NCBI RefSeq assembly: GCF_002252705.1
Contig: NZ_NQLA01000005.1
Location: forward strand, 62,001 to 126,000
Source: Vulcanococcus limneticus LL
GTDB lineage: Bacteria > Cyanobacteriota > Cyanobacteriia > PCC-6307 > Cyanobiaceae
Length of the DNA: 64,000 nt
Direction: 5' to 3'
The stretch's first letter is position 1. Each line of letters opens with the position of its first letter. Below the pieces are notes generated by a model, which ran no database searches, had not been told where the DNA came from, and worked only from the letters and a program-made list of their open reading frames with translations. This document shows positions 1 through 64,000 of this stretch, in pieces. Position numbers and translations under genes: made by a program.

Positions 1-228
1 TCCCTCCCGACCGGCGGAGCTGGCCGCGGCGGCCAGCTCCGCCAGCGGGAGCCGGGGGTGCACCTCGGCAGGCCAGGAGTGCTTGGTGTCGCACCAGGGA
101 CAGCCCACGTCGCAGCCGCCCAGCCGCAGGAAGAAGGCACTGCGGCCGGCGTGGGCCCCCTCGCCCTGGAGCGAGTGGAAGGTCTCCACCACCGGCAGGG
201 TCAGGGCGGCGCTGGTGGACTCGGTCAC
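1..228 (-). CDS. queE: 7-carboxy-7-deazaguanine synthase QueE (partial, C-terminus outside window)
   Basis: Only the first 76 codons are present, read leftward from a GTG at 228. The start region contains VVETFHSLQGEG followed by GRSAFFLRLGGC and a CX3CX2C iron-sulfur motif (CDVGCPWC) followed by DT. This is the radical-SAM cluster and N-terminal signature of QueE, which makes 7-carboxy-7-deazaguanine from carboxy-tetrahydropterin in queuosine and deazapurine synthesis. The GTG start is chosen because family similarity begins a few residues later and no earlier in-frame start looks better. It is divergent from the response regulator at 351. The family call is firm; the rest of the enzyme cannot be judged. 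Confidence 0.9.
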   Translation of the reverse strand, partial: MTESTSAALTLPVVETFHSLQGEGAHAGRSAFFLRLGGCDVGCPWCDTKHSWPAEVHPRLPLAELAAAASSAGREG

Positions 229-350
229 GGCACGGGAGAGGGCTCGGTCACGGCACTGCCTCGATGCGGCTGTGGAGCGGAACTGGGCCGGCACTGGATC
301 CTCTCTACCGTGCCACGGCAACATGCCCTGGAATGAACGGCTGCAGCGGC

Positions 351-974
351 ATGGCGATGAACTGCCTGATCCTGGAGGACCAGGCGCTGCTGGCCGATCT
401 GCTGGCCCGCAACCTGGCCACCTACCCGGGCCTGAAGGTGGTGGGGATCGCCGGCAGCGTGGCCGAAGGCCGGCGCCTCTGCCGCGAGCACACGCCCGAC
501 CTGCTCGTGATGGACCTGATGCTGCCGGACGGCCTGGGGGTGGAGGTGGCCGAGCAGCTGATCCGCGACCGCCCCGAGGCGCGGGTGATCGTGCTCTCGG
601 CCGAGTGCCAGCGGCTGCAGTGCTCGCGCCACCTCCACAACGCGATCGTGGCGGTGATCGACAAGACCGAGGCGCTCGAGAAGCTGCAGCACCAGGTCCG
701 CCGCCTGCTGGTGGAGGCCCGGCTCGGTGGGGAGGGCGCCGACGGTGGCGAGGCCCCCGCCGGGGCGCCGGCCCACTGGGACCGCCTGACCCGCCGGGAG
801 CGGGAGGTGTTCCAGCTGATCGGTGAGGGACTCTCCAGCGAGGCGATCGCCGAGCGGCTCGGCCTGTCGGTGCTCACCGCCCGCACCCACCGCAAGCACA
901 TCACCTCCAAGCTCGGCATCAAGGGCGGCGAACTGGTGCTGCTGGCCTCCGCCTTCGTGCGGCACGCCCCCTGA
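351..974 (+). CDS. NarL/FixJ-type response regulator
   Basis: About 207 residues. The N-terminal receiver domain has the acidic pair in LILEDQ, the phospho-acceptor Asp near residue 55 (VMDLMLPDG), a switch Ser in VLSAE and a Lys in VIDKTE. A linker leads to a LuxR-type helix-turn-helix (RLTRREREVFQLIGEG to GIKGGELVLLA) that should bind DNA. ATGs at 333, 351 and 357 are all possible starts and none has a clear Shine-Dalgarno; 351 or 357 puts the first beta-strand at the N-terminus. Its TGA overlaps the ATG of the histidine kinase at 974 by one base, so the pair is almost certainly translationally coupled and cognate. Confidence 0.88.
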   Translation: MAMNCLILEDQALLADLLARNLATYPGLKVVGIAGSVAEGRRLCREHTPDLLVMDLMLPDGLGVEVAEQLIRDRPEARVIVLSAECQRLQCSRHLHNAIVAVIDKTEALEKLQHQVRRLLVEARLGGEGADGGEAPAGAPAHWDRLTRREREVFQLIGEGLSSEAIAERLGLSVLTARTHRKHITSKLGIKGGELVLLASAFVRHAP

Positions 975-3322
975 TGGGCCGACCGCGCCTGCGGCTGCCG
1001 GCCCTGGGCAACCGCGCCACCACGGTGCTCCTGGCGCTGGCCTACGCCCTGGTGGGCAGCCTGACCCTGTGGCTGGTGCGGGAGGCGGGCTATGGCCTGG
1101 CGGTGCCGGTGTGGCCCGCCAGCGGCCTCGCCCTGGCCCTGCTGCTGCGGCGCGGCCGGGCCCTGGCGCCGGGGGTGCTGGTGGGCTCGCTGCTGGTGAA
1201 CCTGGTGAACCTGCCCCTGCTCTCGGACGCACCGGCCCCCCGACTCGCCACCGTGGCCGTGCCCCTGGTGATCGCCCTCGGGGCCACCCTCCAGGCCGTG
1301 CTGGGGGCCGCCTGGGTGCGCCGGCGGCTTGGATCCCGCCCGGCCCTCGACCGCGCCCAGGACATCTTGCGGCTGGTGCTGCTGGGGGGGCCCTGCGCCT
1401 GTCTGGCGGGCTCGGTCTTCGGTGTGGGTGCCCAGCTGCTGGCCGGTGTGGTCACGCTGGCCCAGGCACCGGTCGCCTGGCTCACCTGGTGGGTGGGTGA
1501 TTCGGTGGGCGTGATCGTGTTCGCGCCGCTGGTCCTGATGTTGCTGCCAGACCGGGGGGCGCTGTGGCGCGGCCGCCGCTGGCGGGTGGCCCTGCCCTCG
1601 CTGCTGGTCACTGCGCTGTCGGTAGCCGTGTTCCTGTTCAGCGCCGCCCAGGAGCGGCGCCAGCTGCAGCTCTATCTGGCGCAGCAGGCCACCCAGGCCA
1701 GCAGCGCCCTGCAGCGCAATCTGGTGCGCCACCAGGAGGTGCTCGAGGGCCTGCGCAGCCTGATGGCGGTGCACACCCTGACCGTTGCGGGCGACTTCGA
1801 GCGCTACACCCGCAGCAGCCTGCAGCGCCTCGACGGCCTGGATGCCCTGTCCTGGAATGTCTTTCTCCGCCCGGAGCAGCTGGAGCCCTTCGAGCAGCAG
1901 CGGCGCCGGGAGACGCCGGGCTACCGGATCTTCGAGAGGGGACCCAACGGGACGCCGCAGCCGGTTGAGCCAGGTCGCTCCGGCTACGTGGCCGTGGACT
2001 ACATCGAGCCGCTGGCCCGCAACGCCCGTGCCCTTGGCTTCGACATCGCCTCGGATCCGGTGCGCGCCCATGCCATCGATCGGGCCCGGGATTCCGGCCG
2101 GATCCAGGCCACGGCCCCGATCCGGCTGGTGCAGGAATCCGGCAGTCAGCAGGGGATCCTGCTGTTGCTGCCCGTGTATCGCAACGGCGGGCAGGGCCAG
2201 GATCCGGAGCAGCGCCGCCGCGATCTGAAGGGCTTTGCGGTGGGCGTCTACCGCTTCGGCAACCTGCTCAACGACACCTTCGCCGGCGGCGATTACGACC
2301 AGCTGAGCCTGCGCCTGCTGGATGTGACCCCCGGCGAGGGGGCTGTGGAACTGGCCCGCCGCGGCCACCCCGACCTGCTCAGCGCCGCGCTGCCCCGCAC
2401 CCCCGTGGTGAGCCAGCGCTTCGAGCAGGCCGGACGGCTCTGGAAGCTGGAGGTGCGGCCCGCCGCGGGCTCGCTGCAGGGCCGCAACCTCTCCACGGCC
2501 CCGGCCCTGCTGGTGGGTGGCCTGCTGGTCTGCGGTCTGCTGGAGGCGCTGTTGCTGCTGGCCACGGGGGTGGAGAGCCGGGTGCGCATCGAGCTGGAAC
2601 GCAAGCTGCGCACCAGCCTGGCGGCCGCTGCGGTGGCCCATGAGATCAAGCAGCCGCTCACGGCCCTGCTCTACCAGGCCGACTGGCTGGAGGCGGAGCT
2701 GAGGCGCATCGAGGGGGCTCCGGCCGCGGTCCAGGGGCTGCCGTCTGGCCCGGATCAGGCTGGCGTGCTCCTACCCCTGATCAAGGCCGCCGAGGGCGTG
2801 AGCTGCCAGGCCCGCCAGGTGAGCATCACCGTGGAGAAGATCCGGGACGTGCTCCGCAACGTGGCCAGCCAGCTGGCGCCGATCGACCTGACCGATCCGA
2901 TCTTTGGCGCCCTGCTGCTGGCCAAGGCCGATCTCAACCGCTACCGGATCCGGCTCGAAACCGTGGGGCTGGAGGAGCCGGTGACGGTGCTGGGGGACCG
3001 GGAACAGCTGCAGCTGGTGGTGCACAACCTGATCCGCAACGCCATCGAGGCCACCGGTGCCGGCGGCGGGGTGCGTCTGGCGCTGCACCGCGGCGACCAG
3101 GCGGTGGAGCTGGAGGTGGCCGATGACGGCCCCGGCTTCCCCCAGGGCCCGGTGGACCTGGATGGGCTGCTGATGGCCAGCAGCAAGAGCGAGGGCCTGG
3201 GCATCGGCCTCTATGTGGTGCGCTGCGCGGTGGAAAACCACCACGGCAGCCTGGAGATCGGCCGCTCCGACCTGGGCGGTGCCTCGGTGCGGCTGCGCTT
3301 CCCACTGGCCTCCAAGCTCTGA
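974..3322 (+). CDS. Membrane sensor histidine kinase with MASE1 and CHASE-like domains
   Basis: 782 residues. A hydrophobic MASE1-like region spans about residues 15-215 (VWPASGLALALLL is typical). A transmembrane helix near 210-230 follows, then an extracytoplasmic CHASE-like segment (about 240-470, with RRRETPGYRIFERGP and AVDYIEPLARN), then another helix near 510-535. The kinase core has phospho-accepting His556 in AVAHEIKQPLTALL, an N box (LIRNAIEATG), G1 (DDGPGFP) and G2 (GLGIGLYVV). The kinase would sense an external or membrane signal and phosphorylate the regulator encoded immediately upstream (ATGA overlap). The ligand is unknown; CHASE domains elsewhere bind small molecules such as cytokinin-like adenines or peptides. 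Stop is 47 bp from the convergent pyrG end. Confidence 0.9.
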   Translation: MGRPRLRLPALGNRATTVLLALAYALVGSLTLWLVREAGYGLAVPVWPASGLALALLLRRGRALAPGVLVGSLLVNLVNLPLLSDAPAPRLATVAVPLVIALGATLQAVLGAAWVRRRLGSRPALDRAQDILRLVLLGGPCACLAGSVFGVGAQLLAGVVTLAQAPVAWLTWWVGDSVGVIVFAPLVLMLLPDRGALWRGRRWRVALPSLLVTALSVAVFLFSAAQERRQLQLYLAQQATQASSALQRNLVRHQEVLEGLRSLMAVHTLTVAGDFERYTRSSLQRLDGLDALSWNVFLRPEQLEPFEQQRRRETPGYRIFERGPNGTPQPVEPGRSGYVAVDYIEPLARNARALGFDIASDPVRAHAIDRARDSGRIQATAPIRLVQESGSQQGILLLLPVYRNGGQGQDPEQRRRDLKGFAVGVYRFGNLLNDTFAGGDYDQLSLRLLDVTPGEGAVELARRGHPDLLSAALPRTPVVSQRFEQAGRLWKLEVRPAAGSLQGRNLSTAPALLVGGLLVCGLLEALLLLATGVESRVRIELERKLRTSLAAAAVAHEIKQPLTALLYQADWLEAELRRIEGAPAAVQGLPSGPDQAGVLLPLIKAAEGVSCQARQVSITVEKIRDVLRNVASQLAPIDLTDPIFGALLLAKADLNRYRIRLETVGLEEPVTVLGDREQLQLVVHNLIRNAIEATGAGGGVRLALHRGDQAVELEVADDGPGFPQGPVDLDGLLMASSKSEGLGIGLYVVRCAVENHHGSLEIGRSDLGGASVRLRFPLASKL

Positions 3323-3369
3323 GGGGGCCGCAGGGGGAGGAGCCGGCCTCCCCGATACCACTCCTCCGC

Positions 3370-5031
<1,662 letters not shown>

Positions 5032-5058
5032 TCAATTTACCGATCGTCATCGAGGGGT

Positions 5059-5136
5059 TCGCGGCGGCCCTGCGCCGGAGGCGGCTCGGCGCCCGCGGGG
5101 CGGGCGATAGCCGCCTCCGGCGCAGGGCCGCCGCGA
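5059..5136. repeat. Perfect 28-bp inverted repeat upstream of pyrG
   Basis: The arm 5059-5086 is exactly complementary to 5109-5136. The 22-base centre contains a second perfect 7-bp inverted repeat (5090-5096 with 5100-5106, loop GGG). As RNA or single-stranded DNA this is an exceptionally stable hairpin. There is no T-run after either arm, so it is not a standard intrinsic terminator. It lies 46-123 bp upstream of the pyrG start, in the 5' region of that gene. It could be a REP-like or MITE-like element, or a leader structure. Confidence 0.85.
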
Positions 5137-5220
5137 GGGCGGGAGGGGGTGGGGCAGGGGGCCGAGTTCGGGTGGGGAGGGTGGTGGGGCCGAGGGCTTG
5201 GGAAGGGGGCGTGGTCGAGG
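5137..5220. other. G-tract-rich intergenic stretch on the + strand
   Basis: The + strand here contains repeated runs of three to five G separated by one to eight bases (for example GGGAGGGGGTGGGG), enough for potential G-quadruplexes. The pyrG-dps intergenic region (5014-5433) contains no convincing gene. Its contents are this tract between two long hairpins, plus a C-rich, coding-like but unsupported stretch up to 5350. Any function is inference. Confidence 0.45.
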
Positions 5221-5355
5221 TCCTGGGTTGGGGCTGCATGGGTTCGGCGCTGGCTGTTGGCCCTCTGGTGGCTACCTGCTGGCCGTTCGGCCTGCCCTTC
5301 CCCCTGCTGGCTGCTGCCAACCGCCCTCCCCCTCACCCCAAGGACCTTGCGGAGC

Positions 5356-5429
5356 GCTCCCAGTGTCGGGCTGGCGGCGGGATTAAAGCCCAACGGGCTG
5401 CCGCCCGCCGCCAGCCCGACACTGGGAGC
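5356..5429. repeat. Perfect 26-bp inverted repeat just downstream of dps
   Basis: The arm 5356-5381 is exactly complementary to 5404-5429. The central 22 bases contain a further 5-bp hairpin (AGCCC, loop AAC, GGGCT at 5387-5399). It ends four bases beyond the dps stop, so it would form at the 3' end of the dps transcript. No U-run follows, so a conventional intrinsic terminator is not obvious, but the structure could protect the 3' end or block transcription. It is not the same sequence as the pyrG-side hairpin, although both have a long perfect stem and a small inner hairpin. Confidence 0.85.
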
Positions 5430-5433
5430 ACAC

Positions 5434-5931
5434 TCACCCCTCCAGCAGGCTCCGCAGCATCCAGGCGGTCTTCTCGTGGATCTGCAGCCGCTGGGTGAGC
5501 AGGTCGGCGGTGGGCTGATCGTTGGCGGCATCGGCCAGCTCGAACACGCCACGGGCGGTGCGGGCCACGGCCTCGTGGCCCATCACCAGCTCCTTCACCA
5601 TCTCCAGGGCAGGCGGCACCCCCTGGGTTTCCGGGATCGAGGCCAGGGCGGCGAAGGCGGCGCCACCGAAGGGAGCGGGATGGCCCAGGGCGCGGATGCG
5701 CTCGGCGACTACATCGAGGGCATTCCACAGCTCCGTGTACTGATCCATGAACATCAGGTGGAGCGTGTTGAACATCGGCCCGGTCACGTTCCAGTGGAAG
5801 CCGTGGGTCTTGCCGTAGAGCACATAGGAATCAGCCAGCAGCCGGCCCAGGCCCGCGGCGATGGCCTGGCGCTGGTCTGCGGGGATGCCGATGTCGATCG
5901 GGGGTGCGACGACGGCGGAGGCCTTGGCCAT
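5434..5931 (-). CDS. dps: Dps-family ferritin-like DNA-protecting protein
   Basis: 165 residues from the ATG at 5931, which has AGGA upstream; a longer reading to 5997 adds a non-homologous tail and is rejected. Dps forms dodecameric cages that oxidise iron with peroxide and protect DNA in starvation or oxidative stress. The ferroxidase signature is visible: His46-Trp47 in HGFHWNVTG, and Asp73 and Glu77 in LDVVAERI, with helices continuing to the C-terminus (TADLLTQRLQIHEKTAWML). It lies between a group-2 sigma factor and pyrG, all leftward. A perfect 26-bp inverted repeat follows the stop. Confidence 0.93.
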   Translation of the reverse strand: MAKASAVVAPPIDIGIPADQRQAIAAGLGRLLADSYVLYGKTHGFHWNVTGPMFNTLHLMFMDQYTELWNALDVVAERIRALGHPAPFGGAAFAALASIPETQGVPPALEMVKELVMGHEAVARTARGVFELADAANDQPTADLLTQRLQIHEKTAWMLRSLLEG

Positions 5932-6064
5932 GGTCCTGTCCGGAGTGAATCCGGGGTGGAGATGCCCTCGTTCTAGCGATGGCCTCCGGCCTACCACCCA
6001 GCCCGCAGCAGTTCGTCAGTTCCAGGGCCAGATCAACGCAAGACCCGCCCAGGCCACGGCCAGC

Positions 6065-7192
6065 TCAGCCCAGGTCCAGCAGGTAGTCGCGCACGCGGCC
6101 GCGGCGCTGGGGCTGGCGCAGCTTGTGCAGGGCCCGCGACTCGATCTGCCGCACCCGCTCGCGAGAGAGATGCAGCCCCTCGCCGATCTGGGAGAGCGTC
6201 TGGGGGGTGTCGTCCTCCAGTCCGTAGCGCAGGCGGATCACGGCCGCCTCCCGGCTGCTCAGTTCCTCCAGCAGGGCTTCCAGGTCGGCGTGGAGCTGCT
6301 CGCGGCTGAGATGCTGCTCCGGCGTGGCGTGGCTGTCCTCCAGCAGGTCGCCGAGCTCGGTGTCCTGGCCCTGGCCCACCCGGGCCTCCAGCGACACGGA
6401 CCGCGGCACCTGCAGCAGGATGAGGCGCACCACCTCCTCGCTCAGGCCCAGCTCCTGGGCCAGGTCGGCCACCGAGGCGACGCGGCCCTGGACGCTGGCG
6501 ATCTGGCGCTGGGCCTTCTTGATCCGGTTCAACTTCTCCGTCACGTGCACCGGCAGGCGGATCGTGCGGCTCTGGGTGGCGATCGCCCGGGTGATGCCCT
6601 GGCGGATCCACCAGTAGGCGTAGGTGCTGAAGCGGAAGCCACGGGTGGGGTCGTACTTCTCCACGGCCCGCTCCAGGCCCAGGGTCCCCTCCTGCACCAG
6701 GTCCAGCAGTTCCAGGCCGCGCTGCTGGTACTTCTTGGCCACCGCCACCACCAGCCGCAGGTTGGCCTGGATCATGCGGTCGCGGGCGCGGCGGCCCCGG
6801 TGCAGGGCCTGCCTGAGATCGGCCACGCTCAGCTCAAGCCGCTCGGCCCAGGCCCGGTAGCCCTCCTGCCGCTCTGCCCGCAGCTCGGCGGGGCCCAGTC
6901 CGGCGCGCTCCGCCCACTGCTGCAGGGTGGGAGCGTGGCCCAGCTGGACGGCCAGCTGCCGCTGGCTCTCCTCCAGGGCAATCAGGCTGGCCAGCGCAGG
7001 GGTTTCGGCGGCCAAGCCGCCCCGCTCCCGCAACAGCTGCTCCCGCCGCTGCACCAGGCGGGCCAAGGTGAGTTCCTCCTCGTGGCTGAGCAGTTCCACC
7101 CGGCCGATGTCCTGGAGGTAGAGACGAACCGGATCGGTGCTGGCGCACCGTGGGCTCGGGCGGCTCCCGGAACGGGACAAGGCGTGGGGCAC
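6065..7192 (-). CDS. Group-2 RNA polymerase sigma-70 factor
   Basis: About 375 residues from a GTG at 7192; the exact start is uncertain because similarity begins at DPVRLYLQDIGRVELL (region 1.2). Region 2 contains MIQANLRLVVAVAKKYQ, LLDLVQEGTLGLERAVEKYDP and FSTYAYWWIRQGITRAI. Region 3 contains RLPVHVTEKLNRI, and region 4 has LRYGL and the helix-turn-helix LSRERVRQIESRAL. This is the organisation of cyanobacterial group-2 (non-essential, stress or nutrient) sigma factors. It lacks the long acidic N-terminal region 1.1 of SigA. Unusually, about 70 residues (Arg/Glu/Leu-rich, 55-130) lie between regions 1.2 and 2. It neighbours dps, but the sequence does not show co-regulation. Confidence 0.9.
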   Translation of the reverse strand: MPHALSRSGSRPSPRCASTDPVRLYLQDIGRVELLSHEEELTLARLVQRREQLLRERGGLAAETPALASLIALEESQRQLAVQLGHAPTLQQWAERAGLGPAELRAERQEGYRAWAERLELSVADLRQALHRGRRARDRMIQANLRLVVAVAKKYQQRGLELLDLVQEGTLGLERAVEKYDPTRGFRFSTYAYWWIRQGITRAIATQSRTIRLPVHVTEKLNRIKKAQRQIASVQGRVASVADLAQELGLSEEVVRLILLQVPRSVSLEARVGQGQDTELGDLLEDSHATPEQHLSREQLHADLEALLEELSSREAAVIRLRYGLEDDTPQTLSQIGEGLHLSRERVRQIESRALHKLRQPQRRGRVRDYLLDLG

Positions 7193-7347
7193 CGGGCCAG
7201 GAGGGTCTGGGGACAGTCCAAGGCTCGGGTCTCAGTTGAGAAGGTCTGGCAAATCCCGGGTTTCTGTTTGGGATTGCGTCATGGCTGGTCCCTCCATGGC
7301 CGGGGATCGTCGTGGGACGTTCCGGCATCGGGACCGGCTCCGCCGTC

Positions 7348-9171
7348 TCAGCCCTCCTCCTCCACCCAGGTGCTGGCCACGTGCAGTTCCTCCAGCTGCT
7401 TCGCTGATACGCCACCGGGGGCGCCGGTCATCAGGCAGCGGGCCTGTTGGGTCTTCGGGAAGGCGATCGTGTCGCGGATCGACTCCTCGCCCGCCAGCAG
7501 CATCACGATCCGGTCCACGCCATAGGCCAGGCCGCCGTGGGGTGGTGCGCCCATGTCCAGGGCCTCCATCAGGAAGCCGAACTGGCGGTTGGCCTCCTCC
7601 AAGGGCAGGCCGATGGTCTGCAGCACCTGGCGCTGCAGGGCCGAATCGTGGATGCGCAGCGAGCCGCCACCCAGCTCCAGGCCGTTGAGCACCAGGTCGT
7701 AGGCCTGGGCCCGGGCGGTGGGCAGGGTGTCGGCCCAGCGTTCCGGATCGCTGCCGAGATCTTCGGCGTTGGGGGCACAGAAGGGGTGGTGCAGGGCCTC
7801 GAGACGGTTCTCGTCGACGTTGAACTCGAACATCGGGAAGTCCACGACCCAGAGGAAGTTCCACTGGTCGTTCTCGCGATCGGGCTTCACCAGACCCAGC
7901 TCGCGGGCCAGGAACTGGCGCACCCGATCGAGGGCCTTGTTGACCGTGGCGGTGTCGCCGGCCCCGAACAGCAGCAGGGTGCCGGGCTGGGCGCCGGTGC
8001 GCTCCAGCAGTTCGGCCTTCCTGGCGTCGGAGAGGTTGTCCTTGATGGCGCCGATCGTGTCGATCTCGCCGCCCTCGCGCACGCGGATGAAGGCCAGGCC
8101 ACCGGCGCCGGCGGCCTGGGCCTCGGAAAACACGTCGCCGCCGGGCTTGATGCGCACGTTGCTGATGGCGTCGTTGCCGCCGGGCACGGCGATCACCTTC
8201 ACCGCGCCGCCGCCGGCCACGGCACCCGAGAACACCTTGAAGCCCATGTCCGCCACCAGGTCGCTCACGTCGGTGAGCTCGAGGCCGTAGCGGGTGTCGG
8301 GCCGGTCGGTGCCGTAGCGCGCCATGGCCTCATGCCAGGTGAGGCGCGGGAAGGGGCGGGGCAGCTCCACGCCTTTCACCGCTTTCCAGATGCTGGCGAT
8401 CAGGGCCTCGTTGAGCTCCAGGATCTGCTCCTGGTCCATGAAGCTCATCTCGATGTCCAGCTGGGTGAATTCCGGCTGGCGATCGGCCCGCAGATCCTCG
8501 TCGCGGAAGCAGCGGGCCACCTGGTAGTAGCGCTCCAGGCCGCCCACCATCAGCAGCTGCTTGAACAGCTGCGGCGACTGGGGCAGGGCAAACCACTCGC
8601 CGCCGTTCACACGGCTTGGCACCAGGTAGTCGCGGGCGCCCTCGGGGGTGGAGCGGGTGAGCACCGGCGTCTCCACCTCGATGAAGCCCTGCTCTTCGAG
8701 GAAGCGGCGCATGGCCTGCACGGCCTGGTGGCGCAGGCGCAGATTGCCGTTCATGCGCTCGCGGCGCAGATCCAGATAGCGGTGGCGCAGCCGCAGCTCC
8801 TCGCGGGTGTTCTCCTCGTCGTGCACCGACACCGCGAAGGGCAGGGTGCCCTTGACGGCGTTGAGCACGGTGATGCCGCTGGCCAGCACCTCCACGGCGC
8901 CGGTGGCCAGCCGCTCGTTGATCGATTCGGCCGGGCGGGCCCGCACGGTGCCCTCCACCCGGATCACCGTCTCGTTGCGCAGGTGCTCAGCAACGGCGAA
9001 GGCGCTCGCCCCCAGGTCCGGGTCCACCGTGATCTGCACGGTGCCGCTGCGGTCCCGCAGGTCGATGAAGATCACGCCGCCGTGGTCGCGGCGCCGATCC
9101 ACCCAGCCGCAGAGCTGCACCGCCTGGCCGGCGGCATCTGCACGCAGGTCGCCGCACCCGTGGCTGCGCAT
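7348..9171 (-). CDS. aspS: Aspartyl-tRNA synthetase
   Basis: 607 residues, the normal bacterial-type length. The N-terminal OB-fold anticodon-binding domain ([23 protein letters not shown]) is followed by a class II catalytic core with [14 protein letters not shown], the motif 2 stretch [20 protein letters not shown] and the C-terminal motif 3 ([13 protein letters not shown]). The GAD insert lies between. The enzyme charges tRNA-Asp. Many cyanobacterial enzymes are non-discriminating and also charge tRNA-Asn; the sequence alone does not decide this here. It lies 113 bp downstream of gcvT in the same direction. Start is the ATG at 9171. Confidence 0.97.
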
Positions 9172-9284
9172 CAGATCAAACGAGGGGAATCAGCGAGTTT
9201 CCCACGCAGCGGGACAGGCAGGGGCACCGGTGGCACCGACTGCGGCGGGGCCCGGAGGGGGGTCAGCACCGGGCTGGGTCGGCG

Positions 9285-10460
9285 TCAGCGCCGATAGAAG
9301 GGGCGTTTCACCACCACGGCCGGCTCGGCCTTGCCGCGGATCTCCACAGCCAGCTCGCTGCCGATCCTGGCGGCGCCGGCCGGCACCAGGGCCAGGGCGA
9401 TCGCCTTGCCCAGGCTCGGCGACCAGCTGCCGCTGGTGACCTCCCCCACCGGCTCTCCGTTCCAGAGCACCGGGTAGCCGTGCCGGGCGATGGCCCGCCC
9501 CGCCAGCTCCAGGCCCACCAGGCGCCGGCCCACACCCTCGGCGCTCTGGCGCTCCAGCACCTCCCGGCCGATGAAGGGCTTGGGCATCTCCAGGTGCACC
9601 AGCCAGCCCAGGCCCACCTCCAGGGGGGTAGTGCTGGCGTCCATCTCGTTGCCGTAGAGGTGTAGGCCCGCCTCCAGGCGCAGGGTGTCGCGGGCGCCGA
9701 GGCCGCAGGGGGCCACGCCCTCGGCCAGCAGCTGCTCCCACAGGGCCAGGCCGGCCTGGCGCTCCAGCAGCAGCTCGAATCCGTCCTCACCGGTGTAGCC
9801 GGTGCGCCCCACGAAAACGGGGGCGCCAGAGGCGGCTCCCTGGGCCGAGCCGGCCAGACGCAGCGTGCGGTGGCCGAAGCGGGGCAGGCCGCCCAGGTCG
9901 ACGCCCGCCAGGGCCTCCAGGCGGGCCGGGGCCTCGGGGCCCTGCAGGGCCAGCAGCACCCCGTCGCCCTTGCGGTCGGCGATGGTGATGCCCTGGGGCT
10001 CCAGCTGGCTGCGCAGCCAGGCCGTGTCGGCCTCGGCGCAGGCGGCGTTGATCACCAACAGCAGCTCGTCGGTCTCGGTGGGGTCATCCTCGGTGGGGTC
10101 ATCGGCTGCGGTGCGATGGCCCCGGTCGTAGACGATCAGGTCGTCGCGGATGCCTCCGGCTTCGTTGAGCAGCACGGTGTAGCAGGCCTCGCCGGGGCCG
10201 ATGCGGAACAGGTCGCTGGGCACCAGGCCCTGCAGAGCGTCCTTGGCGCCCTCACCCCGCAGGCGGAGCACCCCCATGTGGGAGATGTCGAACACCCCGC
10301 AGCCCTGGCGCACGGCCTGGTGCTCGACCACCAGGCCGGCGAACTGCACCGCCAACTCCCAGCCGGCGAAGGGCACCAGGCGCCCGCCTGCCGCGCGGAC
10401 GGCCTCGAACAGGGGCGTGCGCGCCAGGGGCGCGGCCGGGGCGGCCTGGGCTTCGGCCAT
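9285..10460 (-). CDS. gcvT: Glycine cleavage system T protein (aminomethyltransferase)
   Basis: 391 residues. It transfers the aminomethyl carbon from lipoylated H protein to tetrahydrofolate, releasing ammonia, in photorespiratory glycine breakdown. Signatures include TPLFEAVRAAGGRLVPFAGWE at the N-terminus, CGVFDISHMG, VFVGRTGYTGEDGFELL and LRLEAGLHLYGNEMD. The C-terminal domain has LVGLELAGRAIARHGYP and GEVTSGSWSPSLGKAIAL. A local insert holds Asp/Glu/Thr repeats (TAADDPTEDDPTETDE), seen as a short direct repeat in the DNA near 10085. GcvP and GcvH are not in the window. No glycine riboswitch consensus was recognised upstream. Confidence 0.96.
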   Translation of the reverse strand: MAEAQAAPAAPLARTPLFEAVRAAGGRLVPFAGWELAVQFAGLVVEHQAVRQGCGVFDISHMGVLRLRGEGAKDALQGLVPSDLFRIGPGEACYTVLLNEAGGIRDDLIVYDRGHRTAADDPTEDDPTETDELLLVINAACAEADTAWLRSQLEPQGITIADRKGDGVLLALQGPEAPARLEALAGVDLGGLPRFGHRTLRLAGSAQGAASGAPVFVGRTGYTGEDGFELLLERQAGLALWEQLLAEGVAPCGLGARDTLRLEAGLHLYGNEMDASTTPLEVGLGWLVHLEMPKPFIGREVLERQSAEGVGRRLVGLELAGRAIARHGYPVLWNGEPVGEVTSGSWSPSLGKAIALALVPAGAARIGSELAVEIRGKAEPAVVVKRPFYRR

Positions 10461-10626
10461 AGCGGCGGCTCGGCAGGTGCTCGGATCCTATGGAGGACGG
10501 GCTTCGGGGCGGCTGGCGGGGTCTTCCGATGGGCTTCTGGATCCCGAAGAGAAGCCGCAGCTTTCGGGTTTCCGGGTATCCACTTTTGGCCTATCGCCCT
10601 AGCTTGGGCCACCCCTACGGGTCTGG

Positions 10627-10869
10627 ATGGGCCATCGTCCCAGCTGCCGCAGCTGTCGCCACTGCACGCCCCTCAGCGGCGTGGAGCAGGGCTGGTGTCA
10701 GCTGCGCCAGCTGTCGATCCATTGCGAGCTGGCCGGGGACCTGTGGTGTCACCATTGGACCGCCCGGGCTCCGCGCCTGCCAGTGCTGGGCAGCGGACAG
10801 CCCGTTCTTGCCCCTGCCGCCGAGCGCCAGCTCGTCCTGGCGGAACTGCTCCACAGCGACGCGGCCTGA
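10627..10869 (+). CDS. Small Cys/His-rich hypothetical protein
   Basis: 80 residues starting MGHRPSCRSCRHC. Seven Cys and several His fall in two clusters (CRSCRHC near the N-terminus; GWC, then HCELAGDLWCHHW mid-protein), a pattern that could hold zinc or an iron-sulfur cluster. The central WCQLRQLSIH...LWCHHW segment looks protein-like rather than random, and the C-terminus is a plain Leu/Ala helix. I recall similar short unannotated proteins in picocyanobacteria but cannot verify this. A 115-residue leftward frame overlaps it and is rejected as Pro/Gly/Arg-rich noise. It lies between gcvT (divergent) and the cyclic-nucleotide-binding gene (same direction). Confidence 0.55.
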   Translation: MGHRPSCRSCRHCTPLSGVEQGWCQLRQLSIHCELAGDLWCHHWTARAPRLPVLGSGQPVLAPAAERQLVLAELLHSDAA

Positions 10870-11076
10870 GATCCCACAGCTCGCCTGGGCGCCGCGGGTC
10901 CCGGCCTGGCCAGGCGGTTTCACCCCACGGCTCGGCGGCATCAGCCAGCGGATTGGCACCACCCGCCCAGGATTGGACGGGGCCCCTCTGGGCGGATTGT
11001 GCGTTTGGTATCGCAGAAGGCTTGCCCGTGGTGCGATCCTGCAGGTCTGACTACGACGTACTGCGGAGGTGGGTTA

Positions 11077-11475
11077 TTGACCACGACCCTGTTGGCGGCC
11101 ACGCCGCTTGACCTGATGGCGGCCCAGGTGGACAGCGACTGTCTGTCGTTTCCCACCGGCGCCCCGATCTTCCGGCGCGGCCAGGCCGCTGATGCCATCT
11201 ATGCGGTGCGCCGCGGCATCGTGGAGGTGACCAACCCGGCCGGTGAGCACCTCTGCTACCGCCCGGGCGAGTTGTTCAGCTACGAGGACATCGTCTGGCG
11301 GGACTGCACCTACCGCAATGACGCCATCGCCCGCACGCCGGTGGAACTGCTCAAGCTGGATCGGCTGAGGTTCCTCAACCTGCTGCACAACCACCCCACC
11401 CTGGCGGTGCAGCTGATCGGCCAGCAGCACGAGCGGCTGCGGGAGCAACGGGCCAGCGGTAGCTGCGCCTACTGA
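11077..11475 (+). CDS. Stand-alone cyclic-nucleotide-binding (Crp-like) domain protein
   Basis: 132 residues if started at the TTG at 11077, which sits 8 bases after a clear GGAGG (11064-11068). Earlier ATG readings lack a ribosome binding site and add a Cys-rich tail with no family similarity. The protein is a jelly-roll cNMP-binding fold: FPTGAPIFRRGQAADAIYAVRRGIVEV, then HLCYRPGELFSYEDIVW, then the C-helix region LLKLDRLRFLNLLHNHPTLAVQLIGQQHERL. There is no C-terminal helix-turn-helix, so it is not a complete Crp/NtcA regulator. The phosphate-binding cassette (usually GE...RSA) is atypical, so nucleotide binding is uncertain. It may be a small effector-sensing partner protein. Confidence 0.8.
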   Translation: MTTTLLAATPLDLMAAQVDSDCLSFPTGAPIFRRGQAADAIYAVRRGIVEVTNPAGEHLCYRPGELFSYEDIVWRDCTYRNDAIARTPVELLKLDRLRFLNLLHNHPTLAVQLIGQQHERLREQRASGSCAY

Positions 11476-11520
11476 GGACCAGAGGGGGGCCGCCGTTCGC
11501 TGGCCCCTTGGCGATCCAGG

Positions 11521-11580
11521 GCCCAGCGAGCCGAGGCCCAGCGAACTGAGGCCCAGCGAGCGAAGACTCAGCGATCCAGC
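11521..11580. repeat. 15-bp tandem repeat, three clear units and one degenerate
   Basis: Units begin at 11521, 11536 and 11551, each starting GCCCAGCGA; a fourth, degenerate unit runs 11566-11580. The array lies between the cNMP-binding gene and speB and runs into the last codons of speB, including its stop. Replication slippage could change the C-terminus of SpeB. No other function is evident. Confidence 0.75.
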
Positions 11581-12449
11581 AGAAACAGCAGGCTGCGCAC
11601 CACCTTGGCGGCCAGCACGCTGCTCACACCGCTGGGATCCAGCTGGGGCGCCAGTTCCACCACATCGGCGGCCACCAGAGTGTGGTGGCGCAGCTCCTCC
11701 ACCAGGGCGGCGAAATCCTTCCAGAGGAAGCCGCCCGGCTCGGGGGTACCGGTGCCGGCCATCACCGCCGGATCGAACCAGTCCAGATCCACGGTGAGAT
11801 AGAGGGGCTGGCCGCGCAGGGGCTGCAGCGCCTCGGCCATGCGCTCGATCGCCACCAGCCGGCCCGTCTGGCGCAGCTCGCTGAATTCCTCGCGGGTGCC
11901 ACTGCGGATGGCGATCTGAAGCAGCTGCTGGCTGGGCAGCACCTCCAGGCAGCGGCGCATGGCACAGGCGTGGCTGTGGTGGGCGCCGAGCCACTCATGG
12001 CGCAGGTCGGCGTGGGCATCGAGCTGCACCAGCACCAGTGCGGGGTACTGGGCAGCCACGGCGGCCACGGCGCCGGAGCTGATCGAGTGCTCGCCGCCCA
12101 GCATCAGCGGCTTGAGCCCCAGGGCCAGCACGGCCTCGGTGGCGGCCTTCACCGCCGCCACCACCGGCTCAGGGGCGCCGAAGGGGATGTCCACCGCGCC
12201 GAGGTCGGCGATGGCCAGCTCCTCCAGATCGCGATCGAGCTGGGGGTCGTAGCTCTCCAGGCCGCTGCTCACCTCGCGGATCGCCGCCGGCCCGAAGCGC
12301 GTGCCGGGGCGGAAGGAGGTGGTGCCGTCGTAGGGCACGCCGAACAGGCCGACGCGACAGCCGGCCGGATCGCGCTGGCTGCCCATGTAGATGGCGCCGT
12401 CGCTGTCAAACAGATCCGTGTCGAACAGGGGGAGATCGGACTGGGGCAT
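11568..12449 (-). CDS. speB: Ureohydrolase family protein (agmatinase/arginase/guanidine hydrolase type)
   Basis: 293 residues. The family hydrolyses guanidino compounds to urea plus an amine through a bimetal centre. Metal-binding motifs are visible: GGEHSIS, LDAHADLR and VDLDWFDPAVMAGTGTPEPGG. FGVPYDGTTSFRPGTRFGPAAIR is the usual substrate-loop region. Its position 67 bp downstream of speE suggests polyamine metabolism (agmatine to putrescine). However, cyanobacterial members of this family include a nickel-dependent guanidine hydrolase, so the substrate cannot be assigned from sequence. The usual DIDxxDP is DLDWFDP here. The stop lies inside a 15-bp tandem repeat. Confidence 0.9.
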   Translation of the reverse strand: MPQSDLPLFDTDLFDSDGAIYMGSQRDPAGCRVGLFGVPYDGTTSFRPGTRFGPAAIREVSSGLESYDPQLDRDLEELAIADLGAVDIPFGAPEPVVAAVKAATEAVLALGLKPLMLGGEHSISSGAVAAVAAQYPALVLVQLDAHADLRHEWLGAHHSHACAMRRCLEVLPSQQLLQIAIRSGTREEFSELRQTGRLVAIERMAEALQPLRGQPLYLTVDLDWFDPAVMAGTGTPEPGGFLWKDFAALVEELRHHTLVAADVVELAPQLDPSGVSSVLAAKVVRSLLFLLDR

Positions 12450-12516
12450 GGCGGGCGGGTGGGGATCTCAGGGGTGGTTCCAGCGGGCGGATGGCCTCAG
12501 GGCGCTCCGCTGTGGA

Positions 12517-13943
<1,427 letters not shown>

Positions 13944-13952
13944 TGCCTGGTG

Positions 13953-14879
13953 TCAGGGGCCCGCATCCCGTGGGCCGCTTTCCGCCCGGATCTGCGCCTT
14001 GGCCTGCTGCCACAGGCCCTCCAGCTCGCGGATCGAGCGGCCGCCCAGCTCCCCGCCCAGGGCGGCCTCCACGCGGGAGAAGCGATCCAGGAAGCGGCGG
14101 TTCGTGCCGGCCAGGCCCTCCTCCGGGTCGATGCCGCACCAGCGGGCCACGTTCACCAGGGTGAACAGCACGTCGCCCAGTTCCTCCTGGGCATGGGCCC
14201 GATCACCGCTGGCCACGGCTTCCTTGAGCTCATCGAGCTCCTCGTGCACCTTCTCCCAGACGCCATCGAGGCCCTCCCACTCGAAACCGGCCGCGGCGGC
14301 CTTGCGGGAGATGGTCATCGCGCCGGCCAGGGCCGACTGGCCGCGCACCTTGCCAGCGAGGCGATCGCTGAGGGGGCTGGCCGAAGGCCCGGGCGGGCTG
14401 TCCTCGCCAACCCTGCGCCTGGCGGCGGCCTCCTCCGCCTTGATCGCGTCCCAGCTGCGCCGTACCGCCGCACTATCGCCGCCGCTGCCCCGGTTGGACG
14501 GCTGCTCACCCTCCACGGCCTCGAACACATGGGGGTGACGGCGGATCAGCTTGGCGCTGATGCCCCGGGCGATCTGCTCCAGATCGAAGCGGCCCGTCTC
14601 GCTGGCGATGCGGGCGTGCAGCACCACCTGCAGCAGCAGGTCACCCAGTTCCTCGGCCAGGTGGCGGTCATCGCCATGGCGGATGGCATCCGCCACCTCG
14701 TGGGCCTCCTCCAGCACGTAGGGCACCAGCGAGGCGTGGGTCTGCTCCAGGTCCCAGGGGCAGCCGGTCTCGGGATCCCGCAGCCGGTCCACCACGGCCA
14801 GCAGCTCGGCCAGGGCCTCCAGGCTGGCGGCGGCCGTCGCGGGTGGAGGGGCGGCCGGATCGACGGGGCGGGGCTCCAT
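13953..14879 (-). CDS. mazG: Nucleoside triphosphate pyrophosphohydrolase MazG
   Basis: 308 residues with two MazG repeats. It converts NTPs and dNTPs to monophosphates (house-cleaning; (p)ppGpp-linked roles in some bacteria). The first repeat shows RLRDPETGCPWDLEQTH, LEEAHEVADAI and EELGDLLLQVVLHA, the EExxE plus ExxD metal-binding pattern. The second shows GFEWEGLDGVWEKVHEELDELKEAV and EELGDVLFTLVNVARW. An Ala/Gly/Pro-rich linker (about residues 120-165) separates them. The ATG at 14879 begins a Pro/Ala-rich lead of about 18 residues that may not be conserved. It is 30 bp downstream of the DUF2227-like gene, suggesting co-transcription. Confidence 0.95.
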   Translation of the reverse strand: MEPRPVDPAAPPPATAAASLEALAELLAVVDRLRDPETGCPWDLEQTHASLVPYVLEEAHEVADAIRHGDDRHLAEELGDLLLQVVLHARIASETGRFDLEQIARGISAKLIRRHPHVFEAVEGEQPSNRGSGGDSAAVRRSWDAIKAEEAAARRRVGEDSPPGPSASPLSDRLAGKVRGQSALAGAMTISRKAAAAGFEWEGLDGVWEKVHEELDELKEAVASGDRAHAQEELGDVLFTLVNVARWCGIDPEEGLAGTNRRFLDRFSRVEAALGGELGGRSIRELEGLWQQAKAQIRAESGPRDAGP

Positions 14880-14909
14880 GAACGGCGCGGGGCAGCTGGG
14901 GCCACCCTG

Positions 14910-15431
14910 TCATCTCCGCCGCGGGCGGCGCCGGGGACGCAGCAGCGGCCGCAGGATCCGGGGGGTCTTCGGCAAGGGGTCGCCGTCCTGGATCAGGTGC
15001 AGCCAGCTGCTGGCCTCCAGTCCCGTAAGGGCGGCGATCAGCAGCGGCCGCTGCAGCTGCCACAGCCCCTGCACTGCGGCCGCGAGCGCCTGGGGAGTCG
15101 GCGCGCCCAGGGGTTGCAGCAGCAGGCAGAGGGCCAGGGTCACCGCCGCCAGATAGGCCAGGCGGCCAGCGCTGCCCAGCAGCGGGCTGTGGGAGAGCAG
15201 CGAGCGGTGGCGCAGCAGGCGCCGATACGGCCACCACAGCAGCCGCAGCGGACCCCAGCGGCGGGTGGCGTTGGAGCGGGTGTCCAGGTCGGGCGACAGC
15301 AGCAGGCCCCCCGCCAGGAAGGCCGCCGTGGCCGCCGTGAGACCGCCCAGGCCGAGCCAGGGCCACCACAGCAGTCCGAAGGGCAGGGCCAGGGCCCAGG
15401 TGGTGCGGTCGTGGCTGCGGCCGCTGGCCAT
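14910..15431 (-). CDS. DUF2227-like integral membrane protein with His-rich metal-site pattern
   Basis: 173 residues. Hydrophobic segments (LALPFGLLWWPWLGLGG, AATAAFLAGGLLLSPDLD, LAYLAAVTLALCLLL, LLIAALTGLEASSWLHLIQD) alternate with the polar motif LLRHRSLLSHSPLLG. The pattern S-P-D-L-D-T, R-H-R-S-x2-S-H-S and H-L-x2-D matches what I recall of the metal-binding DUF2227 family, related in layout to membrane hydrolases of the LexA/YdjM group. The C-terminus is an Arg-rich tail. Function is unknown. It sits between tRNA-Val (divergent) and mazG (co-directional, 30 bp). Confidence 0.8.
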   Translation of the reverse strand: MASGRSHDRTTWALALPFGLLWWPWLGLGGLTAATAAFLAGGLLLSPDLDTRSNATRRWGPLRLLWWPYRRLLRHRSLLSHSPLLGSAGRLAYLAAVTLALCLLLQPLGAPTPQALAAAVQGLWQLQRPLLIAALTGLEASSWLHLIQDGDPLPKTPRILRPLLRPRRRPRRR

Positions 15432-15479
15432 GCTGATCTGCTCTGCCTGGGGCGAGTGTGCCTGCAGAATGGCCGCACC

Positions 15480-15551
<72 letters not shown>

Positions 15552-15562
15552 TCTCCAGATCA

Positions 15563-15621
15563 CCCAGTCCACGACTGGGATTGGTGCAGTCGTGGCAAGG
15601 GTTTTTTTGGGAACCCTTGCC
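15563..15621 (+). terminator. Hairpins downstream of tRNA-Val
   Basis: Two stems follow the tRNA: a 7-bp stem with a 3-base loop (15563-15579), then a 10-bp stem, 15594-15603 with 15612-15621. A T-run lies in the loop side of the second stem rather than after it. They plausibly end the tRNA transcript, though the second is not a textbook rho-independent terminator. Confidence 0.5.
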
Positions 15622-15656
15622 GCTGCTATGGGCTCTGTCTTCATGGAACAGAGCGA

Positions 15657-16555
15657 TCAGAGCGGCTCGGTGCCCTCGCTGAGAATCGCCAGGTAGGTGT
15701 CGTAGGCGAACAGGCGATTGCGGCGACCGCCCGTTATCTCCCGGGCGATGCCGAGGTCGACCAGGGCCTAGATCGCCTTGCTGGCGGTGGGAAAACTCAG
15801 GCCGCTTCGCTCCTTGAGCAGCTTTGTACTGGTGAGCGGCCGCCGGCACAGGGCCGCATAGGCCAGGCACGCTTCAAACTGCACGTGGGCCAGGGCGGCG
15901 CGAACCAGTACCGGCAAGGAGTACTCACCGTGGTGGTCGCCGTGGATGAACTGCTCCAGCTGGCCCATGCAGCCCTCCACCAGCCCCGGCGGCGGCGGCA
16001 CGAAGCGCGCGTTGCCTGGGCGGGTGCCACCGATCCAGTTCTGGCTACGCCGCGACCACGGGCCAGCAGCCGGCCGTGGATCTCGCGCAGCAGGCCAGAG
16101 GAGAGCGGGAACCCCTCCGCCAGGCTGGTCAGGCCATGCTCCAGTCCGGCCACGTAGCTGGAGACCTCCACCACGTCGTCCAAGGGAACGCCGGGTGCTT
16201 CCTCCAGCTCGAACAGCAGCAGATCGGCCAGCGACGACTGGGTGCCCTCGATCTGGGAGGGCAGCAGGGCCTCCCGCCGCACATAGGCGTGGAGGACCAG
16301 CTCGGGGTCGGGCAGGAGGGACCAGACGCCATCGAGGCGGCCGCAGGCCAGCAGTGCCCGCTCGTGCAGCGCCTGCAAGGACCCAACCAGTCCCACCGGC
16401 GGCTCAGGGGGCAACGGGGCCGGCACAAAGGCCCGCACCGTTTCTCCGGCGGTGCTGGTGACCTCGTCGTGGCCGGTGGCCTCGCGCCGCACGGAAGCCT
16501 CCAGGACGAACCTTGAAGACGCCGTCAGCTTATTCAAGGAAACGGCTTTTCCCAT
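15657..16555 (-). pseudogene. Decayed Fic/DOC-family AMP-transferase gene
   Basis: The N-terminal part reads cleanly from the ATG at 16555, with Fic N-terminal features ALLPSQIEGTQSSLADLL and LSSGLLREIHGRLL. Near 16000 the frame shifts; the next frame gives FVPPPPGLVEGCMGQLEQFIH and PVLVRAALAHVQFEA. The catalytic HPFxDGNGR motif that should follow is absent: the text jumps straight to the C-terminal winged-helix part (LTSTKLLKERSGLSFPTASKAI). A TAG then interrupts before the final VDLGIAREITGGRRNRLF...EGTEPL and a TGA at 15657. So there is a frameshift, an internal deletion removing the active site, and a nonsense codon. Fic proteins modify target proteins by AMPylation; this copy cannot. Confidence 0.88.
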
Positions 16556-16647
16556 GAATAAGGGCCCTGAGTGCTTGTGGGGCAGCCCGCTCGTCCCGCC
16601 GCGGTTTCGGGGCTGGGTGCGATCAGCCACTCGCCCCGATCGAGCCG

Positions 16648-16692
16648 CTGCCTGACAAGGGGGATGCCGCTGGTTCGAACCCGGCAGCGGGC
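16648..16692 (+). other. Degenerate copy of the 3' half of tRNA-Val (att-like remnant)
   Basis: Forty-five bases match the 3' half of tRNA-Val at 15506-15550 with about seven differences, including the T arm (GGTTCGAACCC) and acceptor end GGCAGCGGGC. The 5' half and a paired anticodon stem are missing, so it is not a functional tRNA. Position, orientation and content fit an old integration duplication of the tRNA 3' end, bracketing the decayed Fic gene. Confidence 0.75.
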
Positions 16693-16998
16693 CTCGTTGC
16701 GGAGGCTGTGCCGCAGCCCGCCAGCCGGCAAGGGAGCCCCGACCGCCGATGCCTGCTGCTGTGCCTTTATGACCATAAAGACATTCATTGGGCCCAAAAC
16801 AATCAGGACACCCGTCGCGCAACGGCCTTAGCGCAGAAACACCAGCGGCTTCTGGCGGACCTTCCTGCCGCCTGCGCAACAGCAGTGGAGTGCGCAGGTC
16901 CTGCAGAGCAGCGATGGCCGCCGCCATGGGCCGAGCATGGGCCTCAAGCTCATCTGCGGGAGCGGCTATGGGCCTCCGAGGCCTGCGAGACCGCAGAT
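16693..16998. other. Gene-poor gap
   Basis: 306 bases between the tRNA remnant and the VapC-like gene. Both strands have open frames, but none shows a recognisable domain, plausible start context or a start codon with a ribosome binding site. The base composition is host-like. It is probably decayed accessory DNA. Confidence 0.4.
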
Positions 16999-17388
16999 TC
17001 AGCCGAGCCACTCCTGGGATAGATCGGCGATGGCCCGAAACTCTGGATCCTTGTGCAGGAGGGTGGCCCCCACCTGCTGGGCCGCAGCGGCAATCCAGGC
17101 GTCAGCCAGAGACAGGGCGTAGCGGGCCTTGATGCTGGCGGCCTGCTCAAGCAGGGGTTCAGAAGCCTCGATCCAGTGCAGCGGCAGGGCCTTGAGCTGC
17201 TCGTAGGCGAGCCGACCAGCGCGCTCATCTTCGTCTTTCCAGACCCGATAGAGCACCTCCATGCGGGTGAGGAAGCAGGCGTAGCAGCGCTGGGGCAGCT
17301 CCAGCAGCGCTTCCACCCGATCAGCACCAGGTTCATCGTCGCGGAGGGTGAGCAGCGCCGAGGTGTCGAGCAAAACCAGAGACGCCAT
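16999..17388 (-). CDS. PIN-domain ribonuclease toxin (VapC type)
   Basis: 129 residues from the ATG at 17388. PIN-domain acidic residues are visible: LVLLDTSALLTL (first Asp), RMEVLYRVWK (Glu in the second block), and LSLADAWIAAAA with a following KDPEF (third and fourth acidic positions). VapC toxins are Mg-dependent RNases, often cutting tRNA or rRNA. Its start overlaps the antitoxin stop by one base (TGATG), the usual coupling. It appears intact. Confidence 0.88.
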   Translation of the reverse strand: MASLVLLDTSALLTLRDDEPGADRVEALLELPQRCYACFLTRMEVLYRVWKDEDERAGRLAYEQLKALPLHWIEASEPLLEQAASIKARYALSLADAWIAAAAQQVGATLLHKDPEFRAIADLSQEWLG

Positions 17389-17633
17389 CACCCGCGCATG
17401 GCTTGTTCGGCTTGCCGCTCGGCTTCCCGATCCGCCAGCAGGCGCTGCGTGGAGCCGCCACAGCGGCCCATGCCGCGAAAGGCCTTCACCGGCGAGGGGT
17501 CCACGGGCACCACCCGGATGGAGCCATCGGCCTCCACGATCCATTCAAGGCGCTGGGCTGGCGTGAGGGAGAAGCGCTCACGGATGGCAGCGGGAATCAC
17601 GGTCTGGCCGCGGGCGGTGATGGTGCTGCGCAT
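17388..17633 (-). CDS. AbrB/VapB-type antitoxin
   Basis: 81 residues. The swapped-hairpin AbrB DNA-binding motif is clear: MRSTITARGQTVIPAAIRERFSLTPAQRLEWIVE. The C-terminal part (VKAFRGMGRCGGSTQRLLADREAERQAEQ) is the usual toxin-binding tail. It should neutralise the downstream PIN toxin and repress their shared promoter. The two genes overlap by one base. An upstream operator is expected in the 34 bp between 17633 and 17667 but is not recognisable. Confidence 0.88.
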   Translation of the reverse strand: MRSTITARGQTVIPAAIRERFSLTPAQRLEWIVEADGSIRVVPVDPSPVKAFRGMGRCGGSTQRLLADREAERQAEQAMRG

Positions 17634-17666
17634 GGCCAGAGGGGGCAGGCGTGAATTACCAGAATC

Positions 17667-17939
17667 CTAAAGACTGCATTCATCCGTGCGTGCCGCCGTC
17701 AGTCGAGCCAGCGCATCACAGCTGAGGGGCAGCCGTTCCAGGGGCCAGTGGCGCAGGCGCTGATGCTGGGGGCCTACGGCGCGTTCGTCGATCAGCAGCA
17801 GATCCAGGTCGCTGCCCACGGACGCGGTCCCCCTCCCGTAACTGCCGAACACTCCCACGCGCTGGAGGCTGGGCCGCGCCCGGCGCTGGGCTGCGGCCCA
17901 GGCCTGAACCTCCTGCTCAGGCCGGGGCCAGCGCAGCAC
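17667..17939 (-). CDS. MNT-type minimal nucleotidyltransferase
   Basis: About 90 residues from a GTG at 17939; an ATG at 17966 is an alternative. The nucleotidyltransferase motif VGVFGSYGRGTASVGSDLDLLLI carries GS(x)10D-x-D. In MNT/HEPN toxin-antitoxin systems the MNT protein neutralises the HEPN RNase by transferring AMP to it. The start overlaps the end of the HEPN frame by about 22 bases, the normal order and spacing for this pair. This gene seems intact while its partner is damaged. Confidence 0.75.
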   Translation of the reverse strand: MLRWPRPEQEVQAWAAAQRRARPSLQRVGVFGSYGRGTASVGSDLDLLLIDERAVGPQHQRLRHWPLERLPLSCDALARLTAARTDECSL

Positions 17940-18235
17940 GGATTGCGTCAACGAGCGCACGGGCATGGCAGAGGGCGGCCTGGCTTTGCAGGCGACCGAA
18001 ATGATCGGTGGGGGCACCTTCCGGAAGGCTATCGGGGTAGCGGGTGGGGATGTACAAGGCATCGAGCACCCTGAGCCGATCCTCCAGATCCGCCACCTCG
18101 GCATCGAGAGCCTGGGCCACTTTGCCTGGCCGCCAGCGCCTGGATGGCCTGGGCGCTGATCACGGGCACGGCCAGGGTTACCTCAGAGTCCAGCAGCGCA
18201 GCACAGCGGGAGGCCTGACGGCCATCGGCCTCCAT
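17917..18235 (-). pseudogene. Degenerate HEPN-domain toxin gene
   Basis: The C-terminal two-thirds is a good HEPN match (VLDALYIPTRYPDSLPEGAPTDHF, then ALCHARALVDAIRAAL) readable from about 18120. The N-terminal part (RQASRCAALLDSE...AQAIQALAARQSG) is in another frame, so a frameshift lies near 18115-18130. The usual catalytic Rx4-6H of active HEPN RNases cannot be assembled. It could instead be a short functional fragment starting at the ATG at 18120, but the lost N-terminal helix argues for a pseudogene. Confidence 0.6.
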
Positions 18236-18238
18236 GGC

Positions 18239-20239
18239 TCAACGCCGCAGACTTGGAACTGGCTCAGCATCCGGTTGCCACTCGGGCACCAACGTGGCCA
18301 GCACGTCCAGTGCGGTGTTGCGGTCAAAGCGCCTCAGGGCCTCATCGAGGGCCTGGAGCTGCGGCCAGAGCTGCTCGGCGGGGCAGGTGCGTTCATTGGC
18401 CTGGAAGATCAGAGGATGGTCCGTTGGCGCCGATTCGGCATCGATCAGCAGCTCCTCATAGAGCTTCTCACCGGGCCGCAGCCCGGTGCACACGATCTCG
18501 ATATCCCCGTTGGGATTGCCGACATCCTTCACGCTCAGGCCACTGAGCCGCACCATCTGCACGGCAAGGTCGCGAATGCGTACCGGATCGCCCATGTCCA
18601 GCAGAAACACCTCACCACCCTCCGCCAGGGCAGCGGCCTGGAGCACCAGCTGCGCAGCTTCCGGAATGGTCATGAAGTAGCGAATGATCTCCGCATGGGT
18701 GAGGGTGATCGGCCCTCCAGCAGCGATCTGCTTCCGGAAAAGCGGAACAACAGAACCGGAAGAACCGAGCACATTGCCAAAGCGCACCATGGCGAAACGG
18801 GATCTGTGCGTCTGCTTCCCATTGTCAATCGGCTGCCGATGGTGGAGGGGTTGGGCCTGTTCCTCCGCTATCGCCTGCACCACCAGCTCCGCCACCCGCT
18901 TGGAGGCCCCCATCACATTGGTGGGTCGCACGGCCTTGTCGGTGGAGATCAATGTGAAGCTTTCCACCCCGCTGCGTACAGCAGCTCGGGCCAGGGTCCA
19001 GGTGCCGATCACGTTGTTGTGCAGGCCAGCAAGGGGCCAGCCCTCCACGATCGGAACATGTTTGTAGGCAGCGGCGTGGAAAACCACCTGGACGTGCAGG
19101 CGCTCCAGCAGGTCTTCCAGCATCGGAGCGTCGGTGACGCTACCCAGTACACCGATCAGTTGCGGAGTCGTTGCCGTCTGCATGGTGCCCAGCTCCTGCT
19201 GAATGGCATAGAGGCTGTGTTCATGGTTCTCCAGCAGGATCAGGCTTCTGGGGCCGAGGTGGAGGATCTGGCGGCAGAGCTCGGAGCCGATGGAGCCGCC
19301 GGCGCCGCTGACCAGCACCACCTTGCCGGAAACACCGGGCCCGAGCAGATGCGGCACAGGGGGCACGGGGTCGCGGCCCAGCAGCTCCTCGATGGCAATC
19401 CGACGCAGGGCATCAATGGAGGTGCGGCCAGCGGTGATCTCCTCCACACTCGGGACCTGCAGCACGGGGATCCCGGTGGGCTGGAGATCGTCCACGATGC
19501 GCCGCCGGCGGCTGCGGCTGATGCTGGGCATCGCCAACAGGATCTGGCTGGGTCGCTGCGACTCGATCAGCCAGGGCAGGCGCTGGGGTGCCAGCACGTG
19601 AATGCCGTTGATGGTGCACCCCCAGAGGTTGGGGTCGTCGTCGAGGAAGGCCAGCACGCGATGGCTCTGGGCATAGCGCAGGGCTGCGGCCAGTTGCACA
19701 CCGGCATCACCGGCGCCGTAGATCACCGCCAGCACCTGGCGGCGGCGGCGTGACCCGGTGTTGATCTGCTGCAGCAGGTCCCGTAGGAGCAGCCGAACCA
19801 ACCCGGTGAGGCTGGTGAGCAACAGCCAGAGCAACACCCAGCTGCTGCGGGGCGGAGTCGGCAGCTGGAGCAGGCCATCCAGGGCGTGGAGCAGCAGCAC
19901 CACCGCCAGGTTGCGTAAGGCCAGGGCGTACAGCACCTGGCTGCCGGCATAACGGGTGATGCCCTTGTATTGGCCAGTCCAGCCATACACCAGGGGCGCG
20001 ATCAGCCAGGCCGCGGGGAACAGCCAAAGGCAACTCTGCAGCTGGGTCGGCCAGGGCTCGGCGAGCCGCAGAGCGAAGCTGAGCCATACGGCGAAGGGGA
20101 TCAGCAGCAGATCCGTGGCGATCAGGAGCAGCCGCCTGCGGAGGGGCGGCAGGCGTAGCAGGTAGGTGGAGAAGGTCTGAATCGGCATAACAAAAGCACC
20201 TGCCACCGAAGTGGAAGGGGCGGGGTTTCGGAAGATCAA
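18239..20239 (-). CDS. Membrane UDP-sugar 4,6-dehydratase/epimerase (WbpM/PglF/CapD family)
   Basis: 666 residues. About four N-terminal transmembrane helices (LLLIATDLLLIPFAVWLSFALRL, LWLFPAAWLIAPLVYGW and two more) precede a CoA-binding-like Rossmann segment (VIYGAGDAGVQLAAAL). The SDR catalytic domain follows, with VSGAGGSIGSELCRQI, FHAAAYKHVPI, STDKAVRPTNVMGASKR, RFGNVLGSSGSVVP and TGLRPGEKLYEELL. Such enzymes turn UDP-GlcNAc into a 4-keto-6-deoxy sugar, the first step to QuiNAc, FucNAc or bacillosamine. The catalytic Tyr is replaced by Met in this large-form subfamily, as seen here (MGASK). The ATG at 20239 follows GAGG and lies 4 bp from the preceding stop; 20188 is an alternative start. 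Confidence 0.93.
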   Translation of the reverse strand: MIFRNPAPSTSVAGAFVMPIQTFSTYLLRLPPLRRRLLLIATDLLLIPFAVWLSFALRLAEPWPTQLQSCLWLFPAAWLIAPLVYGWTGQYKGITRYAGSQVLYALALRNLAVVLLLHALDGLLQLPTPPRSSWVLLWLLLTSLTGLVRLLLRDLLQQINTGSRRRRQVLAVIYGAGDAGVQLAAALRYAQSHRVLAFLDDDPNLWGCTINGIHVLAPQRLPWLIESQRPSQILLAMPSISRSRRRRIVDDLQPTGIPVLQVPSVEEITAGRTSIDALRRIAIEELLGRDPVPPVPHLLGPGVSGKVVLVSGAGGSIGSELCRQILHLGPRSLILLENHEHSLYAIQQELGTMQTATTPQLIGVLGSVTDAPMLEDLLERLHVQVVFHAAAYKHVPIVEGWPLAGLHNNVIGTWTLARAAVRSGVESFTLISTDKAVRPTNVMGASKRVAELVVQAIAEEQAQPLHHRQPIDNGKQTHRSRFAMVRFGNVLGSSGSVVPLFRKQIAAGGPITLTHAEIIRYFMTIPEAAQLVLQAAALAEGGEVFLLDMGDPVRIRDLAVQMVRLSGLSVKDVGNPNGDIEIVCTGLRPGEKLYEELLIDAESAPTDHPLIFQANERTCPAEQLWPQLQALDEALRRFDRNTALDVLATLVPEWQPDAEPVPSLRR

Positions 20240-20242
20240 GCC

Positions 20243-21265
20243 TCAGGGCAGATTGGGCCGGTGGGCCGCGGCAGCGAATGGCACCGCCACCTGCCGGTCG
20301 AGCCACAGGCCAAGCAGCAGTTCAGCAGTGGAGAGACCCACCACCCAGGGCCAGCCACCGATCAACAGCGCCAAGGCGAGCAAAGCAGTGGCGCTGATGT
20401 AGAGGCTGGACACGCGGGCATGGGGCCAGCCGGCCTGGTGCAGCCGCTGGAACAGGTGCAACCGGTGAGCCTGAAGCACGGGCTGACCGGCGAGCAGTCG
20501 ACGGGGCACGCAGAGGCAGGCATCGCCCAGCAGGGGGGTGGCGACCAGGAGCACACCCAGGGCCTCGGGCCAGCTGGGGGCCCGAAGCACCACTCCGGCA
20601 AACACGGCACCGAGGAACGTGCTGCCCACATCCCCCATGAACAGCTTGGCTGGGCTCCAGTTCCAGAACAAAAAACCGAGCAAGGCACCCACCAGAGCCC
20701 AGAGGGGCCAGGGAGCGCTGAGCTGCAGGGCGGCGGCGGCCAGGGCCACCGCCAGGCATCCGGCCACCAGGCCATCGAGGCCATCCATGAAGTTGGTGAA
20801 GTTGATCACGGCGGTGATGGCGATCAACAGCAGCGTGAGAGCCGGCAGTGGCAACAGCCAGCCCAGGGGAACGGCAGCCGACAGGGCGACGGGAAGGGCG
20901 GTAGCCAGGGGACTGACCAGGATCAACAGCAGCGCGGTGGCCAGCTGCGCACCGTAGCGCCAGCCGGCGGGAAGGTTGTGGCGATCATCGAGAAAGCCCA
21001 CCAGCGCCAGGGGAAGGGCCAGCAGCGGCAGCCCGCTGTAGGCAGGATCAACCTGGCCGCTGGTGATCAAAGCCAGGCCGCTGGCACCAGCAGCCACCAA
21101 CACAAATGCCAGGCCGCCGCCGCGGGGCGTGGGGCGCTGGTGGGAGCTGCGGGCGTTGGGTTGATCGAGAAGGCGGCGCCGCAGCTGGGGGATCAAGACC
21201 CACAGCAACAGGCCACTGGCGAGTGCCGAGAGAACAACCACCAATGCAGGTGAGGACAGGAACAC
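20243..21265 (-). CDS. WecA/WbpL-like polyprenyl-phosphate sugar-1-phosphate transferase
   Basis: 340 residues, about ten or eleven hydrophobic segments. Family motifs: RSSHQRPTPRGGGLAFVL, the Asp pair in FLDDRHNLP, NFTNFMDGLDGLVAG and LFMGDVGSTFLG. The usual basic HxHHR loop near the C-terminus reads AHRLHLFQRLHQAG. It would transfer a HexNAc-1-phosphate from a UDP-sugar to undecaprenyl phosphate, starting the repeat unit. It lies 4 bp upstream of the dehydratase that probably makes its substrate; WbpM with WbpL is the familiar pairing. Confidence 0.92.
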   Translation of the reverse strand: MFLSSPALVVVLSALASGLLLWVLIPQLRRRLLDQPNARSSHQRPTPRGGGLAFVLVAAGASGLALITSGQVDPAYSGLPLLALPLALVGFLDDRHNLPAGWRYGAQLATALLLILVSPLATALPVALSAAVPLGWLLPLPALTLLLIAITAVINFTNFMDGLDGLVAGCLAVALAAAALQLSAPWPLWALVGALLGFLFWNWSPAKLFMGDVGSTFLGAVFAGVVLRAPSWPEALGVLLVATPLLGDACLCVPRRLLAGQPVLQAHRLHLFQRLHQAGWPHARVSSLYISATALLALALLIGGWPWVVGLSTAELLLGLWLDRQVAVPFAAAAHRPNLP

Positions 21266-21285
21266 AGGCAGGGGGGTGGAAGACC

Positions 21286-21954
21286 TCAGGAGAGGCGCCG
21301 GCGCAGCCAGAGGCCGAGTTCACGGCCATCCCAACCGCTGATGCGCCAGAGCTGCACGCGCAGCACATCGCGTTGCAGGCGCAGGGGATCCTCGCCTGGA
21401 GATGCTGGCGGCAGCTCCAGGGGCGGAGGCGAGCTCACCGCAATGCCTTCGCCACCGAGAGCATGGCGGGCGATGGCCAGGGCGCGATCACGGTGGGCCT
21501 GGTCGGTGATCAGCGTGACCCGGCCGATGGCCTGGGGCAGGCGGCTGGTGAGGGCGGTGAGCTGCCCCACCGTGTCGTCGCCCGCGGGCAGGGCGGCCAG
21601 TAGCGGGTTGGAGGGATCAAGGCCGCGGCGGAGCAGTTGCTGCCGTGATGCCAGCTGCAAGGAGGCGCTGCCGAGGATCCAGAGCGGCTGGTCGGGCTGC
21701 TGCTGCCAGAGCTCGAGCGCAGCTTCGGTGCGCCGCGGGTCTTCGGCGAGCACCACGATCGCCGTGGAGCGTCCGCGCAGGGGCAGGGACGGTGCGAGCT
21801 GTGGCCAGTGCCACCACAGGCCACCAGCTCCCAGGAGCAGCAGGAGCCAGACCAGTGGTGGCGATGGGCGACGGCTGGGCTGGTGGGTATGCCGTGCTGC
21901 GGCACCACACAGCGGCAACGCGGACTGTTGTTTCAGGGGGCGACTGGCTCGCAC
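21286..21954 (-). CDS. DUF218/YdcF-like membrane-anchored protein
   Basis: 222 residues: a short Arg/Pro-rich N-terminus, one transmembrane segment (LVWLLLLLGAGGLWWHWPQ) and a periplasmic DUF218-like domain (TAIVVLAEDPRRTEAALELW, LWILGSASLQLASRQQ, VTLITDQAHRDRALAIARHAL). Members such as SanA and ElyC affect envelope integrity and glycan carrier use, but chemistry is unknown. It overlaps the preceding epimerase stop by about 22 bases and is 20 bp from the WecA-like gene, so it is an operon member. The exact start is uncertain. Confidence 0.8.
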   Translation of the reverse strand: MRASRPLKQQSALPLCGAAARHTHQPSRRPSPPLVWLLLLLGAGGLWWHWPQLAPSLPLRGRSTAIVVLAEDPRRTEAALELWQQQPDQPLWILGSASLQLASRQQLLRRGLDPSNPLLAALPAGDDTVGQLTALTSRLPQAIGRVTLITDQAHRDRALAIARHALGGEGIAVSSPPPLELPPASPGEDPLRLQRDVLRVQLWRISGWDGRELGLWLRRRLS

Positions 21955-22856
21955 AGCGGGAACGGCTGAGGGGGCTCAGCCAGCAGCTGGTGGCTGGGCA
22001 TGAAGCCGGCCAGATCGGCGCCCATCCGCAGGACGGCCTCGTAGGCCTTGGGGGAACGGAGCAGCAGCGGCGCAGCCAGCAGGAAGACCAGCGGATTCGG
22101 GATCGGCAGCAGCCGGCAGCGGCGGGCGGGATCAGCGGGGGGTTGGGCCTGCTGCAGGGCCTGGAGCATGGCGCGGTAGCTGAGCTCCACGTCGCCGCCG
22201 AGGGGGATGCGCTCCGGAAGGGCTGCATCCCAGCCGGGTCCAAGGAGCTGCCGGGTGAGGTGAAGCGCAACGGCCGCGAGCTGGGAGGCATGGATCGGCT
22301 GGCGCAGGCCCGTTTCAGCAGGCAGGGGCAAGCACGGCAGACGCCGCATCAGCTGCAGCAGGCGACTGAGGTTGCGGTCTTGGTAAGGCCCCACCTGGCC
22401 GTAGATCAGGGTGGGCTGGAGGATGCGGCAGGGCACCTGCAGGCGATGGCAGGTGGCCAGCAGCTGATCTTCTGCACCGCTGAGCCGTGCCACCAGCTCG
22501 CGATCGAAGCGATTGGCGGCAAAGCGCTTGGTGATGGCGGAGGAGGACGAACAGGCAATCAGGCCGCGCAGCCCTGCCAGACGCTGAGGCTGGCCGCGGG
22601 CCAGCTGGTCCAGGAAGGGTGCAAGCAGCCAGATGGGCCCAAAACTGATCCAGATGGCTGGGGCACCTGGCTCGCCAGCCGGCCGGAAGGCTCGGGGGTT
22701 GGAGAAATCGGCGGGGTGGGTGATGCCCGTGCTGCCGCTCTGCCCATTGGCCTGGCGGGAATAGACGTGAAGCGGCCAGGCGGGATCCGCACCGGAAGCC
22801 TGATGGCGCAGGGCTTCTCCCGTAGGCGTGGCGGCGCCGAAGAGATGGAGCTCCAT
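21933..22856 (-). CDS. NAD-dependent sugar epimerase/dehydratase-like protein
   Basis: About 307 residues from the ATG at 22856, which overlaps the stop of the upstream GT2 gene (TGATG). The N-terminus MELHLFGAATPTGEAL resembles a Rossmann glycine loop but with only GAATPTG. Later segments (GLIACSSSSAITKRFAANRFD, ILQPTLIYGQVGPYQDRNL) match extended SDR epimerases. The catalytic YxxxK is not present in standard form: after SSSSA the text reads ITKRFAANRFDRE. This suggests a divergent or non-catalytic member. Frequently such proteins lie beside WecA-like transferases and are annotated as 4-epimerases. Confidence 0.78.
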   Translation of the reverse strand: MELHLFGAATPTGEALRHQASGADPAWPLHVYSRQANGQSGSTGITHPADFSNPRAFRPAGEPGAPAIWISFGPIWLLAPFLDQLARGQPQRLAGLRGLIACSSSSAITKRFAANRFDRELVARLSGAEDQLLATCHRLQVPCRILQPTLIYGQVGPYQDRNLSRLLQLMRRLPCLPLPAETGLRQPIHASQLAAVALHLTRQLLGPGWDAALPERIPLGGDVELSYRAMLQALQQAQPPADPARRCRLLPIPNPLVFLLAAPLLLRSPKAYEAVLRMGADLAGFMPSHQLLAEPPQPFPLCEPVAP

Positions 22857-23656
22857 CAGGGGTTGCGCTCCAGCAGGCTGGCCAGGCGCCGCAGGTAACG
22901 CGCACAGAAGGGGAACCACCAGCGCCAGCCAAAGGCACGGCGGTAGGCATGGCGCACTTCCTGCAGCCGGCGCTGGGTCTGCTGGCCGCTGACGCCACCA
23001 TCAGCCATGTGCACCAGCTCGAGATCGAGGCACTGCACACGCAGGCCGGGATGGCGGCTCAGCTGGAGGAAATAGTCAAGGTCGGCGGAGAGGCGAAAGC
23101 CCTTGGCGTAGCGGGCCAGACGCTGGCGGGCGCCGGGGCCGAACAGGGTGGCCTGATGGGGCGGCGTGGAGCCGAGCAGCAGGGCGCGACGGTAGGTGGC
23201 AGTGCCGAGCAGGCCAGCAGGCTGGAAGGCGGTGGCGCGGGCCAGGGCACCGGTGGCGGCATCGGCATAGCGGCCGCGGCACACCAGCAGATCGGGGGCC
23301 ATGCCTTGGGCTGCAGCCGTTGCCAGGGTGGCGGCCACCTCGGCCAGCACGGTGGGAGCGGCCGCCCAGTCGTCAGAGCCCCAGAACAGCAGCCAGTCGG
23401 CAGGGCCGGCGCAGGCGAACCCCTGGTTCATCGCCCCGAAGATCCCCGGCTCTGCTGGGAGTTGCTCGAGCCAGCGGCAGCGGGGATCGGCGGCGCAGCA
23501 CTGATCCAGCCACTGGCGGTGCTCAGGCCCGGAGGGGCCATCAATGAACAGCAGCTGCCAGTGGGGCCAGCTCTGTTGCTGCAGGGAAGCCAGCAGCCGG
23601 GGCAGCAGGGCGTGGGAGTTGAGGGTTGGAACGACGATCCGCAGGGAAGGGAGCAT
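22856..23656 (-). CDS. Family 2 glycosyltransferase
   Basis: 266 residues from the ATG at 23656. GT-A fold signature: LRIVVPTLNSHALLPRLLASLQQQ, LFIDGPSGPEHRQWLDQ, GIFGAMNQGF and the acidic motif FWGSDDWAAA. The Asp pair coordinates metal and nucleotide sugar. The region FRLSADLDYFLQLSRHP and the basic C-terminus complete a WcaA-type soluble transferase. It shares a TGATG junction with the next gene and starts 17 bp after the acetyltransferase stop. Sugar specificity cannot be read. Confidence 0.9.
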   Translation of the reverse strand: MLPSLRIVVPTLNSHALLPRLLASLQQQSWPHWQLLFIDGPSGPEHRQWLDQCCAADPRCRWLEQLPAEPGIFGAMNQGFACAGPADWLLFWGSDDWAAAPTVLAEVAATLATAAAQGMAPDLLVCRGRYADAATGALARATAFQPAGLLGTATYRRALLLGSTPPHQATLFGPGARQRLARYAKGFRLSADLDYFLQLSRHPGLRVQCLDLELVHMADGGVSGQQTQRRLQEVRHAYRRAFGWRWWFPFCARYLRRLASLLERNP

Positions 23657-23672
23657 CAGGGCAAGCCGATGA

Positions 23673-24269
23673 CTAACGCTGCCCCACGACCACCGCCGGG
23701 TTGCCGCGCACGATGGCACCGGCAGGCACGGTGCCGCTCACCACGGCACCCAGGGCCACCACGGCGCCAGGGCCGATCCGGGTGCCGGGGGCAAGCACGG
23801 CGCGGGCGGCGATCCAGGCCTCAGAGCCCACCGTGATTGGGCCGAGGCGCAGATCGAAGCCGGGGGAGCGGAAATCGTGGTTGCCGGTGCAGAGGTAGGC
23901 GCCCTGGGAGATGCAGACACGATCGCCGATGGTGATGGGGGCGAGGTTGTCGAGCCAGGCGTCTTCCGCCAGCCAGCAGGCCTGGCCTACCTGCAAACGC
24001 CAGGGGAATTTCACGCGCAGGCCGGGCTTGAGGCGGCAACCGGCGCCGATCTGGGCCCCGAAGGCGCGCAGCAGCCTCACGCGCCAGGCGGAGCCGGGCA
24101 GCCAGCGGGCGCTGAGCAGGGGGGCACCGACGCAGAACCAGAGGGTTTGCACCAATAAAGGAGCATCCGGATGCCAATCGGGGGGTGTGCGGTAGCGGTC
24201 GAGCTGCTGGGTCAATCGCGTTAAAAATAACCATTGTGCGGTCCCGGAAATAGAAGCTCCTGGGCACAA
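23673..24269 (-). CDS. WcaF-like left-handed beta-helix acetyltransferase
   Basis: About 198 residues from ATG 24269, or 180 from a TTG at 24215, which fits better where family similarity starts (LTQQLDRYRTPPDW). The body matches colanic-acid acetyltransferase WcaF: LLRAFGAQIGAGCRLKPGLRVKFPW, WLDNLAPITIGDRVCISQGAYLCTGNHD (catalytic His), and WIAARAVLAPGTRIGPGAVVALGAV. It O-acetylates a sugar of the repeat unit. This is the last gene with host-like GC; composition falls abruptly just upstream of it, so the operon may once have continued with other genes to the right. Confidence 0.9.
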   Translation of the reverse strand: MCPGASISGTAQWLFLTRLTQQLDRYRTPPDWHPDAPLLVQTLWFCVGAPLLSARWLPGSAWRVRLLRAFGAQIGAGCRLKPGLRVKFPWRLQVGQACWLAEDAWLDNLAPITIGDRVCISQGAYLCTGNHDFRSPGFDLRLGPITVGSEAWIAARAVLAPGTRIGPGAVVALGAVVSGTVPAGAIVRGNPAVVVGQR

Positions 24270-24586
24270 ACGAGCCAGATCTCGTACTTTTTAACCGAGG
24301 AAACTGCTCACATCCGTTGCGCCGCAGTGGATCTAGCCTTTCTCAGGAGTCCCCAATTACATGAAGTGCATCTAATACAAGAAAATCTTCTTGTGGGCTG
24401 CCAGAAATGCCGGCTTGCTTCCATCCATGCTGTGGACTAAATCAGTGGAAAACATTTCTTTCCAGACAAATGCCCTAATTCATCTACGCCGACTCTTGAT
24501 TCCTTCATACAAGGCCTCCTCCAAAAGCCTACTGAGACCTGTCATGCGAACCCTCACCAATTCTATTCCGACAGAGCGACTGACTT
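24270..24586. other. AT-rich junction without a recognisable gene
   Basis: 317 bases between host-like and lower-GC exopolysaccharide blocks. Base composition is much lower in GC than either side. Frames on both strands are short, broken and without recognisable domains. It probably marks a recombination boundary or residue of a lost gene. Confidence 0.5.
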
Positions 24587-26032
24587 TCAGATAGCTTTAT
24601 AGCTTCTCAGACTTTGACGGGTCTGAGATAGAATTGATGGAACACGCACATGCCAGGGTAGGCAAGGGCATTGCGGTAACCCTTGAAATAGCACTGAAAT
24701 GATTTCGCTACAGTCTTCTCGGTTCCGATGCGTAGCAACACCATTATCGAGCCGGGAAGCCTTATTCGGGTACTGGCGCGCCACAGTGCAGAGCAGCCAG
24801 ACCGTCGCCACAATCAGAATCGACCATGACATGTGATAAAGATACGGTCTTTGAAGTAACAGCAGAAACAGCCCGATCGACGTGTAAGCGTTATTGAATC
24901 CGTTCTGGAAAGTGAGGAAGAGCAGCCATATCAGCAGAGTTGCATAAGGCAACCATATGATTAGTCCGTAGCCAAATAGGATTGAAAACGGATGTGAGCT
25001 CTGGTCGTGAACATCATAGTACGTGTTTGCATTTTTTGCCCCCACCAGGAGTATCTGATCGTCGACAACCTCGAAGAATTCGTCCACCTGGTTCGACCTG
25101 TTGTCTCCGGCGATCGTGCCGTCTTCAATCACCAGACGATCGCTGTAAAACGTGTCAAAGGATAGGGATATTGGATTCGTCGGTGCCAGGAGTGACATAG
25201 TAAAGAAAGAAGCGAACAGGGCAACAACAAGGACGATGTTTCGCTTCAGGTGGACGCGTGTAGCATTGGATGCTACAAAATAGAGAGCGGCCATGGCAAG
25301 ACCAGCAAGCGAACCGGTAAAGATAAGCAGAAGAACCAAAGCATGATTCAGCTTCTGATTCTGCCGGAACGTGTCGTTGAACATCGTCACGATCGCCACG
25401 AACATTGCAAAAGCTCCGGGTTCATCGAATATGGCCGACGGCCGGATGATGTCCCCTATAAAAGCGAAGGAGAAGGTCGTAAGATAGAGATACGTGGTTC
25501 GATAACCTGCTTGCAGTTCCAGCAGGGGAGTACCGCCGGCCTTGACATAAACGATCCCGACCAAGCCTCCCACGAGCAGGACAAGCGCAAACCAACTAAC
25601 TATTCGGAGAACATAGGGTCTGCTTAGGGAACGGAACAACTGGCGCCCAATCAATACTGCAACCGCAAGCGAGGTGCCCATGAGCAACTGACTCATGCTC
25701 ATGGAGATCATGCTGGCGACCACCCCCGTAAGCACAAGCACGAAGATCACCGTCAGTATTGTTTTGGGGATCCGGTCATTCTGTGTGGCAAGAAACAGAC
25801 ACAGAAAGCAGGAAGCAACCAGTGCAAACGCAGCCCGTTCATCGAATCCAAATAGGCCCTGGATAACGCTCGATGGCAAGAATATCAAACAGAGGAGAAT
25901 TACTACGAAATCCAGCAAACGGACCCGGCCAGCCGACTTCAAGGTCATATTTAGAGTGTCATTTTGCATGTGAACATGCCGCGGTAAGGACCCGGGCTTC
26001 AGTTTCATATATGTTCCAGCATTGTCCTCCAT
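24587..26032 (-). CDS. O-antigen polymerase/ligase-like membrane protein (Wzy type)
   Basis: 481 residues from the ATG at 26032 (shorter starts at 26008 or 25969 are possible). About ten to twelve transmembrane segments (for example LLDFVVILLCLIFLPSSVIQG, TILTVIFVLVLTGVVASMI, IVLVVALFASFFTMSLLAP) and one large hydrophilic loop with an Asp/Asn-rich stretch (DDQILLVGAKNANTYYDVHDQSSHP) fit a Wzy-like polymerase. SSHPFSILFGYGL recalls the Wzy/WaaL motif H...G.GL. It would join lipid-linked repeat units in the periplasm. Codon use is lower in GC than neighbours to the left. The last 60 residues are unusual (Cys/Ser/Arg-rich) and might be a frameshifted tail. Confidence 0.8.
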   Translation of the reverse strand: MEDNAGTYMKLKPGSLPRHVHMQNDTLNMTLKSAGRVRLLDFVVILLCLIFLPSSVIQGLFGFDERAAFALVASCFLCLFLATQNDRIPKTILTVIFVLVLTGVVASMISMSMSQLLMGTSLAVAVLIGRQLFRSLSRPYVLRIVSWFALVLLVGGLVGIVYVKAGGTPLLELQAGYRTTYLYLTTFSFAFIGDIIRPSAIFDEPGAFAMFVAIVTMFNDTFRQNQKLNHALVLLLIFTGSLAGLAMAALYFVASNATRVHLKRNIVLVVALFASFFTMSLLAPTNPISLSFDTFYSDRLVIEDGTIAGDNRSNQVDEFFEVVDDQILLVGAKNANTYYDVHDQSSHPFSILFGYGLIIWLPYATLLIWLLFLTFQNGFNNAYTSIGLFLLLLQRPYLYHMSWSILIVATVWLLCTVARQYPNKASRLDNGVATHRNREDCSEIISVLFQGLPQCPCLPWHVRVPSILSQTRQSLRSYKAI

Positions 26033-27170
26033 CTTTGAATAATTCAGTCAAGGTATTGAGAGTCGGAGGCCAAGATGGCGTGGCGCCATGCCTTCGTGCA
26101 GATTTTCGGTCCGCATCAGGGCTGCGAGGTGTGCGTGGCAAAGGCCGCACGTTCGCGTTCTCAACGAGGAGGCCGTTTACACCTTCAACAATCAACACTT
26201 CGAAGACTGGGGAACTTCGCATCACCAGCGGCACAACGCCTTTTTGCATTGCCTCGGCGATCGTGAGCCCCCAGCCTTCACGCTTCGCGGTGTGGAGGTA
26301 AATCGCAGCTTCCTCGTAGTAAGGTTCCGGGTTGATCCTGCCGACGAATTCGACATTCGGGATCCGTTTGCGGGCGACCAGTTCACGGTAGTCCTCACGG
26401 TAGTCGCCGTCGCCCAGCACCTTCAGGGTCCAGTCGGTAAACGCGCCACCCGCCAAGGCCCGTCCCCAGGCCAGGAGCGCCAGCGAGACGCGCTTCTGCG
26501 GCTCGTCGAGGCGAGACACGATAAGGACGGTCTTTCGCTTGTGCAGCACGCGTTCCTGCTGAAGCGGGGTCGCGAAGGTGTTCGGGTTCGAGATCGCCCG
26601 TAACTTATTCTCCTGCGACTTTCCTGACAATTTGAGGAACTTCTGGCGGTACTTATCGGACAGGATGACGTAGGCATCGGACTGGTCGAGTAGATAAGCA
26701 TAGGCCTCGCGCAGGGTTCGTCCCGCCTTGCGCCGTTCGAGGGGTAGCAGAGCGATCCGACCGAGACGGCGGAGCTTCATTCTCGGGCTCCGGTGGCCCC
26801 AGTCGCGCAGGAGTTCGCGCAAGCCCGTGGTGAACATCAGCGGATCGAAGTGCAGCTTGGTGACGATCCGCCCCCCTTCATCATGCCAGCGCGAGCCGCC
26901 ACGGGAAAGAAACTCCTCGAGCAGCCATTTCGAATAGCCGATCTGGTTGACCACGACGTCGATGTCATTGGCTTTGAGGAAGGCGTATAGATCCTCGACT
27001 GGGTCTCCCCCCGCGTCGTGGATCGCGTGCGGAGGATCCTGCTGAACCACGAGAAAGCCCGCCGTCGGGTACCCACGCTCGGCAAGGGCGGTCATGACCA
27101 GATGCGTCGCGCGTTCCGTCCCGCCCGCGTGCGGGTCAATCGGCTTGTCATAGATCCAGAGGATGCTCAT
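25959..27170 (-). CDS. Family 4 glycosyltransferase with a C-terminal frameshift
   Basis: Starts at the ATG at 27170 (MSILWIYDKPIDPHAGGTERA, the donor-side glycine/threonine loop). Core: TVLIVSRLDEPQKRVSLALLAW, LKVLGDGDYREDYREL, FVGRINPEPYYEEAAIYLHTAKREGWGLTIAEAM, the last holding the EX7E-like region. After VNGLLVENANV the text becomes Pro/Arg-rich noise. The adjacent frame restores a normal ending (HLAALMRTENLHEGMAPRHL...SIP) with a TGA at 26048, leaving a 15-bp gap to the next gene. So a one-base loss or equivalent near 26140-26165 has replaced the last 30-odd residues and made the frame overrun to 25959. Catalytic residues are retained. It may be functional, decaying, or a sequencing error. 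Its start overlaps the pyruvyl transferase end by 23 bp. Confidence 0.85.
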   Translation of the reverse strand: MSILWIYDKPIDPHAGGTERATHLVMTALAERGYPTAGFLVVQQDPPHAIHDAGGDPVEDLYAFLKANDIDVVVNQIGYSKWLLEEFLSRGGSRWHDEGGRIVTKLHFDPLMFTTGLRELLRDWGHRSPRMKLRRLGRIALLPLERRKAGRTLREAYAYLLDQSDAYVILSDKYRQKFLKLSGKSQENKLRAISNPNTFATPLQQERVLHKRKTVLIVSRLDEPQKRVSLALLAWGRALAGGAFTDWTLKVLGDGDYREDYRELVARKRIPNVEFVGRINPEPYYEEAAIYLHTAKREGWGLTIAEAMQKGVVPLVMRSSPVFEVLIVEGVNGLLVENANVRPLPRTPRSPDADRKSARRHGATPSWPPTLNTLTELFKDGGQCWNIYETEARVLTAACSHAK

Positions 27171-28047
27171 GACGGATCGGCTCCCTGATTTCAAACGGAC
27201 AGGCCGCAAGCAACTTTTCTAGGTTGATCCGGCCAGGACGCCAGGTCTGCGCGGCCAGAAAAGCCCGAGGATCCCAATTGTCGTCGAGCTCGATTGGCGC
27301 TGTGACGGGTTTTCCGACCGAGGCGAAAAAGTCCCGGAACTTGAAGCCCTGGCCTAGAACGTTATCCGTAATTTTCACCCATTGATTCGGAATACCGAAA
27401 GCCTCTGCCACGATGAGCCCATGCAGCGAGCTCGAGAACACGACGTCACACGCACTGACCCGGTCGATGAAGTCGGTCCAGGTTCCGTAGTTGGCGATGT
27501 CGATGAACTCGAGCTCAGGATGGGCGCGCCGGATCGCGGCAAAGATTGGCGATGTCTGATCCTTGTAATGCGGTACGATCCCCATTTTGCGCCCCGGCCC
27601 GCGCTCCGCAGGCGCGGGTTTGTAGAAATACGGGATCAGCAACGCCGGATCGCCGTAGACCTCCGGGCAGTCAATCCCGCGGGCAAGCAGGAAGTCGCGT
27701 GTCAAAGGTCCGCGCACCGCGGTCACCCGGGCCGGTTGCGCTCTTAGATCCAGCGTATCATCAATCACGCCAGCGCCCCAGACGATAGTTTGGGGTGTCG
27801 TAAGGTAATTTAGCGTGCTGCCAATGCACAAGAAGTTAGGCCGTTTCAGCGCCATCGCGACCGGCGTGTCGAAGTAGATCTCGACCTCCCGGCCGCTCAG
27901 CAGCCGGATGAAATGGTCGTTGATGTCGTCGCCCCAGTTCACCGAACACACCCGCCCGTTTAACTTCTCGACATAGGCGTTGACGAACAAGGGATTGACC
28001 AGTAGCGAACTGGCCGCCTTCGCGAGTTTTCCAAAGCTCAGTGCCAT
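27148..28047 (-). CDS. Polysaccharide pyruvyl transferase (WcaK/CsaB-like)
   Basis: 299 residues. Family signatures: SVNWGDDINDHFIRLLSG, WGAGVIDDTL, VTAVRGPLTRDFLLARGI, VYGDPALLIPYF and the C-terminal VVFSSSLHGLIVAEAFGIPNQWV. These enzymes add ketal-linked pyruvate from phosphoenolpyruvate to sugars, giving the polymer acidic groups. Overlaps the next gene by 23 bp. GC content is intermediate and the style is proteobacterial rather than cyanobacterial (inference). One of two such enzymes in the window; the other, at 33848, is only distantly similar. Confidence 0.9.
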   Translation of the reverse strand: MALSFGKLAKAASSLLVNPLFVNAYVEKLNGRVCSVNWGDDINDHFIRLLSGREVEIYFDTPVAMALKRPNFLCIGSTLNYLTTPQTIVWGAGVIDDTLDLRAQPARVTAVRGPLTRDFLLARGIDCPEVYGDPALLIPYFYKPAPAERGPGRKMGIVPHYKDQTSPIFAAIRRAHPELEFIDIANYGTWTDFIDRVSACDVVFSSSLHGLIVAEAFGIPNQWVKITDNVLGQGFKFRDFFASVGKPVTAPIELDDNWDPRAFLAAQTWRPGRINLEKLLAACPFEIREPIRHEHPLDL

Positions 28048-28092
28048 GATGATCCTATGCTGACCGGCGGGGGGGAGGTGATTCGGGTCGGT

Positions 28093-29214
28093 TCATCTAC
28101 CGCCCGTATGCACGAGGCTCTCGTACACGCCTTGCCATTTATCCCCGATAACCGGCCAAGAGAAGTCGCGTTTGATCCATTGCCGGCCGTTGCGCCCCAT
28201 GCGGTGCAACTCCGCTTCGGGCAAACGCATTGCCGCGCGCAGGGCCTGCTCGAGGGCTTCCGCGCCCGGTTTGATCCACCAACCTGCAGCCGCATCTGCA
28301 AGACCCGACCACGGCGTACCCTCGGTCGCGATGACCGGCACCTCCATCATCATGGCCTCAGCAGCGGTTAAGCCGAAATTTTCGCTTCGGCTTGGCATTG
28401 CGAGAAGCTCCGATGCAGCCAAGAACCGGACCTTTTGCTCGCCATAGAGTGGCCCCACAAAGTTAACGCGTTTTCCAGTGGTCGCCTGTTTCAAACGCTC
28501 GATCTCGTGAGCATAGCTGAGCTCCTGCGGCCCGACGATGGCCAGTTCCCAATCGCCAAAGTCGGCCTCGAGGCGCAACCAGGCATCGACCAACCAGTCG
28601 ATGCCCTTTTGATGATGCAAACGCCCAAGAAATAGAAGCCGGCGCCTCTCCCCACGGGCGACCTCGGGACGCGCAATCACGTCCATACCGAGGGGGATCG
28701 ACACGATTCGACTGCGAAGCCCGAGGGCTAGAAAAGACGTTTTTTCGCTGGAAGATGTAGCGTGGAGTATATCTGCGGCCCGGAGGATTTTGTCTTGGAA
28801 CAGCAATCGTGCGAGCCGTTTACGACTACCCGAATACTTAAGTGACACTGAACTAAGCATTCCATGGGCCGATACAACCAGTGCTGCGCCCATGCGATAC
28901 GCGCCAAGGTACCCGGCTATCGAGGGATAGGTCCAGAGACCGTGGAGATGGACAACATCAGCATCGAAGGCGCGGAGAGCTGACAGCATTGCAGGCGCGT
29001 AACCGAACGGACCTGACCAAGCAGCTGGTTTGAACATCGTCGCAGGTGCCCCGGTCCAGCAGGCACCATCGCCCGCAACCCAGTCGTCGCTAGACAAGCC
29101 GAAGACGCGAACCTCGTTGCCCTCGGCCAGCGTCGCTGACGAAATCGCCTCAATGGCGACGCCCAAACCCGCGGAAGCCCGATCGAGTTGCGAGGCGACA
29201 TGAGCGATCCTCAT
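28093..29214 (-). CDS. Family 4 glycosyltransferase
   Basis: 373 residues from the ATG at 29214, in an ATGA overlap with the upstream gene. GT-B fold: MRIAHVASQLDRASAGLGVAI, then VVHLHGLWTYPSIAG, a central hinge, then RRLLFLGRLHHQKGIDWLVDAW and PSRSENFGLTAAEAMMMEVPVIATEGTPW, the retaining EX7E nucleotide-sugar motif. C-terminal helices SWPVIGDKWQGVYESLV close the fold. Cytoplasmic; adds one sugar to the repeat unit. Donor and acceptor unknown. Confidence 0.9.
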   Translation of the reverse strand: MRIAHVASQLDRASAGLGVAIEAISSATLAEGNEVRVFGLSSDDWVAGDGACWTGAPATMFKPAAWSGPFGYAPAMLSALRAFDADVVHLHGLWTYPSIAGYLGAYRMGAALVVSAHGMLSSVSLKYSGSRKRLARLLFQDKILRAADILHATSSSEKTSFLALGLRSRIVSIPLGMDVIARPEVARGERRRLLFLGRLHHQKGIDWLVDAWLRLEADFGDWELAIVGPQELSYAHEIERLKQATTGKRVNFVGPLYGEQKVRFLAASELLAMPSRSENFGLTAAEAMMMEVPVIATEGTPWSGLADAAAGWWIKPGAEALEQALRAAMRLPEAELHRMGRNGRQWIKRDFSWPVIGDKWQGVYESLVHTGGR

Positions 29215-30317
29215 CCGCGGCCACGTTCCCACAGCGGCACGATGACCTTGCTTGCATCGTGGTCCAAGATCTCTAACAGGTAGCGTGCTCCCGCTTTTGC
29301 TGTCAGGCACCGGGCCCAATTCGACAGGTCTTCGCGCCCGGTCTCAGAGAGCGGACCACGGTGCAGCATCGCGCCAAGAACTCGGCGCAGGTCATCCGCG
29401 TCCCCAGCTGTGAACACCGCGCCTGTGCCACTCGCGCGCACCACTGCTGACGCACCGCATTCTGAGCTACAGATTGCAGGCGTTCCGTTTATGAGCGCCT
29501 CAGAGAGCACTGCACCAAAGCCATCGTGATCGCTCGGCAGCACGAGGCAGTCGGCCGCCTGGATCCGTTCGATAGCTTCACTCATGGTGAGCGTGCCGCG
29601 AAAGGCCACCCGTCTGGGCAGATGAGCGTCGGTCAAGTCTTTCAGCTGCCCTCTCATCGGACCATCGCCGACGATTTCGAGCTCAAACGGCCGGTCGGCG
29701 AGCCCAGCCAACGCCTCGACTAAGAGGTCGACACGCTTACGCTCAATCAGACTGCCGACGTAAACAAACCGAAACGAACCTGCTGCGCGCGCTCCGCGAT
29801 CTGGGATCTTTCCTTGCAGGAAGTAGGCGAAGGGAAACACCTTTAATTCCCGCGGTGCGTGCTTCGCCACCCATGCATCGGTGCCGGCACCGATGCACAG
29901 CATCCCGTTGGCACGGCGTAACACCGACCGGAACCGAACCGCGTAGATCAACGGTTTAATCCAGCCGGCCGGCCCGCGCAGATCAACCTTCTCCATGATG
30001 GGAAAGTGCCGCCGCCCAAGCGCATCGATCCGTTTCTGCACGTCAGCGACCAGCCCGTTGGCACGAACTCCTTGGGTGATATGAACAGCAGCCGCCGGAA
30101 ACCGGTCGACAAGCGCGCACGCCGACTTTGGCGTATCGACAAAATGGACATCGATCTCTGCAAGGCTTCCTGTTACCCAGCCCATCGCTCGGCGGTCTTC
30201 AGACAGGACCTCTTCGCTGACATAATGTACTTCGACGCCCAAATGCGCCAACTCGTGAGCCAATTCCGTCATGTGCGGCGTCAGCATCCGCTGCCAGATA
30301 ACAATGCAATCGGACAT
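29211..30317 (-). CDS. Family 4 glycosyltransferase
   Basis: 368 residues. N-terminal half MSDCIVIWQRMLTPHMTELAHELAHLGVEVHYVSEEVL; C-terminal half FRFVYVGSLIERKRVDLLVEALAGL, LEIVGDGPMRGQLKDL and VLPSDHDGFGAVLSEALINGTPAICSSECGAS. The position usually held by the first Glu of EX7E is Asp (DHDGFGAVLSEAL), a common variant. It overlaps the next gene by 4 bp (ATGA) and starts 3 bp after the preceding stop, so it lies in a tightly packed operon. Confidence 0.9.
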   Translation of the reverse strand: MSDCIVIWQRMLTPHMTELAHELAHLGVEVHYVSEEVLSEDRRAMGWVTGSLAEIDVHFVDTPKSACALVDRFPAAAVHITQGVRANGLVADVQKRIDALGRRHFPIMEKVDLRGPAGWIKPLIYAVRFRSVLRRANGMLCIGAGTDAWVAKHAPRELKVFPFAYFLQGKIPDRGARAAGSFRFVYVGSLIERKRVDLLVEALAGLADRPFELEIVGDGPMRGQLKDLTDAHLPRRVAFRGTLTMSEAIERIQAADCLVLPSDHDGFGAVLSEALINGTPAICSSECGASAVVRASGTGAVFTAGDADDLRRVLGAMLHRGPLSETGREDLSNWARCLTAKAGARYLLEILDHDASKVIVPLWERGRG

Positions 30318-30320
30318 TAT

Positions 30321-31523
30321 TTATATCAGTCGCGTCATCTCAACGCCGACCGCATCCAGTGAAAAAAACTCATTGCAGAGCCTCCTCCCAGCAGCGGCGA
30401 CCTTTTCAACGCGTACAGGGTCTTCTGCCATAGTTACAATTGTCTTAGCAAGTTCTTCGGCGTTGTAGGCGTTGAGAAAAAAGGCAGTGTCGTTCACGAA
30501 TATTTCGGCCACGTCGCCAAATCGGGCTGAAACCAATGCGAGGCCTGCTCCAGTTATTTCGATGACCTTTGAGGGAAAGGTTGTATTGGACATCGCCGAT
30601 CCGGGCCGTTTTAGCGAGAGGCTGCCATGGCAGGCATCGATGATCCGCAAATAATCCAACTTATCAAGCTCTTGAAAAACTTCCACCTCAATTGCTCTAA
30701 CTTCGCGGACCCGATCCTGCAAAGCTCTGATTTTGTGAAAATTTCCGACGCCCGTGATCCTGAAATTCACGGGGCGTGCGAGACGGCCCACATTTTGGGC
30801 CAACTGTTCGACCGCTTTGCAAAACAATTCTACGCCAGTCTCTGCTATTAGGGTCCCGCCGTAGTGCAATTTCAGCGGACCGCCGGATTTTAACTCACCC
30901 CATTTGGCATTGTTCGTGGACAGCCCCAGGTCGATCTCCTGCGCGGCGACTCCTCTGATCGAGACAAAATCATTCAGCCCCAGACCTTCCGCAACGTGAT
31001 CCGCGACAACCATCTTGCGTGCCGCCGTAAGACGGAATGTCACGGCGAAAGTAAACCTGTTTAAGTGGCCTCGAAAGCCCCGCTCCTGCGCAATCGGCGC
31101 ATCTTCTATATCCTGAACAAGTTTCACACCGCGCAGGCGCAGCGCTAATTGGGAGGGAAGATACTCGAGAGCGTGATTATAACAAATTACTGTATCACCT
31201 CGCCGGGCGTGGCGCAGAAAAAAAATCAGTGGAAATACCGGTCCGACAAGTTTACGCAGAACTGGTGAGCGTAAAGTTGCTGTGAACACGGCTGGTACAC
31301 GCCCTTCGGAGATTACGACTGATGAAAACCAAAAGCATCTCGCCCCGGTCCCAACGAACGGAAGGGACACGACAATCGTTCTCAGGCCGACGCTTCTCAT
31401 CGCTTGCGCGACCAGAAGCATTTTTCGCGTAGCCGCACCAGAATAGGTGCGCTCGCCTATGGCCCGCCCATAAGAATCCGTGGTGATCATGCCGAGGTAG
31501 AAAACGCGGGGCCGCCGAGTCAC
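30321..31523 (-). CDS. Glycosyltransferase (GT4-like)
   Basis: 400 residues from a GTG at 31523 that overlaps the acetyltransferase stop (GTGA). Longer readings are Arg/His-rich noise inside the acetyltransferase. N-terminal half: RRPRVFYLGMITTDSYGRAIGERTYSGAATRKML, VVSLPFVGTGARCFWFSSV and DTVICYNHALEYLPSQLALRLRGVKLVQDIED. C-terminal half: LHYGGTLIAETGVELFCKAVEQL, ACHGSLSLKRPGSAMSNTTFPSKVIEI, then GDVAEIFVN. This is a GT-B protein with a weak, divergent donor site; SNTTFPSKVIE replaces the usual EGFGLxxxEA. Confidence in glycosyltransferase is good, family number less so. Confidence 0.78.
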   Translation of the reverse strand: MTRRPRVFYLGMITTDSYGRAIGERTYSGAATRKMLLVAQAMRSVGLRTIVVSLPFVGTGARCFWFSSVVISEGRVPAVFTATLRSPVLRKLVGPVFPLIFFLRHARRGDTVICYNHALEYLPSQLALRLRGVKLVQDIEDAPIAQERGFRGHLNRFTFAVTFRLTAARKMVVADHVAEGLGLNDFVSIRGVAAQEIDLGLSTNNAKWGELKSGGPLKLHYGGTLIAETGVELFCKAVEQLAQNVGRLARPVNFRITGVGNFHKIRALQDRVREVRAIEVEVFQELDKLDYLRIIDACHGSLSLKRPGSAMSNTTFPSKVIEITGAGLALVSARFGDVAEIFVNDTAFFLNAYNAEELAKTIVTMAEDPVRVEKVAAAGRRLCNEFFSLDAVGVEMTRLI

Positions 31524-32032
31524 TGGGGGCCTCTTTCTTCTGTGTCGATCGTCTTTGCGCGCGCAGGTACGCCCTTCAGCAGCACGTTGTCCGGGTATTT
31601 GCCGGGCAGCACCATGGCACCTGCCGCGACAATGGAACCGGCACCAATGCACGCGCCGCCGAGCAGTGTGGCGCGGCATCCGATCCAGGTGCCAGGGCCG
31701 ATCTCGATATTATCCGAGCGATCTGTCCCTGCCCGCCGCTTGGGGCCGCCGACGTCGTGCGAACCGCATTCGATCATCACCTCGGGGCCGATGTCAACAT
31801 TAGACCCAATTAAGACCTCCGATCCGGCCGGCACGATGATGAAGAGGTTCATCCCCAACCACGTGTCGCGCCCGATTGTCACGGGCCCGCTGCCCCAGAT
31901 CCGTGCACCTGCGTTGATCCGTGTGCCATGACCGACATCCGCCCCAATCCTGCGCCAGAGGAACCGCTTAAATCCAAAAGCCCGCGTCGGCGGCAGGATT
32001 GCAACAATCAAGTTGACAATGTAGCGAAGCAT
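31520..32032 (-). CDS. Hexapeptide-repeat sugar O-acetyltransferase
   Basis: 170 residues with left-handed beta-helix repeats (TRINAGARIWGSGPVTIGRDTWLGMNLFIIVPAGSEVLIGSNVDIGPEVMIE is broken at intervals by I/V-G steps). The putative catalytic His lies in ECGSHDVGGPKRRAG. A second coil set (IGPGTWIGCRATLLGGACIGAGSIVAAGAMVLPG) and VLLKGVPARAKTI follow. It acetylates a sugar or sugar-nucleotide. It starts 6 bp after the preceding GT gene and overlaps the next by 4 bp. Confidence 0.88.
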   Translation of the reverse strand: MLRYIVNLIVAILPPTRAFGFKRFLWRRIGADVGHGTRINAGARIWGSGPVTIGRDTWLGMNLFIIVPAGSEVLIGSNVDIGPEVMIECGSHDVGGPKRRAGTDRSDNIEIGPGTWIGCRATLLGGACIGAGSIVAAGAMVLPGKYPDNVLLKGVPARAKTIDTEERGPQ

Positions 32033-32038
32033 GTCTGG

Positions 32039-33286
32039 TCAGCCCCCAGCGGCAAGCCGTTGATAAAGAGCTATGTATGCCGGGAGCGCCGCCGCGGGCG
32101 AGAATTTCGCCTCCGCGTGTGCGCGAACCGTCGCCTGCGCGATTGGCGCGCGGAGCAGCCGGGCCATGCCTGCGGCGAGCGCGTTGGTGTCGAACGGCGC
32201 TACCAACGCTCCAGTTTCGCCGTCGGTGACGATATCGGACATGCCACCGATGTCGAAGGCGACGGTCGGCACACCACAGGCAGAGGCTTCGACCACGGTG
32301 TTGGGCAGATTGTCTTGGCGCGAGGGGGCGACGAAGATGTCGGCTGCCGAATAGACGAGACGGAGGCTGATCTCGTCAGCGAAAGTGCCCAAGAAGTGGC
32401 AAGGGAGTGCAACGCCGGGAATTTCTCCGCTGCTCTGTCCGCCGAACACCATCACGTCTACGCCGCCCGCGTCATGGTCGCGCTCAAAGGACCGCAGCGC
32501 CTCGACAAGCAGGTCATACCCCTTGCGTCTGTCCGACGTCGCGCCGAGCGCGCCGAACAAGATAAATTTCCTGTCCTGAGGCAGGCCAAGTAACTCCCTC
32601 GCGACGTTCCGGTCGATGGGGGCAAAGGCCGTGGTGTCAAGAGGGTTGTGGATGACCTCACAGGGTTGGTTCCCCATCAGAGCGCTCTCACGGGCGCAAT
32701 TGGCGAGCCAAGTGCTGGGGGCAACCAGGTTGAAGGTCTTTCCCGACCAGAGCCGCGCCTTGCGGGCCCAAACCCATGCATCGAGATCCGGACCGGTAGT
32801 GCCGGGTGGCCGGTTGGCCGCTGAATAAGGGGCTTTCCAACGCCCAGGGTGGTCGCCGTCGTCGTAGTGCTCGGCGCCCATGAACGCCCACATATCATGC
32901 ATGGTCCAGACGATTGGCTTCTCGATCCGAGCGATCTCGCCCAGGCTCAGCGTTTCGGCGCAGACCCAGTGCAGATTAACGATGTCGACGTCGCTTGCGT
33001 TGATCCAGGCACCGAGGCCCGAGGTGAACAATCCGAGCGAGTGGATGATCGGGTTGGCCGGGGTCTTCTGCAACCGCGCGATTCGCAGCGCGACCTGGCG
33101 TTTGACCAGAGCAACCACCTGCCGTCCCTGACCGAGCGGCGACACCACGCCGGGGCCGCCAACCCCGCTCTTCACCGATGCAAATAGGCTATCGACACCG
33201 TATGCACGCAACCCCTGGTGAAGGCGCATCGCGGCCCGCGCTGCGCCGCCGCCGCCATCAAAGGCGTTGACATGCAGGACCTTCAT
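32039..33286 (-). CDS. Family 4 glycosyltransferase (WcaC-like)
   Basis: 415 residues. N-terminal signature MKVLHVNAFDGGGGAARAAMRLHQGL with the glycine-rich acceptor loop; VDIVNLHWVCAETLSLGEIARIEKPIVWTMHDMWAF is typical of the WcaC group that acts in colanic-acid type pathways. Donor domain: FILFGALGATSDRRKGYDLLVEAL, VFGGQSSGEI, FVAPSRQDNLPNTVVEASACGVPTVAFDIGGMSD (EX7E region as DNLPNTVVEA). It overlaps the chimeric frame upstream by 4 bp (ATGA). Confidence 0.9.
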   Translation of the reverse strand: MKVLHVNAFDGGGGAARAAMRLHQGLRAYGVDSLFASVKSGVGGPGVVSPLGQGRQVVALVKRQVALRIARLQKTPANPIIHSLGLFTSGLGAWINASDVDIVNLHWVCAETLSLGEIARIEKPIVWTMHDMWAFMGAEHYDDGDHPGRWKAPYSAANRPPGTTGPDLDAWVWARKARLWSGKTFNLVAPSTWLANCARESALMGNQPCEVIHNPLDTTAFAPIDRNVARELLGLPQDRKFILFGALGATSDRRKGYDLLVEALRSFERDHDAGGVDVMVFGGQSSGEIPGVALPCHFLGTFADEISLRLVYSAADIFVAPSRQDNLPNTVVEASACGVPTVAFDIGGMSDIVTDGETGALVAPFDTNALAAGMARLLRAPIAQATVRAHAEAKFSPAAALPAYIALYQRLAAGG

Positions 33287-33575
33287 GAGCCCGCCCCCTT
33301 CTCACGGAGCTTCTCATATCTGGGAGCGATCTCCCGAGACCGGAGCGCGGCGTGTGCCTTCCGACCCTCGAGCCGTCCGGAGGCCACGGCCCTCATCCCA
33401 AAGACCGCATCGTCTTCTATCCGGATATCTGGAGCCAAAGTGGCCCGGTCGCAGACCAGTTCCACACGGATGTGGTCGACCAGCGCGTTGCCGACGACCT
33501 TGCGCGAGAACAGATCCAGAAACAAAAGCAGATAAAGCCAGCCTTCCAAGGTTCTCAGATAGATGATGAAGCTGG
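33283..33575 (-). pseudogene. IS3-family transposase fragment fused in frame to an acetyltransferase C-terminus
   Basis: The upstream part (about 33575-33440) reads YLRTLEGWLYLLLFLDLFSRKVVG and HIRVELVCD, the DDE integrase-core text of IS3-family OrfB. The frame then continues without a stop into ATLAPDIRIEDDAVFGMRAVASGRLEGRKAHAA...PRYEKLREKG, the last coils and C-terminus of a hexapeptide acetyltransferase. The stop overlaps the next GT start (ATGA), so the acetyltransferase was originally the gene before it. An IS3 element evidently inserted or recombined in the gene and most of both was lost. The junction is at about 33440. No terminal inverted repeat survives to define the element. Confidence 0.82.
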
Positions 33576-33847
33576 ACCACTACTGATTCGGTGCAGGGGC
33601 ATTCAATTGGTGATCAAGCAGAATGGGTGCACCGTGAGGTTGTGATTGAAGTAGGCGGCGATCACCCAGAAGCGCTTGCCGGCCCCGACACTCAGACCCC
33701 GACTTCGCAGGATCTCGGCTAGGGTCTTTTGATTCATGTCTAGGGGGAATTGCTTGGTCACGGCGAGGAATTATTTGGCACCATGAGGGAAGCAGGAGTT
33801 TATGCTTCGTATACGCAGAAATCCATAAAACCCATATCTTTCGAGCC
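33576..33847. other. Remnant-rich junction before the AT-rich block
   Basis: Leftward reading gives a short open frame of about 44-55 codons (MNQKTLAEILRSRGLS then GKRFWVIAAYFNHN) ending at a TGA near 33610. I do not recognise it; it may be a fragment of a lost gene. The composition is mixed. This is a boundary between two foreign blocks. Confidence 0.35.
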
Positions 33848-34900
33848 TCAAACTTTTACGTTTTTTGCAAAACTTCGACATCTGTGTTTTAGATTATTTG
33901 CAAGATCTCTCCAAGAGTCCTTGTTTGGCGGGTGGTTGAATACTGTGATAGGCAATGCAGTTTCAAATTGCGGCACTAGAACTCCGTTGACCACTCTGAC
34001 TACATTGAACAACTCTTTTAGCCCTGCCAACCTACATTTGCTCACTTCAGCATCCTGACCTTTCTCCAAATAGATAACAGGTGTTTCCAGCCCAAGGCAC
34101 GGGAGTGCACAATGTATTCGCGACGTTATCACAAAAGAAGCTTCAGCATATAGACGCACTAGACGCTCTGCTTCTTCTAGGCGATTTAAATCAGTCTTAA
34201 ATCTCGTCTTGTAAAACATACCTTCATGACTCACATATGTTGACTTCATAATAAGCTTTCTGCCGAATACTTTTGAATACTCATTGTAGTACAGAGCAGT
34301 CTTTAATAACTTTTTTATGCAGTTTCGGCCACAATGGAGGCGAAGGTTCTTGTTAAGATATAGTCTTAATATGTCAAATGGATGGGTCGCTATTATGCTA
34401 ATTCCTTTGAAAAGATCAACCCAATTGGGCTCCCTGCTTATACAAGGGTCAACAATATAAGTTTTATTTCCTCTCGTAGATGAACGGTACTTCTCTCCAA
34501 GTGTTAAAGTCAGGCAGCCGGAAAAATATGCTTCTACACCATTGCCCATCAAAAGCTCCAGAGTATTTAAATCACGGCAACCTATCGGCTGATGACTCTT
34601 CAAATAAGCAATGCTTGAGGCGGATAATAATTCTTTGCTTGCCCCACTGTTAATGTGGAAAGAAAGAAATAATGGATTTATTAGTTCAGATGGAGGCCAA
34701 TTCTTCGGGCTGTGCATGTACCAACCATTCATTATCACATTGCATGGGATTCCGTCGTAATCTTTTAGTTCTTCATCCCTATCTATAAAGCCGTCTAACC
34801 GAGAGATAAATTGAGCCGATGCGAGTGCTTGGATATAGTCACCAATATTTACACCGGAAATATTAGGGAATTTTGAGACTGATAGTAGTTTGTGGCTCAT
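33848..34900 (-). CDS. Polysaccharide pyruvyl transferase family protein (second copy)
   Basis: 350 residues in strikingly AT-rich codons. N-terminus: FPNISGVNIGDYIQALASAQF. Then PIGCRDLNTLELLMGNGVEAYFSGCLTLTL, the family's charge-relay segment, and the C-terminal motif SFVITSRIHCALPCLGLETPVIYLE, with Arg-Ile-His as the usual SxLH position. The presumed role is transfer of pyruvate (or, in some relatives, other groups) to a glycan. It is 18 bp from the next gene. Codon use is unlike that of the genes to the left or right, indicating recent transfer. Confidence 0.85.
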   Translation of the reverse strand: MSHKLLSVSKFPNISGVNIGDYIQALASAQFISRLDGFIDRDEELKDYDGIPCNVIMNGWYMHSPKNWPPSELINPLFLSFHINSGASKELLSASSIAYLKSHQPIGCRDLNTLELLMGNGVEAYFSGCLTLTLGEKYRSSTRGNKTYIVDPCISREPNWVDLFKGISIIATHPFDILRLYLNKNLRLHCGRNCIKKLLKTALYYNEYSKVFGRKLIMKSTYVSHEGMFYKTRFKTDLNRLEEAERLVRLYAEASFVITSRIHCALPCLGLETPVIYLEKGQDAEVSKCRLAGLKELFNVVRVVNGVLVPQFETALPITVFNHPPNKDSWRDLANNLKHRCRSFAKNVKV

Positions 34901-34918
34901 GATTAATTAAAGAAATCC

Positions 34919-36079
34919 TTAGTTGTTCATTAGGACGCGACTGAGCACTTTGCTGTAAACATCCAATATTTTGTCTCCATAGACCTCAAAAGAAAAGTTT
35001 TCTTGAGCAAACTGTTGCGCGCGTTTGATGATATCTTGATGGTCATTTCTTGTAGCATTTTGCATTGCAACTATACAACCATCCATATCGCTAAATAGCA
35101 GCCCTGTTTCACCATCAGAAATGAAATCTTTAGTGCCGCCAGAATTGCGACCAATAACTAAACAGCCATAAAACATGGCCTCTATGGATACACGCCCTAG
35201 ACCTTCATTATCGGAACACATCATGAATGCTGTCGCCCGAGACATATATTCTTTCACTTGGTCGCTTCGTCCGAGGAATTCGACAGCATCTGAAATACCT
35301 GCCCCTATCATGAATCTATTCAATCGCAACATATATTTTGGATGGGCCTCACCGATTATTATTAATTTGTAGCCATTTAATGCCAGACCCGACCTTGCAA
35401 AGGCAGCAATGGCAAAGCCACATCCTTTCTGTTCTGTCAAAAACCCAGCAACAAAGAGGAAATACTTTTTCTTTGGCATCACAAGGCATGTATCATCCTT
35501 GCTCCGCACTGCATCCGATATTACATACGTATTCTTGCTCTCCAAAGGAATATAATGTTCAAGGACCGATTTGGTGATACCAATTACAGCATCCGCCTCC
35601 CTTAGCGTCTTGCTGTATTTATGCCATCCTCTCAATGGCATGCACCCGAAGTCCAAGTTCATAAATCCACGTAAATGCCAGACAAACTTAGAGTTAAGTC
35701 TTTTTGCTATATCATAGCCAACTGACACAACGGTATTATTGCTATGCACTATGTCGATCTTCCGCCCTCTTAGAATTTGTGCTAATTTTACTAAGCATTT
35801 GCCGTTCTTATAATAGTAATTCAAATGGTCTGGAATGTATTTAGCAGCATATTTGATATACTGGTGTGGTTTCACTGGCTGTCCCACCAAGTCCTCTCTA
35901 AAGTCGCACACGATACACTCCACGCCTCTGCTGGTGAAGTAATCATATACGCATCCCTTTGCTCTAACCATCACGATGGGGTGGACATGTTGCCGAACTG
36001 ATTCTATTAAGTCCATCAGCGAATATGTCGCACCATCGAAATTCTTATGTGCAAATGTTATGAATAAAACATTTATCAT
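34919..36079 (-). CDS. Family 4 glycosyltransferase
   Basis: 386 residues. N-terminal acceptor domain: INVLFITFAHKNFDGATYSLMDLIESV and IDIVHSNNTVVSVGYDIAKRL. Donor domain: KYFLFVAGFLTEQKGCGFAIAAFARSGL, VEFLGRSDQVKEYMSRATAFMMCSDNEGLGRVSIEAMFYGCLVIGRNSGG, with EX7E as EGLGRVSIE, then DFISDGETGLLF. A well-preserved gene in AT-rich DNA, 11 bp from the next GT, likely same origin and operon. Confidence 0.9.
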   Translation of the reverse strand: MINVLFITFAHKNFDGATYSLMDLIESVRQHVHPIVMVRAKGCVYDYFTSRGVECIVCDFREDLVGQPVKPHQYIKYAAKYIPDHLNYYYKNGKCLVKLAQILRGRKIDIVHSNNTVVSVGYDIAKRLNSKFVWHLRGFMNLDFGCMPLRGWHKYSKTLREADAVIGITKSVLEHYIPLESKNTYVISDAVRSKDDTCLVMPKKKYFLFVAGFLTEQKGCGFAIAAFARSGLALNGYKLIIIGEAHPKYMLRLNRFMIGAGISDAVEFLGRSDQVKEYMSRATAFMMCSDNEGLGRVSIEAMFYGCLVIGRNSGGTKDFISDGETGLLFSDMDGCIVAMQNATRNDHQDIIKRAQQFAQENFSFEVYGDKILDVYSKVLSRVLMNN

Positions 36080-36090
36080 TTTATATTAAT

Positions 36091-37251
36091 TCAGCTTAAA
36101 GCCGCTGTGACTAGCAACTTCCACCATAGATCTGCTATGCGATGTGGTGAGTATTTTAGCGAGGAAGCCATGGCTTGCCTTGCCATTTGCTGCCGTACAT
36201 CACTATTACTCATCAATTCTTTCATTCTGTGCTCATATCCACCCACGTCACCCTCCATGATTATTGCCCCGTTTTCGCCATCGGTAATGATTTCACGCAA
36301 TGAAGCGTAGGTATCAAAGGCCATGGGTACTACACCCATTTGTTGTGCCTCCGTCAGCGTTAACCCCCAGGCTTCGCTCCTTGACGTCATCATGAAGATG
36401 GATGCTTTTTCGTAGTAGGGAATGGGATCTTTCCTGCCCTCAAGAAAAACATCTGGGATCTGCTCTTCATGGATTATGCGTTCATAGAGCTCACGATCAT
36501 TACCATCACCCACAATGCGTAATGTCCATTCCTTGGCTACTGGACTTTGTTTTACACGTGCCCAAATTCGAAGTGCCAATGACAACCTTTTGTGGACTTC
36601 GTCCAAGCGTGAAACGATAAGTACCACTTTGTGTTTAGAGACCTTATCAAACCAAGGTGTAACATCGAATGACAGTCCGTTAGGTATGACCACAAACTTT
36701 GATGTGTCCTGTAAGCCTGCAAATTCTGAAAAGGGCTTGATAAAACTTTGACAAAGCAGCACCACATGGTCAGAACACTCGTATGCAGCACGGTAGGCGG
36801 AAGAAAGTTGCTGTTCCCTCTCCATCGCCGTCAATGGATGCATAATTATTCTTTTTATCCATCTAGCAAAGTCCACAATCGATTTCGGACGATACTTTAT
36901 GATTTTGCTAAAACGACCGAACACGAGTTCCGATCGTGGCTCAAAATGATGAGCCAGTATGATTTTGCATGTTAAACCCTCTATTGCAGCTCGGAATCTG
37001 GGTGCGTGAATAAATGCACCCTGCACAATGACACAATTAATACGATTCGACAGAATTATATTCCTAAGCGCCTGGCTGTTTCTTTTCAATTCCTTGTGTG
37101 GAGCCCAAAGGAACTCTTTGACGAAACACTCCTCCTTAGGTGTATCGGCTGGTGCTTCATAGATAGAGTAGCAGTTGGCACCATAGAGCCTTGTCAAAGC
37201 CGTAGCCATGGTGATGGTTGTGCGCTCTGTTCCACCCTTAGTGGAATGCAC
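36091..37251 (-). CDS. Family 4 glycosyltransferase, possibly initiated at AUA ten codons upstream
   Basis: 386 residues from a GTG at 37251, but the frame stays homologous upstream. INILYHTYGK precedes VHSTKGGTERTT, which is the usual first beta-strand of this subfamily. That extension begins at ATA (37281-37279), 4 bases after GAGGT, a good Shine-Dalgarno. Either translation starts at AUA or an ATG was mutated. Core: KVVLIVSRLDEVHKRLSLALRIW, LRIVGDGNDRELYERI, PYYEKASIFMMTSRSEAWGLTLTEAQQMGVVP (EX7E). It closely resembles the GT at 25959 in motif order and wording, though the two sit in blocks of different base composition. Confidence 0.85.
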   Translation of the reverse strand: MHSTKGGTERTTITMATALTRLYGANCYSIYEAPADTPKEECFVKEFLWAPHKELKRNSQALRNIILSNRINCVIVQGAFIHAPRFRAAIEGLTCKIILAHHFEPRSELVFGRFSKIIKYRPKSIVDFARWIKRIIMHPLTAMEREQQLSSAYRAAYECSDHVVLLCQSFIKPFSEFAGLQDTSKFVVIPNGLSFDVTPWFDKVSKHKVVLIVSRLDEVHKRLSLALRIWARVKQSPVAKEWTLRIVGDGNDRELYERIIHEEQIPDVFLEGRKDPIPYYEKASIFMMTSRSEAWGLTLTEAQQMGVVPMAFDTYASLREIITDGENGAIIMEGDVGGYEHRMKELMSNSDVRQQMARQAMASSLKYSPHRIADLWWKLLVTAALS

Positions 37252-37407
37252 TTTACCGTATGTGTGGTATAGGATGTTTATGAGTACCTCTATTAATCTG
37301 ATTTGTACCTGTTCAGGGGTCGAGAAGGCTCAATGCGAACTTCGGGCCTTCTTAACCCTTGACGGCTGCTTGATTCCCGGTTGCATCTCAGGCAGAGAGC
37401 GCCTGTG

Positions 37408-37596
37408 ATGAGCACCACTCCTGCTGGGATTGCAGAAGCGGACTGGCTGGCGACACCGGCTGCCGTCAGAGCGTTCATCCTGGCCCAGCAGGGCCAGCTC
37501 TGCTGGGCTCATCTGATCCGTGATCTGACCGCCATGGCCGAGCGCTCCAGCGCCAGCGCTGCGTTCGGAGCGGCCGAATGCTGTGCCTTGATTTAG
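37408..37596 (+). pseudogene. IS66-family transposase remnant
   Basis: 62 codons. The first part (TPAGIAEADWLATPAAVRAFILAQQ) is the N-terminus of an IS66 TnpC-type transposase. After a large deletion the frame continues with QLCWAHLIRDLTAMAERSSASAAFGAA, an internal segment of the same family close to the catalytic core. It ends at a TAG outside homology. Intact IS66 transposases are about 450-550 residues. It marks the right edge of the AT-rich block and is GC-rich itself. Confidence 0.8.
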
Positions 37597-37685
37597 TCAA
37601 ATTTAGAACCAAATTCACAAGACAAGCGTATAGAGCAAGAGCCTCAATACTTGTATTTTTAGACTACCAGGGTGCTGTTCGATTG

Positions 37686-38110
37686 ATTTGTCGAGGTTTA
37701 CCAGTCGGATTGCCCGATTGCATCTCTACACTCTGCTAAGCCGCTGGGCAATCAATAGAATAGTAAGATCATTGCGTAGACCTTCCACCGCCTCTATCAC
37801 CGCTTCCTCCGTTACGGTGTCGAGCGCACCGGTGGCCTCATCAAACACCAGCACGGGCGCCTGCTTATAAGAGCATTCGTGCGATGCCGATACGCCGCCG
37901 CTGGGTTCCCACTCAGGCGAATGCCGCGCTCGCCCACAAAGCTCTGGTAGCCCTCCGAGCAGGCCTCAATGAAGCTGGCGATCTGGACCTGCTCAGTCGC
38001 CTGCTTCACTCGGTTCAGATCGATCTGATTTCGGAGAACACCAAAGGCGATGTTCCCATCAATCCATATAGTAAGCCAAGTAGATGTTCTGGTGCACATG
38101 AACAATCGGC
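37686..38110 (-). pseudogene. Nucleotide-binding-domain fragment of a PglK-like ABC transporter
   Basis: Assembling frames gives HQNIYLA, then [49 protein letters not shown] (Q-loop to ABC signature), then after another shift [40 protein letters not shown] (Walker B, H-loop with Gln for His) and NRAIRLVNLD. At least three frameshifts; the ABC signature is damaged (LSGNP). The membrane domain is missing. The family flips lipid-linked oligosaccharides, so this is the residue of a flippase gene, next to an intact but different ABC exporter at 38168. (The quoted pieces are separated by insertions.). Confidence 0.8.
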
Positions 38111-38167
38111 TCCCGCTAGGTGGCAAGCCGCTCTCGATGAGGAGGCTGAAATAAAAGATAATAGAAA

Positions 38168-40039
38168 TCAAGCATGGGCTTGGTGGGTGGTTTGGCTCTG
38201 CTGCTGCCAAAGCTGCTGGTAGAGCCCACCCTCAGCCAGCAGGCTGCTGTGGCTGCCCCGCTGCACCACTCGGCCCGCCTCCAGCACCAGGATCTGATCA
38301 GCCCGCACGATCGTGCTCAGCCGGTGGGCGATCACCAGCACCGTGTGGTTGTGCTCAAAGCGCTCAATCGCCTCCTGCACCAGCCGTTCGCTCTGGCTAT
38401 CGAGGGCGCTGGTGGCCTCATCAAGGATCAGCAGCTCCGGATCCCTCAGGATCGCCCTCGCCAGGCTCAAGCGCTGCCGTTGCCCGCCGCTGAGGCGGTA
38501 GCCCCGCTCTCCCACCAGGGTGTCGTAGCTCTGCGGCAGGCTCTCGATGAACCCCGCTGCCTGGGCCGCCTGGCAGGCGGCCTGAATCTGGGCAAGTTTG
38601 GCCCCTGGTGTGCCGAAGGCAATGTTCTCGGCGATGGTGGCGTTGAACAGAAACGTGTCCTGGCTCACCACCCCCAGCCGTTGCTGCCAGCTGCTGAGCT
38701 CCAGCTGCTCCAGGGGTGTGTCGTCGATCCAGATCTCCCCGGCAGTAGGTGCATAGAGACCGGTGAGCAGGTCGGCGATCGAGCTCTTGCCCGCTCCACT
38801 GGGGCCCACTAACGCCAGCATCTGGCCTTTGGGCATGGTGAAGGAGATGTCGCTCAAAGATGGGAGGAGCTCGGGGGCGTAGCGCAGGCCCACACCTTCG
38901 AAGCGAATCTGGAGCTGCAGCTGCCGGAAGGGGATGCCGCCTTGGCGGCGGAACTGCTTGCCTGCCGGCGAGAGGAGCTGGTTGAGCCGAGCCAGCCGGC
39001 CACTGTTGTCGGCCAGCTGATTGACGTTAGAAGCCACACCACTCAAGCGCACGTTCAGCCGCTGCAACGCCAGCACGAAGGTGACCAAGCTGGGCAGCAC
39101 GCCAGTACTGCGCCCACCCAGCAGCAGCAGGCTCAGCCCCGCAATCACGGCAATCGCCAGGATCGGCAGAAAGCTGGAAAAGGGCCCCACCACGGCTAAC
39201 CGCCGCACCTGGCCGCGCAGCTGCCGTTCCAGCTCGCCCATACGGCTGCGCAGGTGCTGATCGGCCCCGTCCAGCTGGCCGCTGCTGTGCAGCAAGCGCA
39301 GGCCCTGGAAGTCTTCCGTGATCCGGCTGCTGATTGCCACCTGGGCCTGGCTGACCGCCTCGGAGCCGGCCCGGATCCGCGGCAGCAGCTGCTTCTGCAG
39401 CATGGTGATCAGCCCACCCATCACCAGCACCGCCAGCAGCAGCCAGGGCGAGATGCCCACCAGCACCGACAGGTAGGTGGCGATCAGCAGCACCCCCACC
39501 AGCAGCTGGCTGCCCATCTCAATCTGCAAGCGGATGGCCTCTGGCCCCTGGCCGGCGTAATCGGTGAGGTCGCCCACCTTGTAGCCACTGGCGCAGGGAA
39601 AACTGAAGCTCAGCACCTGGCTATGAATGAGCGCGGTAACCAGCGCTCTGCAGCGAGCGGCGAAACAGCCCACACTCACCAAGATGAGAAAGCGAGTGAG
39701 GCTCTGCAGGGCCTGCAGCAACACCGCCAGCGCCAGCAGGCTCGCGAATACGCCTGTGGCCGGCAACCCGTTCAACCAGTTCGCCGCCGCCGGCAAGCGG
39801 CTCAAGATCGGATTGCTTGCCCAGTTAAACGGCGTACCCGCCGGCGCCGACAGCACTTGCACCGCCAGAAACACCACCGCCAAAGTGGCCCCTTCCGTGA
39901 AGGCCTCCACCAAGCTGCTGCCCAAGTTTAGAACGATCAGCCGCCACTGCTGCCGTGCTGTGCTGCGGATCAGTTGGGCGGCCGGCTCCTGGCTGAGGAG
40001 GCTCTGCAGCGACCTCTGCAAGCGGGGCGTCAGGCGCAT
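38168..40039 (-). CDS. ABC exporter, fused membrane and ATPase domains (MsbA/HetA-like)
   Basis: About 623 residues from the ATG at 40039; a longer reading to 40240 runs through a dispersed repeat and is rejected. Six transmembrane helices in the first 340 residues (including VEAFTEGATLAVVFLAVQVL, VFASLLALAVLLQALQSL, LLVGVLLIATYLSVLVGI). NBD: Walker A LVGPSGAGKSS, Q-loop GVVSQDTFLFNATIAENIAFG, signature YRLSGGQRQRLSLARAIL, Walker B LLILDEATSALDS, H-loop VIAHRLSTIVRADQI. Cyanobacterial relatives such as HetA and HgdB-partner exporters move glycolipid or polysaccharide precursors. It may flip the lipid-linked repeat unit, replacing the broken PglK-like gene. Host-like GC. Confidence 0.92.
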   Translation of the reverse strand: MRLTPRLQRSLQSLLSQEPAAQLIRSTARQQWRLIVLNLGSSLVEAFTEGATLAVVFLAVQVLSAPAGTPFNWASNPILSRLPAAANWLNGLPATGVFASLLALAVLLQALQSLTRFLILVSVGCFAARCRALVTALIHSQVLSFSFPCASGYKVGDLTDYAGQGPEAIRLQIEMGSQLLVGVLLIATYLSVLVGISPWLLLAVLVMGGLITMLQKQLLPRIRAGSEAVSQAQVAISSRITEDFQGLRLLHSSGQLDGADQHLRSRMGELERQLRGQVRRLAVVGPFSSFLPILAIAVIAGLSLLLLGGRSTGVLPSLVTFVLALQRLNVRLSGVASNVNQLADNSGRLARLNQLLSPAGKQFRRQGGIPFRQLQLQIRFEGVGLRYAPELLPSLSDISFTMPKGQMLALVGPSGAGKSSIADLLTGLYAPTAGEIWIDDTPLEQLELSSWQQRLGVVSQDTFLFNATIAENIAFGTPGAKLAQIQAACQAAQAAGFIESLPQSYDTLVGERGYRLSGGQRQRLSLARAILRDPELLILDEATSALDSQSERLVQEAIERFEHNHTVLVIAHRLSTIVRADQILVLEAGRVVQRGSHSSLLAEGGLYQQLWQQQSQTTHQAHA

Positions 40040-40433
40040 GAAGGTGGGGCTGGTCAAGAGTTTGGGGGTTGCAGATCGTGCGGGGGCTGGTGGGGCCGGG
40101 AGTTGCTGGGTGGTGGTGGCACCGGGGTTCGTTCCGGCTGGGCTGCCTGGGGGCTCAGAGGCAAGCCAACGGCCATAACCCTTTTCGCGTTTGCACAACC
40201 TGGTCCTGTTCAGCCTGTACAGACTCCTGCACAGTTGCAAATCAGGTATGGCGGGCTAGGTGTAGCGAATCAGCAGTCGGAAGATGGATCGGTCGTTGAC
40301 CTCATGACTTCCAGTCCCCGCATGAGGCCCTTGGGGCTGGGGGGCTCAGAGGAGTGCCAGTTCAACCAAGTTGGCGGATCACGACGACGCAATCGCCCAT
40401 GCAGGGGGGTCATGAAGGAAGAGAAAGGGTGGG
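40040..40433. other. Intergenic region with dispersed repeat and a hairpin
   Basis: 394 bases without a supported gene. It contains one copy of the dispersed repeat (about 40068-40160) and a 7-bp-stem hairpin (40300-40306 with 40321-40327). The remainder is unremarkable. It should hold the promoter of the ABC exporter, read leftward, but no convincing -35/-10 pair is visible. Confidence 0.5.
40068..40160. repeat. Dispersed repeat, copy 1
   Basis: Contains GTTCGTTCCGGCTGGG followed by GCCTGGGGGCTCAG. Copies with the same core (GTTCCGGCTGGGACGCCTGG) occur near 43490, 44670 and, diverged, near 47490. All are in intergenic DNA within 40-48 kb, all with the same orientation relative to the window. 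Copies 1 and 3 also share a G-rich lead containing GCAG(A/G)TCGTG about 55-60 bases upstream of the core. Confidence 0.7.
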
Positions 40434-40904
40434 TCAGCCCAGTCGTTGATCCAGCTGGAAGGGCTCCTGGTGCACCAGCGCCACCTGGGCCATGGCCGGA
40501 TGCAGGGGATTGAGCAGCAGGTTGCGGGCCTGGGGCACCACCACCGAAGGCAGCAGCAGGCCCAGCGGCTCTCCTGCCCGCAGCCAGTCGCCGCCAAACG
40601 CGGCGCTGGCCTGGCGATGCGGGATGGCGTTCCAGCCCTCCGGCAGGGCCGTGGGATCGGCTTCGGCGATGAGGCCCGCTGTGTCTGGCACGTCATAGCC
40701 ACACAGAATCAGCGGGGCGCTGAGTACACCGTTGAGGTGCACCAACACCTCCAGCACGGTGATTTCGGCTGTCATCCCCAGGTACACCGCCCGCTGCCCG
40801 GGTTGGTTCCAGCGCTGGCCATCGCGGGCCGCCCCCTGGCCCGTGAGATCACCGGCGTAGCGGGCCTTGCTCAGCCGCCAGGCTCGAATTGCTCCCTCGC
40901 TCAC
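40434..40904 (-). CDS. RES-domain toxin
   Basis: 156 residues from a GTG at 40904 that overlaps the antitoxin stop (GTGA). RES family features: AWRLSKARYAGDLTGQGAARDGQRWNQPGQRAVYLGMTAEITVLEVLVHL, with the conserved Arg, Tyr and Glu of the R-E-S trio, and a later Ser in LLPSVVVPQARNLLLNPLHP. RES toxins degrade or ADP-ribosylate with NAD+, depleting NAD. Apparently intact and paired with the upstream Xre/MbcA-like antitoxin. Confidence 0.9.
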   Translation of the reverse strand: MSEGAIRAWRLSKARYAGDLTGQGAARDGQRWNQPGQRAVYLGMTAEITVLEVLVHLNGVLSAPLILCGYDVPDTAGLIAEADPTALPEGWNAIPHRQASAAFGGDWLRAGEPLGLLLPSVVVPQARNLLLNPLHPAMAQVALVHQEPFQLDQRLG

Positions 40905-41368
40905 ACCGGTGCGCCCTGCTCCAGGGCCTGCAGCAGCCGCCGCACCTGGCCCGCGCCGATCGCGGTGCGGCAGTGCTGCAGTGGGCTTGCTTGATGGAGC
41001 AGCGGGTGGGGTGCCTTGAGCCAGGCCTCGGTGCTGGCGGGCTGCTCAAACACGCCGTAGGCCAGGCTGATCACCTCCACCAGGCGGTCCAGCCGCTCGG
41101 AGGCGACCAGATCCAGGGCCGCCTGCTCGCGGCTGCGGCGGGCCATCGTGGCCTCCGAGAGGGCCAGCAATGGCTCCAGGTCTGCCGGCTTGAGATGCAG
41201 ATGCTGCCGCAGGGCCGCCAGCCAGCTGCTGCTCCAGCCCTGCTCAATCGCTGCCAAGCGCTGCTGCTCGTCCAGGGCGCCGAGCTCGGCAGCGCGTTGC
41301 CAGAAGAACTGATTCAGGTCAGCGTCCTGGGCTGCATCAAGCGCGGGGACGGGGATCGCAGACGTCAA
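40901..41368 (-). CDS. MbcA/ParS/Xre-type antitoxin (DUF2384)
   Basis: 155 residues. N-terminal helical DNA-binding part (RQHLHLKPADLEPLLALSEATMARRSREQAAL) and C-terminal DUF2384 toxin-binding part (SERLDRLVEVISLAYGVFEQPASTEAWLKAPHPLL, RRLLQALEQG). This architecture is that of antitoxins for RES toxins. Overlaps its toxin by 4 bp. An 84-bp gap separates it from the second RES gene upstream, so the modules are tandem and co-directional but separately promoted or a single transcript. Confidence 0.9.
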   Translation of the reverse strand: MTSAIPVPALDAAQDADLNQFFWQRAAELGALDEQQRLAAIEQGWSSSWLAALRQHLHLKPADLEPLLALSEATMARRSREQAALDLVASERLDRLVEVISLAYGVFEQPASTEAWLKAPHPLLHQASPLQHCRTAIGAGQVRRLLQALEQGAPV

Positions 41369-41452
41369 AGACTGAGCGCTCCGGTTGCTGTCATTTGAAG
41401 CGATACTAGCCCCAAATGACGTAGTCGGATGAGACGCGGCTGGGCTTGCTCA

Positions 41453-42181
41453 TCAGCTCGCTACAGGATCAGGCCAGCGGCCTTCCACCAGGAACTGCTC
41501 CCGCAGGAGCGTGACCACCTGGCTCAGGCCAAACGAGGCCAAGGTCACCCCATCGGGGCGGATCTCCAGCGCCCAGTCCTGAAGGTCGAACGGGGTGCTG
41601 GCAAACGCTGCTGGGGTGAGCACCCCCACGCAGGGAGGCTCCAACGGGGCACGGGCTGAGGGCACTTCGAAGGCTTCCACATCGAGCTGGCGCATCTGTT
41701 TTCCCAGAGCCTGGCTGGCTTGATAGCTGCACCGATCGGTCACCGCCGCCAGGTCTGCGGCGCTCAGGCAGTGCTGCAGTTGCAGGCCGCGCTGCACATC
41801 AATCTCTACTTGAAACGACGTTTGCTCGCGCTGTATCACCTTGCCCGCCGGCAGGGGTGAACCCTCCAGAAACCGCAGGGCATGGAAGGCCCGCTCGGCC
41901 AACACGGTGCCCAGGCCCCTGGCGCCATAGAACAGCTCCCGCTGGTCGGCTGCCGTGAAGCGCGAGCCGCTGCGCAAGGGCGGATAGCGAAAGGGGGTGG
42001 TGAGCAGCCGGTGCTGCCCCGGCGGGGCCGGCGGCTTCACCGTGTCGATCAGGGCCTCAAGCCGGGCCTGATCCTGCAGCGAATCGGTCCAGCGTTCGCT
42101 GGCCTGGTAGCCCTGGCGGTCGGTGATGCGCACCACCGCGCCCGCCAGCGGCTGGAGATAGGCCTCAAGCACGCATGGCAT
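41453..42181 (-). CDS. RES-domain toxin, second and longer type
   Basis: 242 residues. Read: GYQASERWTDSLQDQARLEALID, then TTPFRYPPLRSGSRFTAADQRELFYGARGLGTVLAERAFHALRFL, holding the RES Arg, Tyr and Glu, then ALGKQMRQLDVEAFEVPSARA with the Ser. It is about 85 residues longer than the neighbouring RES protein, with little direct similarity, so it is not a simple duplication. Its start overlaps the antitoxin end by 17 bp. Presumed NAD+-consuming toxin. Confidence 0.85.
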   Translation of the reverse strand: MPCVLEAYLQPLAGAVVRITDRQGYQASERWTDSLQDQARLEALIDTVKPPAPPGQHRLLTTPFRYPPLRSGSRFTAADQRELFYGARGLGTVLAERAFHALRFLEGSPLPAGKVIQREQTSFQVEIDVQRGLQLQHCLSAADLAAVTDRCSYQASQALGKQMRQLDVEAFEVPSARAPLEPPCVGVLTPAAFASTPFDLQDWALEIRPDGVTLASFGLSQVVTLLREQFLVEGRWPDPVAS

Positions 42182-42530
42182 CGAGATAGGCCGCCACCCG
42201 CGCCAGGCCCTCCACCGAGGCCAGCAACTGGCGTGGCGCCTGCTCGCCCAGGTGGTGATTGGGCTGCTCCAGCCAGTGGCGCATCAGCTCCGGATCGGAG
42301 CCCATCAGGGCATCCAGGCTGCGCATCACCCGCAGAAACAGCAGCCCCAGCTGCCCCTCCTTGCTCTGGGGCGGCAGCCCGCTGCGCTCCAGGCTGGTGC
42401 GGTGCCGGCCCACGATCTCCCCCAACTCCTCCTTGGACAGGCCCACCTCAGAGGCTGCCCGCAGGCAGGCCTCGGCGATGAGGCGCGCATCCGCGGCTGA
42501 GGCATCCTGCCGCCGCTCCAGAACGGGCAT
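42165..42530 (-). CDS. MbcA/ParS/Xre-type antitoxin, second type
   Basis: 121 residues. Xre-like helices: DARLIAEACLRAASEVGLSKEELGEIVGRHRTSLERSG. DUF2384-like part: LLFLRVMRSLDALMGSDPELMRHWLEQPNHHLGEQAPRQLLAS, with the typical W...P...L.G..P segment. Shorter than and dissimilar to the antitoxin at 40901. It should neutralise the RES protein encoded downstream (17-bp overlap). Confidence 0.87.
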   Translation of the reverse strand: MPVLERRQDASAADARLIAEACLRAASEVGLSKEELGEIVGRHRTSLERSGLPPQSKEGQLGLLFLRVMRSLDALMGSDPELMRHWLEQPNHHLGEQAPRQLLASVEGLARVAAYLDAMRA

Positions 42531-42604
42531 ATCAAATTTGGTGCATGTGGTCAGATCTTAGGGGTTTTCGAGCAAAAGCACCGAGACGGTCGGGGTGGGT
42601 CCGC

Positions 42605-43456
42605 TTAGATCACATCCGCAAAGCGCTTCTCCATCCGCCGGAACTGGCCGATCCCCGTAACAAGCAGCAGCGCCACGATCGCCATCGACAACCAGAACCC
42701 CGCCGGGTTGATCGCCGCGCCTCGGCCGATGATCGCCCAGCGAAAACCCTCGATCACACCCACCATCGGGTTGAGTGCATAGAGCAGCTGCCACTTGGCC
42801 GGCACGATCGCGCTGGAGAAGCCCACCGGGCTCACATACAGGCCGAACTGCACCAGAAACGGCACCACATAGCGGAAGTCGCGGTATTGCACAGTCAGGC
42901 TGGCCAGCCACAGCCCGGCGCCCATACTGGCTGCAAAGGCCACCGCCACCCACAGCGGCAGGGTGAGCAGCCGCCAGCTGGGCCACCACTGATACCAGAG
43001 CATCAGTCCGGCCAGGATCACAAACGAGATCAGGAAGTCCACAAAGCTGGTGATCACCGCCGCCGCCGGCACGATCAACCGCGGGAAGTACACCTTGGTG
43101 AGCAGGTTGCTATTGGCAATCAGGCTGTCGGAGCAGCTGCTCAGCGCCGTGCTGAAGAACTGCCAGGGCAGCATCGCGGCAAACACCAGCACCGCATAGG
43201 GCGCATCACCCTCCGTGGGCAGCTTGGCCAGCCGGCCAGAGATCACCGTGAACACAAGCATCGTGAGGAACGGCCGGATCAGCGCCCAGGCCACGCCGAT
43301 GACGGTCTGCTTGTAGCGCACGGCGATGTCGCGCCAGGCCAGGATCGCGAACAGCTCCCGGTAGCGCCACAGGTCTTTCCTTTACTGCTTCTCGATCCGG
43401 TTGGGCTCGAGCACCAGCCACTGGTTGGCGGGGTCGCGGGTGCGGGTGGCGGGCAT
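42605..43456 (-). pseudogene. Polysaccharide ABC-2 export permease (Wzm-like) with an in-frame stop
   Basis: From the ATG at 43456 the frame gives 24 residues (WLVLEPNRIEKQ) then TAA at 43384-43382, then continues in the same frame with KDLWRYRELFAILAWRDIAVRYKQTVIGVAWALIRP, the standard N-terminus of KpsM/Wzm permeases. The rest has six transmembrane segments and ends GQFRRMEKRFADVI. A single change (for example TAT to TAA) explains the break. Translation might restart at the GTG at 43321, giving a 238-residue protein lacking the cytoplasmic helix that contacts the ATPase. No Wzt-type ATPase lies anywhere in the window. Read-through, restart and sequencing error remain possible. Confidence 0.85.
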
Positions 43457-43469
43457 CACGGAACTGGTG

Positions 43470-43530
43470 GGGTGGCGGAGGCACCGGGGTTTGTTCCGGC
43501 TGGGACGCCTGGCGGCTCAGGGGGGAGCCC
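43470..43530. repeat. Dispersed repeat, copy 2
   Basis: Core TTGTTCCGGCTGGGACGCC followed by TGGCGGCTCAGGGG, preceded by GGCACCGGGG as in copy 1. Lies upstream of the Wzm-like gene, between it and the Rpn-like gene. Confidence 0.75.
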
Positions 43531-43603
43531 CTCCAAGGCGCTTAGGACTGTGGCCGTTGGGCACACCAGATGTGTTGCTGGGGCGGGTGGCCGGCAACAA
43601 AAA

Positions 43604-43628
43604 GCCCCGCTGCCGGAGGCAGCGGGGC
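43604..43628 (-). terminator. Intrinsic terminator of the Rpn-like gene
   Basis: A perfect 11-bp GC-rich stem (GCCCCGCTGCC) with a three-base loop, followed on the minus strand by TTTTTGTTG. It starts 23 bp after the stop of the gene at 43651. A textbook rho-independent terminator for leftward transcription. Confidence 0.92.
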
Positions 43629-43650
43629 AGGGGCCTCAGGCGTTGGTGGT

Positions 43651-44553
43651 TCAGGCGTTGGCGGCCAGCCAGGCGGCCAGGTCGGCCGGGCCATGGAAGT
43701 CGAGCAGGGCGTCGGCCAGGGCTTCCAATTGCTCCAGCGGCAGGGCCTGGATCTGGGCGGTGATGGCGTCGCTGAGGGGGCCGCAGCGGCGGTTGAGTTG
43801 GCGGAGTGTAACAGCCGCTTCGCCTTCCTGGCGGCCCTCCTGTCGGCCCTCCTGGCGGCCCTCGGCAAGCCAGTCCTGAACGGCGCGGGTGTGGCGGATT
43901 TCTTCGCGGGGGATGCCGGCAATCACCATGATTTGCTCCTCGGTGAGTTCAGGAAACCGTTGCACCAGCATAGGCAGCACAACCGTGTCTAGATCAGGCC
44001 GCCTGGCCAGAATCTGCTGACTGCTGGCCGCCAGCTCGCTCTCTGGGCGCACCGGCAAGGTGAGCAAGTTGAGCAGGGGGTCGAGATCTGGCTGCTGGCT
44101 CAGCTCCTCCAGGCTGATCCAGTGCACCTCCTGCAAGAGCACCTTCAGGAGTCTGGGCAGCTTGGTGGGGCCGAGGCCGATCCGCTTGTGAGGCGTGATC
44201 AGCACAACTTCCAGGTGTTCCAGCTGTGGGTGCCGCTGCAGAAAGCGGTAGCTCTGCGCCGCCAGGCGGTGGTGGAAGCCTGGATCCGGGTGCATCTGCA
44301 CCTCCAGCAGCACCACAGGGAAGTCGGCGCAGCCGATTTCAGCGCAGCCGGTGCTTTGGCGGGGCCACAAAACACCATCGAGGCGGTGGCTCAGCTCTTT
44401 AATCTCCAGTGCCTCAAAGCGGTAGAGGCGATCGCCGGGGGCTGTCGGGTCAAGTCCCAGTGCGGTGGCGGCGGTGGCTGAGCCGGGCAGCAGTGAGCGG
44501 ATCAGATCGGGGGCGCTCTGGAAGACGCGGTAGTACCAGCGGTCGGTGTTCAA
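43651..44553 (-). CDS. Rpn/DUF2887-like PD-(D/E)XK nuclease-family protein
   Basis: 300 residues. N-terminus DRWYYRVFQSAPDLIRSLL, then FEALEIKELSHRLDGVLWP and CADFPVVLLEVQMHPDPGFHHRLAAQSYRFLQ: the ExQ-type nuclease motif of transposase-like PD-(D/E)XK proteins common and multicopy in cyanobacteria. Mid-protein EGRQEGRQEGRQEG is a fourfold peptide repeat, encoded by a direct DNA repeat near 43840. The C-terminus (LRQLNRRCGPLSDAITAQIQALPLEQLEALADALLDF) matches DUF4351. Related Rpn proteins stimulate recombination. It has its own terminator. Confidence 0.87.
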   Translation of the reverse strand: MNTDRWYYRVFQSAPDLIRSLLPGSATAATALGLDPTAPGDRLYRFEALEIKELSHRLDGVLWPRQSTGCAEIGCADFPVVLLEVQMHPDPGFHHRLAAQSYRFLQRHPQLEHLEVVLITPHKRIGLGPTKLPRLLKVLLQEVHWISLEELSQQPDLDPLLNLLTLPVRPESELAASSQQILARRPDLDTVVLPMLVQRFPELTEEQIMVIAGIPREEIRHTRAVQDWLAEGRQEGRQEGRQEGEAAVTLRQLNRRCGPLSDAITAQIQALPLEQLEALADALLDFHGPADLAAWLAANA

Positions 44554-44599
44554 TGGCAGCGGGCGCTGGCTGGCGAAAAGGTAGCCGCGGCGTGGGGTT

Positions 44600-44700
44600 G
44601 GGGCTGCAGGTCGTGAGGGGGCTTGGTGTGCGTGGAGCCTCGTTGGTGGCAGGAGGCTGAGTGGCTTGTTCCGGCTGGGACGCCTGGCGGTTCAGGGGGA
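44600..44700. repeat. Dispersed repeat, copy 3
   Basis: Core TTGTTCCGGCTGGGACGCC followed by TGGCGGTTCAGGGGG at 44667-44700, with an upstream part resembling copy 1 (GGGGCTGCAGGTCGTGAGGGGGC). It lies just 5' of the hicA remnant. Confidence 0.72.
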
Positions 44701-44719
44701 AGCTCTCCAGATCAGGTTC

Positions 44720-44830
44720 ACGTCCGCAAGCCGTGCCGCGAGTTCAAGCATCTGATCCGGCCCGGCGGGGTTCCGGTGGCGGTAAAGCCCAGTGCGCAGC
44801 ATTGAAAAGCAGTCTGGAGCTCTCTTTCGA
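44720..44830 (+). pseudogene. hicA remnant with a 23-bp deletion
   Basis: Aligning with the intact hicA at 47618 shows REFKHLIRPGGVPVAVKPS against RQFKHPIQTGRVTVAGKPS. The next 23 bases of the intact gene are missing between AAGCCCAGT and GCGCAGCATT, which puts a TGA in frame after AQH. The 5' half is also missing and is replaced by dispersed repeat. HicA is a small dsRBD-like mRNA nuclease; this copy is inactive. Confidence 0.85.
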
Positions 44831-45039
44831 TGAAGGTCACCGTCGCCGTGGTGATTGAACCGGCTGGCACCGGCTTTTCGGCCTACGTGCCCGACCTGCC
44901 GGGGTGTGTGGCCGCTGCCTCCAGCCGCGAGGCCGTGCTGGTCGAGATTCGAGCCGCCATCCAGTTCCACCTGGAGGGCCTGGAGATGGTGAGCGTGCAG
45001 GGAGGAAGCGCTCCAAAGAGCCCTAGCATGAAGGCATGA
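44830..45039 (+). CDS. HicB-type antitoxin (orphaned copy)
   Basis: 69 residues: VTVAVVIEPAGTGFSAYVPDLPGCVAAASSREAVLVEIRAAIQFHLEGL, the partial RNase-H-like HicB fold. The last 18 residues (EMVSVQGGSAPKSPSMKA) diverge. Nearly identical through its first 55 residues to HicB at 47815. Since its hicA partner is broken it has no local toxin, but it could cross-neutralise the intact HicA 2.8 kb away. Confidence 0.85.
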   Translation: MKVTVAVVIEPAGTGFSAYVPDLPGCVAAASSREAVLVEIRAAIQFHLEGLEMVSVQGGSAPKSPSMKA

Positions 45040-45052
45040 AAACCAGGGCAGC

Positions 45053-45307
45053 ATGAAAACCGTCAAGCAGATTGGGGCCAGCGGCCAGATCTCTTTGGGC
45101 AAGGAGTTCGCTGGTCGCACCGTGGTGGTCGACAGCCGCGAGCCCGGGGTCTGGGTGATCAAAACGGCCCAGACCATCCCCGACAGCGAGCTCTGGCTGC
45201 ATCAACCGGAATCCGCGGCTCGTCTCGATCGGGCCATGGCTGCCATGGATCAGCCTCCTATCTCCGCGGATCTCGACGCCCTGGAGCAGCACCTGGGGAT
45301 GTTGTGA
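45053..45307 (+). CDS. AbrB-like antitoxin of a type II module
   Basis: 84 residues. N-terminus MKTVKQIGASGQISLGKEFAGRTVVVD resembles a swapped-hairpin AbrB strand pattern; the C-terminus (SAARLDRAMAAMDQPPISADLDALEQHLGML) is helical. Its stop overlaps the GTG of the next gene (GTGA), as expected for antitoxin before toxin. Family assignment is by context plus weak sequence pattern. It starts 13 bp after the orphan hicB. Confidence 0.72.
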   Translation: MKTVKQIGASGQISLGKEFAGRTVVVDSREPGVWVIKTAQTIPDSELWLHQPESAARLDRAMAAMDQPPISADLDALEQHLGML

Positions 45308-45594
45308 TTCGGCTCGACCTCAACAACCCGGAGTTTCAGGCCAATCTGCTGGCCTTGGAAAAGTCAGAGGCCTGGGCCGTGCTCAAGACCCTGCGCCTGC
45401 TTCAGGCGATGAGCTGGGAGCAGCTGCAAGGCAGCAAGGGGCTGCGCTGGGAGCTGATCCAGAGCCGCCAGGGCTCTGCGGGTGAACGGCTGTATTCCCT
45501 GACGATCAGCCGCAGCTGCCGAGCTGTGGCCTGGCGCGATGGCTCCTGGCTGAGGTTGCTCTCGCTCCACCCCGATCACGACTCGGCCTATTGA
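45304..45594 (+). CDS. RelE-superfamily-like toxin
   Basis: 96 residues from a GTG at 45304. Pattern: LDLNNPEFQANLLALEKSEAWAVLKTLRLLQAMSWEQLQGSKGLRWELIQSR, then RLYSLTISRSCRAVAWRDGSWLRLLSLHPDHDSAY. The final strand with R-A-V-A-W-R-D-G-x-W-L-R-L-L-S-L-H-P is typical of RelE/YoeB-like ribosome-dependent or free mRNA interferases. Translationally coupled to the antitoxin upstream. Intact by length. Confidence 0.78.
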   Translation: MIRLDLNNPEFQANLLALEKSEAWAVLKTLRLLQAMSWEQLQGSKGLRWELIQSRQGSAGERLYSLTISRSCRAVAWRDGSWLRLLSLHPDHDSAY

Positions 45595-45600
45595 TCGGGA

Positions 45601-46517
45601 TCAGCCATCGGCCCCCTCTCCCACACACCAGACGTTCAGCCCCGCCGCCCGCGCTGCCGCCGCATCGGCCTTGGCCCGCGCATCAAACAGCCAGGCCGGC
45701 GATGCGCTGCTGTTGCCAGCTGTTGAGCGCCACTACCTGCTGCCAGTAGGCCGCCACCTCCTGGAGGCCGTAGTGGCCGCAGAGGTACACCAGGTTGAGG
45801 ATGTCCTTCTGGAAGCAGCTGCCGCCAAAGCCCGGACCGGCCTTGAGAAACTTGGAGCCGAGGCGGGTGTCGCTGCCGATTGCCCGGGCCACCTCCTGCA
45901 CAGCCGCTCCGGTGGCCGTAGATCGCCGCCAGCTCCTCGATCGCTTCGGAATCCTCGCCCCCGATCAGCACCCGATCGGGGGCCTCCAGATCGGCGATGG
46001 CCGTGCCCTCCGCCAGGAACTCCGGGTTGGAAAGCACGGAGAAGGTTTTGCCATCCGCAGCCTGGGCGGCGCTGAGGATGGTCTGCACCGTTTCGGCAGT
46101 GCGCACCGGCAGGGTGCTCTTCTCCACCACGATGGTGTGCCCCTGGGCGGCGGCGGCCACCTGGCGGGCGGAGGCCTCGATCCAGCGCAGGTCACTGGCC
46201 TGGCCGGCCCCCACACCCTTGGTCTTGGTGGGGGTGTTCACCGAGAGGAACACCGTGTCTGCCCCGGCGATCGCCCTCTCCACCGCAGTGGTGAAGTGAA
46301 GGTTGCGGCACCGCGCTCAGCCCACCACCGCATCGAGCCCCGGCTCATACACCGGCAGCTGGCTGCGGTCGGGGTCGTTCCAGGCGGCGATGCGTTCGGC
46401 GTTGAGGTCCACCACCGTGACCTGGATGCCGGGGCAGCGATCGGCGATCACCGCCATCGTGGGGCCGCCCACATAACCGGCGCCGATGCAGCAGATGCTG
46501 CGAATCGTTGTGCTCAC
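45601..46517 (-). pseudogene. Shattered UDP-glucose 6-dehydrogenase
   Basis: Starts GTG 46517 with [33 protein letters not shown] (NAD Rossmann loop) and stops after [11 protein letters not shown]. The next frame, from about 46300, gives TTAVERAIAGADTVFLSVNTPTKTKG, then VVEKSTLPVRTAE and LSNPEFLAEGTAI, ending at IYGH. There a deletion of some 55 residues joins to [39 protein letters not shown] (catalytic Cys present) in a third frame. A second large deletion removes the C-terminal UDP-binding domain except for [21 protein letters not shown]...GADG and a TGA at 45601. So at least three frame breaks and two deletions. It overlaps the uxs stop by 4 bp (GTGA), showing the original operon. Pieces quoted are not contiguous. 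Confidence 0.92.
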
Positions 46518-47458
46518 GCGCCCAGGGCCTCGCGGAAGTAGGCGATGGTGGGCTCCAGCCCCTGCTCCAGCGGCACCGTGGGCTGCCAGCCCAGCTCCTG
46601 CTGCGCCAGCGCGATCACCGGTTGGCGTTGCAGCGGATCATCCGCCGGCAGCGGTTGTTCGATCAGCGGCAGCTCCGGATTGATCCGAGAGCGCACCAGC
46701 TCCGCCAGCTGGCGGATCGTGAATTCACCGGGGTTGCCGATGTTGATCGGGCCGGTGTGCTCTCCGTTCATCAGCCGGATCAGGCCCTCCACCAGATCGT
46801 CCACGTAGCAGAAGCTGCGGGTCTGGCTGCCGGTGCCATAGAGGGTGAGGGGCAGGCCTTTCAGGGCCTGCACGATGAAGTTGCTCACCACCCGGCCGTC
46901 GTCGGGCAGCATGCGCGGCCCGTAGGTGTTGAAGATCCGCGCCACCCGAATCTCGGTGCCGTGCATGCGCCGGTAGTCGAAACACAGGGTTTCGGCGATG
47001 CGCTTGCCCTCGTCGTAGCAGCTGCGCAGGCCGATCGTGTTGACGCAGCCGCGATAGCTCTCCGGCTGGGGGTGCACCTCGGGATCGCCAAATACCTCAC
47101 TGGTACTGGCCAGCAGCAGCCGGGCCCCCACCCGGCGGGCCAGGCCCAGCATGTTGTAGGTGCCCAGGAAGCTGGTTTTGGCCGTCTTGATCGGATTGAA
47201 CTGGTAGTGCACCGGCGAGGCCGGACAGGCCAGGTGCCAGATCCGGTCCACCTCCAGCCGGATCGTTTCGGTCACGTCGTGGCGGATCAGCTCGAAGCGC
47301 GGATGGCCGATCCACTGGCGGATGTTCGCCTTGCGACCGGTGAAGAAGTTGTCGAGGCAGAGCACCTCCTCGCCGGCTGCCATCAGCCGGTCCACCAGGT
47401 GCGATCCCACGAAGCCGGCGCCGCCGGTGATCAGGTTGCGGGGGAGGGAGGCGGGCAT
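46514..47458 (-). CDS. UDP-glucuronate decarboxylase (UDP-xylose synthase)
   Basis: 314 residues from the ATG at 47458; upstream codons lie in a dispersed repeat. SDR signatures: [52 protein letters not shown], and catalytic [13 protein letters not shown] (YxxxK), [34 protein letters not shown]. Converts UDP-GlcA to UDP-xylose with internal NAD recycling. Its substrate would come from UDP-glucose dehydrogenase, whose adjacent gene is destroyed; a second copy elsewhere would be needed. Confidence 0.94.
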
Positions 47459-47469
47459 GCAACAACGCA

Positions 47470-47530
47470 GTGGGGGCTGAGGGGCGCTTTCGGGCTGGGA
47501 CGCCTGGCGGCGCAGGGGCGAGATCCTCGG
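47470..47530. repeat. Dispersed repeat, copy 4 (diverged)
   Basis: Core TTTCGGGCTGGGACGCCTGG followed by CGGCGCAGGGGCGAG at about 47488-47523. Same 3' half as copies 2 and 3 but with changed 5' bases. As in copy 3, it lies shortly upstream of a hicA sequence. Confidence 0.65.
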
Positions 47531-47617
47531 ATCGGGCTCAAGGCCACGCATCCAGCCGTGTTTTCACGGATGCCCCTTGCTGCGCTCCCGTGCTGCTCTT
47601 GCAGGAGGTCTGAGCGA

Positions 47618-47818
47618 GTGAATGACGTGAAGGTTGGTGCGGTGATCAAGCGCTTGGAGGCGGCCGGCTGGTTCCTGGCAGCCACCCGGGGCAGTCATCG
47701 CCAGTTCAAGCATCCGATCCAGACCGGCAGGGTTACGGTGGCGGGAAAGCCCAGTGATGAACTGGCGCCAGGCACCCTGCGCAGCATTGAAAAGCAGTCA
47801 GGAGTTGAACTTCGATGA
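47618..47818 (+). CDS. HicA-type mRNA interferase toxin
   Basis: 66 residues from a GTG at 47618, 9 bases after AGGAGG. Sequence: VKVGAVIKRLEAAGWFLAATRGSHRQFKHPIQTGRVTVAGKPSDELAPGTLRSIEKQSG, with the active-site His of GSHRQFKH. HicA degrades mRNA until bound by HicB. Its TGA overlaps the ATG of hicB (ATGA). Too short to be noticed by many gene callers but complete. Confidence 0.92.
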   Translation: MNDVKVGAVIKRLEAAGWFLAATRGSHRQFKHPIQTGRVTVAGKPSDELAPGTLRSIEKQSGVELR

Positions 47819-48027
47819 ATCACACCTACGCCGTGGTGATTGAACCGGCTGGCACCGGCTTTTCGGCCTACGTGCCCGACCTCCCGGGTTGTGTAGCGGC
47901 TGCATCCACCCGCGAGGCCGTGCTGGCCGAAATCCGAGCCGCCATCCAGTTCCACTTGGAGGGCCTGGCCAGCGAGGGACAGGTGGCGCCTGCCTCCAGC
48001 AGCTCAGTGGAGATGGTGAGCGTCTAG
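47815..48027 (+). CDS. HicB-type antitoxin
   Basis: 70 residues: MNHTYAVVIEPAGTGFSAYVPDLPGCVAAASTREAVLAEIRAAIQFHLEGLASEG, then a Ser-rich tail (PASSSSVEMVSV). The fold is a partial RNase H-like domain; there is no separate C-terminal helix-turn-helix, so DNA binding is not obvious. Pairs with the upstream hicA. Its first 53 codons are nearly the same as the orphan copy at 44830. Confidence 0.92.
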   Translation: MNHTYAVVIEPAGTGFSAYVPDLPGCVAAASTREAVLAEIRAAIQFHLEGLASEGQVAPASSSSVEMVSV

Positions 48028-48088
48028 GGGCTCAGGTGCTGGGGCTCCTGACAGCTCAAGGGGTGAGCCTCTCTCGTGTGATGGCGCG

Positions 48089-48318
48089 TCAGCGATAGAC
48101 CGCGCGGCGATGGCCGATGCGCACCACGAGGATCACCAGGTCGCTGCGCTGCCATTCGTAGACCACGCGGTAGTGGCCCACCCGCAATCGCCGCAACCCT
48201 TCGAATTCACCCTTGAGCGCAGAGCCGGCGGCAGGCGATCAGCCTTGGGGAGTGCGGCGAGCGCTTGGCCGCGGACGGGCTGTGACTCAGCGACCAGCAT
48301 CCGCAGCGAGCAGCGCAT
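48089..48318 (-). pseudogene. Truncated RelE/ParE-family toxin
   Basis: The C-terminal portion is excellent for the family: ALKGEFEGLRRLRVGHYRVVYEWQRSDLVILVVRIGHRRAVYR with a TGA at 48089. Upstream in that frame is a TGA (near 48240). The N-terminal part (VRGQALAALPKADRLPP) is in another frame and about 25 expected residues between them are missing. A deletion with frameshift has killed it. Its partner antitoxin overlaps and is intact. Confidence 0.82.
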
Positions 48319-48517
48319 GGCGCACCTCCGCCCAGTCGAGTGCGGGGTCTGCCGGATCCTTCAGTGCTGCCACTCCGCAGCGCAGATCCTCGATGTCGTC
48401 GAGGTAGTACTCGATGGCCTGGCGGATGATGTCGGCCCGGCAGCGGTTGAGTTGCTGGGCCGCCGCATCCAGCTCAGCACCAAGGGCGTCGGGCAGCCGG
48501 GCCGTGACCTGAACCAT
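48287..48517 (-). CDS. Ribbon-helix-helix antitoxin without an intact toxin
   Basis: 76 residues: MVQVTARLPDALGAELDAAAQQLNRCRADIIRQAIEYYLDDIEDLRCGVAALKDPADPALDWAEVRHALLAAD. The N-terminal beta strand plus two helices form the RHH/CopG-type DNA-binding motif; the tail should wrap the toxin. Near the start codon the DNA has GAAGTCGCGGAG with inverted copies (CTCCGCGAAGTCGCGGAG at 48523-48540), a likely self-operator. It overlaps the damaged toxin by about 30 bp. Confidence 0.88.
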   Translation of the reverse strand: MVQVTARLPDALGAELDAAAQQLNRCRADIIRQAIEYYLDDIEDLRCGVAALKDPADPALDWAEVRHALLAADAGR

Positions 48518-48522
48518 TGGAA

Positions 48523-48540
48523 AACTCCGCGAAGTCGCGG
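48523..48540. promoter_or_regulatory. Palindrome upstream of the RHH antitoxin
   Basis: An inverted repeat, CTCCGCG AAGT CGCGGAG (7-bp arms, 4-base centre), lies 6 bp before the ATG. RHH antitoxins normally bind such palindromes to repress their own operon. Position supports an operator; binding itself is inference. Confidence 0.6.
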
Positions 48541-48697
48541 AGATGTCAGTGACATTGTTCTAAGGCTGCAGCCCGTGCGGAGCTGGGGTGCCTGGCGGCT
48601 CCGCCAGCTGCCACTGGCCCTGCCCAGCCGGCGCACCAGTAGCCCGTACACCTCCTGTTTCTGCGTGGGCGAGAGCAGAAGGCACCCGGATATCGGA

Positions 48698-49717
48698 TCA
48701 GCCCAGCCTCACCAGCTGGTGCAGCAGCTGCTCGCGGAACAGGGCCACGGTGCTGGCCAGCCCCTCCGCCAGCGGGATCCGCGCCCGCCAGCCCAGCGCC
48801 GTCAGCCGGCTCACATCGAGCTGCTTCTTCGGGGTGCCGTCGGGCTGGCTGGTGTCCCACGTGATCGCGCCGCGGAAGCCCGTGGCTGCCGCCACCGCTT
48901 CCGCCAGCTCGCGGATGCTCAGGTCCACGCCAGTGCCCACATTCAGGTGGGTGAGGGGCTGGCCGTCGTCGGCGCGAGGGGCATCCACCGCCGCCGGATC
49001 CCAGTGCTCCAGGGCGAACACGCAGGCCTCGCCCAGGTCGTCCACATGCAGGAATTCCCGCAGTGGCGTGCCGGTGCCCCAGCAGCTCACGCGCTCGGCC
49101 CCGGCCTCAGCCGCTTCATGGAAGCGGCGGATCAGGGCCGGGAGCACGTGGCTGTTCTGCGGGTGGTAGTTGTCGCCCGGCCCGTAGAGATTGGTAGGCA
49201 TCAGGCTGATGGCATCAAAGCCGTGCTGCCGCCGCAGCGCGTCGCACAGCTGGATGCCGGTGATCTTGGCGATCGCGTAGGCCGCGTTGGTGGGCTCCAG
49301 CGCCCCCGTGAGCAGCGTCTCCTCCCGGATCGGCTGCTCAGCGAACTTGGGGTAGATGCAGCTGCTGCCCAGAAACAGCAGCCGTCGCACCCCGGAGCGC
49401 CAGGCCGTTTCGATCACATGGGTCTGGATCTTGAGGTTCTGCAGCAGGAAATCGGCCGGGTAGCGACTGTTGGCCCCGATGCCGCCCACCTTCGCCGCCG
49501 CCAGCACCACGACCGTGGGCTGGTGCTCGGCCATCCAGGCCGCCACGGCCGCAGGATCCAGCAGATCCAGCTCCGTGCGGCTGGCGGTGAGCAGGGCGCC
49601 ACCCTGGGCCGGATCGCCGTAGCCGGCGCGCTGCAGGGCGCGGCAGATGGCGCTGCCGGCCATGCCGCGGTGGCCGGCCACATAGAGGCGGTCGTCGGGG
49701 GTGATCAGCACGCTCAT
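48698..49717 (-). CDS. fcl: GDP-L-fucose synthase (GMER)
   Basis: 339 residues. SDR with [19 protein letters not shown] (NADP loop), [30 protein letters not shown], and catalytic [12 protein letters not shown] (YxxxK), [26 protein letters not shown]. Converts GDP-4-keto-6-deoxymannose to GDP-L-fucose by epimerisation and reduction. Its start overlaps the gmd stop by 4 bp (ATGA), so both are co-translated. Family length is normal (about 310-320 plus short extension). Fully intact. Confidence 0.96.
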
Positions 49718-50826
49718 TCGTGGCTGCCCACCACCTGGAAGCCCTCGCGGCGCAGGGTGGCCTCCTTGGCGGCCTCCTCGCGGTCGTGGCTCACCATGTC
49801 GGCCACCAGCTCCTCCAGGGTCGTGGTGGGGGTCCAGCCCAGCTTCGCGTGGGCCTTGCTGGGATCACCCAGCAGCGTGTCCACCTCCGCCGGGCGGAAG
49901 TAGCGGGGATCGATGCGCACCACGGTGGCGCCGGTGTCGGCGCGGCGGCCGAACTCGTCCACCCCATCGCCCTGCCACTGCAGGCCGCCCCAGCCCAGCT
50001 GGGCCGCCGCCAGTTCGATGAAGCGGCGCACGCTCTCCTGGCGACCCGTGGCGATCACGAAGTCCTCCGGCTGCTCCTGCTGGAGCATGCGCCACTGCAT
50101 CTCCACGTAGTCGCGGGCGTGGCCCCAGTCGCGCCGGGAATCGAGGTTGCCCATGAACAGGCACTGATCCAGCCCCGCATCGATACGGGCCAGACCGCGG
50201 GTGATCTTGCGCGTTACAAAGGTTTCGCCGCGCCGCGGGCTCTCGTGGTTGAACAGAATCCCGTTGCAGGCATACATCCCGTAGGCCTCGCGGTAGTTCA
50301 CCGTGATCCAGTAGGCATAGAGCTTGGCCACGCCGTAGGGGCTGCGCGGATAGAAGGGGGTGGTTTCCCTCTGCGGTGTTTCCTGCACCAGGCCGTAGAG
50401 CTCGCTGGTGCTCGCCTGATAGAGGCGGGTTTTCTGCGTCAGCCCCAGCATCCGCACCGCCTCAAGGATCCGCAGCGTGCCGAGGGCATCGGAATTGGCG
50501 GTGTATTCCGGAGCCTCGAAGCTCACCGCCACATGGCTCTGGGCACCGAGGTTGTAGATCTCATCCGGCTGTACCTGCTGGATGATTCGGATCAGGTTGG
50601 TGCTGTCCGTTAGGTCGCCGTAGTGCAGCACAAGCCGGGGATCCAGCTCGTGGGGATCCTGGTAGAGGTGATCGATGCGGCTGGTATTGAAGCTGCTGGC
50701 CCGGCGCTTGATGCCATGCACCACGTAGCCCTTCTCCAGCAGCAACTCCGCCAGATAGGAGCCATCCTGGCCGGTGATGCCAGTGATCAGGGCAGTTTTA
50801 CGGAGGCTTATCGCGGGAAGCGTCAC
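49714..50826 (-). CDS. gmd: GDP-mannose 4,6-dehydratase
   Basis: 370 residues. [78 protein letters not shown] (catalytic Tyr and Lys) and [19 protein letters not shown] are diagnostic. It makes GDP-4-keto-6-deoxy-D-mannose, precursor of GDP-fucose, GDP-rhamnose or GDP-perosamine; with fcl next door the product should be GDP-L-fucose. The gene has a leader of about 270 bp and a plausible promoter at 51103-51130. Confidence 0.97.
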
Positions 50827-51204
50827 AACGCTGTCTCCACCGCCAAGCGATCCTCAGGGGCGACGGTGATCGGGAGTGTCATCGTAACCACTAACAGCAA
50901 CGCGGCGACGCCGCAAACGGAGACAGCAGCACAAAGGGCAGGCCCAGCAACATGAGGCACACCAATACTGAGATCAGAGGGAATGGATACAGGAGAGAGA
51001 AAAATCTCCTGATCCGATCACGTGCTGGCGAGGTGCTCCTTCAGCCAAAACACGTGAGCCCGTCAATCGGCAGCTGGCCAACTCAAACAGTATTGTAATC
51101 GCATTGTAGCCCAAATTCACCGCCTTGCAACTGTTGGGGGCCAGCCCCTGCGGACCGCGGTCGAAGGGGGGGGCAGGCGGAAACCGCCCTGGTGGCGCCG
51201 ATCC
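50827..51204. other. Intergenic region upstream of gmd
   Basis: 378 bases without a supported gene. It holds the probable gmd promoter at 51103-51130, a second ATTGTA (51092-51097) that could act as an alternative -10, and AT-rich sequence typical of a promoter and long leader. The stretch 51150-51190 is C/G-rich and adjoins the next gene's end. No riboswitch consensus recognised. Confidence 0.5.
51103..51130 (-). promoter_or_regulatory. Sigma-70-type promoter for gmd-fcl
   Basis: On the minus strand TTGCAA (51130-51125) is followed after 16 bases by TACAAT (51108-51103). Both are close to the -35 and -10 consensus. Transcription would start near 51096 and run leftward to gmd, leaving a 5' leader of about 270 bases. 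This is the best promoter-like pair I can see in the window. Confidence 0.5.
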
Positions 51205-51714
51205 TTAGCGGCCCAGGTCATAGAAGCGCCGGCCGTCGTTGCGCCGCCGGTCGTGCTGGCGGGCAGCGCGGAGGCTGAACTGGCTTACCGAAGGGTTCGA
51301 CACCAAGGGGTCAACATGGGCCACCTGCTGCCACAGCTCCCGGGGCGCCCAGTGCACCGTGTAGGTGGCCGGATCCTGCTTGACCACATGGCACCAGTGG
51401 CTCTGACCACAGGCAGAGCAGAACAACTCCTCCAGCCACTCGTTGGGCAGCACCAGCACCGGATGGGCCTGGATCACCAGCCGCGCCTTCTTGTCGGTCA
51501 TGCCCCGCTGGCGGAGCTCGTCGGCGCTCAGCAGATGCAGAAAATACCGGGGGCCCTGGCCGTAGACCCGCTGCTCGGGATGGACAGGACAGAACAGCCG
51601 TCGGCGCCTGGAGCGTCCGCGGCGGCGCCTGTCCTGCGACGGCTGGCGCTCAGCGCCAGTTTCCGCGGCGTCCATGCCGACAGGAATAGAGGCAGAGTTA
51701 GATGTAACAACCAT
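51205..51714 (-). CDS. Hypothetical protein with a Cys/His metal-site pattern
   Basis: 169 residues. After a basic, low-complexity start (RRRRGRSRRRRLFC) comes CPVHPEQRVYGQGPRYFLHLLSADELRQRGMTDKKARLVIQAHPVLVLPNEWLEELFCSACGQSHWCHVV. Cys-x2-His and Cys-x2-Cys plus His-Trp-Cys-His form a likely zinc ribbon split by about 55 residues. The rest (TYTVHWAPRELWQQVAHVDPLVSNPSVSQFSLRAARQHD) looks well-ordered. I do not recognise the family, though the pattern suggests a conserved cyanobacterial protein. Located between gmd and the phosphatase, same direction. Confidence 0.72.
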   Translation of the reverse strand: MVVTSNSASIPVGMDAAETGAERQPSQDRRRRGRSRRRRLFCPVHPEQRVYGQGPRYFLHLLSADELRQRGMTDKKARLVIQAHPVLVLPNEWLEELFCSACGQSHWCHVVKQDPATYTVHWAPRELWQQVAHVDPLVSNPSVSQFSLRAARQHDRRRNDGRRFYDLGR

Positions 51715-51811
51715 GGATTCAGCGGTCAGTTACTACGATGCGCCGCGCATGGCAAGCAATTCATCATAAGGTTCTCACTCTCGCGGCGGACGACCTCTTT
51801 CGCAAACCCTA

Positions 51812-51860
51812 GCACGAGGAGCGGCTTTATGCTGGTTTTGTGTAAAGTCGCTCCTCGTGC
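51812..51860. repeat. Long inverted repeat between hypothetical gene and phosphatase
   Basis: The arm 51812-51828 (GCACGAGGAGCGGCTTT) pairs with 51844-51860 at 16 of 17 positions, with a 15-base AT-rich loop. Placed 34 bp downstream of the phosphatase stop (leftward), it may terminate that transcript. On the minus strand the left arm is followed by AGGGTTTGCG rather than a T-run. Could also be a small mobile-element remnant. Confidence 0.7.
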
Positions 51861-51893
51861 ATGGTGCCAGACCTGGATGGGGGCGTGTACACG

Positions 51894-52400
51894 CTACTGG
51901 GGCTGATCTCCCCATGTCGGTGCAGCTTCGCTCGCCAGGCCGCACAGGGCCTGCCATTGGCTCGGCAAGGGGCTGGTGCCCGGATGAATCTGCATCAAAT
52001 AGTCCAGCGCCTGCAGGGGGGAGAACCCCTGCGAGCGCACCAGCCAGGCCATGCACACCAGGGGTGAGCGCTCCATCGACGCCAGGCAATGCACAAAAAC
52101 AGGACCCGCCTGCTGTAGACGGGTCAACACATCGAGGGCCTGCAGCAGGTCTGCAACCTCGATCGACTGGTCGGAGCGATGGTCCGGAAGCACCAGACGG
52201 GTCGTGACGAAGCGATCCAGGCCCGGCGGTGCTGCGGCTTCCGCCTCGCTGCAGAGTGAGAAGATGGCGGCCAGGCCCTCACGCTCCAGCAGCTCACAGT
52301 GTTCAGGTCGTCGCGGAGCAGGTCCGAGCGCCAGTCGCTGGCGAATGACCCAGCTGATCCGGAAGCGAGGCCCTGAATGACGACCAGCCGAGTTGAGCAC
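51894..52400 (-). CDS. Dual-specificity-type protein phosphatase
   Basis: 168 residues. The P-loop HCLASMERSP matches HCx5R(S/T), with a general-acid Asp in the preceding VLPDHRSDQSIEVADLLQAL. Fold elements EHCELLEREGLAAIFSLCSEAEA and CMAWLVRSQGFSPLQALDYLMQIHP complete a DSP/cyclin-dependent-kinase-inhibitor-3-like domain. In export loci a phosphatase normally dephosphorylates the Wzc tyrosine kinase; usually it is a low-molecular-weight Wzb or PHP enzyme, not this type. It is 4 bp downstream of the Wza-like gene, supporting that role. Confidence 0.85.
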   Translation of the reverse strand: MLNSAGRHSGPRFRISWVIRQRLALGPAPRRPEHCELLEREGLAAIFSLCSEAEAAAPPGLDRFVTTRLVLPDHRSDQSIEVADLLQALDVLTRLQQAGPVFVHCLASMERSPLVCMAWLVRSQGFSPLQALDYLMQIHPGTSPLPSQWQALCGLASEAAPTWGDQPQ

Positions 52401-52404
52401 CGAT

Positions 52405-53577
52405 TCAGTTGGCTGTATTGATCAGGCGAAACAGGGTCCAGATGTTCACCAGTCCCGAGATCGGTGTGCTGATGGCACCGATGGCATCGGAGGCAACAGC
52501 CAGAGAGGAACGGTGCACGATGACGGTGTCGTTGTCCCGCAGGGGTGGATTCTGGGCATTGGAAGCTCCCTGGGCCAGATCCAGCCTGAACCTCCGGCGT
52601 GTCACGCTGCCATTACGGTTCAGGCGCACCAGTTCAATGTTGGTCTTCTTGCCCCGCCAGGTTTCAAGACCACCGGCAGCCAGCACCGCCTGCATCAGCG
52701 GGGTACTGGCCGGTAAATCCAGCCTGCCTGGCGTCTTGACCTCGCCGATGACATTCACGTTGATCACCTGGGGGGAAAGATTGGCCGCCGCCAGCTCAAT
52801 GGCCTCGGCAACCGGTTCAGCCGCCCGACCTACGCGAATGGTGTCGCCATCAAACAGCAGTGGATTCTGCAATTGATCCCCCTCACTGACCAGGGCGAGT
52901 AGATCCAGGCGGGTGCGCTTGAAACTGGGAGGATCACCAGGGAGGCGTCGTTGTAGCTCGACCGTGCGGAGATCGGCATTGAGCGTGATGCCACCGGCCT
53001 TCTGAATCGCATCCACGATCGACGGGAGCCCGCTGACAGTGATCGCGGGTCCACCTTCGGTCTGGGTGGTCTCATTAGCAGACATCGTATAGATTCCCGG
53101 GCGCTCCACTTCGCCCACTAGCGCTACCCGCATCGGGCGTGGCCTGACCACCCGTAACAACAGTTCCGGCCGCTGCAGCTGGCGGGTGTAGAGCTTGGTG
53201 AGCCACTGGCTGGCCTGCGACAGAGTCAGGCCCACCACCCGGGCGGAGCCGATCAAAGGCAGCGGAATCGTGCCGTCGTTCAGGACCTCCAGTGTGCCAG
53301 ACAGCTCGGGGGCGTCAAAGAATTTCAGCTCCAGCTGGTCTCCAGGGCCTAAAAGATAGGCATCATGTTGTAGCTCAACTGGGGCAGGCACGGCCGATGG
53401 TGCCGCTCGAGTGGCTGGGGCCACAGCAGTCCGGGTCGTGACTGCCGGCACTGCTGCCGCTCCTGGTCGAGCCTGGGCCCCTGTGGTGGCACTGCCATAA
53501 ATGAGGAGGGCCGTGATTCCAGCGGCCATCCGGTGCTGGCGGCGTTGCTGCGGATCAACACGCGATAGCCGAAGCAC
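52405..53577 (-). CDS. Wza-like polysaccharide export protein
   Basis: About 390 residues from a GTG at 53577, which gives an N-terminal signal peptide with a basic n-region (RVDPQQRRQHRMAAGITALLIYG) and cleavage near AQA-RPG; an ATG at 53529 is the alternative. The polysaccharide-export domain starts AYLLGPGDQLELKFFDAPELSGTLEVLNDGTIPLPLIG; SLBB beta-grasp domains follow (RVALVGEVERPGIYTM, VINVNVIGEVKTPGRLDLPASTPLMQAVLAAGG). It forms the outer-membrane channel. No lipobox Cys is apparent. Divergent from the Wzc gene, sharing the 95-bp spacer. Confidence 0.9.
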   Translation of the reverse strand: MLRLSRVDPQQRRQHRMAAGITALLIYGSATTGAQARPGAAAVPAVTTRTAVAPATRAAPSAVPAPVELQHDAYLLGPGDQLELKFFDAPELSGTLEVLNDGTIPLPLIGSARVVGLTLSQASQWLTKLYTRQLQRPELLLRVVRPRPMRVALVGEVERPGIYTMSANETTQTEGGPAITVSGLPSIVDAIQKAGGITLNADLRTVELQRRLPGDPPSFKRTRLDLLALVSEGDQLQNPLLFDGDTIRVGRAAEPVAEAIELAAANLSPQVINVNVIGEVKTPGRLDLPASTPLMQAVLAAGGLETWRGKKTNIELVRLNRNGSVTRRRFRLDLAQGASNAQNPPLRDNDTVIVHRSSLAVASDAIGAISTPISGLVNIWTLFRLINTAN

Positions 53578-53672
53578 CGGAAGATTGAGCGGGGGGGACC
53601 AAGTGTCCCACGCTCCCTCGCTGGCTGCCAGAGGCGCCGGTACATTGCGGCCAATGCCCACAGCCGGTCGCG

Positions 53673-56234
53673 ATGTCCAACCTGATCCCCAGGCCCGGCA
53701 CATCCCCGGTATTGGTCGCCAGCGCCGATGGCCAGTCCCTGGCGCCACCGCTGGTGTCGCTGCCAGAGGCTCAGAGTGAGGAGATCAACCTAGGAGAGCT
53801 CTGGGCCGCCATCAGGCGCCGCCGCCGCCTGGTGGCCGTGACGGCGGCTGTCTGCCTGCTCATCACTGCCGCCTACACCGCCAGGCAGCGTCTGTTCAAT
53901 CCCGTTTACGAGGGCTCGTTCAACCTGCTGATCACCGATCCGATCAGCGCCCAGACCGAGGGGGGCGGCAGCGGCAGCGGGACCCAGGGCAACGTGATCG
54001 AACAGCTGGCCCGCAACACCTCCAATGTGGACATCCCCACCCTGATCGAGGTGCTGCGCAGCCCGCTGCTGCTGGACCCGATCGCCCGCCGCTTTGACAC
54101 CTCGGCGGCCGACCTGGCAGGGCGCATTGCCATCGTCACCGGCGGCGATCGCCGCCAGAGCGCCGAGGGGGTGCTCAAGGTGGCCCTGACCGGCACCAAC
54201 CCAGTCCAGGCCAAGCAGCAGCTGCAGGCCCTCAGCCAGTCCTACCTCAACTACTCCCAGCAGCAGCGCCAGCAGCGCCTGGCGGAAGGCATCAAGTTCC
54301 TGAATCGCCAGGCCCCCCTGCTGCAGGCCAAGTCCAACGAGATCCAGGGCGAACTGGCCCGCTTCCGCCGCACCAACAACCTGCTGGAGCCCAATCTGGA
54401 GGGTGGAGCCCTCAGGGAGCAGGTGGCGGCGCAGCAGGTGCAGCGGCGGGGTCTGCAGGCCGAGCGGGCCCGGCTGCAGTCCGTGCGGCGGGGCATTGAG
54501 GACGGCAGTCTCACGGCAGTGGGGTTCCAGGAGGCTGTCAGCACCGGCCCTGGCGGCGCTGAGAGCGGTGGCGGTAGCGGTGGCGGTAACGGCGGCGGGG
54601 TGTCGATCACCAGCCGCAGCCAGTCGATGCTGCAGCAGCTGGCCGATCTGGAGAAGCAGCTGGCCGAGACCCGGGCCCGGTACACCCCCTCCTCGTCGAT
54701 GGTGCGCGGGCTGCAGGCCCGCCGCGACCGCCTGGCTGACCAGGTGCGCAGCAGCCAGATTGAAGCCGTGGATGCGGCCCTGGCCCTCAATGCCAGCCGG
54801 CTGGCGACCAACCAGGGTGAGATCAACCAGCTCAACAGCGCCTTCCGGCTGCAGCCGGCCCTGATCAAGCAGTACGACGATCTGCAGCAGCGCCTCAAGA
54901 TCGCCAACGACAACCTGGCGGCTTTCCTGCAGACCCGTGAGACGTTTCAGCTGGAGATCGCCCAGCGCACCGTCCCCTGGAAGGTGATCGCCGAACCGCA
55001 GGTCAACCCGGAGCCCGTCAAGCCCTCAGTGCCGCGCAATCTGCTGCTCGGCGGCCTGCTGGGGCTGGTGGCCGGTGCCGGTGCTGGCCTGCTTCGGGAC
55101 CGGCTGGACCATGTGTTCAACAAGCCCCAGGACGTGCGCGAGGAACTGAATGAACCACTGCTGGGCCATATTCCCCACATTTCCTACCTCAGCGATGTAC
55201 GCCGGGATGAGCGCTTCCTGCTGGAGGAGCTGGACCGCACTGCCGCCGAGCCCAGGGACAGCGCGACTGGCGACAGCACCAGTGCCAGCAAGACAACCCG
55301 AGCGTCCTACGTCGCCAGTCCTGCGGCAGGACGCTCGGGAGATGAGCGCCAGCTGCGCTACCAGCGGTTTTTCTATCAGGAGGCCTTCCGCAACCTCTAC
55401 ACAAGCCTGCGCTTCCTCAATGCGGAGCGTCCGTTGCGCTCCGTGGCCATCACCAGTTCGTTGCCGGCCGAGGGGAAAAGCCTGGTGAATGTGCTGCTGG
55501 CCAAAACCCTCTCCGAACTGGGACAGCGGGTACTGCTGGTGGATGGGGACATGCGCAAGCCCCAGCTGCACAAGCGCCTGGGCATGGACAACCTGCGCGG
55601 ACTCTCCAACCTGCTTGCCGGTGATGTGAGCCGCTGGCAGGAGGTTGTGCAACCGGTGGCCGGCTACCCCAACTGGAGTGTGATCACCGCCGGCCTGCGC
55701 CCCCCCGATCCCACCCGCCTGCTGAGCTCGCAGCGCATGCAGCAGCTGATTTCAACCCTTGCCGCCTCCGGGGACTTTGACCTGATTCTCTACGACACCC
55801 CTCCCGTACTGGGGCTGGCCGATACCGCCCTGCTGGCGGAGCATCTCGATGGACTGATTCTGATCGTGAGCCTGGAGCGGGTGGATCGCAGCCTGCCGCG
55901 GGAAGCGATCAGTCGGATTCGCTCGGCCCGTGCCCAGCTGCTTGGCGTGGTCACCAATGCCGTACGCGAGGACCCATCGACAAACCACGCTTACGGCTAT
56001 CGCTATGGCTATCGATACGGCTACCGCTATGGCTATGGCTCCTACGATTACCGAACGGCCTATAGTTATTACGCAGAAGATGATGGGGCTTCCGATGGCC
56101 CCTCCCGATCGGGCCTGGCCTCAACTTCACGGTCATCAACGTCCACCACTGCACAGCCGGAGCGGCCGTGGCGCCGCGGCCTTGCGGGCCTGCAGCGCCA
56201 GCTGCGCCGTGGCCTGAACTGGCTGGACCGCTGA
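53673..56234 (+). CDS. Wzc-like polysaccharide co-polymerase and BY-kinase with a Tyr-rich tail
   Basis: 853 residues. A Wzz segment with TM1 (LVAVTAAVCLLITAAYTA, about 52-70) and TM2 near 455-475 (LLLGGLLGLVAGAGAGLL) encloses a coiled-coil region with a Gly/Ser-rich insert (about residues 290-310). Cytoplasmic kinase: Walker A SSLPAEGKSLVN near 597-604, Walker A' LLVDGDMRKPQLHKR, Walker B ILYDTPPVLGLAD. The C-terminus (about 772-805) is a cluster of some 16 tyrosines built from a four-residue YGYR repeat. That is where BY-kinases autophosphorylate. It controls chain length and assembles with Wza. It is 22 bp ahead of the outer-membrane protein gene. Confidence 0.94.
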   Translation: MSNLIPRPGTSPVLVASADGQSLAPPLVSLPEAQSEEINLGELWAAIRRRRRLVAVTAAVCLLITAAYTARQRLFNPVYEGSFNLLITDPISAQTEGGGSGSGTQGNVIEQLARNTSNVDIPTLIEVLRSPLLLDPIARRFDTSAADLAGRIAIVTGGDRRQSAEGVLKVALTGTNPVQAKQQLQALSQSYLNYSQQQRQQRLAEGIKFLNRQAPLLQAKSNEIQGELARFRRTNNLLEPNLEGGALREQVAAQQVQRRGLQAERARLQSVRRGIEDGSLTAVGFQEAVSTGPGGAESGGGSGGGNGGGVSITSRSQSMLQQLADLEKQLAETRARYTPSSSMVRGLQARRDRLADQVRSSQIEAVDAALALNASRLATNQGEINQLNSAFRLQPALIKQYDDLQQRLKIANDNLAAFLQTRETFQLEIAQRTVPWKVIAEPQVNPEPVKPSVPRNLLLGGLLGLVAGAGAGLLRDRLDHVFNKPQDVREELNEPLLGHIPHISYLSDVRRDERFLLEELDRTAAEPRDSATGDSTSASKTTRASYVASPAAGRSGDERQLRYQRFFYQEAFRNLYTSLRFLNAERPLRSVAITSSLPAEGKSLVNVLLAKTLSELGQRVLLVDGDMRKPQLHKRLGMDNLRGLSNLLAGDVSRWQEVVQPVAGYPNWSVITAGLRPPDPTRLLSSQRMQQLISTLAASGDFDLILYDTPPVLGLADTALLAEHLDGLILIVSLERVDRSLPREAISRIRSARAQLLGVVTNAVREDPSTNHAYGYRYGYRYGYRYGYGSYDYRTAYSYYAEDDGASDGPSRSGLASTSRSSTSTTAQPERPWRRGLAGLQRQLRRGLNWLDR

Positions 56235-56256
56235 GCCGGCAGAGGCGCCAACCACC

Positions 56257-57576
56257 ATGTCCCCTGGTTCCCCCCTCGTTCCCTCCGCCTTGGTCCTGCT
56301 GCTGGCCGGCAACCTGCCGGCAGCCCTGGCCGGGCCACCGGTGTGGGTGCCAGTGGAGACCCTGCCGCCCCTGCCCCCCCTGAGTATCCAGGCCAAGGGC
56401 CAGTCCAGTCGTCAGCTGGTCTGGGAAGTGGTTCCCGCAGCCCCAGTCCTGGCGGCGCCACCGGCCGATGCCCAGCCGGTGGCCAGGAGTTCAGCGGTGC
56501 CCACCGGCCAGCTGCTCTGGGAGCCGGTACTGCCGGGAAATGGCATTGACCTCGAGGCCGAGCTCGCCAAGAAGCCTGCCCCCTCGGCCCTGACGATCCT
56601 GCCGCCGGCTCCGAGTGGGCCGACCTTTGCCAATCTCCGCGCCCTCTGGCGCGACGATGACTGGAAACCCCAGATCAGCAATCTGGTGCCGGTGGGGTTC
56701 GGACCCCAGGGTCCGATGCTGAGCCTGGGGGGACGAGGGATCGACTGCACCACCGGTGCGGGACGCTGCCGGGTGCCGGAGTCCTACAACGCCTGGCGTG
56801 ATGGCATCGAACGGCAGGGGGATGCCTATCTGAACACAGCCTTTGGCTTTGGCGATTCCCTCAACCTGGTGGGCATCGTCATCACCAACACCACCCAGGG
56901 CGTGTCTGGATCGGGCCCTCGCGGGCAGGATCCGTTCCTGGGCGGCAACATGACGGGCTTTCACATCACCCGCAACTTTGGCTACGACACAGCGATGCGC
57001 CTGGGTGTGGAGAACTGGATCCGTTGGGACTGGCCGCAGGCTGACCTACAGAAAAATGCCTATGGCGTGATCAGCCAACGCATCCGTCTCGGCTCCACCC
57101 CGGAGGGATGGTTCCAGAATCTCTATCTCACCGCCGGTGCTGGCAACGGGGCCTTCCGGCCCCTGGACAAGCAGATCGGCGCCCAGATTGCTGCCCAGAA
57201 GGCTGCTGGCTGCTACACGTTCAATTATGTGCCCCCCAGCAGGATCGATTGCTCCGCCAATACCCGTAGCCGAGCGGTGCGTGATGGCGGTGATTTCGGC
57301 AACTTGAACTTCATCGGTGCGGCCGCCATTGAGGTGGTGGATGGTCTGCACCTGATCGGCGAGTGGAGCGGCAGAAACCTGAACATGGGACTCAGCATCC
57401 GGCCTTTTCCCGAACTCGGCCTGGTCATCACCCCTATGTTTGAGAACATCATCCGCAACAGTGATTACGGCAATGGCATCGAGATCCCCGGGGCGCCCTC
57501 CATTGCCATGCCGGATAGCGTCCTGACGGACCGGGTGCGTTTCTCCCTCCAGGCCAGTCTGGAGTTCAAGTTCTGA
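56257..57576 (+). CDS. Outer-membrane beta-barrel-like protein of unknown function
   Basis: 439 residues. A signal peptide (LVPSALVLLLAGNLPAALA) precedes a Pro-rich region (about 20-130) with two repeats of the form RQLVWEVV / GQLLWEPV. From about 135 alternating hydrophobic strands with aromatic girdles (GDAYLNTAFGFGDSLNLVGIVITNTTQG, MRLGVENWIRWDWPQ, LNFIGAAAIEVVDGLHLIGEWSGRNLNMGLSIRPF) end in SLEFKF, the terminal-Phe pattern of barrel proteins. I do not recognise the family. Following wzc closely (22 bp) it may help polysaccharide export or anchor it at the surface. Confidence 0.82.
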   Translation: MSPGSPLVPSALVLLLAGNLPAALAGPPVWVPVETLPPLPPLSIQAKGQSSRQLVWEVVPAAPVLAAPPADAQPVARSSAVPTGQLLWEPVLPGNGIDLEAELAKKPAPSALTILPPAPSGPTFANLRALWRDDDWKPQISNLVPVGFGPQGPMLSLGGRGIDCTTGAGRCRVPESYNAWRDGIERQGDAYLNTAFGFGDSLNLVGIVITNTTQGVSGSGPRGQDPFLGGNMTGFHITRNFGYDTAMRLGVENWIRWDWPQADLQKNAYGVISQRIRLGSTPEGWFQNLYLTAGAGNGAFRPLDKQIGAQIAAQKAAGCYTFNYVPPSRIDCSANTRSRAVRDGGDFGNLNFIGAAAIEVVDGLHLIGEWSGRNLNMGLSIRPFPELGLVITPMFENIIRNSDYGNGIEIPGAPSIAMPDSVLTDRVRFSLQASLEFKF

Positions 57577-57661
57577 TGGGTGCCGCGTCAGGTGGGTCGC
57601 CTGCCTCGCGTGAGTGGTCGACTCCGGCAGAGGCCTGGATGATCCGATCGGGAGCTGACTG

Positions 57662-59563
57662 ATGCCCAGGCTCATCCGCACGCTCTCCGAGACCTACATC
57701 CAGACCCTGGGCCAGCAGTTCCGCCGGCAACAGTGGCTGGCCCTCTTGGAGATCACCAGGCTGGCAGCCCTGGTGCCCCAGCAGGCCCATCCGCTGGAGC
57801 TCTACTACCGCGGAGCCGCCCTGTTGCACCTCGGCCAGCTGGATGAGGCCCGCTTCTGTCTGCAGCGTGCCTGGACCCACTCCCCCCAGGATCCACGCCT
57901 GGCCTATTTTTTGGGTCGGACCCTACTGGCCCAGGGGGATGCCCGGGGGGCCCTGCCGCCCTTGGAGATGGCCTATGGCCAGATCCCCCTGCAGGAGAGC
58001 TGCACCGCCGCTTACTGGTACGTCCGGGCGTTGCTGGAGGCCGGTGAGGGCCAGCAGGCGACCGCCGTGCTGACGACGGCGCTGGCCTGCCACCCCAACG
58101 ACCGCCACCTGCTGGGGCTGCGCCGGCTCTGCCAGTCAGCGGATCAACCCGAGAGCCCTGGTCCACGGGGCCAGGACCGATGGGACGCTGGGGACTCGGT
58201 CAACAGCTGCGACGTCCTGCTGCTGATCGACGGGCAGACCGTTGTCTGCACGGGCCATGCCCAGGTCTCGCTGCAGGGTCAGTCCCTGCGTCTGCTCAAC
58301 CGGTCCCAGGCAGCCCGTCAGAGCGGCACTGTCCAGTTCCAGCTGCAGGGGGTCGTTGAGCGGCCTCTGTCGCAAGCCCAGGGTGGCTACCGCTTCTGGG
58401 CCCGCTTCCAGTGGCCATCCCCGGCCAGCGAGCCCCAACAAAACCAGGCGCCAGGCCTGTTCCAGCTGCAGATGGGAGATGGCAGTCACGCGGCGAGCCA
58501 TCTTGTCGAGGCGAGCCATGTCCTTGATCTGCGCGATCAGCCCTGGCCCCAGGCCGCCGAAACCTGTCTGGCTGCCCTGCAGCTCCAGGGCGTGCCGCTG
58601 CGTGACGCCCTCCGCTGGCTGGCGGCCGTGATCGGCCCAGCCATGGTGGCCCTGCATCGCCAGGCAGTAGCGGCCCAGCGACGCCTGCCTGAACCGCCCC
58701 AGCCCCAGCTGCTCCAGTTCGGTCCCGCTGCGCGGGAGGTGGGGCTGGCGGCCCCCCCGGCTGAGGTGGCGATCCTGATCCCCCTGTTTCGGCGCTGGGA
58801 TTTCATCCGGGCCCAGCTCTCCGCGTTTGCCCTGGATCCCTCCATCAACAGCGGCAGGGTGCAGGTGCTCTACATCTGTGATGACCCCAGCATCGAGGCC
58901 GATCTGCTGGGCTGGTGTCAGAGCCAGGGACACCATGCCGGCCTGCCGTTTCAGGTCTTGCTGCAGCCCAGTAACCAGGGCTTTGCGGCCAGCATCAACC
59001 AGGCAGCACGCCTGAGCGAAGCGGACTACCTCTGTCTGTTCAACTCCGATGTGCTGCCCGGGTCCGCGGGCTGGCTGGAGCTGTTGCTGCAGGCCTGGCG
59101 TGACGATCCGGAGGTGGCGATCACCACCGGCCTGCTACTCCATCCCGATGGCTCCCTGCAGCACGCCGGCATGGAGAGCATCAGCAAACCTGAGCTGCCG
59201 GGTCTGCGGTTCAATCATCATCCGGGCAAAGGGCTGGCCTGGGGGGGCGGGGACCAGCCCCAGGCCATTGCGCTCTGCAGCGGTGCGCTGATGCTGGTGG
59301 AGCGGCACGAATTTCTGGAGCTGGGCGGCTTTCGCACCGATTTCATCCGCGGCGACTTTGAAGACTCCGATCTCTGTCTGCGCCTGCAGCAGCGCGGCCG
59401 CCGCTGCCTGCTGGTGCCCGCCGCCCGGCTCTGGCATGGCGAGCGCCAGAGCATGCCAGGCCGCGGGGCTGGCGCCGATGGGCTTGATCAATGGCGTGTG
59501 CTCACCAATGCCTGGATCGCCGCACCCCGCCCGGTCATCTCTCGCCCTGCTCAGCCGCCATGA
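57662..59563 (+). CDS. TPR-containing family 2 glycosyltransferase
   Basis: 633 residues. Residues 1-155 hold tetratricopeptide-like repeats (LYYRGAALLHLGQLDEARFCLQRAW, AYFLGRTLLAQGDARGALPPLEMAYG). A central segment (160-340) has no recognised fold. The GT-A domain follows: VAILIPLFRRWDFIRAQLSAFAL, LQPSNQGFAASINQAARLSEADYLCLFNSDVLPGSAGWLELLL (DxD-like as NSDV) and ALCSGALMLVERHEFLELGGFRTDFIRGDFEDSDLCLRLQQRG. These features match large cyanobacterial GT2 proteins of O-antigen loci. Its stop overlaps the next start (ATGA). Confidence 0.9.
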   Translation: MPRLIRTLSETYIQTLGQQFRRQQWLALLEITRLAALVPQQAHPLELYYRGAALLHLGQLDEARFCLQRAWTHSPQDPRLAYFLGRTLLAQGDARGALPPLEMAYGQIPLQESCTAAYWYVRALLEAGEGQQATAVLTTALACHPNDRHLLGLRRLCQSADQPESPGPRGQDRWDAGDSVNSCDVLLLIDGQTVVCTGHAQVSLQGQSLRLLNRSQAARQSGTVQFQLQGVVERPLSQAQGGYRFWARFQWPSPASEPQQNQAPGLFQLQMGDGSHAASHLVEASHVLDLRDQPWPQAAETCLAALQLQGVPLRDALRWLAAVIGPAMVALHRQAVAAQRRLPEPPQPQLLQFGPAAREVGLAAPPAEVAILIPLFRRWDFIRAQLSAFALDPSINSGRVQVLYICDDPSIEADLLGWCQSQGHHAGLPFQVLLQPSNQGFAASINQAARLSEADYLCLFNSDVLPGSAGWLELLLQAWRDDPEVAITTGLLLHPDGSLQHAGMESISKPELPGLRFNHHPGKGLAWGGGDQPQAIALCSGALMLVERHEFLELGGFRTDFIRGDFEDSDLCLRLQQRGRRCLLVPAARLWHGERQSMPGRGAGADGLDQWRVLTNAWIAAPRPVISRPAQPP

Positions 59564-61809
59564 GTTCTGCCCCTCGTCCCTTCCGGCTGCTGGTGATGGC
59601 CCACGGCCATCCGACCCTGAACCGTGGCGGCGGAGAAAACGCCGCCTATGCCCTGCATCGCTACTTCCAGCGGCAGGCAGGGGTGGAGAGCCGTTTCCTG
59701 GCGGCCGCTGACGAAGAGCATCTGGCCTATGGCAGCTCCATCGGCAGCCTCGACGATGGGCAGGGCGGCCGTGATCTGCTGATACGCCGCTCCGGCTGCC
59801 ACTTCTTCCATCCCAGTGCGGTGGACCTCAGCGATGGAGGGGAGCTGGCCAGCTGGGTCGGGGAGTGGCAACCGGATGTGGTCCATCTGCATCACTTCAT
59901 CCATTTGGGGCTGGATCTGATCACCGCCCTGCGGCACTGGCTACCTGCCAGCCGCATCGTGCTCACCCTGCACGAATTCCTCAGCATCTGCCCTTACAAC
60001 GGCCAGCTGCGGCGCCGGGATGGCCTGCCCTGCGAGGGGCCCTCCAGCCATGGCTGCCGGCAGTGTCTGCCCGAGCGCTCGGCCATGGATCTGCTGCTGC
60101 GCGATCAGCTGATCCGCCTGGCGCTGGCCAGGGTGGATCACCTGATCAGTCCCAGCCTCTATCTGGCTGAGCGGTTGCGGCAGCAGGGCATCGGCCGGCG
60201 AACCATAGCCATCTCCGGGAGGGCGATGCCGGAGATCAGCGTGATCGACAACCTACTGGGGTTGCCGTTGGGTCCGGTTCCGCCTGCCCCGGCGCCCCGC
60301 CTCGCCCCCACACTGCGCCTGGGTTACTTCGGCCAGATCACGCCCTTCAAGGGGCTGGATCTGATCCTGGAGGCCCTGGAGCTGGTGGTGCGCAGCAACG
60401 CCGGCCCTGTGGTGCTCACAATCCACGGCACGGATCTGCAGCAGCTGGAGCATTGGCCGGAGGACTGGCAGGCCTGTCGCCAGCAGATCGACAAGCGCCT
60501 GAAACGGTTATGTGGCCATGTGGTGGTCCATGGCCCCTACGGCCAGGGCCAGATCCCGCAGCTGATGGCCGAGGTGGACTGGGTGGTGATGGGCTCCCGC
60601 TGGCCTGAGAACTCGCCGGTGGTGATCCAGGAGGCCCTGGCCTGCGGTCGCCCCCTGCTGGTGCCGGGCTTTGGCGGCATGGCGGAGAAGGTCCTGCACG
60701 GGGTTCAGGGACTGCACTACACCCCGGGTTCCGCCGTGGCGCTGGCTGAAGCGATCCACCGCTGCCTGCACGATCCCGCCCTCCAGCCCGCCCTGGCGGT
60801 CAACTGCCGGCGCCACCGGGATCGCGACGCCGAGCTGGCGGCTCAGCACTGGCGGGTCTACCGCAATGAGGGCCTGCCGCTGGGACCCGGCCTCACCCCA
60901 GCAACTCCCGCTGCCGGCGACCAGGCCAGGGGCTCCGCGACAGAGCGGCCAATCGATGTGCTCATTCCCGTCGGGCCCAAGGACCGCGAGCTGCTGGCCG
61001 TCGTTGTGGCTGCCGTACGCCGCCATCTGTGTGGCCAACGCCGCATCCTGCTGGTCTCGGCCGATCACCAGGACCAGCACTGGTGCCGTGATCCCGAGGT
61101 GGAGTGGCTTGATGAACGCGAGTTCCCTCCCGGCAGCGAAGCCCTGGCCCAGATTCTGGGCGCCGATGCCGCCCTGGGCTGGTGGTGGCAGCAGCTGATC
61201 AAACTGCAGGCCCAGCGGCAGCTGTCCGAGCTGGCGGACCATCTGCTGGTGCTCGACAGCGAGACCGTCCTGCTGCGCCCGGTGCGTTTCCTCGATGGCC
61301 AGGGCCGATCGCTCCTGCATCCGGCCAGCGAGGACAATCCCACCTACAGCGCCCACCGGCAAAGGCTGCTCCCGGATCTGCAATGCCAGACGCCAGGCCT
61401 GTCCGGCATCACCCACTGCATGCTGTTCGACCGCCGGATCCTTGAGCGGTTGCACGCCCATGTGGAAGCCATCCACGGCGTTCCGCTCTGGCAGGCCTTT
61501 CTGGCCCAGGTGGATCCCCTGCATCGGCGGCAGGGCGGTGCCAGCGAATACGACCTCTACTTCCACTACGCCCTGCAGTTCGCCCCCCAACTGGTGCGGC
61601 TGCGCTCCCTGCCCTGGAAGGTCAGCGGTGATCTCGATGAGCTACTTCGCCTTGACCAGGCCTACATCACCTTCCACCGTCACCTGCGTGAGCAGTGGCA
61701 GCAGCACCTGCAGGGGTATCGGGCCTGGCAGCAACGGCAGGAGGGAGGGATGGCCAAGCCGAACCCCCTCAGCGCGTCGGCCGCCAGCCCGGCTCCCCCG
61801 GCAGGCTGA
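59560..61809 (+). CDS. Bifunctional protein: GT4 glycosyltransferase plus DUF6492-like transferase
   Basis: 749 residues from the ATG at 59560, overlapping the upstream stop (ATGA). First half GT-B: RLLVMAHGHPTLNRGGGENAAYALHRYF, WQPDVVHLHHFIHLG, LRLGYFGQITPFKGLDLILEAL, then SRWPENSPVVIQEALACGRPLLVPGFGGMAE (EX7E-like). After a linker (about 440-465) the second half begins PIDVLIPVGPKDRELLAVVV and has LGWWWQQLIKLQAQRQLSELADHLLVLDSETVLLRPV, SGITHCMLFDRRILERLHAHV and ASEYDLYFHYALQF, the DUF6492 GT-A-like pattern. Such a fusion implies two successive sugar additions. The last 41 bp overlap the convergent gene at 61769. Confidence 0.88.
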   Translation: MSSAPRPFRLLVMAHGHPTLNRGGGENAAYALHRYFQRQAGVESRFLAAADEEHLAYGSSIGSLDDGQGGRDLLIRRSGCHFFHPSAVDLSDGGELASWVGEWQPDVVHLHHFIHLGLDLITALRHWLPASRIVLTLHEFLSICPYNGQLRRRDGLPCEGPSSHGCRQCLPERSAMDLLLRDQLIRLALARVDHLISPSLYLAERLRQQGIGRRTIAISGRAMPEISVIDNLLGLPLGPVPPAPAPRLAPTLRLGYFGQITPFKGLDLILEALELVVRSNAGPVVLTIHGTDLQQLEHWPEDWQACRQQIDKRLKRLCGHVVVHGPYGQGQIPQLMAEVDWVVMGSRWPENSPVVIQEALACGRPLLVPGFGGMAEKVLHGVQGLHYTPGSAVALAEAIHRCLHDPALQPALAVNCRRHRDRDAELAAQHWRVYRNEGLPLGPGLTPATPAAGDQARGSATERPIDVLIPVGPKDRELLAVVVAAVRRHLCGQRRILLVSADHQDQHWCRDPEVEWLDEREFPPGSEALAQILGADAALGWWWQQLIKLQAQRQLSELADHLLVLDSETVLLRPVRFLDGQGRSLLHPASEDNPTYSAHRQRLLPDLQCQTPGLSGITHCMLFDRRILERLHAHVEAIHGVPLWQAFLAQVDPLHRRQGGASEYDLYFHYALQFAPQLVRLRSLPWKVSGDLDELLRLDQAYITFHRHLREQWQQHLQGYRAWQQRQEGGMAKPNPLSASAASPAPPAG

Positions 61810-63640
61810 TGGGCCGGCCGTCCTCCCAGTAGCCACTGGCCTGGCGGGGCCACCAGGGCTGGCGTTGCCGCAGCCGGGGGCCCCAATGGCTGAGCATCCA
61901 CTGCCGCGCTTCGGCCTCACTCGCACTGCGATAGGCGTCACGGCTCTGCGACTCACGGTGCACCAGGACGGCCTCCGGCACCACCACATTGCGGTAGCCC
62001 AGCTGCGCCAGCCGCAGCCCCAGCTCCACATCGTTGAACTCCACCGGCAGGGCTTCCTCCAGCCAACCAACCTGCGCCAGTAGGGAGCGCCGGAGCATCA
62101 TGCAGGCGCCAGTGACGGCCCCCCAGCTCGTGAGATAGCTAGAGCGGCCGCGATGGACGCCGTGATCCAGTGGCAGACGCCGGTAGGGATGGAAGATGGC
62201 GTCGCGCACGCCAACGGCGATGCCGGCGTGCTGGATCGCGCCGTCTGGGTAGGTCAGCACTGCCCCCACTGCCCCGATGGCCGGCCGCAGGGCCTGGCCC
62301 GCCATCGCCTCCAGCCAGCCCGCTGCCGTGGCCTCGGTGTCGTTGTTGAGCAGCAACAGCAGCTCGCCGCGGGCCTGGCGCGCCGCCACATTGTTGAGGC
62401 GGCTCCAGTTGAAGGGGCCATCATCCCGATGGATGGTCAGGCGGCGGCCCAGCCGCTGCTGCCAGATCCGCAGCAGCTCGGCGGTGGCCTGCTCACGCGA
62501 GCCGTTGTCGACGACGATCAGTTCCAACTCCAGCCCTGCGGGCGAGCGACCTGCGAGCGCCGCCCAGGCCGTGGCCCGCAGGCTCTCCAGGCAGGGGGCC
62601 AGCAGATCGGAGCGATCCCTGCTGGGGATGATCACTGAGCAGAGGCAGGTGCGGGGAATGGCCCAGCTGATTCGGAACCCCGTACCCCGTTCGCGATGGG
62701 GTTCCACCTGGGTCACAACCTCACCGATCTGACGCAGATGCGCCTCCAGGGCCCTGGCTTGGGTGAGCGATGCCGGACTGACCAGCCCAGTGACCTGGAT
62801 AGGGCGTTGATGGACCAGGATCGACCCCAGATGCAGCTGGCGAGGGCAAACCGCCAGGGCCTGCAACTGCCAGGCCAGCCACTGTTCAGGGTCCGGTGGA
62901 GGTGGCGGCAGTCCCCGATCCCGCAACCAGTCGATCCGCCAGATCGACAGCGTCCCAAGCCAGGGTGTGCTCCAGAAGCTCTCCGGGGTGTAGTCGGGCT
63001 TGAACCAGGGATCCCCGCGACGGCCCTGCGGATCCAGCCGGTCTTCATCGACGCTGATCAGATCCGGCAACCAGGGATCGCTGCGCACCTGCAGGGCCGC
63101 CTCCACCGCCGCCAGGGCCCCGGGTCGCAGCACCGCCTCCGGTTCCAGCAGTACCAGCCAACCCTGCTGGATCCGCTGGTCCGACCAGGAGGTATGCGAC
63201 GGGCAAGCCCGCCTGTCCGTCCTCCAGCTGAGCCATTGCTGTCGCAGTGGTGTCTGCTGCTCAGGCAGGGCGGGCTCATGCTGCGCCAACCAGTGCCGAT
63301 AGCAAACGGGCCCCAGGCCCCGGGTCAGCCGCTCCCCCGCCGCCACGGTGTCCAACCGCTGCTCCGTGCACCGATGCAGCTCCAGCGCATCCGCCGGGCG
63401 GGCGGCCAACGCGGCCTCATAGGCCACCATCGCCCGCATCAACTCCCCCCGCTGGCGCCAGAGCTCCCCCAGCTCCAGCCAGTTCCAGCCCAGCTCCCGA
63501 TCCAGTCGGCAGCTGTTGCGCAGCAGCTCCAAGGCCTCCTGCCAACGTCCCTGGTCACTGGCCTGCCTGGCCTGCTGGTAGAGCTGGCGGGCCTCACCCG
63601 TTGGCGGCATGGGACTGGTCGGTGAAACGGGAACTGCCAT
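61769..63640 (-). CDS. TPR-containing family 2 glycosyltransferase
   Basis: 623 residues, starting ATG 63640. N-terminal TPR-like helices (ARQLYQQARQASDQGRWQEALELLRNSCRLD, LGELWRQRGELMRAMVAYEAALAARP). The middle includes an incomplete GT2-like block (GWLVLLEPEAVLRPGALAAVEAALQ, PDLISVDEDRLDPQGRR). The C-terminal GT-A domain is complete: CSVIIPSRDRSDLLAPCLESL, LIVVDNGSREQATAELL, RGELLLLLNNDTEATAAGWLEAM, TGACMMLRRSLLAQVGWLEEALPVEFNDVELGLRLAQLG. It looks like a two-GT protein in which the first catalytic unit is vestigial. Convergent with and 41 bp overlapping the bifunctional transferase. Confidence 0.88.
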   Translation of the reverse strand: MAVPVSPTSPMPPTGEARQLYQQARQASDQGRWQEALELLRNSCRLDRELGWNWLELGELWRQRGELMRAMVAYEAALAARPADALELHRCTEQRLDTVAAGERLTRGLGPVCYRHWLAQHEPALPEQQTPLRQQWLSWRTDRRACPSHTSWSDQRIQQGWLVLLEPEAVLRPGALAAVEAALQVRSDPWLPDLISVDEDRLDPQGRRGDPWFKPDYTPESFWSTPWLGTLSIWRIDWLRDRGLPPPPPDPEQWLAWQLQALAVCPRQLHLGSILVHQRPIQVTGLVSPASLTQARALEAHLRQIGEVVTQVEPHRERGTGFRISWAIPRTCLCSVIIPSRDRSDLLAPCLESLRATAWAALAGRSPAGLELELIVVDNGSREQATAELLRIWQQRLGRRLTIHRDDGPFNWSRLNNVAARQARGELLLLLNNDTEATAAGWLEAMAGQALRPAIGAVGAVLTYPDGAIQHAGIAVGVRDAIFHPYRRLPLDHGVHRGRSSYLTSWGAVTGACMMLRRSLLAQVGWLEEALPVEFNDVELGLRLAQLGYRNVVVPEAVLVHRESQSRDAYRSASEAEARQWMLSHWGPRLRQRQPWWPRQASGYWEDGRPISLPGEPGWRPTR

Positions 63641-63877
63641 CCACCGGTCCAGCGTCGAATCAGGCTCTTTCCAGCCAGGAACCGACGATAGGGAGCCAAG
63701 CGATGGGGACCAAGCAGTGCGCCCACTGGGAGCTCATGCACAGGTCCAGGCTCCCGACGCCCTGACCTGGCCCCCGGATCATCGAGCACCTGGTCGCACC
63801 GGAACTGTTGACCCGGATCGACCTTGTGGCGTCCCTATGAAGTCAGGCTAGCATCATGGAGATACGCTTGATCCATC

Positions 63878-64000
63878 ATGTCCTTCGCGCAACCACCCGA
63901 CTTCCCGTCGGAAGACTATTTTGTCCTTGGCGCTGGAAATAGTAGCCTGAATCAGTCGACCGCCACCGATAATCTTATTATCAATGGCAGTGATGGTAAC
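63878..64000 (+). CDS. Start of an unidentified protein, truncated by the window end
   Basis: 41 codons from ATG 63878: MSFAQPPDFPSEDYFVLG, then GNSSLNQSTATDNLIINGSDGN. The Asn/Ser/Thr/Gly-rich stretch without a signal peptide resembles the start of large repeat-type secreted or surface proteins (RTX or VCBS style), but the evidence is thin. Divergent from the TPR-GT2 gene, with 237 bp between. Composition is AT-richer than the preceding genes. Confidence 0.45.
   Translation, partial: MSFAQPPDFPSEDYFVLGAGNSSLNQSTATDNLIINGSDGN

Follow-up and report, generated by a model that had tools for sequence, protein, structure and literature searches.

A Wzc-type tyrosine autokinase with a variable tyrosine ladder, a conserved C-terminal cap and a linked dual-specificity-type phosphatase in a cyanobacterial exopolysaccharide locus

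The window analyzed here is a stretch of 64,000 nucleotides from Vulcanococcus limneticus LL (Cyanobiaceae; contig NZ_NQLA01000005.1, positions 62,001 to 126,000), and it carries an intact Wzc-type kinase gene in a cyanobacterial exopolysaccharide locus. The gene lies on the forward strand, from an ATG at 53,673 to a stop codon that ends at 56,234, in the frame first proposed for it, and encodes a protein of 853 residues. Pfam, NCBIfam and solved relatives identify this protein as a PCP-2a tyrosine autokinase (BY-kinase), a kind of protein already known. The Wzz chain-length domain (PF02706, 29.4 bits, cut-off 25.5) is fused to a BY-kinase domain (TIGR01007, 131 bits, cut-off 108.05), which is the arrangement by which PCP-2a proteins are recognized, and E. 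coli Wzc entries such as 7nhr rank first among solved relatives. Together with the catalytic residues, these matches agree with the initial annotation of a Wzc-like BY-kinase. The enterobacterial Wzc equivalog model (NF008568) scores 146.3 bits against a cut-off of 1068, and by sequence the protein is a relative of enterobacterial Wzc rather than an equivalog of it; in its own genome it is the sole match of its type. Upstream of wzc and divergent from it, two genes lie on the reverse strand. One encodes a Wza-like outer-membrane polysaccharide export protein (52,405–53,748; start uncertain, with the longest ORF overlapping the wzc start), whose Poly_export (62.4 bits) and SLBB (65.4 bits) scores are both above their cut-offs. 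The other begins 4 nt after the wza ORF and encodes a dual-specificity-type phosphatase (DSP; 51,894–52,400). The locus also holds genes for a GDP-mannose dehydratase, epimerase-type sugar enzymes and glycosyltransferases. It is because wza, the sugar enzymes and the glycosyltransferases surround wzc that we assign the region to exopolysaccharide synthesis, and the kinase probably controls the export of a surface polysaccharide.

To place the kinase among its relatives, we compared three sets of proteins: 60 distinct ones of lineage A, which belong to the same family; 21 of lineage B; and, from further families in the class, 27 (L124-L150), two with truncated tails and three with long extensions. 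A set of 30 phylum loci was left out of the counts, as a tail could be read in only part of them and some of those tails were in a wrong frame. A wzc match at E ≤ 1e-20 is present in 93 of the 300 family genomes; each species is represented by a single genome, so that all comparisons are between species. A contig search for relatives found two (L016, a Prochlorococcus MAG, and L017, which is partial). Catalytic residues were mapped by alignment to E. coli K-12 Wzc (b2060), and tails were extracted from the alignment. The Walker A motif SLPAEGKS (residues 596-603; 55,458–55,481, forward strand) contains the catalytic Lys602, the counterpart of E. coli Lys540, which is kept in 59/60 family rows and in all 27 outside rows. 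The Walker A' motif DGDMR (residues 624-628; 55,542–55,556, forward strand) is equally conserved in the family, with D624 in 60/60, D626 in 59/60 and R628 in 60/60 rows. Overall, K602, D624, D626, R628 and D708 align with E. coli K540, D562, D564, R566 and D642, and each is kept in 59 or 60 of the 60 rows. Two other positions depart from the E. coli enzyme. Within the ExxRxxR motif (E. coli 508-514), E570 and R573 are present in 60/60 rows; Tyr or Phe replaces the final Arg in 55/60, and in 23/27 outside rows. This stretch is tied to phosphatase recognition in the account of E. coli Wzc (PMC11986026), and the changed Arg would fit a cyanobacterial kinase that works with another type of phosphatase. 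In E. coli, E675 of the tyrosine pocket has been proposed to keep phosphotyrosine out; Leu takes its place in 56/60 family rows, an alignment-dependent correspondence in which the pocket glutamate is not found. An AlphaFold model of the kinase built with no alignment is poor (mean pLDDT 47), and tail placement and cap docking are beyond its quality.

The tail of the kinase has three parts: a Y-x-Y ladder that changes rapidly in length through duplication and loss of YG units, a variable linker and a conserved, basic, Trp-containing amphipathic cap. The ladder is encoded on the forward strand by a 12-bp repeat at 55,992–56,039, which bears out the initial report of YGYR-type repeats near 56,000; three YGYR units and one YGYG unit create an unbroken Y-x-Y ladder of eight tyrosines (residues 774-788). 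Tandem Repeats Finder places the repeat at 55,995–56,040 (period 12, 3.8 copies, 79% matches, score 64). The whole Tyr-rich segment spans residues 774-800 (55,992–56,072, forward strand), with an AYSYY block at its end, and is followed by a linker that is hypervariable in the family alignment (residues 801-831; 56,073–56,165, forward strand). The protein has 26 tyrosines, 13 of them in this segment and none after residue 800. The initial annotation described about 16 tyrosines in the last 80 residues and a protein ending in the repeat; the count is 13, and 53 residues, the conserved cap included, follow the last tyrosine (800 of 853). The clustering is far from what composition would give, with 13 tyrosines in a 30-residue stretch against a maximum of 7 in 2000 whole-protein shuffles, and when the Tyr-rich segment alone is shuffled, an unbroken eight-tyrosine ladder at every second residue appears in 0.6% of cases. 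At the DNA level, no perfect hexamer run in the window's tract exceeds two copies, and all differences among the three YGYR units fall on synonymous third positions; the protein pattern has been kept while the DNA repeat decayed. For both reasons the window copy is no obvious hot spot now: we rejected the tract as a site of current slippage on the length of its longest perfect run, and it looks interrupted and at present stable.

Among relatives, both the number of tyrosines and the length of the ladder vary. Tails hold 3-17 tyrosines in lineage A, 9-20 in lineage B and 0-13 outside the family, and the longest Y-x-Y ladder has 1-10 steps in lineage A (median 3, window 8), exactly 7 in 21/21 lineage-B rows and 0-3 in the 27 outside rows. 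These ranges indicate that long ladders belong to the family, that the window is among the longest, and that lineage B is fixed. According to a review of BY-kinases, tail tyrosines are poorly conserved in both number and arrangement (PMC12220298), so variation in number as such is already known. The repeat number, for which the initial annotation had called for a comparison of related isolates, proves not to be constant when the comparison is run between related species. Close pairs differ by 14 against 17 tyrosines (L019/L023, core identity 93%), 15 against 11 (L049/L051, 92%) and 9 against 5 (L076/L080, 88%), and DNA alignments of all three pairs place the length change in frame and inside the tract. 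Equal counts are also seen, with 9 and 9 in L061/L065 (90%) and 8 and 8 in L068/L074 (89%). Perfect hexamer runs of at least three copies occur in 17/60 lineage-A tails (up to ten copies), 0/21 lineage-B tails and 0/27 outside tails. Since such runs are found in 17 of 60 tails against none of 48 comparison tails, hexanucleotide slippage of the YG unit between species is well supported by the sequences. Among the best cases are L002 and L011, with 8 and 9 hexamer copies, from the window's own genus; L021, L011, L002 and L076 are genomes with perfect hexamer runs. Adjacent synonymous codons within the tract also agree above a within-tail permutation (lag 1: Gly, P = 0.001; Tyr, P = 0.04), and the same permutation gives no signal for codon agreement at lag 3. 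The slippage suggested in the initial annotation therefore stands between species, where perfect runs and sister pairs speak for it, but not for the window's own tract, with its run of two.

How much of this variation is functional can be read in more than one way. The YG tract could be a low-complexity, slippage-prone spacer, in which the few conserved tyrosines of the AYxYY block at the segment end are the functional substrates and repeat number is nearly neutral. The hexamer runs, as a sign of slippage, would be expected of such a spacer, as would the breadth of the lineage-A range, reached with the gene itself retained. In lineage A, moreover, the tract changes from species to species between two recurring elements, the D-x(3)-AYxYY block and the cap, that stay recognizable. 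Some relatives have only 3-5 tyrosines and a ladder of 1-2, which means that a long ladder is not required. A neutral spacer fits less well, however, with the retention of Tyr at nearly every second position in long tracts, with the restriction of differences among the window's YGYR units to synonymous sites, and with a ladder of exactly 7 throughout lineage B. On balance, we consider the spacer explanation doubtful, though still a serious one.

Beyond the linker, the protein ends in a basic amphipathic cap (residues 832-853; 56,166–56,231, forward strand) with NWLDR at its end, defined from the family alignment, the amphipathic moment and a low-confidence model. A terminal W[LIVF]x(1-4) is found in 58/60 lineage-A rows, 51 of them in the form W[LIVF][DEN], and in 0/27 outside rows; the two lineage-A exceptions end in TFFSG. 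In lineage B, W[LIVF] lies within the last 25 residues in 20/21 rows, mostly followed by basic residues. The last 18 residues of lineage-A proteins have an amphipathic moment above the shuffle mean in 60/60 rows (mean z 2.16, against 0.12 for a control segment) and a mean net charge of +3.6, and in a model of low confidence (mean pLDDT 47) the tail scores best over a helix at 832-852. The probable role of the cap is to anchor the far end of the tail, either at the membrane or at a neighbouring kinase. It is not general in cyanobacteria, because the Y-rich region of Synechocystis Wzc is described as its last 25 residues, with no cap beyond (PMC6562117).

Given its conservation, the cap and not the ladder might be the functionally important new part of the tail, acting as a membrane- or partner-binding helix that positions it. 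The near-invariant terminus of lineage A, its counterpart in lineage B and its absence outside the family all point in this direction, as do the amphipathic moment and the helix of the modelled tail; DSP linkage outside the family, where no cap is seen, argues against it, and we regard this explanation as possible but rather unlikely. That same linkage shows that the cap is not simply a dock for the phosphatase, and a role as DSP docking site was dropped. The initial annotation mentioned neither the cap nor the linked DSP, which are the stronger findings of the analysis.

The assignment of the phosphatase draws on PF00782, linkage and co-occurrence. PF00782 (DSPc) scores 39.3 bits, above the curated cut-off of 33.5, and a Pfam search gave no match to PF01451 (LMW-PTP). 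The P-loop HCLASMER (HCX5R; 52,068–52,091, reverse strand) contains the invariant residues H104, C105 and R111. HCX5R is present in 66/66 DSP homologues and the candidate general acid D73 in 64/66, in a set that includes a few near-duplicates from overlapping loci. Sequence relatives in the PDB are 25xa, DUSP23 (2img) and Tk-PTP (5z59), with which the protein has HCX5R and the Asp candidate in common, whereas the HCxAxxER loop and the genomic tie to wza and wzc are distinctive. A fold search with a single-sequence model (pLDDT 65.5) returned no match at E ≤ 0.001, with DUSP5, ShufPTP and Tk-PTP among the weak ones; because the model is weak, the DSP call rests on Pfam, the motif and the PDB sequence matches.

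Wzc and the DSP occur together. Across the 300 family genomes, 79 have both, 14 Wzc only, 4 DSP only and 203 neither (Fisher P = 3e-52, a statistic that ignores relatedness). A Wzc match lies no more than 2.5 kb away at 59 of 84 DSP places, and at 20 of these 59 the DSP is directly downstream of it, on the same strand and at most 250 bp off. The remaining places comprise 14 on a different contig from Wzc, 5 at a distance of 2.5-10 kb, 4 farther than 10 kb and 2 in genomes with no Wzc match. Among 60 neighbourhoods selected for the presence of a DSP, the gene may be paired in tandem with wza, which is the window's arrangement; it may follow wzc in tandem; or, in lineage B, it lies behind wzc in convergent orientation. 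It can adjoin wza even where wzc is elsewhere (L204, L206, L207). The DSP and kinase-domain trees share a deep split, that of lineage B together with the genus-mates' type A2 (SH-aLRT 100 and 99), and where both Wzc types are found in one genome (G222 and G134), each stands next to a DSP of its own type. Outside the family, DSP homologues are found in 42 sampled genomes of the class (46/195 in all), and 10 of the 31 DSPs with a placed Wzc lie within 5 kb of it, which makes the Wzc-DSP pairing older than the cap. Several figures count against the DSP part of the mechanism set out below, namely the 14 of 93 Wzc genomes with no DSP match, the 23 of 84 DSP places that are off-contig or more than 2.5 kb away (besides the 2 in genomes with no Wzc match) and, outside the family, the low share of 10 in 31 close to a Wzc.

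A different candidate for the cognate phosphatase is the unlinked LMW-PTP, in which case the DSP would act on another target of the locus, e.g., a glycan or lipid phosphate. An LMW-PTP is encoded in the window's own genome (contig C23, with the wzc locus on C19) and in 262/300 family genomes, and in Synechocystis the LMW-PTP Wzb is reported to dephosphorylate Wzc in vitro (PMC6562117). We think this improbable, since most genomes that lack Wzc also encode the LMW-PTP, which is unlinked to Wzc in 28/28 cases compared (8 on the same contig at a distance of at least 90 kb, 20 on another contig), while it is the DSP that follows Wzc in presence, place and tree and that occupies, beside wza or wzc in the family loci, the slot filled by wzb in E. 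coli K-12.

The best-studied point of comparison is E. coli Wzc (K-12 b2060; K30 7nhr), which shares with the window protein the Wzz domain, the Walker A, A' and B motifs and a C-terminal Y-x-Y tyrosine cluster, along with a wza-phosphatase-wzc neighbourhood. The two differ in that K-12 Wzc has 5 residues after its last tyrosine, whereas the window protein has 53 with a conserved cap; in that the E. coli ladder is short, whereas the window's has 8 steps; in the pocket Glu675 and the last ExxRxxR Arg, which the window family does not keep; and in the phosphatase neighbour, which is DSP-type in the window and in K-12 an LMW-PTP, wzb, between wza and wzc. Synechocystis Wzc (Sll0923) is likewise a cyanobacterial PCP-2a kinase, with a Y-rich C-terminus reported to be phosphorylated, and its Wzb (Slr0328) is an LMW-PTP encoded in a separate four-gene operon (PMC6562117). 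Cyanobacterial Wzb has been assigned by the LMWPc model (PMC4594306), and the phosphatases of BY-kinases named in a review are LMW-PTP and PHP (PMC12220298). LMW-PTP (Wzb, PF01451) and PHP (CpsB) share the role expected of the window's phosphatase, dephosphorylation of the tyrosine tail, which here would fall to a PF00782 protein with an internal HCX5R. In titles and opening lines of abstracts of the open-licence literature, we found no description of a DSP partner of BY-kinases, of tandem-repeat tails or of picocyanobacterial Wzc; nor did we find in that literature the variant that combines a variable ladder, a conserved cap and a DSP partner.

In E. coli, the tail of Wzc is described as entering the active site of its neighbour and being phosphorylated from the C-terminal towards the N-terminal side, with the tyrosine two residues before the active-site tyrosine held in a pocket and Y-x-Y acting as a ratchet, and the octamer as breaking up after the fourth phosphate (PMC11986026; PMC8285477). 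The window's eight-tyrosine ladder repeats this pattern, and a longer ratchet is thus its natural reading. We propose that the window kinase is the co-polymerase and autokinase of a Wzx/Wzy-type exopolysaccharide exporter in a picocyanobacterium-like genome, in whose octamer each tail would be fed into the active site of the neighbour and phosphorylated tyrosine by tyrosine. Every added ladder step would bring further phosphorylation events before the octamer breaks up or while it does so, and ladder length could in this way serve as an evolvable timer for polymerization. The DSP encoded with wza or wzc would reset the tail, the role of LMW-PTP Wzb in E. coli. By analogy with E. coli, we lean slightly towards such in-trans phosphorylation of the ladder as a ratchet that times octamer break-up, with the linked DSP resetting it. 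Because the pocket E675 is matched by Leu, the ratchet detail may not carry over. Counting against the mechanism are this Leu, the short ladders of some relatives, the activity of Wzb on Synechocystis Wzc and the mild effect of truncation there: Synechocystis Wzc lacking its last 25 residues is reported to give normal released polysaccharide and 19% more capsular polysaccharide (PMC6562117).

On a bolder reading, the ladder would be an evolvable counter, with hexanucleotide slippage changing the number of ratchet steps, the helix clamping the end and the DSP resetting the tail, so as to tune exopolysaccharide length between species; we judge this whole chain distinctly unlikely. In E. coli Wzc, the extent of phosphorylation and not any single tyrosine is reported to matter (PMC11986026), a result compatible by analogy with an effect of number; it gives no evidence that the natural number sets length.

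How cells set the length of exported polysaccharide is an open question. In the model put forward from work on E. coli, octamer stability depends on how many tail tyrosines carry phosphate (PMC11986026). The cyanobacteria compared here provide a graded set of natural ladder lengths in a kinase that is otherwise conserved, with near sisters 3 to 4 tyrosines apart and one lineage whose ladder is fixed at 7, so that the count idea could be put to the test across species that already exist. The presence of the linked DSP points to a third class of phosphatase partner for BY-kinases, in addition to LMW-PTP and PHP. If the counter reading is true, ladder length would tune the length of exopolysaccharide between species.

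In the second Wzc lineage, lineage B (loci L171-L190 and L210), the ladder, or unbroken run of Y-x-Y tyrosines in the tail, is 7 in all 21 proteins, and the tail is approximately 140 amino acids long in most. A RLNDYGYEYGYYYHYAY block is fixed in most of these tails, and one of them, that of locus L174, is apparently frame-shifted directly past this block. Within the ExxRxxR motif, the final Arg position corresponds to Wzc residue 576 (55398-55400, + strand), where the Wzc alignment has Tyr or Phe replacing this Arg in 55 of the 60 family rows and 23 of the 27 rows from other cyanobacterial families.

Elsewhere in the window, a UDP-glucose dehydrogenase remnant at 45636-46560 (− strand) looks like a broken or mis-assembled gene, with an in-frame stop close to its start and a frame change further on; its open portion scores above the UDPG_MGDP_dh_N cut-off. 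A DUF2887/DUF4351 protein (43651-44553, − strand) owes a REGRQEGRQEGRQEG-like stretch to 3.5 copies of a 12-bp repeat (43822-43863, 90%).

Close to the DSP gene lies a 169-aa ORF (51205-51714, − strand) that carries the Cys/His clusters CPVH and CSACGQSHWCH and has no match in Pfam or NCBIfam. Relatives 59-66% identical occur close to wza/DSP/wzc in 6 of the 60 fetched neighbourhoods, which were picked for holding a DSP (L159, L160, and L199-L202). Immediately 3′ of wzc, a 439-aa protein (56257-57576, + strand) lacks a Pfam or NCBIfam match and a convincing one in the PDB, and has relatives of 30-41% identity at the same locus in 7 of these 60 neighbourhoods. This protein is possibly an outer-membrane barrel, standing where Wzi would.
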